35,538 nucleotides of DNA, from positions 1 through 35,538 of IMG/VR virus record IMGVR_UViG_3300046012_000570, one strand, 5' to 3'. Positions 1 through 35,538 of the stretch are shown one piece after another. The notes beneath the pieces were generated by a model that saw nothing but the letters and a program-made list of their open reading frames with translations, did no database searches and was not told the DNA's origin. The translations under genes and the position numbers were made by a program. Numbering within the stretch: the stretch's first letter is position 1; every line of letters starts with the position of its first letter. The DNA comes from a virus.

Positions 1-206
1 ATTTCGATTACGCCGCGATTGGCCGCATCGGTAGTCGACGCCCAAACGCCAGTGCGAACCTGCTCGGCGCTAGTCGGTTGCCGGTAGAAGTCCGATATTT
101 TCTTATTGTGCGTGTCGACAATGAACACGGCTCCCGGCTGACCGCCCAAGAACCATTTAAACAGCTTAAATAGCAGCCTAAAGAAGTGGTAAAGTTCAGC
201 GATCAT
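1..206 (-). CDS. Hypothetical protein, 3' end outside window
   Basis: Sixty-eight codons are visible from an ATG at 206 (begins MIAELYHFF) to the window edge, so the C-terminus is missing. A GGAGGGGG-like ribosome-binding site lies just upstream, inside the preceding gene. The start overlaps the stop of that gene as ATGA. The first 20 residues are aromatic and leucine-rich (a short amphipathic or membrane-associated helix is possible), followed by a hydrophobic strand, GAVFIVD. I do not recognise a family. It is the most distal gene seen in the leftward early operon. Confidence 0.7.
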   Translation of the reverse strand, partial: MIAELYHFFRLLFKLFKWFLGGQPGAVFIVDTHNKKISDFYRQPTSAEQVRTGVWASTTDAANRGVIE

Positions 207-361
207 CGCTCCCCCTCCTCGGTTTTAACCACCAGATAGGGGTAGGTTGCTTGGAACACGGTGTCGCCAATTTTAACTAGCCTCTCAACGATGTCTTCGC
301 GCGGCCGGCATTCATAAACTGCGTCCAGTAAGTCGTCGACCATAGGGTCTAACTCGCTCAT
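203..361 (-). CDS. Small acidic hypothetical protein (52 aa)
   Basis: A 52-codon frame runs from an ATG at 361, which overlaps the previous stop as ATGA, to a TGA that overlaps the next start, also as ATGA. This double coupling supports a real gene despite its size. The product (begins MSELDPMVDD) is acidic in its first half and contains VERLVKIGDTVFQ. No family is recognised and no membrane segment or cysteine pair is present. Confidence 0.65.
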   Translation of the reverse strand: MSELDPMVDDLLDAVYECRPREDIVERLVKIGDTVFQATYPYLVVKTEEGER

Positions 362-624
362 GATTTTGCCTCGTATATCTCAGCGAACCAACGGAGTAGC
401 CCTTTATCCGTCAGAGGGCAACGCGGCTCCTCCACGCTAAAAGTCGTGCCGTTAGTAAACTCAAACACCACGCCATCGATGCCCTGTATGAACCCTAGTA
501 CTCTGAGCTTGCCGTCCAGCTTCGGGTACTTTTTAATAAAGTACTGCTGCGTATATACGCCGCGCTGGTGCCGGTCCATGCGCCAAAAACGGAACTCCAG
601 CCAGCGATCGATTAAGCTACTCAT
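358..624 (-). CDS. Hypothetical phage protein (88 aa)
   Basis: The start is placed at the ATG at 624 rather than a TTG at 633, because a GGAG site sits 9 bases before it and it forms a TAATG stop-start overlap with the upstream gene. The N-terminal third is basic and aromatic (residues 1-30), followed by a glycine-containing beta-like segment (VLGFIQGIDGVVFEF) and a C-terminal helix. No family is recognised. It belongs to the tail of small genes typical of phage early operons. Confidence 0.72.
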   Translation of the reverse strand: MSSLIDRWLEFRFWRMDRHQRGVYTQQYFIKKYPKLDGKLRVLGFIQGIDGVVFEFTNGTTFSVEEPRCPLTDKGLLRWFAEIYEAKS

Positions 625-1181
625 TATGCCCAACTCCTTTGCTGTGGCTTTACTGGCACATCAAGCAGCTGCGCCTGACGCGCCTCGCGCCGCTCTACGG
701 CCTTTTTTAGATCCTCTTTGGTGGCCGGCGTGGTCCGTATGTCGTCGATTTGCTCGAAGTACGGTACGTCGGTTTTTTTGAATACCTGCGTCAAATTAGT
801 GGTTATATGGTCCTCGCGTAGCCGATCGACGATCTTATTCTGGTAAATATATTGCGCCACAGGCACCTCCTCGCCCCGCAGGAACGCGTAACCGCGTGAA
901 GTGATGAACCACACGTCAGAATGGCTTTCGGTGTACCTAGCGAGCCCTAAAAAGCGCAGGCGGCTTAAGTTGCCACGCTCGCTAAAGGTTAGCTCGTGCT
1001 CGGTGTTTAGGTCGTCGACATGAATGCGTAGCTCCGGCCGGCCGAGTTCGACCTCTAGCCGGCGCATTTTGATCAGCGTCTTGGCTAAGCCTCTTGTTAG
1101 TCGGACTTGGTAGATTTCAAGCGTGCCACCGCAATGCTGACAGAACTCGCCACGTCGTAATTCTTTATCGGTTCGTGCCAT
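624..1181 (-). CDS. Hypothetical protein with CxxC and winged-helix-like region (185 aa)
   Basis: The start is the ATG at 1181 (MARTDKELRR), six bases after an AAGGAGG site; an upstream extension would run back into the preceding gene without an RBS. Residues 14-17 form a CxxC pair (CQHC), half of a possible zinc ribbon. Residues about 60-110 alternate helix and hairpin and end in DVWFITSRGYAFLRG, a pattern often seen in the wing of winged-helix folds. A DNA- or RNA-binding accessory role is possible but inferred. Only two cysteines form the motif, so metal binding is unproven. Confidence 0.72.
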   Translation of the reverse strand: MARTDKELRRGEFCQHCGGTLEIYQVRLTRGLAKTLIKMRRLEVELGRPELRIHVDDLNTEHELTFSERGNLSRLRFLGLARYTESHSDVWFITSRGYAFLRGEEVPVAQYIYQNKIVDRLREDHITTNLTQVFKKTDVPYFEQIDDIRTTPATKEDLKKAVERREARQAQLLDVPVKPQQRSWA

Positions 1182-1434
1182 TTTTAGCCTCCTTCTCGAG
1201 TTTGCCGATTTCTTTCTTGGTAAGCAGCTTTTCAATAGGCCAACCCGCAGGAAGGTCGCTCTCTCTTAATGGTCCGGCCGACATTACTTCGCCGCCGGGG
1301 TTAACACCAAGTCTGTGTGTGCGCAAAGTAGCTGCGATGATGTCGCCACCCTCGAATATGCCACCACCCAAAAACTGCTTACCCTCTGGCAGATCGGCAT
1401 CAGCGAACGATAGCCACATAAACTGCTTGCTCAT
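1165..1434 (-). CDS. Conserved phage hypothetical protein (89 aa)
   Basis: ATG at 1434 follows AAGGAGG by 7 bases and overlaps the previous stop as ATGA. The sequence (begins MSKQFMWLSFADADLPEG) contains FLGGGIFEGGDIIAATL and RLGVNPGGEV, a pattern I associate with a small protein of unknown function found in many tailed-phage early regions. It overlaps the following gene by 17 bases. No catalytic motif is visible. Confidence 0.75.
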   Translation of the reverse strand: MSKQFMWLSFADADLPEGKQFLGGGIFEGGDIIAATLRTHRLGVNPGGEVMSAGPLRESDLPAGWPIEKLLTKKEIGKLEKEAKNGTNR

Positions 1435-1631
1435 TTTTGTGCCTCCTTTTTTATTTGCTCTCTCGACCCCGCCTCGATGCGGCCAGCGTAAAGCTGCACA
1501 ATCCGCAGTCCCTTTTGCGCTGTTTGCTCGCTAGGTGGGTTGTTTAAGTTACGGCGGCCCTCCCACAGAAAATCCATAAGATCTTTATAGAGCCCCTTCG
1601 GATCGTTAAAATACGTCTTTTTAGATTGCAT
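1431..1631 (-). CDS. Small hypothetical protein (66 aa)
   Basis: ATG at 1631 lies 11 bases inside the end of the upstream gene, and the stop overlaps the next start as ATGA. The product is helical and charged, with a basic C-terminal stretch (REQIKKEAQK). The segment LMDFLWEGRRNLNNPPSEQ precedes a helix. No family is recognised; position and coupling are the main evidence that it is expressed. Confidence 0.65.
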   Translation of the reverse strand: MQSKKTYFNDPKGLYKDLMDFLWEGRRNLNNPPSEQTAQKGLRIVQLYAGRIEAGSREQIKKEAQK

Positions 1632-1821
1632 TCTTGGCCCCCTCTACGGCTATGGTCTTTTCATCCTCGAAGAAGTCCTCGAGCTCGTCTGCAGCTTTTG
1701 TAAAGGCCTCATCGACTTGAGCCATGGCGCGATCTTCGCTTAAATCGTCGGCAGACTCAATCGCATCTTTAAATTCGTCCAAAACGCCCTCTATAAATCG
1801 TCTGTTAGCGTTATAGCTCAT
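1621..1821 (-). CDS. Small acidic hypothetical protein (66 aa)
   Basis: ATG at 1821 overlaps the stop of the nuclease-FtsK gene as ATGA, so it is probably translated with it. The product is strongly acidic (many D/E between residues 14 and 54) and predicted helical throughout. Such proteins can be DNA mimics or partners of a DNA enzyme, but that is only an inference from charge and position. No family is recognised. Confidence 0.65.
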   Translation of the reverse strand: MSYNANRRFIEGVLDEFKDAIESADDLSEDRAMAQVDEAFTKAADELEDFFEDEKTIAVEGAKNAI

Positions 1822-3773
1822 GCGTATAGTCCTTGCAGTCGCTTAAGTCCGCGCGCGCCCGGGTCCATGTAGAGCATGTCGCCCTTGCCGCTCAGCTCCT
1901 CGGCGCCCGGCTGGTCGATTATGATTTGGCTGTTGACTTTGGAGGTCGTCATAAAGGCAATTTTAGTCGGAATGTTGGCTTTGATTAAGCCGGTCACGAC
2001 CTCCGCGGATGGTCGCTGGGTAGCCAATACCAAGTAGATGCCGATAGCTCGAGCCTTTTGCGCCAGCCGCACGATAAGTTGCTCGGCACTGGGTAGCTCG
2101 TCCTCGATGATCACTGGCTTGCCTTTAGGTCCGGTTGCGACCCTTTTCTCTTTGAGCTTCTGGTTGCCGCCGGTTAGCATTAGATCTGCGAACTCATCAA
2201 CAACCACCACAATTCGCGGCATGTCGCCCTCATAGTCCTCGATGCGGCGTACCTTGGACTTAGCTAGTGTGATGTAGCGTGCGTCCATTACGTCGTTTAG
2301 TTGCATTAGTAGCTTTACGGCCGGCTCTACATCATAGACAACCTCGCCCATGACATGTGGCAGGTCCGCAAACTGCGAGAGCTCGACGCGCTTCGGGTCG
2401 ATTAGGGCCAGTTTTAGCTTGCTAGCCGGCATTTGAGTAGTTAGGCTGCGTAGGATCACGTTCAGCATCACCGACTTACCCGAACCTGTGGCTCCGGCGA
2501 TTAGCAGGTGAGGCATGTCTGACAGCTCGCCATAGACGGTCTCGCCGTAAACATCCATGCCAATGGGTATATTTAGTGTTCCCTTCTTAAAATGCCGCTC
2601 AGCTAAATCTACGCGAGTAAGTGATTTGTTCGGCACTTCGACGCCGACAAGGCTAGTTCCTCTGATAGGCGCCTCAATACGGATGTGCTCGGCCTCGAGC
2701 GCCAGCGCCAAATCGTTGTCTAGTTTAGCGACCTTGCTCATTGGCACACCCTTCGAAGTTTTAAAAGTGTACTGAGTAACCGACGGCCCAACGTGAGTCT
2801 CTTGCATTTCGACCGACACGCCGAACTCCTGCAGCTTGAGCCGTATGCGCTCCTCGGCCGTTAGGTTCTTATTTTCTAGCCGATCGCCGGCGCTAGCGAC
2901 ATAAGCCTTCTCGCTGAACGCCACCTGCTCGGTTTTATGCTTAACCACGACCGGCCGCTCGACGCCTATGACGCCGGACCGAAACACCTCAAAGCTGTTT
3001 TGGCCGTCGAAAATGTCGTGTGGGTTAGGTAGGAATATAGCCTCGGGGTTATTGATCACCTTCGTACAACTGTCGTAGAGCTTATAGAAGGTGGCGAAGT
3101 CGCCATACAAGCCTTCGAACTCAATCGTGTAGGGCTGGATTTGCGGCTTGCCGTCCTTGTTTTTACTGGTCTTACACTCGTTAAAGATGATGCGTTTTGG
3201 TGCCTCGCCGTACTTAGCCTTAATGGTGTGATAGTTAAACATGCCCTGCAAAAAGTGGCTGAACACATCGACGTCGGGGTCGCTGTAGAACTTAACAAAC
3301 TTATGGTCGATGATCTCTATTTCACCAATCGCATTGCGCGTTATAAGGTCCGAAAACGACTTGGCTGGCATGTTTATGGGCTGGCCGTCGATTTGCTCGA
3401 TTGGCGTGACTATCTCTTCCTCTACGCCCAAAATCTCGTGGTACTTTGGCAGCTCCTCGAAATAGAAGTTTATGGCCTGATTGAAGGTGTTGATGATTTG
3501 CTCGCGGCTGCCAGTTTTGCCGTAGTCGATGCCGGTGTCGGACTGGTTATTTATGTAGTCGAGCCCGGCCTGCTTGGCCTCTTCAAAGCTCTTGCCGTTG
3601 TAGTAGGCCTGCAGGGCCCTATGCCCAGCACTGCCGACGACCGCACTCGGCCGCGTGATATCGTCATAGATTTTTAGAATGTAGCGCTTCTTAAAGGCTA
3701 ATTGATTGCGCATGAGCATCGACATACTCGAGTAGGACCACCAGTCGATTAACGGGGCATTAGGTTTTTGCAT
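1818..3773 (-). CDS. PD-(D/E)XK nuclease fused to FtsK/SpoIIIE-type DNA translocase
   Basis: This 651-residue protein has two clear parts. The N-terminus carries RecB/Cas4-type nuclease signatures: an S-rich entry helix (14-31), H51 in GSAGHRALQ, D142 in FSDLI, D156-H-K158 in EIIDHK, and a QGMFNY helix at 176-181. No Fe-S cysteine set is seen. Residues about 303-390 match the FtsK alpha domain. About 398-651 is the motor, with Walker A GATGSGKS (427-434), Walker B VVVVDEFADL (522-531), and LVLATQRPS and GLIKANIPTKIAF motifs. The membrane domain of cellular FtsK is replaced by the nuclease, and the gamma (KOPS-binding) domain is absent. About 25 extra residues follow Walker B. ATG at 3773 has a GGAG site and overlaps the YopX gene by 14 bases. 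Encoded near RecT, it probably processes DNA ends for annealing; this role is inferred. Confidence 0.93.
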   Translation of the reverse strand: MQKPNAPLIDWWSYSSMSMLMRNQLAFKKRYILKIYDDITRPSAVVGSAGHRALQAYYNGKSFEEAKQAGLDYINNQSDTGIDYGKTGSREQIINTFNQAINFYFEELPKYHEILGVEEEIVTPIEQIDGQPINMPAKSFSDLITRNAIGEIEIIDHKFVKFYSDPDVDVFSHFLQGMFNYHTIKAKYGEAPKRIIFNECKTSKNKDGKPQIQPYTIEFEGLYGDFATFYKLYDSCTKVINNPEAIFLPNPHDIFDGQNSFEVFRSGVIGVERPVVVKHKTEQVAFSEKAYVASAGDRLENKNLTAEERIRLKLQEFGVSVEMQETHVGPSVTQYTFKTSKGVPMSKVAKLDNDLALALEAEHIRIEAPIRGTSLVGVEVPNKSLTRVDLAERHFKKGTLNIPIGMDVYGETVYGELSDMPHLLIAGATGSGKSVMLNVILRSLTTQMPASKLKLALIDPKRVELSQFADLPHVMGEVVYDVEPAVKLLMQLNDVMDARYITLAKSKVRRIEDYEGDMPRIVVVVDEFADLMLTGGNQKLKEKRVATGPKGKPVIIEDELPSAEQLIVRLAQKARAIGIYLVLATQRPSAEVVTGLIKANIPTKIAFMTTSKVNSQIIIDQPGAEELSGKGDMLYMDPGARGLKRLQGLYA

Positions 3774-4140
3774 CTAACAACTCCTTGTTCTGGTAGATAT
3801 TACCGATGACTTCAAGTTCAGCCCACCATTTTACATGCAGTCCAAAAGTGTGTGGTGTGTCGCCTCCGCTATTCGATCGTACAGCCCAAGAGGTGTCCGT
3901 GGTGTCGCGTATTATATCTGACACACAGTCGCTGTCCCGATGGGCTTCTGGCGCAGTAGCTTTAACGATATCGCCCTCATAGATCTCTTTGCCGTGTTTA
4001 TCCTTTAGTCCAACATACTCCATAACTACATAGCGAGGGTTGGTCAAAATCGCTACTAGATCTAGGCTCTCTTTGATATCACCCCAATCACTCATAAGTT
4101 TGTACCTCTTGAACCACGCCCTAAATTTAACCTTGTGCAT
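3760..4140 (-). CDS. YopX-family protein (126 aa)
   Basis: The family is recognised from MHKVKFRAW at the start, EYVGLKDKHGKEIYEGDIVK in the middle and GNIYQNKELL near the end, all hallmarks of YopX proteins (named from a Bacillus SPbeta phage protein and common in phages and plasmids). Biochemical function is unknown. The start is placed at the ATG at 4140, which follows GAGGAG by 7 bases, not at an upstream in-frame codon inside recT. It overlaps recT by 14 bases and the nuclease-FtsK gene by 14 bases, so it is part of the same translationally coupled recombination block. Confidence 0.88.
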   Translation of the reverse strand: MHKVKFRAWFKRYKLMSDWGDIKESLDLVAILTNPRYVVMEYVGLKDKHGKEIYEGDIVKATAPEAHRDSDCVSDIIRDTTDTSWAVRSNSGGDTPHTFGLHVKWWAELEVIGNIYQNKELLDAKT

Positions 4141-5020
4141 CGCTGGGCTCCTCGCCGTCGCCCGGGAGCGCATCAGCTAGTGTCTGTGTTGGCTCGGCCG
4201 GCTGTTCCTTGACGGTGTTCTCGACCTTTTTAGCCGGCTCAGCGGCCGGCGTTTGCTCGTCTTTTTCGTTGTCGACATAGTTATAGCTGTCCTCTTCGAC
4301 CGCGGCCTGATCGGCCAAGAGAGCCGTCTGTAACTGCGTAGAAGTAATGCCATCGCGGCTGATGTTGAGTTTCATAACGGTTTTGCGCGCCATGCTGTCG
4401 AAGTCGTCCACCCACTGACCATAGCCTTTTTGGTAGGACTTACTGTACTGCTTAGCGTGCGCCTTAAGCTCGGCCACAGTCATATATAGGGCGTTCTTAA
4501 AGCCACTGCGCAGCTCAAAGTAGGACACATAGCCGATAATTGGCAGCTTAGCCCGCTGGGTGTCGTCCTCGACCCACTCAAAGGCCAGCTCGCCTGTTAG
4601 TCGGTTCTCGCCTTTGTACTCGCCCTCACGAACGTCCGTCGAATTGATCAGCTTGTATTGCCCGGAGCGCAGCGCCAGCTGCTTGAAGCCCTTCGCGCCG
4701 ATTTGAAAAGTGGCTTCCATTTCATAGTAGAATTTGCCATTGGCGTCTTTTTTCTTGTTGCGGTACGGAATTATATAGGCGTGCCCTAAGTTCGGGTTAA
4801 CTGGTAGATCCAACCCGGCGGCAGTGATAGCAGCCGACAGTACCGACTTTTTAGTGCAGTCCTGTAGCACGATGTTATTGTTAACAACCGACATTAGGCT
4901 AGTGATAAATTGCGGGCCGCGATCGCCTAGCAACTTCTCGATCCGCTGCTGCACCTCGTCGCTGCGCAGATAGGCCTGCAGGGATGCGCTACTCTTAGCT
5001 ACTTGTTGATTTTCTGCCAT
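4127..5020 (-). CDS. recT: RecT-family single-strand annealing protein
   Basis: At 297 residues it matches the usual RecT length. Recognisable segments are QFITSLMSVVNNN, LSAAITAAGLDLPVNPNLG, the PYRN loop, FQIGAKGFKQLALRSGQY and DSMARKTVMKLN. The acidic, P/E-rich C-terminal tail (about 240-297) is typical of the family. RecT proteins bind single-stranded DNA exposed by an exonuclease and anneal complementary strands during phage recombination or replication. Here the nearest nuclease is the FtsK fusion two genes downstream rather than a separate RecE. The ATG follows the previous stop by one base; only a weak AGGGG site is present, suggesting coupled translation. Confidence 0.95.
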   Translation of the reverse strand: MAENQQVAKSSASLQAYLRSDEVQQRIEKLLGDRGPQFITSLMSVVNNNIVLQDCTKKSVLSAAITAAGLDLPVNPNLGHAYIIPYRNKKKDANGKFYYEMEATFQIGAKGFKQLALRSGQYKLINSTDVREGEYKGENRLTGELAFEWVEDDTQRAKLPIIGYVSYFELRSGFKNALYMTVAELKAHAKQYSKSYQKGYGQWVDDFDSMARKTVMKLNISRDGITSTQLQTALLADQAAVEEDSYNYVDNEKDEQTPAAEPAKKVENTVKEQPAEPTQTLADALPGDGEEPSDAQG

Positions 5021-5021
5021 T

Positions 5022-5261
5022 TTAGATAACCCCTGCTTTCTTTAGCTGCTCGCCTAGATAGGCGTTAGCCCCCACAATTAAACTTGCGCTGCCAGTGAAT
5101 GCCGCTGCGTTCTTAAGCTCGTTAATATGCTCGACTACGTAGGCCTTAAAGGCTTCCGGGTTACGGAACTCGGCGATCGTCTCGCCGCTACGCCACGTCC
5201 ACGGCCGGCCGTCTTCGTCGCGCTCGATTTTAGTTGCGTGTTCTAGTCTAAGCCAAAACAT
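5022..5261 (-). CDS. Hypothetical protein (79 aa)
   Basis: Second gene of the leftward early operon. ATG at 5261 follows GGGAG by about 10 bases and lies one base beyond the previous stop. The sequence (MFWLRLEHATKIERDEDG) has a charged first half and a C-terminal segment with small residues (FTGSASLIVGANAYLG) that is hydrophobic but short for a membrane span. No family is recognised. It sits directly upstream of recT, so a replication or recombination accessory role is possible but not shown. Confidence 0.7.
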   Translation of the reverse strand: MFWLRLEHATKIERDEDGRPWTWRSGETIAEFRNPEAFKAYVVEHINELKNAAAFTGSASLIVGANAYLGEQLKKAGVI

Positions 5262-5262
5262 T

Positions 5263-5496
5263 TTAGAAGTACTCCCTTATATGTTCGGTCATTTCATCGA
5301 CTCCGTTCCGCGCCTCGTGCAGCGTGTAGTAGTTCCAAGTTTCTTCGATCTCGTCGGTGCCAGTGCTCAAATTGACGCGTAGGACATGGTAGCCCTCAGC
5401 ATCCGACAAAAGCCAGACTGCGTATCGATAGCCTGTTAGTGTGTGCACGCGCTCTTCGGCGAGAATTTCGCCCTCATTTATTGCTGATAGTGTCAT
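5263..5496 (-). CDS. First gene of leftward early operon, hypothetical (77 aa)
   Basis: ATG at 5496 is preceded by AAAGGAG and the repeated leader box GAGCTTACCAAG. The product is acidic and looks like a small alpha/beta protein (RYAVWLLSDAEGYHVLRVN, then a helix to EHIREYF). It has no recognised family. The 5' UTR would be about 28 bases if transcription starts near 5524. The SD and start region are complementary over 14 bases to the candidate small RNA encoded nearby on the other strand, so its translation may be regulated. Confidence 0.75.
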   Translation of the reverse strand: MTLSAINEGEILAEERVHTLTGYRYAVWLLSDAEGYHVLRVNLSTGTDEIEETWNYYTLHEARNGVDEMTEHIREYF

Positions 5497-5508
5497 CTTG
5501 GTAAGCTC
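5495..5508 (-). promoter_or_regulatory. Leader box overlapping SD and start codon
   Basis: On the minus strand this reads GAGCTTACCAAGAT: it begins in the GGAG ribosome-binding site and ends on the first two bases of the ATG. The same 14 bases occur at 6842-6855 before the first rightward gene, and their exact complement is present in the plus-strand transcript predicted from 5612. Confidence 0.7.
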
Positions 5509-5530
5509 CTTTTACTTGATGAATAACCCC

Positions 5531-5559
5531 AGTTTAAGCCAAACCATAGAGCTTGTCAA
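5531..5559 (-). promoter_or_regulatory. Leftward early promoter
   Basis: On the minus strand TTGACA (5559-5554) is separated by 17 bases from TAAACT (5536-5531). Transcription would begin near 5524 and run into the early operon. The spacer holds, in inverted orientation, the 11-base core AGCCAAACCAT (plus strand 5537-5547) that also lies in the spacers of the promoters at 6787 and 23927, suggesting a shared repressor or activator site. Confidence 0.75.
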
Positions 5560-5576
5560 CTACATTATGCTTGAGT

Positions 5577-5605
5577 TTATCCACTCCCTTAAAATGTGCT
5601 ATACT
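5577..5605 (+). promoter_or_regulatory. Extended -10 promoter for candidate small RNA
   Basis: TGcTATACT (5597-5605) is an extended -10 element, with a weak -35 (TTATCC, 5577-5582) 17 bases upstream. It faces away from the leftward early promoter, with the two -35 regions about 18 bases apart. No convincing plus-strand coding frame begins downstream, so the product is probably an RNA. Confidence 0.55.
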
Positions 5606-5611
5606 AGGGCT

Positions 5612-5690
5612 CGAATAACCCGGGGAAAAGACGATCTTGGTAAGCTCAAAATCTCTTGCCGCAAGGCACCTCGGGTTGTTCTTATTTACA
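5612..5690 (+). ncRNA. Candidate structured antisense small RNA
   Basis: A transcript starting near 5612 would fold into a stem AACCCGGGG (5617-5625) with CCTCGGGTT (5669-5677, one mismatch) enclosing two elements. One is CTTGGTAAGCTC, exactly complementary to the SD/start leader box of the genes at 5496 and 6854 (14-base match at 5634-5647). The other is a small hairpin TGCC-GCAA-GGCA (5657-5668) with a GNRA-type loop. A T-rich stretch (GTTGTTCTTATTT) follows, as in a weak terminator. The boundaries are inferred. Alternatively the 14-base match is a relic of a duplicated leader on the minus strand, where no start codon follows it. Confidence 0.45.
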
Positions 5691-6023
5691 ATGCTCATTG
5701 AATTGCTCCCATGCTTTGAAGACCTTGTCGCAGCAGCTGCACCAGTACACCGGATCGCCTGTCTTTTTGGTGAGCTCCTCGCGCACCTGTACGTATTTGG
5801 CTCCCGAACTAGTGACGGTGTAGATCCGCGCCACGCCCTTAATTTCGCCGTACTCGATCAGTTTGGCGCTCAAAATGCTGCAGCGGCTCTCTTTTAACGC
5901 CTCACGAGGCGACTGCACCTGCGCCTTGCCACCACGCGACTTACGAGCCTTCCAGTACCAACTCATGTCTACGCCGCGAGCCTCCATGCGATTAGCCAGC
6001 TCGTCGGTCCCCTCAGAGCTCAC
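5682..6023 (-). CDS. Candidate regulator with C2H2-like zinc finger (113 aa)
   Basis: The start is placed at GTG 6023, seven bases after GGAG and overlapping the upstream gene by 11 bases; ATGs at residues 13 and 20 are alternatives. The C-terminus matches C-x2-C-x3-F-x5-F-x2-H (C95, C98, F102, F108, H111), with C112 as a possible fourth ligand, a C2H2/C2HC-type zinc finger. Residues about 42-90 (helix, helix, then RIYTVTSSGAKYVQV) look like a winged helix. A DNA- or RNA-binding regulatory role is likely given its place at the divergent control region, but this is inferred. The gene covers the distal part of the plus-strand RNA candidate only at its last few bases. Confidence 0.68.
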   Translation of the reverse strand: MSSEGTDELANRMEARGVDMSWYWKARKSRGGKAQVQSPREALKESRCSILSAKLIEYGEIKGVARIYTVTSSGAKYVQVREELTKKTGDPVYWCSCCDKVFKAWEQFNEHCK

Positions 6024-6315
6024 CGCAAAGCTCCTTGCGCAGCAGGTAGCTAAACAGCCGCGATCCGCCATTGTTGCCGTCTGCACGAGCTATACTGGCT
6101 AAAATTAAAAAGCGCTCCCTGCCGATCAGGTGCGCCATTTTGCAGTACCAAGCGTGATATTCAGCGTTCATAAGATCCGAGACTTCTGCGACTACTAAGT
6201 CTGTAGTCTTGTAGTTAGAAACAACTGGGTTTAATTTATTTATTCCAGTTGTTGTAGCTCCAGTTGTTAGTTTACTAAGTGTTTTTGGTTGTAGTAAATC
6301 CGACAGCGCTTGCAT
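6013..6315 (-). CDS. Hypothetical protein (100 aa)
   Basis: ATG at 6315 follows GGAGGG by five to six bases. The open frame extends far upstream without an RBS, so that extension is rejected. Residues 1-38 are T/N/K-rich and probably flexible. Residues about 48-100 (YHAWYCKMAHLIGRERF, then ASIARADG and LFSYLLRKEL) form a compact helical domain that looks conserved, but I cannot name it. It overlaps the zinc-finger gene by 11 bases, so the two are likely coexpressed and may form a control pair. Confidence 0.7.
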   Translation of the reverse strand: MQALSDLLQPKTLSKLTTGATTTGINKLNPVVSNYKTTDLVVAEVSDLMNAEYHAWYCKMAHLIGRERFLILASIARADGNNGGSRLFSYLLRKELCGEL

Positions 6316-6341
6316 GTTGACCCTCCGCTTCGGCCATGCTA

Positions 6342-6371
6342 CTATTAAGTCAATTCGACCAAAAGCAGCAA
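6342..6371 (-). promoter_or_regulatory. Possible leftward promoter for the 6315 gene
   Basis: On the minus strand TTGCTG (6371-6366) and TAATAG (6347-6342) are separated by 18 bases, placing the start a short distance before the GGAGGG site of the 100-residue gene. Both boxes deviate from consensus, so this is a moderate call. Confidence 0.4.
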
Positions 6372-6376
6372 GACCT

Positions 6377-6405
6377 CCCGCCACTCGGCGGGTGTTTTGT
6401 TTATT
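6377..6405 (+). terminator. Rho-independent terminator, plus strand
   Basis: CCCGCC-ACTC-GGCGGG (6377-6392) is a perfect GC hairpin followed by TGTTTTGTTTATT. No plus-strand gene precedes it, so it would end transcripts started at the plus-strand promoter near 5600 or read-through antisense RNA across 5682-6315. Confidence 0.75.
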
Positions 6406-6596
6406 GAGACTTTTTAGCGCGCCCCCTGTACAGCCGGACGACTTTGCTTCGACCCAAAAGCATTTTTGGTATTGAAGCTTAACCAGCAGTATAAGCCCAG
6501 CGCAAGCAGTATGACAAGACGCTGGTGGTAGCGCCGATGTGCAAAAACCAAACCCTAGACTACAGTTAAATTGGTGCAAAAAGCTGTGCAAAACAA

Positions 6597-6746
6597 ATGC
6601 GAAATTCTTCACAGACTATCAAAAAGCGCTTTAGTAAATTAGACGGCAGAGACGGTCGATTGACCCTCGCCGCCTCAACTATTGCGCCCGGCTTATCACT
6701 ACTACCGGACGCCGTAGGTGAAGAAGAAAAGGACCGTAGGTTATGA
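6597..6746 (+). CDS. Possible small ORF (49 aa)
   Basis: An ATG at 6597 opens 49 codons (MRNSSQTIKKRF) with a basic N-terminus, a central LTLAASTIAPGLSLL and an acidic end. The stop lies in the loop of the downstream terminator hairpin. There is no convincing ribosome-binding site, and a minus-strand frame is also open here. It could be a decayed gene or a peptide within the RNA candidate. Low confidence. Confidence 0.25.
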   Translation: MRNSSQTIKKRFSKLDGRDGRLTLAASTIAPGLSLLPDAVGEEEKDRRL

Positions 6747-6769
6747 GGCAACTGCGGTCTTTTTCTTTT
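6732..6769 (+). terminator. Bidirectional rho-independent terminator
   Basis: GACCGTAG (6732-6739) pairs with CTGCGGTC (6752-6759), eight pairs with one G-U, followed by TTTTTCTTTT on the plus strand. On the minus strand the same stem is followed by CTTTTCTTCTTC. It insulates the rightward promoter that begins 18 bases later. Confidence 0.8.
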
Positions 6770-6785
6770 GCTCTTACGCAGTACG

Positions 6786-6808
6786 ATTGACAACGACAGC
6801 CAAACCAT
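6786..6808. repeat. 23-bp promoter/operator repeat, copy 1
   Basis: Twenty-three bases covering the last A before the -35, TTGACA and most of the spacer are identical to 23926-23948, about 17 kb away. The right half, AGCCAAACCAT (6798-6808), also occurs inverted relative to transcription in the leftward early promoter (5537-5547). Conservation of a spacer, not just of promoter boxes, points to a protein-binding site. Confidence 0.75.
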
Positions 6809-6815
6809 GTATGAT
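6787..6815 (+). promoter_or_regulatory. Rightward early promoter
   Basis: TTGACA (6787-6792), a 17-base spacer and TATGAT (6810-6815) give a near-consensus promoter. The start would be near 6822, leaving a 32-base leader with AAAGGAG and the GAGCTTACCAAG box before the ATG at 6854. Confidence 0.85.
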
Positions 6816-6841
6816 GCTAATGCTTATCAATTAAAACAAAG

Positions 6842-6855
6842 GAGCTTACCAAGAT
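6842..6855 (+). promoter_or_regulatory. Leader box overlapping SD and start codon, rightward copy
   Basis: GAGCTTACCAAGAT spans the end of the GGAG site through the first two bases of the ATG at 6854. It is identical to the leader of the leftward operon (5508-5495) and complementary to 5634-5647 in the small-RNA candidate. Confidence 0.7.
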
Positions 6856-7105
6856 GAGCAAAATCAAAATACCTGCGGCAATCAAAGCCGCCAAAAAACA
6901 ACCTAACACTGATCGCCTAAAGGACTGGGCGCTCGAAACAGCCGACAAAGCAATCAAGTTTGCCGCCGGCACGTTCTTCCTAGCCACCTCTTACGGCTTC
7001 GTAGAGTCGTGGTTGAAAGCACACCAAACCAATACCCAACTGCCAACAGCAGGTGGTATAATGGTTGTGTCTATCGCCCTATACCTTTTCTGCCGACAGC
7101 GATAA
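6854..7105 (+). CDS. Small protein with two membrane segments (83 aa)
   Basis: ATG follows AAAGGAG by eight bases. The N-terminus is basic (residues 1-33); hydrophobic segments lie at about 34-52 and 66-80, ending in a basic CRQR. That layout fits a small hairpin membrane protein such as a holin-like or superinfection-exclusion protein. It is the first gene after the early-type promoter and sits just ahead of a secreted lysozyme-like gene, which favours a holin-like or envelope role. No family is recognised. Its start region is one of the two exact targets of the candidate small RNA. Confidence 0.72.
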   Translation: MSKIKIPAAIKAAKKQPNTDRLKDWALETADKAIKFAAGTFFLATSYGFVESWLKAHQTNTQLPTAGGIMVVSIALYLFCRQR

Positions 7106-7112
7106 ACAAAAT

Positions 7113-7631
7113 ATGAAATTGCTACTCAAGAGCCTCATTCTTGTGTCGCTGATAGCCACGCTCTGTACTACGGCGGCGCAGCCCAATCAGCCTAAAGCTA
7201 AGATTGAAGCCAAAAACACCAACACCACGAAGGTCGCCCTAGCCCCGAAAGGGGCAAAGGCGGCCGCCAAGAGCGCGCCCAAAGCCGCGCCTGTTAAGAG
7301 CAGCGTCGCTCAGCCGCCCAAGGTCCCTCCTAGTCCGGCGCCGATCAGATACGCCGGTACCTGCCAGAGTTACATGCCGTTGATCCGCAAATACAACTGG
7401 GACGTCCGCGTCGCCTCTGCCATTATGCAAGCCGAGAGCAGGTGCAACGCGAGCGCCATCAGCCCACTAAACTACGATGGCCTACGCGACTATGGCCTGT
7501 TTCAAATCCACGGCGTAGCGGTCCTAGACCCTGCCGCCAACGTGGCCTACGCCTACTACCACAAGTACCTACAAAGTGGCTGGTATCCATGGACCACATA
7601 CACGTCCGGCCGCTATTTGCAGTACCTATAA
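7113..7631 (+). CDS. Secreted lysozyme/transglycosylase-like protein (172 aa)
   Basis: The start is placed at ATG 7113 because it yields a clean signal peptide (MKLLLKSLILVSLIATLC, cleavage near residue 21-22); a TTG at 7065 would bury it. Residues about 25-80 are a K/A/P-rich linker. Residues 80-172 resemble the lysozyme/SLT fold: catalytic-type E108 in IMQAESRC, DYGLFQIH (126-133) and NVAYAYYHKYLQSGWYPW near the end. C84 and C111 could form a disulfide. It would cleave peptidoglycan outside the membrane. There is no clear SD; the gene starts 7 bases after the two-helix membrane gene and is probably coupled to it. Expression from an early-type promoter is unusual for a lysin. Confidence 0.82.
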   Translation: MKLLLKSLILVSLIATLCTTAAQPNQPKAKIEAKNTNTTKVALAPKGAKAAAKSAPKAAPVKSSVAQPPKVPPSPAPIRYAGTCQSYMPLIRKYNWDVRVASAIMQAESRCNASAISPLNYDGLRDYGLFQIHGVAVLDPAANVAYAYYHKYLQSGWYPWTTYTSGRYLQYL

Positions 7632-7639
7632 AAAGCTTG

Positions 7640-7665
7640 TTTACAATTTGCATAAGCGGTATAAT
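7640..7665 (+). promoter_or_regulatory. Promoter before packaging module, short spacer
   Basis: A perfect TATAAT (7660-7665) follows TTTACA (7640-7645) at 14 bases; TTGTTT (7638-7643) at 16 is an alternative -35. The leader that follows contains GAGCTACCAAG (7687-7697), a one-base-shorter version of the early leader box. Confidence 0.65.
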
Positions 7666-7706
7666 GTGCTTAATAACACTTTAAACGAGCTACCAAGGGT
7701 CAATTT

Positions 7707-7955
7707 ATGAACATCAACAGCAGAGCGTATCGCACACTTCACCCACGCGGCAAAAGCTACAGACGAAAAGCAATGGTAGCCGGCCAGCAGCTATCCAGTC
7801 AGCGCCAGCACGCTGCCAGCCTAGAGCCAGTCACTGCGACTGCTGAAAGCCAGCTGACCAATCACCAGAGGCACGTCATGCGCCGCAAGGCTCGAGAGCT
7901 AGCCCACAAAGCCCTAATGGATCGCAAGGCAGAACTAGAAGCGAGCGTAGTATGA
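7707..7955 (+). CDS. Small basic protein (82 aa)
   Basis: ATG follows AAGGG by eight bases and is the first gene after the 7660 promoter. The product is rich in R, K, H and Q (HPRGKSYRRKAM near the start, MRRKARELAHKALMDRKAE near the end) and probably helical, consistent with nucleic-acid binding. No family is recognised. It overlaps the next gene as ATGA. Confidence 0.72.
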   Translation: MNINSRAYRTLHPRGKSYRRKAMVAGQQLSSQRQHAASLEPVTATAESQLTNHQRHVMRRKARELAHKALMDRKAELEASVV

Positions 7956-8245
7956 CCAACAAAAAGCCAGTAGCTAAGCCAGTCAAGGCCACCAAGCCTG
8001 CAACCAAGGACACACCGCTACCAGCCATAGACGAAGGTGTGCCACGGTTCCGCATTTTATTACAAGACGGCCTAACAGGCACTCAGATCGCCGCCGGCAC
8101 CGACAGCATGGATAGGTTCACTCGCACCGACCTAATGAAGTTCGTGCGCCACTTCAAAAAACAGATCAAACTCCAAGAAGACAAACAGCGTGCCGAGTGG
8201 GCTAAGTACGACGCCAAGCACAACAAAAAGGCCAAAAAATCATGA
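7952..8245 (+). CDS. Hypothetical basic protein (97 aa)
   Basis: ATGA overlap at the start and end. Residues 1-25 are a K/P/T/A-rich, probably disordered tail. Residues 30-60 form a small beta region (RFRILLQDGLTGTQIAAG), followed by a charged helix ending in KKAKKS. No family recognised. Position suggests a packaging- or replication-associated accessory. Confidence 0.7.
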   Translation: MTNKKPVAKPVKATKPATKDTPLPAIDEGVPRFRILLQDGLTGTQIAAGTDSMDRFTRTDLMKFVRHFKKQIKLQEDKQRAEWAKYDAKHNKKAKKS

Positions 8246-8808
8246 AGATCCACAATCCCAACAAGCTACCAACCATCGACTACCGCGAAGTCCAGCCGCT
8301 GCAAGGCAACCTAAAAGAGCTCACCAACGAAAATTACATGAAGCTCAAAAAAGTTCTAGAGACTCGCGGCTTCACGACACCACTGTTCATTTGGTGGTTC
8401 GAAGACACCCCATACCTAGTTGACGGTCACCAACGCCAACGTGTGATGATGGAAGAAAAGCTAAACGACGCCGGCAATTTTGAGGTCCCTTATCTGCGCA
8501 TTGAAGCGACTGACATCAAGGACGCCAAGCAACAGGTCCTAGAGGTTAGTTCCCAGTACGGCACTATCACGCAAGAAGGCTTCGACGAATTTATCGCCAT
8601 AGATGAGCTCTCAGAGGAAGACATCGTCGAGGTAGTCAACTTTGACGGCCTGCCATACCTAGGGGTCGAGGTCGAAAAGAAGGCCAGAAACCGCAAGCTA
8701 TTAACCTGCCCGGAGTGCCAGTTCGAAGGGGAAGAAAAAGATTTTAAAAAGCGTTACGAAAGCAAAGGGGTGTTCCATGAACCAGAAATCGCCGACAGTC
8801 AAGATTGA
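8242..8808 (+). CDS. ParB-like N-terminal domain protein (188 aa)
   Basis: Residues 43-67 contain GFTTPLFIWW and YLVDGHQRQR, the core of the ParB/Srx-type nuclease-like domain (the GHQR motif binds nucleotide in ParB relatives). Residues 100-140 form helices including QYGTITQEGFDEF, and CPEC at 156-159 is half of a possible zinc ribbon. Phage ParB-like proteins are often encoded next to terminases or DNA-modification genes; the terminase lies about 2 kb downstream. Whether it cuts DNA, hydrolyses nucleotide or only binds cannot be read from the sequence. It starts at ATG 8242 (ATGA overlap). Confidence 0.82.
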   Translation: MKIHNPNKLPTIDYREVQPLQGNLKELTNENYMKLKKVLETRGFTTPLFIWWFEDTPYLVDGHQRQRVMMEEKLNDAGNFEVPYLRIEATDIKDAKQQVLEVSSQYGTITQEGFDEFIAIDELSEEDIVEVVNFDGLPYLGVEVEKKARNRKLLTCPECQFEGEEKDFKKRYESKGVFHEPEIADSQD

Positions 8809-8998
8809 AGTAACTAGCGTAACTGATGAGGTCGCGGCCGCAATCAAACAGCTAGCCGAAGTGGGCGAAGCCCTCCAAGCCGGCAAGCTCAAGCAAAAGG
8901 CTATAGTCCTGCTGCTCAACGACATCACTAAGCTACCCAAGACCCACATAACCTACGTGCTCAACGCATTGCCACGGCTGCAGGAGTACATCAAATGA
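8777..8998 (+). CDS. Hypothetical protein (73 aa)
   Basis: ATG at 8777 follows AAAGGGG and lies 32 bases inside the ParB-like gene. The product is a helical protein with K and L clusters (AAAIKQLAEVGEALQAGKLKQ), possibly oligomeric. The stop overlaps the next start as ATGA. No family recognised. Confidence 0.7.
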   Translation: MNQKSPTVKIEVTSVTDEVAAAIKQLAEVGEALQAGKLKQKAIVLLLNDITKLPKTHITYVLNALPRLQEYIK

Positions 8999-9168
8999 GC
9001 GAATTTAACAAAGCAGTATACGCCAAGCGCCGCAAAGAAGGCTTACGCGGTCAAGGCGACGAACCAGTCACTCGCAAATTCGTAGGAACTATAGAGCCAA
9101 CCACCAAGAAGCCCGGAGCTAAGGCTCTACGCAAAAATACTAAGCGAGCGAGAAAAGCAGTACAATAA
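8995..9168 (+). CDS. Small basic protein (57 aa)
   Basis: A 57-codon frame starts at ATG 8995, overlapping the previous stop as ATGA, and ends at TAA 9166-9168. It begins MSEFNKAVYAKRRKEG and ends in a K/R-rich tail (KNTKRARKAVQ). Codon use (AGC, GCC, CTA) matches its neighbours. Basic charge suggests nucleic-acid binding. No family is recognised. Confidence 0.65.
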   Translation: MSEFNKAVYAKRRKEGLRGQGDEPVTRKFVGTIEPTTKKPGAKALRKNTKRARKAVQ

Positions 9169-9171
9169 GCA

Positions 9172-9192
9172 TTAGCAGTGATTTAGCAGTGA
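9172..9192. repeat. Short tandem repeat upstream of candidate small terminase
   Basis: TTAGCAGTGA occurs at 9172-9181 and 9183-9192 in the short gap before the DUF5681 gene, an 11-base spacing equal to one helical turn. It could be a protein-binding site, but two copies may also be chance. Confidence 0.35.
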
Positions 9193-9196
9193 AATT

Positions 9197-9601
9197 ATGA
9201 TAGATAAAAAACAACCAGCGAAACCAAAACAACGAACGATCCCGGGTGGAAAAGGCGGGACATTAAAGCCATGGCCCAAAGGCGTCAGCGGCAACCCTAA
9301 AGGACCCGAGCCCGGCACTAAACATCTAAGCACCTATATCCGTGAAATGATGACCGACCCCACCTTTGAGCAAAAGATCCGCGACAAACTAGGCAGAGAA
9401 AAGACGCTAAAGGGTGCGCCAGTAGCTGCGATCCTAAAAGTAGCTATAGCTAGAGCCCTGAGTGGCGACGCCCGAATGATGGACATTTTATTTGAGTACG
9501 GCTGGGGTAAAAAGGTATTGCTAAGCGACGCCGACGACAAGCCAATCCCAATTCTAGGCGGCACAGCAGCCCGACCACAACGAACGGTGCCAAAGAAATG
9601 A
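9197..9601 (+). CDS. DUF5681-type protein, candidate small terminase (134 aa)
   Basis: The segment KPWPKGVSGNPKGPEPGTK (about 24-42) is the hallmark of the DUF5681 domain, common beside phage large terminases. A helical region (residues 43-113) follows and ends with EYGWGKKV. The basic N-terminus and proximity to the large terminase (900 bases downstream) support a DNA-recognition role in packaging, but this is inference. The RBS is weak. Confidence 0.7.
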   Translation: MIDKKQPAKPKQRTIPGGKGGTLKPWPKGVSGNPKGPEPGTKHLSTYIREMMTDPTFEQKIRDKLGREKTLKGAPVAAILKVAIARALSGDARMMDILFEYGWGKKVLLSDADDKPIPILGGTAARPQRTVPKK

Positions 9602-9735
9602 GGTGGCTAATCCGTCAGCAGATGCGCCTACTCAAATGGCACTACAAGCGCAAGGGTTATCAATACGACTACGCCAAACAAATGTGGTACCGAACCAATG
9701 AAGTCGGTGAGCTGGAGTTTATACATGCGAACTAA
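9598..9735 (+). CDS. Small basic aromatic protein (45 aa)
   Basis: ATG at 9598 overlaps the previous TGA as ATGA and the frame ends at 9735, 11 bases inside the next gene. The product is R/K/W/Y-rich (MRWLIRQQMRLLKWHYKRKG). The start and end overlaps match the organisation of neighbouring real genes. No family recognised. Confidence 0.55.
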   Translation: MRWLIRQQMRLLKWHYKRKGYQYDYAKQMWYRTNEVGELEFIHAN

Positions 9736-10084
9736 GCCAATAGTACTAGCCATAGACTGGGACGGCGTTATACACGACCGAGCTAACCCTGTTGAGGGCA
9801 AAAGACTCGGCGAACCGCTGCCCGGCGCCAAAGAAGCCATAGAAAAGCTAGTCGACCGCGGCTTTAGAGTCGTTATATTTACCTGCGTAGCCCACACACC
9901 AGCCGGCCACCAAGCCGTAACGGACTGGATGGAGTACTACGACATCCCCTGCCACGATGTCACGGCCGTAAAGCCAGTAGCCGACCTATACATCGACGAC
10001 AAAGGCCTGCGGCACAAGAACTGGAGTCAAAGCCTCTACCTAATTGGCGAGTACCTAGGTGTCGACATGGAGCTAAACCAATGA
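9725..10084 (+). CDS. HAD-superfamily phosphatase (119 aa)
   Basis: The start is placed at ATG 9725 after GGAG, giving motif I near the N-terminus: D11-W-D13-G-V (nucleophile and acid/base aspartates). Motif II is T53 in VVIFTC, motif III K83 in AVKP, motif IV D91-D92 in YIDDKG. This is the compact HAD fold without a large cap. Relatives in phages include nucleotidases and the phosphatase half of polynucleotide kinase; the substrate here is unknown. Its place just before the terminase may reflect nucleotide or DNA-end metabolism. Confidence 0.85.
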   Translation: MRTKPIVLAIDWDGVIHDRANPVEGKRLGEPLPGAKEAIEKLVDRGFRVVIFTCVAHTPAGHQAVTDWMEYYDIPCHDVTAVKPVADLYIDDKGLRHKNWSQSLYLIGEYLGVDMELNQ

Positions 10085-10323
10085 CCCTCTTCAATCGCAA
10101 GACCAACAAAGTGACCGAGATCAAGGTCATACCGATGAAGTTCCCCGAGATGCCCGGCATACCGCAGGACCAGCAGCTAAAGGGTATAGTGCTACGCCTT
10201 GGCAGTCACTGGGTCAACATCCAATCCGACAGCGAGGATTTGCTAAAGCAGGTCGTGCGCAAGCTAGACAACGAAACAATCGAGTGGAAAGAGCACGCTA
10301 AATTTATGGTCGGGGAGGACTAA
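10081..10323 (+). CDS. Hypothetical protein (80 aa)
   Basis: ATG overlaps the previous stop as ATGA and follows GGAG by eight bases. The sequence has a basic start, a GIVLRLGSHWVNIQSDSEDL beta-helix section and an amphipathic C-terminal helix. No family is recognised. Confidence 0.72.
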   Translation: MTLFNRKTNKVTEIKVIPMKFPEMPGIPQDQQLKGIVLRLGSHWVNIQSDSEDLLKQVVRKLDNETIEWKEHAKFMVGED

Positions 10324-10325
10324 GC

Positions 10326-10544
10326 ATGAGCAAGCTGAAAGATATATGGTCCGTACTAACGCACAAGCACCGCTGCGTGCTGACCTTTAACCACCCGTTC
10401 AGCATCGTAATTAGCCACGTCTTTATGGACGGCCAAGACATCACCGAGTTTTATAGAACAGCAAACAAGTTAGACGGAGCAGTAAAAATAGAGGGTCAAC
10501 ATGTACATCGAGACGACAGCAACCAAGAAGATAAAGCAGCTTAA
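10326..10544 (+). CDS. Hypothetical protein (72 aa)
   Basis: ATG follows GGAGG by eight bases. The middle (FNHPFSIVISHVFMDGQDITEFYR) alternates strand and turn. The last 44 bases overlap the start of the large terminase in another frame, so its C-terminal 14 residues are dual-coding. No family is recognised. Confidence 0.65.
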   Translation: MSKLKDIWSVLTHKHRCVLTFNHPFSIVISHVFMDGQDITEFYRTANKLDGAVKIEGQHVHRDDSNQEDKAA

Positions 10545-11709
10545 ACGCCGCATCCAAGGTATTGCCGGCGGTACTAGCGCCAGTAAGACCATATCGGTAA
10601 TACTCAAGCTGACCGATTTGGCTCAGTCCGACGAGACGCCGACACTTACCAGCATCGTCAGTGAGTCTATGCCGCACCTAAAGCGTGGCGCCATCCGCGA
10701 CTTCTTAAACATAATGATCGCCCACAAGATGTTCGACCAAGACCGCTGGAACAAGTCCGACTTTACCTATACCTTCGCCAACGGCAGCAAGATCGAATTC
10801 TTTAGCGCCGACTCGCCAGACAAGGTGCGAGGTCCGAGACGCGACCGCTTATTTATCAACGAGGGCAACAACATCAGCTGGCAAGCGGCCGACCAACTTA
10901 TGGTCCGTACCCGCGAGCTTATTATCATCGACTGGAACCCAACCAATGAGTTCTGGTGGTACACCGAAGTCATGCCACACCGCGACGTTGACTTCATAAC
11001 CGTAACCTACAAAGACAACGAGGCACTGGACCCCGAGATTGTCGCTGACATCGAAGCCCACAAACACAATAAGAACTGGTGGCGCGTGTTCGGCGAGGGT
11101 CTGCTAGGCGAAGCAGCCGGCCGCATTTACACCGGCTGGGCATTCCTCGAAGAGATACCGCACGAAGCACGCCTAGAGCGCCGCGGCATGGACTTCGGCT
11201 TTACCAACGACCCTACGACCCTGATCGACATACACCGATGGAACAACAGCCTGATACTCGACGAGCAAATGTACCGCAAAGGTATGAAGAACCGCCAGAT
11301 TGCCGCCTTCGTGAATGTGCTACCAGAGCCCAACACGCTGATAGTCGCCGACTCAGCCAACCCCAAAGACATCGACGAGCTGCGCACCGACTACAACCTG
11401 CCAATCATAGGCGCTGTTAAAAAGGGCGTAGGCAAGGGTCCAAACGAAAACTACGTCAACTACGGCATCCAAAAGGTGCAGGACCAGATGATATTCGTAA
11501 CCACGCGCAGCACCAACCTAATCAAGGAGTACCGCAACTACATGTGGCTCAAAGACCCGATGAACGACGAAAGGCACCTCAACACCCCCGAGGACGCGTG
11601 GAACCACTGTCTAGACGCCGTTCGCTACGCCATCGAGAGCATGAACCCCGACGAAGAAGAGCCGGACTTAAGAATTAAAACAGGCAACGTGGATGCCTTA
11701 ATTTACTAG
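10501..11709 (+). CDS. terL: Terminase large subunit
   Basis: This 402-residue protein shows the packaging ATPase and nuclease: Walker A GGTSASKT (23-30), Walker B RLFINEGN (116-123, with N in place of the usual D, as in PBSX-type terminases), and the nuclease acidic triad D231 (GMDFG), D284 (VADSANP) and D372 (LDAVRYA). The N-terminus before Walker A is short but normal for this group. It cleaves concatemeric DNA and pumps it through the portal. GAGGG precedes the ATG. The frame overlaps the previous gene by 44 bases. Confidence 0.96.
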   Translation: MYIETTATKKIKQLKRRIQGIAGGTSASKTISVILKLTDLAQSDETPTLTSIVSESMPHLKRGAIRDFLNIMIAHKMFDQDRWNKSDFTYTFANGSKIEFFSADSPDKVRGPRRDRLFINEGNNISWQAADQLMVRTRELIIIDWNPTNEFWWYTEVMPHRDVDFITVTYKDNEALDPEIVADIEAHKHNKNWWRVFGEGLLGEAAGRIYTGWAFLEEIPHEARLERRGMDFGFTNDPTTLIDIHRWNNSLILDEQMYRKGMKNRQIAAFVNVLPEPNTLIVADSANPKDIDELRTDYNLPIIGAVKKGVGKGPNENYVNYGIQKVQDQMIFVTTRSTNLIKEYRNYMWLKDPMNDERHLNTPEDAWNHCLDAVRYAIESMNPDEEEPDLRIKTGNVDALIY

Positions 11710-11719
11710 GACTTTTCAC

Positions 11720-12112
11720 ATGAAAATTATCAAAGGCTACCCACCAAACATAGACGCCATACGAGCCCGCTTCGGCGCGGCCAACGTTGCAACCGCCATA
11801 TTTGCCTACGGCGACGCGGTATACGTGCCAAGCGGCCACGATTTGCCCCTGCACCTCCAAGCCCACGAGCTAACGCACCTGATACAGCAAGACGGCGACC
11901 CAGTCGAATGGTGGGATAAATACCTCAAAGACAGCGACTTCCGCTTGAGCCAAGAGCTCGAGGCCTACCGCAAACAATACGAGCACCTGACCAAGTTCTC
12001 TAACCGACAGCAACGGCGCTGGTGGCTTGACCGCATGAGCCGAGACTTATCGGGTCCGATGTACGGCAATTTAACGTCCAAAGACGAAGCTAAGGAGGCT
12101 ATAACGTCATGA
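11720..12112 (+). CDS. Putative HExxH zinc metallopeptidase-like protein (130 aa)
   Basis: HELTH at residues 49-53 gives the two histidines and the catalytic glutamate of a gluzincin-type site, with SQELEAYRKQ about 25 residues later as a plausible third ligand (E79 or E81). Length is at the small end for such enzymes, as in minigluzincins. Between the terminase and portal it could process a head protein, but no prohead-protease-type gene is otherwise seen and the role is unproven. It overlaps the next gene as ATGA. Confidence 0.68.
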   Translation: MKIIKGYPPNIDAIRARFGAANVATAIFAYGDAVYVPSGHDLPLHLQAHELTHLIQQDGDPVEWWDKYLKDSDFRLSQELEAYRKQYEHLTKFSNRQQRRWWLDRMSRDLSGPMYGNLTSKDEAKEAITS

Positions 12113-12276
12113 CCGAACAGCAACCAATCCTAGAGGAGTGCCCACGCTGCATCAGCGAAAAGCTGGTCCAAACCATCGGCAATATAGCCGTATGCCCGAA
12201 CTGCGACCTAGTAGTCGTCCAAACATCAACAACCGTAGACGTAGAGCTCCCGCCGGAGCCGAAAGTAGTAGCATGA
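12109..12276 (+). CDS. Zinc-ribbon protein (55 aa)
   Basis: A 55-codon frame after AAGGAGG, coupled at both ends by ATGA overlaps. Two CxxC knuckles (CPRC 11-14, CPNC 29-32) spaced 14 residues apart make a classic four-cysteine zinc ribbon. The C-terminal 20 residues are T/V/P-rich. The partner is unknown; such ribbons often bind DNA or proteins. Confidence 0.75.
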   Translation: MTEQQPILEECPRCISEKLVQTIGNIAVCPNCDLVVVQTSTTVDVELPPEPKVVA

Positions 12277-12992
12277 AGACAATCATAACCAGCGAAGACG
12301 GCAAAGTTACGGTGCAGGTCGATGACCAGAAGCCAATCATTAAGATGGATGCTGTAGTTGATAAAGCAATAGACCTCGGCGAAGCAATAGCCGATCACAA
12401 AGCGTCGACAGTTAGCCCAATAGCCCCGAGACCAACCAACAGCAACCTATTTAGCCAACTACCGGCCGGCAACGCCATAACCGGTAAACAAGGGAAGTTC
12501 TGCGAGGTGTGCGGCGACTTGTTCGAACCACCTACCAAGATCAGCCGCTTTTGCAGCAAGAAGTGTGGCACTAAGTTCTATAACAAGGCTCACCGCGACC
12601 GCGTCAAAGCCGGGCTAGTCGGCCAACCCGAAACCAAGCCAGAGCCAGCCCACGAGCCCCAAGCTACCTACTGCGCTAAATGCCAAGCTCATACAACGCA
12701 CAAGACCAAAGACCACGACATGATAATGGCTCCGGCCGTTGAGAATAAAGGCGTTGTTGCCGACCCACCAGAGTCCCTAACGCCTAGACCGAGCTTCCTG
12801 CCGGGCTTTGAGAAGTCGCCCGAAGAACTGGCCGAGATAGAAAAGAGCTATAGCCACACAACCTTGCCACCTGCAACTGGATACGTGGAGCCCGGATCAC
12901 CCGAAGCTGCCGAAGCCATCGAGCGGGTCCGAACAGCGCCAAAGCAAGCCGAGGGCTCATCGTTCGCCGGCCGATGGAAGGACAAAAAATGA
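12273..12992 (+). CDS. Protein with two zinc-binding motifs (239 aa)
   Basis: The start is placed at ATG 12273 (ATGA with the previous stop) instead of an upstream open extension that would be antisense-like and arginine-rich. C77-x2-C80 with C94-x3-C98 (SRFCSKKCGTKFYNKAHRDR) is a known zinc-finger layout that ends in a basic helix. C134-x2-C137-x2-H140-x2-H143 is a second candidate site. The N-terminus is beta-like and the C-terminus is P/E/A-rich and disordered. A nucleic-acid-binding role is likely from the basic finger; the function is unknown. Confidence 0.72.
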   Translation: MKTIITSEDGKVTVQVDDQKPIIKMDAVVDKAIDLGEAIADHKASTVSPIAPRPTNSNLFSQLPAGNAITGKQGKFCEVCGDLFEPPTKISRFCSKKCGTKFYNKAHRDRVKAGLVGQPETKPEPAHEPQATYCAKCQAHTTHKTKDHDMIMAPAVENKGVVADPPESLTPRPSFLPGFEKSPEELAEIEKSYSHTTLPPATGYVEPGSPEAAEAIERVRTAPKQAEGSSFAGRWKDKK

Positions 12993-13207
12993 ACCAGATC
13001 GACTCACTCGTCATAGTCCGCTGGCCTAAAGGCTACGTAGCTCACCTGCGCTTTGAAGACCCGATCAACGACTGCGATGTTAGCGCCGCTAGCCAATACA
13101 TGCTCGATAAGCTCATACACCGCGAAATCGAAAAGGCTATGGGCCGGCCTCAGTACCGCGATTTAATGCGCAAATTTAACAATAAGTGGGCCAGATATGC
13201 CCGATAA
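12989..13207 (+). CDS. Hypothetical protein (72 aa)
   Basis: ATG at 12989 follows GGAAGG by six bases and overlaps the previous stop as ATGA; a nearby ATG at 12974 lacks this spacing. The product looks alpha/beta (LVIVRWPKGYVAHLRF, then a helix, then a basic KFNNKWARYAR tail). No family is recognised. Confidence 0.68.
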   Translation: MNQIDSLVIVRWPKGYVAHLRFEDPINDCDVSAASQYMLDKLIHREIEKAMGRPQYRDLMRKFNNKWARYAR

Positions 13208-13496
13208 CCCACTACTAACGCTATTTGGCAGCAAGAGCCGCCACACCGTCTACGAGGACGGCAGCGAAGCCGATATCACCGAAACCGTAAAGGACGGCAA
13301 GATAGTGTCGACCGAGTCGCGCTACTGCGAAACGGTTAAGATTACCTCCGAGGGCCAAGTGCTCAACGAATTCATCGACTTCATGGACTTTGTGCGCGCC
13401 GACCGCAAGCGCTTCGATCCCGAGTTCAAGCTACGCACCGACAAAAAGACCGGCCAGATTTACCGCGCCCAAAAACTGTGGAGTGAGCCGGAATAA
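13197..13496 (+). CDS. Hypothetical protein (99 aa)
   Basis: ATG lies 11 bases inside the previous gene, the same overlap seen elsewhere in this genome. The sequence is beta-rich first (SRHTVYEDGSEADITETV), then charged and helical (DFVRADRKRFDPEF). It is the last gene before the portal promoter. No family is recognised. Confidence 0.7.
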   Translation: MPDNPLLTLFGSKSRHTVYEDGSEADITETVKDGKIVSTESRYCETVKITSEGQVLNEFIDFMDFVRADRKRFDPEFKLRTDKKTGQIYRAQKLWSEPE

Positions 13497-13505
13497 AGTT
13501 TATGC

Positions 13506-13531
13506 TTGACAAATATAATTTATGGTACAAT
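13506..13531 (+). promoter_or_regulatory. Late promoter before portal, extended -10
   Basis: TTGACA (13506-13511) and TACAAT (13526-13531) are 14 bases apart, with TG one base before the -10 (TGgTACAAT). The spacing is shorter than the 17 bases of the early promoters. The same arrangement recurs at 24559, so it is probably a late-class promoter. Confidence 0.65.
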
Positions 13532-13550
13532 AACCGCAGATACGACCGAC

Positions 13551-13572
13551 GGACGACCGGATGCCCCGGAGC
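13551..13572 (+). promoter_or_regulatory. Conserved late-leader motif, copy 1
   Basis: GGACGaCCGG (13551-13560) runs straight into GGATGCCCCgGAGC (13559-13572). Both segments recur in the leader at 24611-24650, again between a TGnTACAAT promoter and the first gene. GGATGCCCC includes an ATG in frame with the portal, but it has no ribosome-binding site. Confidence 0.5.
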
Positions 13573-13596
13573 CACCAACAAAAAACCGAGGCATCA

Positions 13597-15834
13597 ATGT
13601 CACTACTCAATCCAAACACACTAAAAGCCGACTACGACCCAGCGTTAACCGCGATGAAGACGTGGTGGGAAAACTTTAACGAGTACGAGCGCCTAGCTCG
13701 CAATAAGCCACACCCCAAAGTTATAGCCGCTAAACTGCCGACAGTAACCGACGGAACACTAGCCGGCGTTATAAATAGACAACCCAAGCGCATCATCCAA
13801 CAGATCCCGACCGGCCGAGTAAAGAGCCCCGAAGAGCCCGACCTCGCCGACATAGCCGATTACATTTGGCAAAACGAAGTGATCCCACACGTTAGCTACA
13901 ACGGCGACATGATACAAAAGAGCTGGATCATGGCTAAAAAGGCCTTAACCTACGGCTGTAGCGTGTCGTTTAGCTTCTTCAAGAACGCCGGCGACTACTT
14001 CGGCGCCGACTTTAGCATCCCCTACATCCGCGACATCATATTCGAACGCGGCCAAAGCTACGGTCCCGACTGCAACGTTTTATACTTCCGTCAATACTAC
14101 ACGCCTAGCCAGATCCAACTTATTATCGACAAAGAGCGCCGCCTAAGCCGCAAAGCCAAGGCTCGCCAGAAGAACGACCCCAGCGAAGAGGGCTACGACG
14201 CCAGCTGGAACGTTAACCGCCTCAAATACCTCAAAGACAAGCTAGCCGCCAAAGAAAAGGAAGCCGACAGCCGAACACCGGCCGAACGCGACAAGAGCCC
14301 AAGCGGCGGCTTGATAGAGATCATCCACGCCCTGCAGACCGGCGTTGGCGCTAAGTTCTACAGCTTTAGCCCTGACATGGTCGACGGCAAAAACGTCGTT
14401 CGCACCAAGGTCAACCCCGACCCACGCGGCAAGATGCCCGTCGATTTCTTATACGCCGACATCGACCTGAGCAACCCGCTAGGCGTTGGCTACTGCGAAA
14501 TGAGCGGCGGCATGCAGAACATGCTCGACAGCGAGGTTCAAAGCTACCAGCTCATACAGAAGCTGATGCTCAACCCGCCAGTTATGAAATGGGGCAAAGG
14601 CATCAAAGGCTCAACGATTAAGTACAAGAACAACGCCGTATGGGATATGGGCAACGACACCGGCAGCAAGATCGAAGTTGTCGACATCAACAACGAGGCG
14701 ATCGCCAACTTTAGCACCAACTACGGCTTAATGAAGAGCCAGATCCTGCAGCTAACCAACAACCAAGACTCGAGCGTGCCGGGCGCGGCCACAGGCGGCG
14801 TAGGCCAGAGCAAGACTCCTGCCGGCGTCAACCAACAGCAGCAGATGATCGGCTTCGATGATAATTACTTCCGCAAACAGTACGAGAGCTGGTACCAAGC
14901 CAACTCCGAAACCCTGCTAAACATCCACTTTGCCGAGTCCGACGGCACTCGCGAAATTGAGCTAACCGAAGACTTCCTCGACGACATAGCCCCGAACATC
15001 CAAGATGGCAACAAGTTTGTATCGATCAATAAAAACACCAAAAAAGCTGCGGTCATGTACAGCGAAATCAAGACCAAGCTTAAGTTCACAGTCGACCCAA
15101 CAACCTCCGAGTCCGACGACGACAGCCACCAAGTCGAGGTGCTAAAAGAGGTACTCGCCGATGCCGCGCAGAACCCTTACACCTACTACTACATGCTCAA
15201 CGACGGCTACGAGCTGCACTTAGGCGAGGCCTACTACGACCTCTTCCAACGATTAGGCAGCGCCAACATTAAGAAGATCGTCACCAAGTTGCCACGCGAT
15301 CCAAAGACCGGCCAGCCTACAAGCTCAAGCGGCGTACCTCCAGCCATGAACCCAATGTTTGATAAGCCTACAATCCGCGTCGACTACCGCGACGTTGAAG
15401 ACCCAGCCTCCCGAGCTGCCATATTGACGAATGCCGGCGCCCCGCCAAGCCAAAACGGCGCTGGAATGCTGCCAATGTCCCCAAGCGTAGCCGAAGCGGC
15501 CGCTAAGGGCACTGACACCCTAGCACCAGCCCAAGCCGAGGGCGGCCAACAGCCAGCAGACCCCAACGCAGCCCAACCGGCCGACGCAGGAGCCGCACAA
15601 GCGCCAGCCACGCCGCAAACCGACCCCAATGCCCAAGCAGCACCCGATCAGGCCGCAGAGCCCGCAGCTGCAGCCCTACGAGCCGGCGATAAAGCATTAG
15701 CCGTTCAGTTCCTAAAGGCCGGCTACTCCAGCCAACAGGCCCTATACGCGATAACCCTCGTCAAGCGTGGCTACCAGCACGATCAGGTGATGCAAGCAAT
15801 CGGTCCGCCGAAAGGAGCACCAGTAAATGGCTAA
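13597..15834 (+). CDS. Portal protein
   Basis: At 745 residues this is a large, podovirus-type portal. Recognition rests on the N-terminal WWENFNEYERLARNK, the KRIIQQIPTGR region, the long DIIFERGQSYGPD section and the position after the terminase. The start is ATG 13597 (MSLLNPNT) with GAGG at five bases; ATG 13561 has no SD. From about residue 610 the chain turns into an A/P/Q-rich low-complexity stretch, then ends with a helical pair (ALAVQFLKAGYSSQQAL and RGYQHDQVMQAIG). The portal ring is the channel for DNA packaging and ejection; the flexible tail may bind scaffold or ejection proteins. Confidence 0.88.
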   Translation: MSLLNPNTLKADYDPALTAMKTWWENFNEYERLARNKPHPKVIAAKLPTVTDGTLAGVINRQPKRIIQQIPTGRVKSPEEPDLADIADYIWQNEVIPHVSYNGDMIQKSWIMAKKALTYGCSVSFSFFKNAGDYFGADFSIPYIRDIIFERGQSYGPDCNVLYFRQYYTPSQIQLIIDKERRLSRKAKARQKNDPSEEGYDASWNVNRLKYLKDKLAAKEKEADSRTPAERDKSPSGGLIEIIHALQTGVGAKFYSFSPDMVDGKNVVRTKVNPDPRGKMPVDFLYADIDLSNPLGVGYCEMSGGMQNMLDSEVQSYQLIQKLMLNPPVMKWGKGIKGSTIKYKNNAVWDMGNDTGSKIEVVDINNEAIANFSTNYGLMKSQILQLTNNQDSSVPGAATGGVGQSKTPAGVNQQQQMIGFDDNYFRKQYESWYQANSETLLNIHFAESDGTREIELTEDFLDDIAPNIQDGNKFVSINKNTKKAAVMYSEIKTKLKFTVDPTTSESDDDSHQVEVLKEVLADAAQNPYTYYYMLNDGYELHLGEAYYDLFQRLGSANIKKIVTKLPRDPKTGQPTSSSGVPPAMNPMFDKPTIRVDYRDVEDPASRAAILTNAGAPPSQNGAGMLPMSPSVAEAAAKGTDTLAPAQAEGGQQPADPNAAQPADAGAAQAPATPQTDPNAQAAPDQAAEPAAAALRAGDKALAVQFLKAGYSSQQALYAITLVKRGYQHDQVMQAIGPPKGAPVNG

Positions 15835-16228
15835 CGACGAACAAGTACTCGAAAACGAGTTAATGCCCAACAGCGGCGAGATAGCAGCGCCCGGCATCTT
15901 TATTGATGACGCCGAGCAAAACCAAATAGCCCCTGACGAGGAGCGCCAAGAAGAGTCAACTATGGCCGTTAGCCAACCCCTAATAGCCGATTTGATGCTG
16001 TGGTTTGACGAACAGATCGCAGTCGCAGACTCAGTAGAACAAGCCCACAAAACACTCAAGCTCTATAACAAAGCACTCGCTAAAGGCCGGCCGCACGCCA
16101 CGCTTGACGATGTGCTGGTCGCCCACGATATCCTACGCACCCTGCTCGACGATGGTAAAGACGACCTGCAGAGCCGATATGATGCGTTCACTAAGAAGCG
16201 AGAGGCAGACGATGGCGAGGAAGCCTAA
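15827..16228 (+). CDS. Acidic hypothetical protein (133 aa)
   Basis: AAAGGAG precedes the ATG and the gene overlaps the portal by eight bases. Residues 1-45 are acidic and disordered; residues 50-125 are helical with a coiled-coil look (SVEQAHKTLKLYNKALAKG, HDILRTLLDDGKDDLQ). It might assist scaffolding or capsid completion, judged only from place and charge. Confidence 0.7.
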   Translation: MANDEQVLENELMPNSGEIAAPGIFIDDAEQNQIAPDEERQEESTMAVSQPLIADLMLWFDEQIAVADSVEQAHKTLKLYNKALAKGRPHATLDDVLVAHDILRTLLDDGKDDLQSRYDAFTKKREADDGEEA

Positions 16229-16484
16229 CAATGCCGCTCCAAGGTGGCGACACCCCGAAGTCACGGACAAGAAGTTTGTGCATATTCCCGAGCTGTCGTT
16301 CAAGACGCCCGACCACTTCCAAGAGCATGACTGGAAGCAACACGGCCAAGAGATTATATGCGAGGGCGTTAACTGCACGATCGGTCACCGCCACGGCCAC
16401 CGCATGCCGGGCCTTATGCTCGTTGGCGACAAAGGTAACTGGGGATTGGTCGCCGAAGGTGGTACATTGAGATTGAGACCATAA
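16212..16484 (+). CDS. Small histidine-rich protein (90 aa)
   Basis: The start is placed at ATG 16212 with GAGG six bases before; the open frame upstream would run inside the previous gene. The C-terminal half holds C-x4-C and a histidine cluster (CEGVNC, then GHRHGHRMPG), possible metal ligands. HIPELSFKTPDHFQEHDW is also histidine-rich. No family is recognised. Confidence 0.6.
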   Translation: MARKPNNAAPRWRHPEVTDKKFVHIPELSFKTPDHFQEHDWKQHGQEIICEGVNCTIGHRHGHRMPGLMLVGDKGNWGLVAEGGTLRLRP

Positions 16485-16492
16485 GCGGATTG

Positions 16493-16540
16493 TGTTCTGT
16501 GCCGGCTCCCTAAAAAGAACTCCGGCACAGAACAGAGTTC
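16493..16540 (+). other. Strong hairpin with alternative fold
   Basis: TGTTCTGTGCCGG (16493-16505) pairs perfectly with CCGGCACAGAACA (16522-16534), 13 pairs around a 16-base loop. There is no T tract, so a simple rho-independent terminator is unlikely. GAACTC (16517-16522) can instead pair with GAGTTC (16535-16540), sharing one base with the long stem, so two structures could compete. An RNase processing site or attenuator before the scaffold/capsid genes is plausible. Confidence 0.65.
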
Positions 16541-16668
16541 ACTCCGACCTCTCGGGTAGCCCACGATAAGGGCATGGTAGACGCCACCTAGCCAACGGCG
16601 ATGGGAATAGGCCGCCCTACAACAACGGTCATGGTAAAAAACAACCTTAAATGTAGAGGAGATACATT
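16541..16668 (+). other. Untranslated leader of scaffold/capsid genes
   Basis: No promoter is recognised here. CATGGTA occurs at 16573-16579 and 16630-16636, and several GC-rich stretches can pair (for example AGGGC at 16569 with GCCCT near 16614). The real start of the next gene follows GAGGAG at the end of this region. The part around GACGCCACCTAGCC loosely resembles the leader at 24611, but the alignment is weak. Confidence 0.35.
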
Positions 16669-17496
16669 ATGGCTGACGAAGCCAACCAACCAGCTCCTGC
16701 GGATGTCGCAGAAGCAACAAACCCACAGCCGGACGCACCGGCAGAAACTCAAGACACAGGTAGCGAACCCGAAGGCCTAGAAAAGCTTGCAAAAGCCGCC
16801 TCCGATGCCGCAGACGAAACAGAAGAGGAAGATAAAGGTGCCGAAGAGCCTGAAAAGGGAGCTGACGAGGAAGAGCCAGATCAGCCGGACGCAAGCGACG
16901 AAGAGGGCGAAGAAGCCGAAAAGGGCAAGCCTGATCCGCAAGCGGCCAAGAACAGCTTTCAAGAGCGCGCACGCCTTAGGAGCGATGTGGCTCAAACGCT
17001 AGACTCCATCGCGAAGCCTCAAACTACCGAGGATCTAGTGGCGCAGGGCGTCGACCCTGCACTCGCCGAAGTAGAAGCACTTAAACAAGACCTAAACCGC
17101 AAAGAAGTTATCAACTATGTTGCTGACCTCAATGCAAGCCTCAATAGCGACGCCTCAAATCTGATGCGTGACTACCCTGTGTTTAAGGCAGATAGTCCCG
17201 AATACGACGAGCAGTTCGATAAAGAGGTCGAGGGGCTGTATAAGCGCATGGGCGGTTTTAAAACCGATCCAAGTGGCAGGTTTGTCATACAAGCTGCACC
17301 ACTCTACGACTTTTATGCGGCCTTTGCGAAAGCAAGAGGCAGCGGCGCCAAGGCTGGCGTCGTGAAAGGACAAAAAGCAGCCGAAAAAATGCTAGCGGCC
17401 GCGGACACCCCATCATCGGGGAGCCCACAAGCAGCAAGCGGTTCGACTGACGAAAATCCATTCCTTAAAGGTTTGAAAGGCGGGGCTACCAAATAA
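16669..17496 (+). CDS. Candidate scaffolding protein (275 aa)
   Basis: GAGGAG precedes the ATG. Residues 1-95 are an extremely acidic, A/P/E/D-rich disordered region; the middle (about 95-175) is helical (SFQERARLRSDVAQTL, AEVEALKQDLNRKEVI); the end carries a short basic patch and NPFLKGLKGG. Size, charge and position just before the candidate major capsid gene match phage scaffolding proteins, which guide capsid assembly and leave before packaging. No sequence motif proves this. Confidence 0.75.
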   Translation: MADEANQPAPADVAEATNPQPDAPAETQDTGSEPEGLEKLAKAASDAADETEEEDKGAEEPEKGADEEEPDQPDASDEEGEEAEKGKPDPQAAKNSFQERARLRSDVAQTLDSIAKPQTTEDLVAQGVDPALAEVEALKQDLNRKEVINYVADLNASLNSDASNLMRDYPVFKADSPEYDEQFDKEVEGLYKRMGGFKTDPSGRFVIQAAPLYDFYAAFAKARGSGAKAGVVKGQKAAEKMLAAADTPSSGSPQAASGSTDENPFLKGLKGGATK

Positions 17497-17524
17497 CCCC
17501 CAAAAAGGAAGGACATAAACCAAA

Positions 17525-18367
17525 ATGTCACAGAATTACGCAAGTACATTCAAAAAAGAGATCGACGAAGTCTTTAGCCTAGCTTCTGTTACAGAGTCGA
17601 TCATCAACAAGGGCATAACCCTTGACTACTTGGGTGTCAACGCAGTGAGCATTTACGGCGTTGGTACAGTCGCAGAAGGCAACTACGTCCGTAGCGGTTC
17701 TAACCGTTTCGGCGCATTGGCTGAGCTCGACACAACCAAGCAAACATTTACTCTGTCGCAAGACAAGAGCTTCACCTACTCCATCGACCGCGGTAACTAC
17801 GAGGACTCGATGATGGTCACAGAGGCCGGTTCAACCCTAAAGCGCCAGATCGAGAAAGTCTGTGTTCCTAACACCGACATCTATCGTTTGACCACGTTGG
17901 AAGCCTACGCTGTTGCAAACAGCCAAACCGCTACCAACTCGGGCACAACTGCCACCTCTAGCAACGTATTCGCTAAGGTTCTAGACATGCAAGCAATCTT
18001 GGACAACTTGTTTGTTCCTAACGATGGCCGTGTGTTATTCGTAACACCTGCCGTTTTGAACTTGCTACGCCTAGACACTAGCCTCTTCGTAGCTTCTGAC
18101 ATCAACCAGAAGTCTAAGTTGAGCGGCCTAGTTGGCGAAATTGATGGCGCCAAAGTCATCAAAGTACCTGTAAGCTTCGTACCTGCTAAGACCGAGCTTA
18201 TGCTCGTGCACGAAGAGGTTCTTGTAGCGCCCCACAAGTTCGACACTTACCGAATTTTGAAAGAAGTTCAGGGTGTTGACGGCTGGGTTGTTGAAGGCCG
18301 ACGTTACTACGACGCCTTCGTACCTACCAACCGTGGCAAAGCCTTGGTTGTTTCACTAAGCGCCTAA
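17525..18367 (+). CDS. Candidate major capsid protein (280 aa)
   Basis: The gene follows the scaffold-like gene with an AAGGAAGG site. The product has no signal or membrane segment and shows the alternating strand/helix pattern of HK97-type capsids, including a T/S-rich loop (SQTATNSGTTATSS, about 132-145) and a C-terminal RRYYDAFVPTNRGKALVV. The call is by position, length and codon use: compared with neighbours it uses more GTT, GGT, TTG and TCT codons, as expected for the most highly expressed virion gene. No direct family motif is claimed. Confidence 0.8.
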   Translation: MSQNYASTFKKEIDEVFSLASVTESIINKGITLDYLGVNAVSIYGVGTVAEGNYVRSGSNRFGALAELDTTKQTFTLSQDKSFTYSIDRGNYEDSMMVTEAGSTLKRQIEKVCVPNTDIYRLTTLEAYAVANSQTATNSGTTATSSNVFAKVLDMQAILDNLFVPNDGRVLFVTPAVLNLLRLDTSLFVASDINQKSKLSGLVGEIDGAKVIKVPVSFVPAKTELMLVHEEVLVAPHKFDTYRILKEVQGVDGWVVEGRRYYDAFVPTNRGKALVVSLSA

Positions 18368-18392
18368 CATTTCTTAGAAGGGAGAAGATAAT

Positions 18393-18734
18393 ATGGCTAA
18401 AGTAGCAAAAGGTCCGGGCCAAGCAGAAGTCAATGGTGACTTACGCGATCCCCGCGACAGCGAGCACATCGGTTTATACCGAGACCCCGCAAGCGGTGCA
18501 GAGTTAGAAGTAACTATGCCCGCCGGGGCCGACGCCCTAGTTCGAATGGGATGGGAATTTGTACGTCCGCCAGCGGATCCTACAACCCCTGAAAATCGAG
18601 CAAAGCGCGCCAATGCTCCAAAAGACAGCAGAGACATATTCACCGAGACGAAAGACTCGACTGGATCAACACGCTACTTCAAGAATGGCCGACGCATTAG
18701 CGCCGCCATTTACGAAGCTGAGCGACCTGCCTAA
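18393..18734 (+). CDS. Hypothetical head-region protein (113 aa)
   Basis: AGAAGGGAGAAG precedes the ATG. The product is hydrophilic with RDPASGAELEVTMPAGADAL in the middle and a basic, turn-rich end (TRYFKNGRRISAAIYEAE). Position after the capsid suggests a head accessory role; no family is recognised. Confidence 0.7.
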   Translation: MAKVAKGPGQAEVNGDLRDPRDSEHIGLYRDPASGAELEVTMPAGADALVRMGWEFVRPPADPTTPENRAKRANAPKDSRDIFTETKDSTGSTRYFKNGRRISAAIYEAERPA

Positions 18735-18760
18735 GTAACATTTAAGAAAGGACAATTAAC

Positions 18761-19201
18761 ATGGCAAACGCAACAGTTCCTTATGTCGCCAACGATGGTC
18801 GACTAACAATTGATGTGTCCGCAAACAAAACTCTGTCAGCTGCAGAGTTCGGCTGGGTCCAAAACCTCGTCGCAGATGCCTTGGTACTAACACTGCCAGC
18901 TTCCGCAACTGTTTTGGCCGGCTCGAGCATCACCATCCGCAACGGTGGTGTGCCTAAAACCAGCGGTCCTGCTGGCTCAGGCGACAGTGGCTCGATCGGG
19001 TTCGTAGTTACTCCCGCCTCTGGCGACGGCGTAACTGGTAACGGCTTCACCGCTGCTACCGACAAGGGCATCACCTACGTCAAGGCCTCCGGGCAAGTTG
19101 GTGACGAGATTACCCTGCAAGCTGGTGGTGCTAACACCGCCAAGGCATGGAACGCTCACAAAGTCATCGGCAAACTCGCTGCTTGGACAAGGACTGCCTA
19201 A
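18761..19201 (+). CDS. Candidate capsid decoration protein (146 aa)
   Basis: AAGAAAGGA precedes the ATG. The product is rich in G, A, S and T and beta-like throughout (LVLTLPASATVLAGSSITIRN, VGDEITLQAGGANTA), without cysteines or charge clusters. Such small beta proteins directly after the capsid gene are often decoration or head-fibre proteins, but that is inferred. Confidence 0.6.
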   Translation: MANATVPYVANDGRLTIDVSANKTLSAAEFGWVQNLVADALVLTLPASATVLAGSSITIRNGGVPKTSGPAGSGDSGSIGFVVTPASGDGVTGNGFTAATDKGITYVKASGQVGDEITLQAGGANTAKAWNAHKVIGKLAAWTRTA

Positions 19202-19202
19202 G

Positions 19203-19451
19203 ATGGCTGAATTAAGCCGCAAGGGCGCGCCCAGCGTAATGGGGGGCTCTCGGTCCTCTGCTCCGCTAGCTCCTCGTAAGACAATGGCTCAAAATGCCAA
19301 AGTTGGCTCTGGTGCTCCAATGAGCCCTCAGAGCTCGGGCAAAATGGCTTCTGTGAGCTCCCACGTCAAACTGGGTACTCACCGCGGCAAACACAGTGTC
19401 GCTCACGCAGTGAACGGCAAATCAGGGTCGGGCTCGATAGCCGACTGCTAA
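19203..19451 (+). CDS. Small basic Ser/Gly-rich protein (82 aa)
   Basis: ATG at 19203 begins one base after the previous stop. The chain (MAELSRKGAPSVMGGSRSSA) is low-complexity, rich in S, G, K, P, A and H, with no hydrophobic core and a single C-terminal cysteine. It is probably disordered and could bind DNA or another head protein. Codon use is more T-rich than neighbours, like the capsid gene. Unknown function. Confidence 0.6.
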   Translation: MAELSRKGAPSVMGGSRSSAPLAPRKTMAQNAKVGSGAPMSPQSSGKMASVSSHVKLGTHRGKHSVAHAVNGKSGSGSIADC

Positions 19452-19463
19452 AAACACGCAAAC

Positions 19464-19489
19464 CTCGGCCGGCAATACCGTCGGCCGAG
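19464..19489 (+). other. Intergenic hairpin
   Basis: CTCGGCCG (19464-19471) pairs with CGGCCGAG (19482-19489) around a ten-base loop, between two head genes. No T tract follows, so it is more likely an mRNA stability or processing element than a terminator. Confidence 0.5.
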
Positions 19490-19520
19490 CATAACCGAAG
19501 GAAAGGATGAAAAAAACGAC

Positions 19521-19823
19521 ATGCCTTCATTAACAGAAATTGGAAATGGCTTTTTAGCCAAGAACATCACTACGCAGACAACCACGCTAGTTAAAACTGG
19601 CACCGGCTTGTTCAAGCGTATTGTTTTTGGTAAGCCCCTAGCAGCAGGTGTTGTAACAATCTGCGACGGTATCGATGCTGGCGGTACTAAAATAGCCACA
19701 ATCACGTTCCCAGCAACGCTCTTAAACGACGTAACCGAAATGGACTTTGACTACAACTTCCAAGTCGGCCTCTGCATCGTTACTAGCGGCGCAACCCAAG
19801 ACATCACAGTAATGTATCTGTAA
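19521..19823 (+). CDS. Small beta-rich structural protein (100 aa)
   Basis: The gene begins after the hairpin with AAGGAAAGGATG-type sequence about 16 bases upstream. The product is T/V/I/G-rich and beta-like (TTLVKTGTGLFKRIVFGKP, KIATITFPATLLND). It lies among head/tail genes and could be a minor capsid or fibre-attachment protein. No family is recognised. Confidence 0.68.
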   Translation: MPSLTEIGNGFLAKNITTQTTTLVKTGTGLFKRIVFGKPLAAGVVTICDGIDAGGTKIATITFPATLLNDVTEMDFDYNFQVGLCIVTSGATQDITVMYL

Positions 19824-19834
19824 GAGTCAAATAA

Positions 19835-20338
19835 ATGCCTCCAACATTCCTAGAACAAAACGCAGCTGAAGACGAAAAGGCACGTAGTGCTGATGCTAGG
19901 CGTATGTCCGAGGAGGCTATGACTCAACGCTTCGCAGCGCTAATTAGTACGTTCAAAGAGAGCACTGCGGAGCTTATAAAATTCTTTACAGAGCACAAAC
20001 CCGAGGTAGCGGTCACTAACCACCCCGAACCAGTAACGAGTGTCAGTACGCCGGACTACGAAAAGATAGTCGATGCGCTTAAAGAACTCGGCACGCTCTT
20101 CCCCGAGCCGCTCGATGATACAAACATAATCGCGGCCATTGAAGCGCTGCCCGGCAAGATAGAAGCATCACTAAACGCGCTAGAGTCGCCGAGCACAATC
20201 GAGGTCTCTAACCTCAAAGAAATAAAGTCAGCACTTGCCGCGGAGCTCAAGCCGTTCCTAACGGCCGTGCAGAAGCTCAAATTAGACCCTAGGATTACTT
20301 TGCCGGCTCCGATCGTAAATATCCGGCCGTCGACCTAA
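19835..20338 (+). CDS. Coiled-coil structural protein, N-terminal part (167 aa)
   Basis: Residues 1-60 form an acidic coiled coil (EQNAAEDEKARSADARRMSE); later repeats mix helices with proline hinges (KELGTLFPEPLDDTNIIAAIEALPGKIEASL). The frame stops at 20336-20338, but the -1 frame from 20293 onward continues the same style of coiled coil without a start codon. The protein therefore probably once extended, or still extends by frameshifting, into the next segment. Such proteins often act as spacers in virion fibres. Confidence 0.7.
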   Translation: MPPTFLEQNAAEDEKARSADARRMSEEAMTQRFAALISTFKESTAELIKFFTEHKPEVAVTNHPEPVTSVSTPDYEKIVDALKELGTLFPEPLDDTNIIAAIEALPGKIEASLNALESPSTIEVSNLKEIKSALAAELKPFLTAVQKLKLDPRITLPAPIVNIRPST

Positions 20339-20718
20339 AACCGCTCCAAAAGGGCTTAAAAGACATCCAGGCCGAAGTTAAAAAGAAGCCGGTCCCTAAA
20401 CTCGAGATACCAAAGCAAGACGACACCAAGCTTCTAAAGGCACTCGCAGAATTAAAACAGGCCATCGACGACAAGCCGGTGCCATCAATGCCGAGCGTGC
20501 CGGTAGATCCGCTAATCCGCTACACTACGGCCGACTTAGACGAGCAAGACACTCATGTACGCTACTACGGCGCTATAGACGGTAGCGGCCGCTGGTACAT
20601 CCGAAAAACCGATGACTCTACTGGCGTAAAACAAGTGCGCTACGCATTCGGCCCCAATAACTACGCCACGAACTGGGCCGGCCGTGCCGCTCTAACCTAC
20701 AGCCTGTGGGGTACTTAA
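20293..20718 (+). CDS. Frame-shifted C-terminal part of the coiled-coil protein
   Basis: This frame opens after a TAG at 20290-20292. It has no ATG, GTG or TTG codon before GTG 20479 and ATG 20488, yet its first part (DLKPLQKGLKDIQAEVKKK, KLLKALAELKQAIDD) continues the upstream coiled coil. The end (RWYIRKTDDSTGVKQVRYAFG) is a compact beta region. Either a -1 frameshift joins the two frames, an indel or sequencing error split one gene, or only 20479-20718 is translated separately (79 aa). No canonical slippery heptamer is seen in 20293-20338. Confidence 0.55.
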   Translation, partial: DYFAGSDRKYPAVDLKPLQKGLKDIQAEVKKKPVPKLEIPKQDDTKLLKALAELKQAIDDKPVPSMPSVPVDPLIRYTTADLDEQDTHVRYYGAIDGSGRWYIRKTDDSTGVKQVRYAFGPNNYATNWAGRAALTYSLWGT

Positions 20719-20719
20719 A

Positions 20720-21307
20720 ATGGGTAATGACAATATACTTCTTAGCAAGCCTGACATTTCTAGCGAACCAACGACGGCAACAACCGTCGCCAACGGTGCG
20801 AATGTGGTTGAGGGCTCGACTGGCGACGCGGCTAACACCACCGGCGCTAGCGGAACAATATCAGGCAAGCTCCGAGGCCTAGTATCTATCTTTGCCGATG
20901 TATGGATTAGCGCTAGCCACTTTTTAAGCGTTGGAATGGCTAACATCCTTATGGCTTCGCAGGACTCAATAGTTTCTAGTGATGGGATCCAACCCAACAA
21001 TACTGCCCTAACCCCTTATTCAACTCGCATTTCAACCAACACCACTACGACTCCGACTTCTAACACAGCCTACGTGTCATCGATCAGTATTTGCGTAGAA
21101 ACTGTGGGCACTACTTCCACGATAGATATCAGAGACAAAGCCGGTACTCCTGTTTACCTAGTTAGAAGCCTAGCAACAACCGCCATCCCCGCCAGCGGCA
21201 ACTTTGTGTTCAACTTCCAAAAACCCGTACTGATGACTTCCGGCATAGATATCATTACAGCCGGCGGCGGTGCTGCGGTCCTAGGTGTAAAAATAAGCTA
21301 CTACTAA
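20720..21307 (+). CDS. Thr/Ser-rich virion protein (195 aa)
   Basis: The chain is T/S/G/A-rich and beta-like with two short hydrophobic stretches (LVSIFADVWI, FLSVGMANILM). It begins two bases after the previous frame and ends one base before the 870-residue gene, so the three are likely cotranscribed. Composition fits an exposed fibre or adhesin accessory. No family is recognised. Confidence 0.65.
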   Translation: MGNDNILLSKPDISSEPTTATTVANGANVVEGSTGDAANTTGASGTISGKLRGLVSIFADVWISASHFLSVGMANILMASQDSIVSSDGIQPNNTALTPYSTRISTNTTTTPTSNTAYVSSISICVETVGTTSTIDIRDKAGTPVYLVRSLATTAIPASGNFVFNFQKPVLMTSGIDIITAGGGAAVLGVKISYY

Positions 21308-21308
21308 A

Positions 21309-23921
21309 ATGGCCCGGAGTTTAATATCTCTAGCTAGGTCGTTAATACGCTCTAGCGGCCTTACTCTAACGACTTCTGGCGGTCTAATCACAGATGCTAA
21401 CCGAGCCACCAGCGGCGACGGTTTAGCCCAACCGGGCGGCGTCAGCATATGGGAAGCCACAACCAATCTAATCCCTAACGGTGGTGCTGAAACTAACGCC
21501 AATGGTTGTGTTAACAATCAAGCCGCTACGATCAGCCGTACAACCAGCCAATTTAAGTTTGGTGCTGCCTCATTCTTAGCTACCTGTAATGACGCCACAA
21601 GGGTTATGTCGGTGGAATGGAAGGATTTAGCCGGCAACCGGATTGCAGTCACGGCCGGTAGCGCCTATAGCTTTTCTCTTTTTATCCGTGATGGCGGCGC
21701 TTATGGCAAAAGTGGGGTATTAAAGATCCTCTGGCACGACGTTAGCGGCACAATTCTCTCTACAACTACAGGATCGACTAAAGCTATCCCGGCGGCCTTT
21801 GCTGGTGACGGCAGCGACAGAGTAACAGTATCTGGCACGGCCCCAGTTAATGCCGTGACTGTTCGCCTAACATGGCAAGCTACAACTAACAATGCTGTAA
21901 GCGACACCTATTTCTTTGACGGGGTGCAGTTCGAGAAGAAAGCCTACCCAACTCCTTACGTTGAAACAACCAACGCCACGGCCTCTCGGACGGTCGGGGC
22001 AGTATCGATGAGCCCAGCCAATGTCTTACAGACCAACCAAGGCTGGGTAGCCGTCCGCTATACTTACGGCGTTACTATTACCGGCTCTACGAACGCCAGC
22101 TACGCCTTTGTTTATGGGCAAGATGGCATTTTTGGTGCCTTTATCGGTGTAGGAGCGGTTGACCTCACGACGAAGCTTCGAGTAACGATTTACCTAAACA
22201 ATACGGCCATGAACTCCGTAGACATAAACAGCGTGGTAGCCGGCACGGACATAACTGTTGTAGCAGCATGGGAGCCGGGCCAAGTCAAACTATCAGTCAA
22301 TGGCTCGGCGTTTGTAACGGCAGCAACCGCTACGGGACCTAACTTTATTCCTGACATTTTAAGAATTGGCGATGACATTCGTGGCGGTGGCGATGCACCC
22401 CTAAACGGCTCCATGCGTTACTTGGCGGCCGGCATAGGTTCACTTAATAACGCTGATGCAGCGAACATCAATAGCTACGGCAACACACCTCCTACCAACT
22501 CTCAGCTTGGCACTCTAAATGGAGGCAATGCTGGGCCGGCCCTACTTTGGCCGGCAGTAACCGCAGCAACAACAATTGCTCCGCGCTTACCGATCCTATC
22601 TGCTACGCCCAACCTGATTACCACAGGTAGCGTCATAACTGATACTCAACGCGCTGCAGCCCTCCTGTGGGGCACAAGTCAGCAAGGCGGCCAAACTGAT
22701 GGCTTGGCGCTCGGATCAGGCGCCGGTATTTGGTCAGGCGTAACAAATTTCTTTCGCCGAGGCCAATGCGACTCCACGACTGACTGGGGCGTGACCTCGT
22801 CAGGAGGTGCTCACGATCCGACCATTTTTACCGATGCCACGACTCCGGCGCCATTCAGCCCGCAGTCTATTAAATACGTCTGCGATGGGGTTGCTACGCA
22901 GGAGGGCGGCGCACCAAGGACCGCCACTGGACGAGCAGCCGCAGCCGGCACGGTGGGTGTTACTTCTGTATATTTTAAGGGAACGGCGGGCAGGAGCTAT
23001 CAGGCTATCAGCCAGTGGCGTAATACTGATGCCTCAGATACCTTTGGTTCGACGCTTAGCTTCACTGCCACCGGAGCGTGGCAACTCCTCAAGCCTCCGA
23101 CCGTCGCCGTAGCTGTGGGCAAGACCGGGGATCAACTTCGGGTGATCGTCGCCACAAACTTTACTGGGGTAGCTGATACATTCTGGCTCGCACACGCGAT
23201 GCTAACCATTACTGGTGCCACGGCTCAGCAAAGCTTCGTCTACACTCCCTACATCGCAACCTCTGGCGGTAGCAGCTCTACTTCAAGCAACGGGCGTATT
23301 ACCATTCCGGCTACCATATTTAATGCCCCTCAAGGCTGGATGGCTATTAGACTGCAGGTTAATTGGAATGCGGCCGACTTTGATGTATCGCAGAACTTCC
23401 CCGTAGCATGGGAGTGGCGGCAGGACGGCAACACACGGCTCAATGTGCTCTATAACGTCTTTGCCAACGCCAATAAATGGACAACCAGCTCGCGCATTAA
23501 CACTAGCTCTACTGGACCCTCGGGAGCCGTTCAGACTTTCGTAGCTGGGGACTACGTAACACTAATAGCAACTTGGCAAAGCAATCAACTCCAAATTAGC
23601 ACCAATGGCGATAACTTCACCACCACTGCCAATACTAGATACTTTGCCCCAACCTCTAACGTCTTTGACATAGGCTCATCAGCCGGTAGCTCGCACATAG
23701 ACTCCAATATAATGTGGGTCGCCGCCGGAACTGGTCCGCTCGTCAACGCCGATAACGCAACCCTGAATGCCCTAGGCAACATCGCACCAACGTGGGCACA
23801 GCTTCTAGCCCTCAACTCCGGCAATGCCGCTCCCTGCTTTTTGTGGGACGCGACTAGCGGCATCGTAATAACCGCACTAGGCCGGCAGGGCATTTATAAA
23901 TCTAGAACGCTGGTCGTATAG
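21309..23921 (+). CDS. Large two-half adhesin / receptor-binding candidate (870 aa)
   Basis: The protein is built from two related halves (about 1-415 and 420-870). Each begins with LITD followed by an A/R-rich turn, an ATTNLIPNG- or GVTNFFRRG-type carbohydrate-binding-module-like segment, a GW(V/M)A(V/I)R strand opening a concanavalin/LamG-like region, and ends with (V)AAG(I/T)G, N-x-G-N and LWPA or LWDA. Both halves look like jelly-roll carbohydrate-binding domains as found in phage tail spikes and fibres. It probably contacts the host surface. No catalytic motif is visible. No SD is evident, so translation may be coupled to the gene before. Confidence 0.72.
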   Translation: MARSLISLARSLIRSSGLTLTTSGGLITDANRATSGDGLAQPGGVSIWEATTNLIPNGGAETNANGCVNNQAATISRTTSQFKFGAASFLATCNDATRVMSVEWKDLAGNRIAVTAGSAYSFSLFIRDGGAYGKSGVLKILWHDVSGTILSTTTGSTKAIPAAFAGDGSDRVTVSGTAPVNAVTVRLTWQATTNNAVSDTYFFDGVQFEKKAYPTPYVETTNATASRTVGAVSMSPANVLQTNQGWVAVRYTYGVTITGSTNASYAFVYGQDGIFGAFIGVGAVDLTTKLRVTIYLNNTAMNSVDINSVVAGTDITVVAAWEPGQVKLSVNGSAFVTAATATGPNFIPDILRIGDDIRGGGDAPLNGSMRYLAAGIGSLNNADAANINSYGNTPPTNSQLGTLNGGNAGPALLWPAVTAATTIAPRLPILSATPNLITTGSVITDTQRAAALLWGTSQQGGQTDGLALGSGAGIWSGVTNFFRRGQCDSTTDWGVTSSGGAHDPTIFTDATTPAPFSPQSIKYVCDGVATQEGGAPRTATGRAAAAGTVGVTSVYFKGTAGRSYQAISQWRNTDASDTFGSTLSFTATGAWQLLKPPTVAVAVGKTGDQLRVIVATNFTGVADTFWLAHAMLTITGATAQQSFVYTPYIATSGGSSSTSSNGRITIPATIFNAPQGWMAIRLQVNWNAADFDVSQNFPVAWEWRQDGNTRLNVLYNVFANANKWTTSSRINTSSTGPSGAVQTFVAGDYVTLIATWQSNQLQISTNGDNFTTTANTRYFAPTSNVFDIGSSAGSSHIDSNIMWVAAGTGPLVNADNATLNALGNIAPTWAQLLALNSGNAAPCFLWDATSGIVITALGRQGIYKSRTLVV

Positions 23922-23925
23922 TCCT

Positions 23926-23948
23926 ATTGACAACGACAGCCAAACCAT
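23926..23948. repeat. 23-bp promoter/operator repeat, copy 2
   Basis: Identical to 6786-6808. It lies in the short gap between the large adhesin gene and the membrane-anchored gene. It is the only early-type promoter signature found inside the virion gene block. Confidence 0.75.
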
Positions 23949-23955
23949 AGATAAT
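23927..23955 (+). promoter_or_regulatory. Early-type promoter inside late region
   Basis: TTGACA (23927-23932), a 17-base spacer and GATAAT (23950-23955). The expected start is near 23962, only about three bases before the ATG at 23965, so the mRNA would be leaderless or nearly so. Confidence 0.75.
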
Positions 23956-23964
23956 GCCATTGTT

Positions 23965-24555
23965 ATGAGCTTTACCAAGAAAATCACTAAGAAACGAGCC
24001 ATCGTAAGCGCCTGTGTGCTTATTTTAATTGCCTACCTAGTAGGTTATGCCCAAATCGCCCAAGACTACGACAAGCGCCACGCTGAGCAGCTCAAACGAG
24101 ATAAAATCGTACTCCAAGACCCCGCGCTTTTGGCCGATGCGCACGTTTTAGGCATTAACACCGATGGAATTATGCTTAGATACTCCGCTCATCCAGTTGC
24201 CGTAGATGTTCCAAAGGGCAAGGTGATCGCCAGCTTCACCGCGCCGAACCTTATAGAGATTAAGAGCAGCCAACCCAAAAAGACCGAAATACAGTCTGTC
24301 GCCTATGAGTACCTGCACTATGTCTGGCTAAATTCGACCCCGCAGTTTAAAAAAACCCAAGGCCGTCTCTACGATCGTTATTTTAGTCAAAACTCCGACC
24401 TAGCATACCTAGTTAAGCCATACGTCGGACCGGCCGACACAATCCATGACGAAATGCACTCGACGCTTTGCGCCTTAGTATCGCCAAATAGATTGTCGAT
24501 CGCCTTTAATGACTACTGCAACAAGGTTATTCCAAACCGCTCGATTTTGTTTTAA
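23965..24555 (+). CDS. Single-pass membrane-anchored protein, moron-like (196 aa)
   Basis: A basic start (MSFTKKITKKR) precedes a hydrophobic helix at about 12-32, then a mainly extracytoplasmic domain of about 165 residues. That domain has a beta-rich part (VLGINTDGIMLRYSAHPVAV), helices, and two cysteines near the end (C169 and C185). It has its own early-type promoter, no SD, and late genes on both sides, the usual features of a moron. Superinfection exclusion or host-surface alteration is a reasonable guess; no family is recognised. Its first codons contain GAGCTTTACCAAG, a one-base-longer version of the early leader box. Confidence 0.78.
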   Translation: MSFTKKITKKRAIVSACVLILIAYLVGYAQIAQDYDKRHAEQLKRDKIVLQDPALLADAHVLGINTDGIMLRYSAHPVAVDVPKGKVIASFTAPNLIEIKSSQPKKTEIQSVAYEYLHYVWLNSTPQFKKTQGRLYDRYFSQNSDLAYLVKPYVGPADTIHDEMHSTLCALVSPNRLSIAFNDYCNKVIPNRSILF

Positions 24556-24558
24556 CTG

Positions 24559-24585
24559 TTGACATAAGCGAAAAGATGCTACAAT
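24559..24585 (+). promoter_or_regulatory. Late promoter before ejection/tail genes, extended -10
   Basis: TTGACA (24559-24564) and TACAAT (24580-24585) are 15 bases apart, with TG at 24577-24578 (TGcTACAAT). It matches the portal promoter in boxes, extended -10 and short spacing. Confidence 0.7.
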
Positions 24586-24610
24586 TTAGCTAGAAATCTC
24601 GGTCCCGACC

Positions 24611-24677
24611 GGACGCACCGGAGGGTCTAGCCGACAGGATGCCCCTGAGCACGAGGTAAAGTCAAAATTAACTTTAC
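24611..24677 (+). promoter_or_regulatory. Conserved late-leader motif, copy 2, with hairpins
   Basis: GGACGcaCCGG (24611-24621) and GGATGCCCCtGAGC (24637-24650) repeat the portal leader motifs, here split by 15 bases. Just before it, CGGT-CCCG-ACCG makes a small hairpin. At the end GTAAAGT (24656-24662) pairs with ACTTTAC (24671-24677). The region precedes the GGAG site of the 382-residue gene. It may be a regulatory leader RNA. Confidence 0.5.
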
Positions 24678-24699
24678 TTTGCTATAGGAGCACCTAAAA

Positions 24700-25848
24700 A
24701 TGTTTAACCTCGTACATCTTCTTGCGCAGCCCGTAGGTTGGGGCGCTCGAGCCGTTGGTGGCGTGCAAAATGCACTGCCCGGCGGTGGCGACAGCTCACT
24801 CAACCAAGTAGGCCGCGCAATCACAAGCGGTACCGCCAACCTATCTAACCCTAGCGGGTTACTTACTGGCGCTAACGCGTTCACCGATCCAACAGAACAA
24901 CCCGGCTATGGTAAAACCTCGGCCGGTCCAACAGGCCAATCGCCAACACCTGACAGCAACCCGCAGCCAAGCGGCGGCGTCTTAACTAGCGGCACTGGCG
25001 GCTCAACAACCGTTGATCCCGCAGTTGCCGCATTCTTAGGCCAGCAAATCGGCGCAGTACAAAGCCAAATTGGCGCATTGCCCGATCAGCTAGCCGTCGG
25101 CCGATCGAACATCCTAAGTAGCGCTAACGACGCGCTTAACCGCGAGGGTCTATCATTCGGCCAAGCCGAGCGCGACTACAACACCAACAAGAACCAGACT
25201 ATCCAAGACGAGCTATCTGCTAAACAAAATATCGACACTGGCGTTCGCCAGCAAACCAACGCTTTGCAGCGCCTATTAGGCCTAGCAGGTTCCGGCACAA
25301 GCTCTGCCTCGCAGATATTGGCGCCTTACGCCGCCGGCCGACAGGGCAACATTCAGCGCAGCCAAGTCCAAACTGGCTACGGCCGCAACCTCGGCGCGCT
25401 TGACACCGCATGGGGCGACACAACCCAAGCCCACAAGCAGAACATCAACGATGTTAATAGCCAAGAGTTCCAAAACGAACAATCCCTAGCCAATAACATC
25501 AACAACACCAAAGCATCGCTACTACAGACACTAGCCGGCCTGACCCTCCAACAGAGCCAAGCCGCTGGCACGAGCCTAAGCGACGCCCAAGCAGCCGCAC
25601 AGCCTTACATGCAGCAAATCGCTGACATCATAAAGGGCTCAGCCGCACTAGGCGCTCAGTACAAGAACCCGATCAGCCTAGCCGCTCCGTCGGTCTTCCA
25701 AGCCCCAAGCCTAGACGCCTACAACTACGACGTTAGCGCCCCTCCAGTGAGCTCAACCGACGTGACCTACGGCGACCAAGTAACTCCGTACATAACTTCG
25801 CTGCTACAAAACAAAGATAAAAGCAACTTAGTCTACTCAGGTCAGTAA
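24700..25848 (+). CDS. Internal virion / ejection protein candidate (382 aa)
   Basis: GGAG precedes the ATG. The protein is G/S/A/Q-rich: an N-terminal hydrophobic-flexible part (1-110), then long helices with N/Q-rich coiled-coil character (about 115-300, for example NILSSANDALNREGLSFGQ and NEQSLANNINNTKASLL). A tail with aromatic and D/Y residues follows. It is immediately followed by a 1270-residue protein, an arrangement typical of podovirus internal proteins that form the DNA-ejection channel. Function inferred from composition and order. Confidence 0.68.
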   Translation: MFNLVHLLAQPVGWGARAVGGVQNALPGGGDSSLNQVGRAITSGTANLSNPSGLLTGANAFTDPTEQPGYGKTSAGPTGQSPTPDSNPQPSGGVLTSGTGGSTTVDPAVAAFLGQQIGAVQSQIGALPDQLAVGRSNILSSANDALNREGLSFGQAERDYNTNKNQTIQDELSAKQNIDTGVRQQTNALQRLLGLAGSGTSSASQILAPYAAGRQGNIQRSQVQTGYGRNLGALDTAWGDTTQAHKQNINDVNSQEFQNEQSLANNINNTKASLLQTLAGLTLQQSQAAGTSLSDAQAAAQPYMQQIADIIKGSAALGAQYKNPISLAAPSVFQAPSLDAYNYDVSAPPVSSTDVTYGDQVTPYITSLLQNKDKSNLVYSGQ

Positions 25849-25861
25849 AGGAGGCTCGAAT

Positions 25862-28800
25862 ATGAGTTTGCTTGGCTGGCTCGGGAAAAGAGCCCAAGGG
25901 CTCGAAGCACAGGTTAGTCCGTTTGATCACGGAGCGACCTACTCGACCGTGGTTAATAACCAACGGCCAGCTACGCCTATTCCCGCGCCAGCTCAAACTC
26001 CAATGTCTCAGCCAGTCCAACAGCAACCACAGCAGAGTCCATGGCAAAAACTGTTCCATAACCCAGTAACTAACTTCGTCGGCAACGACATAATCAAGCC
26101 AGTAGAGCACGTCGCAACACCTGTCGCGCACCTAGCCACAGGCCTCGCAAGCGGCGCTTACCACGTGGCTACGCTTCCGATTGAAGATGCCCGCGCAGCA
26201 GTCGGCGTAGCCACAGGCAACGATGCGGCCGCCAAAGCAGCCCTCGATCGAGGCGGCCAAGGCGTAAGCTTCTTGAAGAACCTAGCCCAAGGCGTCCCGC
26301 GCGCCGCAATTCAGCTAGGCGAGTCGCTCAACCCATCAGGCGGCGACGTCTATAACCGATCATTTACGCCCAACACTCCTGTCGAGCGCTTTTTAGCCGG
26401 CTCGGCTCCAATACCGTCCATGCAGACGGCTTATAAGCAAACAGCCGCCGCTCACGGCAAAGGCGTAGCTGCCGGCGAAGCAGGTCTTACCTCTATAATG
26501 GACGCCCTAGGCGGTAAGCAGATCGCCGAAGCAGGTGCCGCTCACGTAGCCCCAGCACTCAATACTGCCGCCGACAGTGTAGCCGCAGCTGCCGAAAAGC
26601 TGTCGCCAACCAACGTGTCCGCAAAAGCCGGCGTATCGCCCGAAGCGGGCTTTGCTAAACTGCCCGGCAAAGGCCAGCAAGAACTTCCGCTTAATCAAGC
26701 AGCGCCCAAAGAAGTAGCACCCACCGAGCAGATAGTCCAGCCCAAGCAAGTGACTCGCGGCTTTGCCAAAACAGTTAAGGGTAGCGGTGAAGTATCGCCA
26801 GAGCTAAAAGCCAACCTGCCAGACAACACCTACTTGCCAAAAGCCAACGCCGACCTCGTCGCCAACAGCGAGCAGCTATTAAAAGGCGGCCTAAACAAAG
26901 CCGCCAACAAAGTGACTGAGTCCCTAAACCAAACGGCCGGCCGAGTAACCGACCAGCATGTATCCGACGCCATAGCCGTAGCCAAAGCTCTAGACGCCAA
27001 AGGCGGTGCCGCCAACCTTGAGCAAGCCACAAACATCTTCACTCGCCTAGCCGACCACCTGACAGCCGCCGGTCGCAAGGTACAGGCCGCCGCATTGCTT
27101 AAAAACCGCACACCAGAGGGCATGTTCTACCAAGCCGTTAAAGCCTTCAAGACCGCCAATGTTGAGCTAACTCCAAAGCTAAAGACCGACCTGCAAAACG
27201 CCTTAGCCGAGATCAAAGCTACCGCCGTAGACACTCCCGAGCGCGACTTAGCTATCCAAAAGATGACCCGGCTTGTTAATCAGAACCTGCCACGCGGCCG
27301 AGCCCAAGCTGCCGTCGACTTCTGGCGAGCTGGCCTATTAACTGGTCCCGAGACGGTCGCTAAGATAGCCTCCTCTCACTTAATAACAACTCCTATGGAA
27401 TTGCTGTCGCGCCCGCTTGCTGCAGTAACTGACCGAGCCGTATCGGCAGCACCCGACAGCTTACTCAAGTTCCTAACACGCAACGAGCGCGGCGCAACGC
27501 CGGGCGCCCGAACCGTAACCTTTAGCCCAATGGACTACCTATCGGCTGGTCCGAAAGGCTTCGTCCGCGGCGCCAAGGCTGGCATTACCCACATGAAGAC
27601 AGGCCTAGACGAGCCAAATACTGGCGGCTTTGAGCAGTCAATCGGCCGAGGAACACACCAGACGCCGTTTGAAGACTATATATACAGAACCCACGGATCC
27701 GTCTACAAACCCTTTTACAGCACGGCCTATAAGATCGAAGAAGCCAATCAGCTCCGCTTGGCAAAAGCAGCCTTTGGCGAAGATGTCGCCAAAATAACCG
27801 AGTTTATGAAGAACCCAAAGACGGTCGAGCAGATGAACAACTACGCCGAGCAGTTCGCCATGCAGAATATCACCGAACCGGGCAAGTTAACTCAAACCCT
27901 TCAACACTTCAAGCCGGGCGGCGTACCAGTCGGCGAATGGATCGCACCATTTAGCCGCATACCAGCTGCCCTAGGAGTAAAAGGCATCGTTGACTACACC
28001 CCGATCGGCACACTTCGATCAATAAAGACTCTCTACGACGGCATAACCAAGGGCACATTTGACCAGCGTCACTTCGTTGAGACACTGAGCAAATCGGCCG
28101 GCGGCGGCACAGCTCTAGTAGGTGCCGGCATGATGTTAATGGCTTCTGGCCGTATGACACTGCAAGAGCCAAGTGACCCTAAAGAGCGCGCCCTATGGGA
28201 AGCCCAAGGCACAACCCGCAACTCAGTAAAAATAGGCGACAAGTGGGTCACCCTTAACGCAACTGGTCCTGTAGGCATCGCTCTCGGCATCGGTGGCGCC
28301 TTTGAGCGCGCCCTGCACGGCGGCTCCGACGGATCCAATGCCGTAGCTCAAGCTATAGGCTCTGGCGCCAAGTTGATAGCCGACCAGCCGTACATGAAAG
28401 GCGTAACCGGCGTAGGCAATGTATTCCAAGACCCTGTACGATACGCTGGGTCCTACCTCCAAAACTCGGCTCAATCACTAGTACCAGCGGGCGCACAGCA
28501 AATCGCTAGGGGTACCGACACAAAGCAGCGCGCATATCCCTCAAGCGTTCCCGACGCTATAAAATCAGGTATTCCGGGCTTACGCGAAACACTACCCGCT
28601 AAACATGACCTCTACGGCTCAACCGAGCCCGGCAACGGCACTCAAGGTGGCGTAGCGGGCACAATTAACCCGTTCTACCCAAGTGGTACCCGCAATGCCA
28701 ATGACCCAGTAACTAAAGAGCTACAGCGCCTGTACGACACACTAGGCACCAAGAGTCCCGCCATTACTCCGACAGATAGAATCGTGGTCGACAAAAAAAG

Positions 28801-29674
28801 CATCAAACTAACACCGGCACAACAGCAGACCATGCTAGAAAAGACTGGCCCGATAATTCACCAAGGCCTAAATCGATTACTGCAAAATCCAAACTACGCC
28901 CAACTTGACGACAACCAAAAGACCTCGCAAATCAACGACCTGATAAATGCCGCCCAAAATGCCTACATAAAGGTAAGTGGTCTAGATCCCAACAAAAAGC
29001 TCGACTCCAAAGCCACAGCGGCGCTCTACGACGTTAAAACGCTAGGCAGTAGCGTAAACATAGGTGGTACCACCATAAGCAACAAGCTCGAGCCGCAGAC
29101 ACAGCAATACCTCGCCAAAATGGGTGCCATGAGCACCGACGACCGCTCCAAGCTATTTAACAGCCAAAATGGCGCCGAGTACCAATACAACCTCGCCAAG
29201 TGGCAGAACGATAAAGTCAATGGTACGCTTACAACAGCCGAAGACATCCGACAGCAACAGTCACTCGCTAAAGACAAAATCGGCGCCAACTACGACAAGA
29301 ACACTCGCGACCTCTACTCGCTGAGCAAAGCCGAAATCAATAACTACGTGACCACTCAGCCAGACGGCAAAAAAGTAGCCGATCAGCTAAACGCCTACGA
29401 CCAAGCGCTCTACAACGCCAAACTGATAAGCACGCCTAAGTTCAAGCACGGCTTCGCGCCGGGCGGCAGCGGCGGTTCGAGCAAGAGCCCTAGCTACAGC
29501 AAACTCGGCTCACTAAGCAACTTCGGCGGCGACCTAGGTGCGCTAAAATCTACCGAGTCCGCGATCAAGACACCAAAAATATCACTACCCAAGAGCTCAA
29601 AGGCGGTGTTTAACTCCAAGGCCCCGAAGATTAAGCCGATAAAAGTAAGTAAAAAAGGAAAGGTAACAGCATGA
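25862..29674 (+). CDS. Large internal virion / DNA ejection protein (1270 aa)
   Basis: AAAGGAGG lies before the ATG. The order is: P/Q-rich linker (about 38-60), alanine-rich amphipathic helices to about 400, and a helical core. Hydrophobic stretches around 745-765 (GGGTALVGAGMMLMASG) and 795-815 (NATGPVGIALGIGGAFE) follow. The C-terminal part is N/D/K-rich, ending in a very basic tail rich in KPIKVSKKGK-type sequence. Size, amphipathic and hydrophobic helices and position fit the large internal core proteins that insert in the host membrane during ejection. The basic tail may bind DNA. No lysozyme or other enzyme motif was seen. Confidence 0.72.
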   Translation: MSLLGWLGKRAQGLEAQVSPFDHGATYSTVVNNQRPATPIPAPAQTPMSQPVQQQPQQSPWQKLFHNPVTNFVGNDIIKPVEHVATPVAHLATGLASGAYHVATLPIEDARAAVGVATGNDAAAKAALDRGGQGVSFLKNLAQGVPRAAIQLGESLNPSGGDVYNRSFTPNTPVERFLAGSAPIPSMQTAYKQTAAAHGKGVAAGEAGLTSIMDALGGKQIAEAGAAHVAPALNTAADSVAAAAEKLSPTNVSAKAGVSPEAGFAKLPGKGQQELPLNQAAPKEVAPTEQIVQPKQVTRGFAKTVKGSGEVSPELKANLPDNTYLPKANADLVANSEQLLKGGLNKAANKVTESLNQTAGRVTDQHVSDAIAVAKALDAKGGAANLEQATNIFTRLADHLTAAGRKVQAAALLKNRTPEGMFYQAVKAFKTANVELTPKLKTDLQNALAEIKATAVDTPERDLAIQKMTRLVNQNLPRGRAQAAVDFWRAGLLTGPETVAKIASSHLITTPMELLSRPLAAVTDRAVSAAPDSLLKFLTRNERGATPGARTVTFSPMDYLSAGPKGFVRGAKAGITHMKTGLDEPNTGGFEQSIGRGTHQTPFEDYIYRTHGSVYKPFYSTAYKIEEANQLRLAKAAFGEDVAKITEFMKNPKTVEQMNNYAEQFAMQNITEPGKLTQTLQHFKPGGVPVGEWIAPFSRIPAALGVKGIVDYTPIGTLRSIKTLYDGITKGTFDQRHFVETLSKSAGGGTALVGAGMMLMASGRMTLQEPSDPKERALWEAQGTTRNSVKIGDKWVTLNATGPVGIALGIGGAFERALHGGSDGSNAVAQAIGSGAKLIADQPYMKGVTGVGNVFQDPVRYAGSYLQNSAQSLVPAGAQQIARGTDTKQRAYPSSVPDAIKSGIPGLRETLPAKHDLYGSTEPGNGTQGGVAGTINPFYPSGTRNANDPVTKELQRLYDTLGTKSPAITPTDRIVVDKKSIKLTPAQQQTMLEKTGPIIHQGLNRLLQNPNYAQLDDNQKTSQINDLINAAQNAYIKVSGLDPNKKLDSKATAALYDVKTLGSSVNIGGTTISNKLEPQTQQYLAKMGAMSTDDRSKLFNSQNGAEYQYNLAKWQNDKVNGTLTTAEDIRQQQSLAKDKIGANYDKNTRDLYSLSKAEINNYVTTQPDGKKVADQLNAYDQALYNAKLISTPKFKHGFAPGGSGGSSKSPSYSKLGSLSNFGGDLGALKSTESAIKTPKISLPKSSKAVFNSKAPKIKPIKVSKKGKVTA

Positions 29675-30402
29675 CCAACTCATATATGACAGTCGAGCAG
29701 GCCATTCAAAAGGCCTACGGCCGCTCACGCGGTAAAGACAGCCTTGGTACGCCATTAACTGCTGGCGACGCCAAATACAACCAGCTGCTCGATATCGCCG
29801 ACGACAAGCAAAAAGAGTGGCAGAACACGGACGGCATCAACTGGCAGAGCCTATGGCAACTGTTCAGATTAGCCGCAGCAGTAACTGCAACCGACACATT
29901 CGCACTAAACGCTCTAATGCGCGTACCCAGCGACCGCGAAAACGATAATGTAGTCGTCACTGCAACAAACGGCCAGAAATACTACTACGACATCATAACG
30001 GCCGACCAACTCCGTGAGCGCCAGATTGCCTGTGACCCGACAGTGTGCGCGATCCAAGGCTCCAACCTAGTGTTTGCTCGAGCGTTCAAGACGACAGATC
30101 CGATGTACGGCGGCACTATCGACGTGCCCGGCTACGGCTTTGTGACCGACATCAACCTCTCGACCACCACTGCAACGCAAAAGGTGCAGGTAGACGACCC
30201 GATGTGGCTGGTCTACGCCATGGCCGCCGAATTCGTGCGTACTGACCTAGTGCGCCAAAACCAGTACCCCAACCTATTTAACCTGCAAAGTGACCGCATG
30301 GATGCCATGATCAGCAACAACGGCGCCCAAATGGATGACATTCCGATAGACATGGATCTAAGCGACCTCGACCCCAATTTAAGCTCAGGAGCATGGGTAT
30401 AA
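29671..30402 (+). CDS. Tail adaptor-like protein (243 aa)
   Basis: ATGA overlap with the 1270-residue gene, with AAAGG before the start. The N-terminal helix (MTVEQAIQKAYGRS), the middle LFRLAAAVTATDTFAL and the late PMWLVYAMAAEFVRTDLVRQNQYPNL resemble podovirus adaptor (tail tubular A / gp4-like) proteins that join portal and nozzle. Length (about 240) fits, and the nozzle-like gene follows at once. Confidence 0.68.
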   Translation: MTNSYMTVEQAIQKAYGRSRGKDSLGTPLTAGDAKYNQLLDIADDKQKEWQNTDGINWQSLWQLFRLAAAVTATDTFALNALMRVPSDRENDNVVVTATNGQKYYYDIITADQLRERQIACDPTVCAIQGSNLVFARAFKTTDPMYGGTIDVPGYGFVTDINLSTTTATQKVQVDDPMWLVYAMAAEFVRTDLVRQNQYPNLFNLQSDRMDAMISNNGAQMDDIPIDMDLSDLDPNLSSGAWV

Positions 30403-30406
30403 ATCA

Positions 30407-32419
30407 ATGGCACAAGTAGCACCAAAACAAGTAGCGGCAAACAAGATCCAGCGCATCAGCTTAAGCAACTGGCTAAAAGCGTTGGAGTCGACCTTTGACG
30501 ACGACCGCAAGGACCAGAACGGCCTAAAGACGGTGAGCAACTCAGTCATCGAGCAAAATGGCACAGTGCGTCCGCGGCCGTCGATGGTGCCTTGTGGCAC
30601 AGCCTTCCCGGGCACGGTGCTCGGTACGGTTTACTCCTATGTCGACTCGCTGACTACCGGCTTGCCAGTAAATAAGATGATTTGCGTCTGTCTAGTAGCC
30701 GGCGTCGCTAACGCCTACACCAGCGCGGACGGCGGAGCGTGGACTAAAATCACTGGCAAAAACTACTCGACAACCGCTAAGTGCTACTTCGAGCAGATAG
30801 ACAACACAGTGCTAGTAAGCAACGGCACCGACAACCTAAGTTACTTCGACATACTGACTAACGTTATAATTCCATTTACCGCCCTCACGACTCCGATCGC
30901 GCCCACGATTGCTGCGACTGGCATCGGTGGCACTAACTACACCTACCGCTACCGCGTGAGCGCTGTAAGTAACGGCGAGACAGCAGCCTCTATAGCCGGC
31001 ACGATTGCCGTAACCAAGGTACGCGACCAATGGGCTGGCGGCACAACTGAGTACGTAACCCTGACCATCACAAGAGTGACTGGAGCAACCCGCTACAACA
31101 TATATGTCGGTGACCAAGCCGGCTTCGAATACTACCTAGACACCGTACCTGACCCGGGTTCCGGCACAACATTCACCTATAAAGATGACTCCTCGCTAGC
31201 CCTAAATACCAACCGCCTAGCGCCAAACGGTGACTCTACGGCTGGTCCAAAGGTCACGCGTTGCACCAACGTTACCGGCCAGATTTATATGGTAGGCGAC
31301 TCAGCGAACCTTTACCGAGTATGGTTCGGCGGCACAGGCGACGCAGCCCTAGACTTTAGCGCCTTTGATGGCGGCGGCTGGGTCGAAATCGACAAAGGCG
31401 GCCGCAACCTGCCTGTATCAATAAGAGGCTTCCGCGACGGCCACGGCAACCCTGTAGCCTCGTGCTTCATGAAAGGCACCTCTGGTCGCGGTAAACTCGA
31501 GCACCTGACGGCTACCAGCACCACTATCGGCGACACCATAATTACCTACATGGCTATAACTGAGGCTAACGGCCAAGACGGCACCGACGCACCAGACGGC
31601 GTTATTTACGCCCGCGACAGCCTGTGGTATCCGAGCCGCGACGGCTTCAAAACTACCGGCACCAAAGCCATGCTGCAGAACATCCTAAGTACCGACAACT
31701 TCTCTGATCAGATAATCCCTGATGTTAAGAGCTTAAACGTTAAAAACATGGCATCCTGCGTAGGTATCGAGTTTGAAGGCCGACTTTACTGGTCTCTGCC
31801 AGTAAGTGGCAGCACCACGAATAACCAGATGTGGGTGTGCGACCTGAATCGCAACGGCATATGGACTAACCCTTGGTACGTCAACGTCGACTGGCTATGG
31901 CTATATGACGACAGCTCCGGCACAACCCACATGCTAGCCCTCTCGGGCAATGCCATGTACGAGTTTAGCTACGGCCAACTAACGCAAGATGGCTCGACCG
32001 CATTCAGCGTCGACATCGCCTCCGGCCTCATAAAGTTCAGCCCAGACGGCATGGAATGGGGTAGCGTAATCGACGTGACTTTCGTGCTAGAGCGCCCGCA
32101 GGGCACCATAGTCATGAACGTAGTCGGCAAGACCCAAGACGCGCCGTTAACTACCGTCGGCACCGACAGCTTCACCCCGACATCGAGCCCTGTAGGTTGG
32201 AACGAACCGGCTCACTATTGGAATAAGTATAACTTCCCCTATAACGCCGTAGTGAGCACGCCGACAGTGTTCGGCTCTGCTCGCGAGGAGGTTGTAATTG
32301 AGATCGGCGAAGAGCTCAAGTGGCTGACATGGGAGGTTAGCTCAATCGTAAAAGGCACCGACTTCCAACTAGCCGATGTAATCATTAGGTACGTAGATGT
32401 AGGAGTGCTCGACTCATGA
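30407..32419 (+). CDS. Tail nozzle / stabilisation protein (670 aa)
   Basis: A large beta-rich protein with repeated motifs typical of nozzle propellers: an early segment VSNSVIEQNGTVRPRPSMV, repeated GTDNLSYFD and YMVGDSANLYRVWF blades, and DSLWYPSRDGFKTTGTK. An FN3-like domain (about 160-260, TYRYRVSAVSNGET and TRYNIYVGDQAG) sits in the middle. This matches the T7 gp12 / P22 gp10 class of tail-tip proteins. It closes the DNA channel and probably carries fibre attachment sites. The FN3-like insertion is notable. Confidence 0.78.
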   Translation: MAQVAPKQVAANKIQRISLSNWLKALESTFDDDRKDQNGLKTVSNSVIEQNGTVRPRPSMVPCGTAFPGTVLGTVYSYVDSLTTGLPVNKMICVCLVAGVANAYTSADGGAWTKITGKNYSTTAKCYFEQIDNTVLVSNGTDNLSYFDILTNVIIPFTALTTPIAPTIAATGIGGTNYTYRYRVSAVSNGETAASIAGTIAVTKVRDQWAGGTTEYVTLTITRVTGATRYNIYVGDQAGFEYYLDTVPDPGSGTTFTYKDDSSLALNTNRLAPNGDSTAGPKVTRCTNVTGQIYMVGDSANLYRVWFGGTGDAALDFSAFDGGGWVEIDKGGRNLPVSIRGFRDGHGNPVASCFMKGTSGRGKLEHLTATSTTIGDTIITYMAITEANGQDGTDAPDGVIYARDSLWYPSRDGFKTTGTKAMLQNILSTDNFSDQIIPDVKSLNVKNMASCVGIEFEGRLYWSLPVSGSTTNNQMWVCDLNRNGIWTNPWYVNVDWLWLYDDSSGTTHMLALSGNAMYEFSYGQLTQDGSTAFSVDIASGLIKFSPDGMEWGSVIDVTFVLERPQGTIVMNVVGKTQDAPLTTVGTDSFTPTSSPVGWNEPAHYWNKYNFPYNAVVSTPTVFGSAREEVVIEIGEELKWLTWEVSSIVKGTDFQLADVIIRYVDVGVLDS

Positions 32420-32470
32420 TAACTAGTAAATTAACCATAAGCGGATTAAAATAACGAAAGGTAAACTAAA

Positions 32471-33868
32471 ATGTCAGCAGCAATAACAGATCTCTTCACC
32501 AAAGCCAGTAACGGCACCGCGCCGGTAGCTACAACTTTGGCATCGCAAAAGAGTAATGGCGCAACCACCGCGAGCTTATCGCTCGCTACTGGCTGGCCGA
32601 CGACTACGGCGGTCCACGGCCTACTCTATAAAGTAGACGCCAACAATGCCTATGTAGCGGGCTCACTCTTAGTGTTTAAAGCTACTCTCAGCGGTACGAC
32701 TCTATCAAACTTTACGGTCAAATCAGGCACCGACGATGTGTACGCCGCCGGCTCAGTAATTGAGCTAGCGCCAACTAGCGCATGGGCCGACGACATCGTC
32801 ACCGGCATACTCGTAGAGCACGATCAAGCCGGCCACCACTCGACTCTGCTAGCCGACACGAACGGCAATGCCTACATTAAGCCGAGTGCGGTAGCAAGCG
32901 CCGTCAACTGGCTAAAAATAGCTAATGCCGCAACTGGCACCGGCCCAACCATCTCACCAGACGGCACCGACTCCAACGTAGACCTAAACATTAACCCTAA
33001 GGGCACTGGCCTAGTAAAAGTCGACGGCTCAGTACCTAGGAGCTTCTTCTCGCTGTTCAACTTCATAGAGTCGGGCTGCGTATGGACGGCCGACGCCGCC
33101 GGCTCAACGCGCTTAGCGTCGATGACAGCAGGCGTAGTGTGGATTGCCGGCAAGAGGCTAACAGTCGCTGCGGTTACCTCCCATACCTTTACCGCTTCTA
33201 AAGACACCTACGTCGACTTCCAAGACAACGGCGACGGCACCGCTTCGATCACCTATACAGAAGCGACCAACAACGCCGCCTCGTCCGCCATCCCTAACAG
33301 CAAAACAGACGCCACTAACGTGCGAAACGCGATCATCGTCACCGGAGCCTCGAACATTGCTAATGCCGGTTCCATTAACCAAGGCCAGCCCGACTGCGTA
33401 CTGCCAATCGCCAGCTCAATCGCCTACACCACTACTGACTCGCTAGGCAACCTTATCTGCCCACGCGACCCTAACCGCCGCATACTTGACTACAAACAGA
33501 TAACCGTTCCTGTCACTGCTGCCAATACTACCGAGTTCAACATCACCGGCCTAACCTGCACCCCTAACGTGCCAGCTAACCGTCGCATTAAGATCACGCT
33601 GCAGCCTTACTCATTCGTGTCTAACGGTGCCGCCGGTAACGCTATGTACCTCCGCATTAAAGAGAGCAGCACAATCCTCGGAGCTGCAAAGACCGACATC
33701 AACACTGCCAACGACAACCAAAACTGGGCTGCCCTTGCAGTACCACCACAACCCAGCGCTGGCCTCCACACCTACCAAGCCGCCGCCAAAGTAGACGCAG
33801 GTACCAGCATCACCTTCAATGCCGGCACGAGCGGCTTGCAGGCCTATATGATGGTGGAACTCATCTAG
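32471..33868 (+). CDS. Tail fibre / baseplate-like protein (465 aa)
   Basis: AAAGG lies before the ATG. Residues 1-120 form an N-terminal beta domain (TTLASQKSNGATTASLS). The middle has DLNINPKGTGLVKVDG, a strand-rich fibre motif, and the C-terminal domain (about 340-465) is beta-rich and likely globular. Position after the nozzle and composition suggest an attachment or receptor-binding fibre. No enzyme motif is visible. Confidence 0.68.
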   Translation: MSAAITDLFTKASNGTAPVATTLASQKSNGATTASLSLATGWPTTTAVHGLLYKVDANNAYVAGSLLVFKATLSGTTLSNFTVKSGTDDVYAAGSVIELAPTSAWADDIVTGILVEHDQAGHHSTLLADTNGNAYIKPSAVASAVNWLKIANAATGTGPTISPDGTDSNVDLNINPKGTGLVKVDGSVPRSFFSLFNFIESGCVWTADAAGSTRLASMTAGVVWIAGKRLTVAAVTSHTFTASKDTYVDFQDNGDGTASITYTEATNNAASSAIPNSKTDATNVRNAIIVTGASNIANAGSINQGQPDCVLPIASSIAYTTTDSLGNLICPRDPNRRILDYKQITVPVTAANTTEFNITGLTCTPNVPANRRIKITLQPYSFVSNGAAGNAMYLRIKESSTILGAAKTDINTANDNQNWAALAVPPQPSAGLHTYQAAAKVDAGTSITFNAGTSGLQAYMMVELI

Positions 33869-33903
33869 GGTCTTAAAATGGTAAGCAACAATGAGCAATA
33901 AAA

Positions 33904-34197
33904 ATGGAAAAGACACAAAAAAAATCACCCCGCCGAAATCAAATCAGCCACGAGGTACTAGAAGCCATACGCCAAGTAGTCCACAAAGAGATCGAGCCGC
34001 TACGCAAGCAGCTCGAGTACCTAATGGGCAAAGACCACGACGGCAAAGTGATCGACAGCTGGCTCGAAAAGCACCCGCAACACAAGTCAAAAGCCGAGGG
34101 CAACAAAGAGCAATGGCTGAACCGCGAGCTGATAAAAGCGCTATTGTACGCGCTGACCATAATTGGCGCCCTAGTAGGAGCAAAACTATGGCAATGA
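33904..34197 (+). CDS. Single C-terminal membrane-helix protein, holin candidate (97 aa)
   Basis: The chain is charged and helical up to about 75 and then has one hydrophobic helix (78-95, ALLYALTIIGALVGAKLW). It precedes a second membrane protein and the GH25 gene, the order expected for a lysis cassette. Another frame is open across the same DNA, but it lacks an RBS and reads as an arginine/serine-rich shadow. The RBS here is weak. Holin, or a signal-anchored partner of the next protein, are possible; neither is proven. Confidence 0.62.
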   Translation: MEKTQKKSPRRNQISHEVLEAIRQVVHKEIEPLRKQLEYLMGKDHDGKVIDSWLEKHPQHKSKAEGNKEQWLNRELIKALLYALTIIGALVGAKLWQ

Positions 34198-34703
34198 GCG
34201 CCAGCACCAAGCTACGTATCCTATCCGTTCTCGACATCTTCAAGACCATAGGCATAGCCCTACTGCTCGTGTTCGCCATTCAGTCGCTACGCAACGAAAC
34301 AGCGCAGTCACAGGCCACTAACCAGCAAGTTATGGCTACCAAGGCGGTAGTCGACCAAATCAAACTAGAGACCCAAGACCTCAAAAACGACAACCACGGC
34401 GACCATGATACCCTCATAAAATCCATAAATTGCATGGCGCAGTTGTTCGGTGAACACCCTAACCAGTACATCCCACGATCCGAGTTTGACGCGTGCCTAG
34501 CCGGCACACGCGTTGGTGCGCAGCTCAATAGCTCGGCTTTGAATAAGTCCCCTGCCTCGACCAAAACAAACAGCAACTCGCAAAACAACAAACACCAGCC
34601 AAATAACACCAACACTAACACCGGCGGGCAGGGGAAACAAGCCATCCGCGTGCTAGGTGCGCCAGCTTGCGTACCGTTTACAAACTTATGCTTAACAGAT
34701 TAA
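34188..34703 (+). CDS. N-terminal membrane-anchored lysis-region protein (171 aa)
   Basis: ATG at 34188 follows GGAG by seven bases and overlaps the previous gene by ten; ATG 34194 is an alternative. A hydrophobic helix lies at 11-32, a coiled coil at about 36-75, then a helical stretch with a cysteine, and an N/T/S/Q-rich linker (about 125-150). It ends in a short domain with two cysteines (ACVPFTNLC). N-terminal anchor plus outside domain fits a spanin-like or holin-like protein, but the family is not recognised. Confidence 0.65.
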   Translation: MAMSASTKLRILSVLDIFKTIGIALLLVFAIQSLRNETAQSQATNQQVMATKAVVDQIKLETQDLKNDNHGDHDTLIKSINCMAQLFGEHPNQYIPRSEFDACLAGTRVGAQLNSSALNKSPASTKTNSNSQNNKHQPNNTNTNTGGQGKQAIRVLGAPACVPFTNLCLTD

Positions 34704-34712
34704 GGAGTTAAT

Positions 34713-35538
34713 ATGACACAAATCCCCGGCATAGATATATCAAGGTTCCAAGGCAAGGTAGACTTCGCCGCAATTAAGAAAAGCGGCATCCAGTTCGTCG
34801 TTATGCGCGCCAGCGGTGGCGATGACGGACTCTACACCGATGTCAACCTAAAAGCCAATCAAGCTGGCGCCCGAGCGGTCGGCCTCGGCGTAGGCTACTA
34901 CCACGAACTCGGCGGCCAAGCCCCGAGTACCGAAATGGACTACTTCCTACGTGCCATCGGCCCGATACGAACAGGCGAAGTGCTAGCAGTCGTGCGCGAA
35001 CACTCCTACAGCCTATCGCCCTCCTACTGCCTAGCGGCCCTAAACTACCTAAAATCTAAAGCGGGCTTTAACCCGATGCTATACGCCAGCTCTGATACGA
35101 TCATGAACCAAGGTGACTGGTCACCTATAGCCAAGGCCAACTACGGCCTGTGGGTCGCCAACTACGGCGTGAATAACGGCAAACCAAATGCGCAGCCACC
35201 AATCGGCCCGTGGCCGTTCTGGGCGATGTGGCAGTACACTAGCGTCGGATCCGTCCCGGGCGTAAGCGGCAATGTTGACCGCAACCTCTTTAACGGCGAT
35301 ATAAACGCCTTTAAGCGATACGGCAAGCCAGCACCAGCTCCGACTCCCGCACCAGTTCCCAAGCCAGTACCAGCGCCGACGCCAATACCTCCGGCGCCCA
35401 CTCCGACTCCCGCACCAGTTCCAGCCCCAGCGCCTATACCTGCGCCAATCCCCGAGCCGGCACCCGCTCCCATTCCTCCTGCGCCAGCCCCAAGCCCGCA
35501 AGCGAGTCCAAACTGGCTACTAGCCGTATGGGGCGCTC
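34713..35538 (+). CDS. GH25-fold cell-wall hydrolase (endolysin candidate), 3' end outside window
   Basis: AAGGAG precedes ATG 34713 and 275 codons are visible. GIDISRFQG (6-14), the GYYHEL strand, MLYASSDTIM, LWVANYG and FWAMWQYTS-VDRN (about 169-191) are hallmarks of glycosyl hydrolase family 25 muramidases. D8, E96 and D189 are present, but the usual DxE pair reads V94-R95-E96, so one catalytic aspartate is missing. Residues about 205-262 are a P/A-rich linker, and SPNWLLAVW may open a membrane or binding segment. It is probably the lysis enzyme, or a binding version of one. Confidence 0.85.
   Translation, partial: MTQIPGIDISRFQGKVDFAAIKKSGIQFVVMRASGGDDGLYTDVNLKANQAGARAVGLGVGYYHELGGQAPSTEMDYFLRAIGPIRTGEVLAVVREHSYSLSPSYCLAALNYLKSKAGFNPMLYASSDTIMNQGDWSPIAKANYGLWVANYGVNNGKPNAQPPIGPWPFWAMWQYTSVGSVPGVSGNVDRNLFNGDINAFKRYGKPAPAPTPAPVPKPVPAPTPIPPAPTPTPAPVPAPAPIPAPIPEPAPAPIPPAPAPSPQASPNWLLAVWGA

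Follow-up and report, generated by a model that had tools for sequence, protein, structure and literature searches.

Recombineering rests on phage exonuclease-annealase pairs, and the well-known pairs of this kind use exonucleases that lack a motor. In both RecE-RecT and lambda Exo-Bet (SynExo), the gene for a PD-(D/E)XK exonuclease is located beside an annealase gene, and RecE and lambda Exo are each stand-alone enzymes with no ATP-driven motor. In archaea and some bacteria, end resection is carried out by HerA-NurA, which combines a hexameric dsDNA translocase of the FtsK/HerA class with a nuclease (PMC9960219), and these two components are separate proteins. In contrast, the viral locus described herein joins a PD-(D/E)XK nuclease and an FtsK alpha-beta motor in one chain, which is likewise encoded in the neighbourhood of an annealase gene.

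The window, by which we mean the whole stretch of DNA that was analysed, comprises the 35,538 bases of an IMG/VR virus record. The fused exonuclease-FtsK gene occupies positions 1818..3773 on the minus strand, where a single frame encodes 651 aa. A preliminary description of this DNA had proposed a nuclease and an FtsK motor in one chain, and Pfam, PHROGs and the homologues described below all agree. Pfam places PDDEXK_1 at residues 12-190 (E 1.3e-5; 25.7 bits against a cut-off of 22), FtsK_alpha (PF17854) at residues 304-382 (E 1e-23) and FtsK_SpoIIIE (PF01580) at residues 391-519 plus a second stretch (E 7.6e-41), and the PHROGs matches divide the protein into an N-terminal exonuclease (phrog_1218 and phrog_69) and a C-terminal FtsK/SpoIIIE part (phrog_1358). 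The gene sits in a DNA-metabolism operon, with recT two genes upstream as had been reported from the sequence. This recT gene (4127..5020, minus strand) encodes a single-strand annealing protein of 297 aa (PF03837, E 2e-36; TIGR00616 over cut-off), and the one gene between it and the fusion gene, a YopX-like gene (3760..4173, minus strand; PF09643, E 5.7e-19), overlaps both. The three genes are co-directional, with overlaps of 47 nt between recT and the YopX-like gene and 14 nt between the YopX-like and fusion genes, and an ORF of 66 aa in the same direction (1621..1821, minus strand) shares 4 nt with the 3' end of the fusion gene.

Nearly all of the relatives retrieved with only the nuclease half carry the fusion. 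When viral contigs were scanned with an alignment of just this half, 29 viral loci were recovered, comprising 24 full fusions in one ORF (roughly 600-716 aa, with two near-identical contigs), three loci cut by contig ends and two without FtsK. In one of the cut loci, the missing motor half is located at the other end of the contig, as expected of a circular genome. The fusion is also encoded by three cellular genomes of one class (L036, L037 and L050), one of which is named Candidatus Saccharibacteria, and the other two are grouped in the same class. Counting the near-copy once, there are 28 distinct fused loci, consisting of 27 complete fusions, including that of the window, and one that is split. 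The two halves diverge in a correlated manner (Mantel r 0.72, with 0 of 5000 permutations as high), which is consistent with joint inheritance of the fused halves.

Some relatives of the nuclease exist without the motor. In two diverged examples (L034 and L035), the ORF stops after the nuclease and includes no FtsK. One of the two still has an annealase, and nuclease and annealase can thus be paired in the absence of the motor. In L034, a 266-aa phrog_10048 protein (4146-4946) adjoins the unfused nuclease and, judging by its position, may be another annealase. Stand-alone nuclease homologues of 290-300 aa were also observed in three of 380 Patescibacteria-type genomes (L038, L039 and L040; about 1486-2403, minus strand), with neither FtsK nor an annealase in the 3.8 kb around the homologue, and the nuclease tree leaves these readable either as products of loss or as the ancestral form. 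Among the matching records in a phage collection (249) and a plasmid collection (915), none covers 80% of the fusion query and the best-listed matches involve the FtsK half only; the nuclease half has no match in the phage collection at E 0.01. An entry in a viral structure library, A0A8S5RDL0, which is named only 'PD-(D/E)XK nuclease', gave an alignment of 391 columns and may likewise belong to the fused family. Conversely, lone FtsK genes of gut phages and of mycobacteriophage Optimus have no related nuclease and no RecT/phrog_561 annealase within a few kb on each side, one of these neighbourhoods being limited by contig ends. In Optimus, a few genes separate the lone FtsK-like protein (L058, 4208-7407) from a Ku-like protein that binds DNA ends, which is possibly a further case of phages connecting FtsK motors to end processing.

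On the basis of profile matches and a structural model, residues 1-272 (2958..3773, minus strand) are a PD-(D/E)XK exonuclease of the RecB/RecE/AdnA type that is predicted to be active. The PDDEXK_1 model scores over cut-off in 15 of the 20 fusion records searched, and wherever it matches among these records the fusion is the sole PDDEXK_1 match. The His, Asp and DxK motifs and the downstream Gln motif of RecB/RecE/Cas4-type PD-(D/E)XK exonucleases are all present. They include the signatures named in the preliminary description, namely H51 of the active-site His motif GxAxH (3621..3623), the active-site Asp D142 (3348..3350) and the DxK motif D156-H-K158 (3300..3308), all on the minus strand. 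H51, E118, D142, D156, K158 and Q176 are identical in all 25 full-length fused proteins that were aligned. A profile alignment to human MGME1, which is weak on its own (E 0.09), sets H51 on the His of 'GKRFHEALE', D142 on the Asp of 'LLDCV' and D156-x-K158 on 'DWK'.

The nuclease half was folded and used for structure searches on its own, since a Foldseek search with the full chain returned mostly FtsK. The resulting AlphaFold2 model, made from 27 sequences (pLDDT 93.8, pTM 0.89), bears out the PD-(D/E)XK fold, and in structure searches it came closest to the AdnA nuclease domain and the putative exonuclease 3l0a (Z 17.1 each), with the Argonaute-associated ACE1 next (15.2). These are followed by RecE (3h4r, 14.6), AddB (14.4), Dna2 (13.4), Cas4 (13.2), MGME1 (12.6) and lambda exonuclease (9.1); nucleases absent from the neighbour lists, such as NurA, are not excluded by their absence. 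No cysteine is invariant or near-invariant in the 25 fused proteins or in the 27 nuclease domains. The iron-sulphur subgroup of Cas4, AddB and Dna2, which carries four conserved cysteines, was therefore ruled out for the nuclease half.

The linker that follows, residues 273-302 (2868..2957, minus strand), is poorly predicted, with pLDDT values down to 32-57. In the full-chain AlphaFold model (mean pLDDT 86.4, pTM 0.53), the ill-defined segment spans about residues 268-300, and given this flexible linker and the pTM value, the placement of the two domains relative to each other is undefined. Residues 303-651 are, according to profile matches and the model, a complete FtsK alpha-beta motor. The alpha domain comprises residues 304-382 (2628..2864, minus strand) and corresponds to the DNA exit side of the FtsK ring (PMC7321959), whereas the beta motor domain comprises residues 391-648 (1830..2603, minus strand). 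In Foldseek alignments of about 370-400 columns, the motor half is 35-38% identical to the FtsK structures 2ius and 6t8o. As the preliminary description had stated, the Walker motifs are intact: K433 and S434 of Walker A (GATGSGKS, residues 427-434; 2472..2495, minus strand) and D526 and E527 of Walker B (VVVVDE, residues 522-527; 2193..2210, minus strand) are invariant in all 25 proteins. Walker B is followed by an insertion (residues 535-562; 2088..2171, minus strand) that is a beta hairpin in the model of the window protein and varies in length in the family, such that 14-83 residues separate the Walker B Glu from the next conserved helix among the 25 fused proteins.

Residues equivalent to those of Pseudomonas aeruginosa FtsK were assigned by hand on a sequence alignment, with residue roles as published (PMC7321959). 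With this assignment, R575 (the FtsK arginine finger R620) and the pore-loop residue K598 (FtsK K643) are invariant (25/25), R587 (FtsK R632) is kept in 23 of 25, and the equivalents of the DNA-contact residues K657 and R661 vary and are poorly conserved. Every one of the 25 proteins ends 6-14 residues after R645, and thus the gamma domain, which serves KOPS and XerD, is absent from the entire set. The N-terminal membrane domain of cellular FtsK is absent as well; the nuclease domain occupies this end of the protein, just as had been proposed.

One alternative, which we consider unlikely, is that the protein is a plain RecE-like exonuclease partner of RecT whose FtsK part acts as a ring clamp or loading platform rather than as a moving motor. 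Lambda Exo is processive as a plain trimeric ring, and the two related nucleases without FtsK (L034 and L035) belong to otherwise similar phages, both of which count in favour of such a role. However, a mere scaffold is not expected to retain the invariant Walker A, Walker B, arginine finger and K598 residues noted above. Moreover, mean identity among the 25 proteins is higher for the motor (49%) than for the nuclease (39%), which is evidence against a decaying motor.

The most consistent feature of the genomic context is the annealase. An annealase gene adjoins the fusion gene in all 28 distinct fused loci, and each locus thereby exhibits the arrangement of a two-component phage recombinase (SynExo), with an exonuclease gene beside an annealase gene. 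Given that the loci were picked by nuclease motifs alone, this pairing was not selected for. The association extends beyond the RecT of the window to three families, with 12 loci carrying RecT (phrog_148 type), 12 carrying a diverged RecT-like protein (phrog_561/4171) and four carrying a Bet-like protein (phrog_252/2780). The annealase gene is located upstream except in two of the four Bet-like loci, where it is directly downstream, and its distance from the fusion gene ranges from an overlap to 2.4 kb; in L021, the annealase is represented only by a 95-aa piece at the contig edge. The PF03837 profile detected RecT in the first 10 records and then in 15 of the next 20, and iterated searches, together with scans against families, brought up the annealases that it missed. 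At least four changes of annealase type are needed on the nuclease tree, throughout which the fusion persists, and annealases of different types have therefore replaced one another next to this fusion. No member of the YqaJ/lambda-exonuclease family was found in the 20 fusion records tested.

We judge it probable that the fusion is the exonuclease half of a phage exonuclease-annealase recombination system, and that it carries its own dsDNA pump. What the sequences show directly is which domains the chain has, that its catalytic and ATPase residues are intact, that the fusion is conserved and that an annealase is its strict neighbour, where such proximity speaks for an association rather than for a mechanism. 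A role in genome handling seems to us distinctly unlikely. On this view, the motor would act in moving or segregating phage DNA, or in the resolution of concatemers ahead of packaging, with the nuclease as the enzyme that trims ends. FtsK-type motors do serve in DNA segregation and transfer, and the location of the gene in a DNA-metabolism operon is in keeping with such a function. Nevertheless, the window encodes its own terminase large subunit, separate from the fusion gene (10501-11709), the domain needed for KOPS and XerD is missing from all 25 proteins, and the constant neighbour is an annealase.

The preliminary description had also raised an attack on host DNA, which the annealase context does not support. 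More broadly, we regard as very doubtful that the protein serves to destroy the DNA of the host or to attack rival phages or plasmids, with the motor providing processivity, a reading for which the defence protein DndH offers a comparison. Restriction endonuclease (REase) and HerA/FtsK domains co-occur in DndH, and other HerA/FtsK-capture systems act in defence (PMC10853773). Against this reading, a recombination annealase is present at every fused locus, the 651-aa chain carries no target-recognition or modification domains, and PF03837 RecT is also missing from three genomes of the class that have related capsid genes but no fusion. Lastly, an artefact of sequencing or assembly that joined two genes has a negligible chance of being correct and was ruled out because the fusion recurs in other viral contigs, in a circularly cut contig and in three cellular genomes. 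The junction is shared by all 28 distinct loci, which derive from many separate metagenome records, and the other fused proteins are 35-60% identical to that of the window; no point in support of an artefact was found.

Several features of the window and of the related loci bear on the host or on the phage itself. Relatives of the window capsid protein, with no more than 43% identity, are present in six of 393 genomes of the class that contains Saccharibacteria, and a Saccharibacteria-type host is likely for the window on the basis of such sequence relationships. In the named Saccharibacteria metagenome-assembled genome, the fusion belongs to a prophage-like locus (L037) downstream of host-like genes, including a murG-like ORF, and of a tRNA-Gln gene, and a run of eight tRNA genes (10510-11474) adjoins its fusion/annealase pair. 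A 1270-aa protein of the window (25862-29674) has a match among internal virion proteins (phrog_6651, E 1.6e-7), pointing to a podovirus-like virion. A GH25 endolysin with a proline/alanine-rich tail (34713-35537) continues past the end of the record, and thus the record is cut inside a gene. A lack of AddA/RecB in the hosts was considered as a rationale for the system. Although none of 99 genomes of the class has an AddA match over cut-off, this rationale was set aside because weaker UvrD-like matches occur in all of them and frames of 950-1130 aa may be other helicase-nucleases.

If the fusion indeed serves as a pump-bearing exonuclease for an annealase, its mechanism might proceed as follows. 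Six copies of the chain would come together through their FtsK alpha-beta parts and form a hexameric ring on the duplex, at a DNA end that is broken or replicated; this ring would draw DNA in at its beta side and pass it out at its alpha side. FtsK rings are known to translocate the duplex in the beta-to-alpha direction, with the DNA exiting on the alpha side (PMC7321959), and because the nuclease is attached N-terminal to the alpha domain, it would be positioned at this exit. Six RecE/AdnA-type nuclease domains on the alpha side would thereby receive the emerging DNA and would either degrade one strand or cut both unevenly, yielding single-stranded DNA. RecT, the phrog_561 protein or Bet would then coat this DNA and anneal it to homologous DNA. 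In bacterial HerA, the beta-barrel domain forms a putative DNA exit, and bacterial HerA-NurA makes a 3' tail during translocation (PMC9960219). Ring assembly, direction and the coupling of motor to nuclease are modelled here on FtsK and HerA-NurA.

We lean, if only slightly, towards a more specific proposal, in which a single-chain, ATP-driven end-resection machine evolved in phages of Patescibacteria and the nuclease at the exit of its FtsK pump hands single-stranded DNA directly to the annealase that the phage happens to encode. The preliminary description had suggested a resection machine feeding RecT, and the unbroken pairing with three annealase families provides strong, albeit indirect, support for this idea. 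If correct, this would constitute a third motor-nuclease design for resection, besides the helicase-nucleases (RecBCD, AddAB and AdnAB) and HerA-NurA, and an exonuclease-annealase pair with its own duplex pump would represent a new solution to DNA-end processing. The single chain makes directly testable whether a dsDNA translocase and a RecB-type nuclease together give processive resection. Few genetic tools exist for Patescibacteria, and the locus would provide a recombination system from phages of these bacteria.

Comparison with known systems places the fusion among several families without matching any of them fully. RecE is a close structural neighbour of its nuclease and lambda Exo a more distant one, as judged by the Z scores given above. 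In AdnAB, AddAB, RecBCD and Dna2, a RecB-type nuclease and a motor likewise share one chain, and AdnA offers the best structural match to the nuclease of the window protein. However, these enzymes are driven by superfamily 1 helicases, which move along single strands, whereas the window protein has a ring translocase of the duplex type and its nuclease is N-terminal. Cellular FtsK and SpoIIIE have an alpha-beta motor of the same fold (35-38% identity over about 370 residues), but the window protein is without their gamma domain and has a nuclease in place of their membrane part and linker.

DndH and related HerA/FtsK-capture defence proteins combine an REase with HerA/FtsK in one chain, some with an FtsK alpha domain (PMC10853773). 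The combination of domain classes is therefore not wholly new, which tempers the earlier suggestion that the fusion was previously undescribed; this suggestion still stands for the two-domain fusion with an annealase partner, for which a search of open-access literature turned up no previous account. At about 1700 aa, DndH also contains parts for target recognition, an inactive methylase part and an SF2 part, and it acts with DndF and DndG. In contrast, the 651-aa window protein has two domains only and an annealase partner, with matches restricted to the nuclease and FtsK classes and none to the SF2, target-recognition or methylase-like domains of DndH.

With respect to HerA-NurA, no NurA model reached E <= 1 in a Pfam scan of the window protein, the N-terminus of which matches PDDEXK_1 instead. 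DUF87, the HerA central domain, scored 20.6 bits against a cut-off of 23.2 while the FtsK models scored far more strongly, and the NCBIfam model for anti-phage HerA was far below its cut-off. The best reading, by analogy, is that the window fusion would work like HerA-NurA, but with both functions in one chain and on a different nuclease fold.
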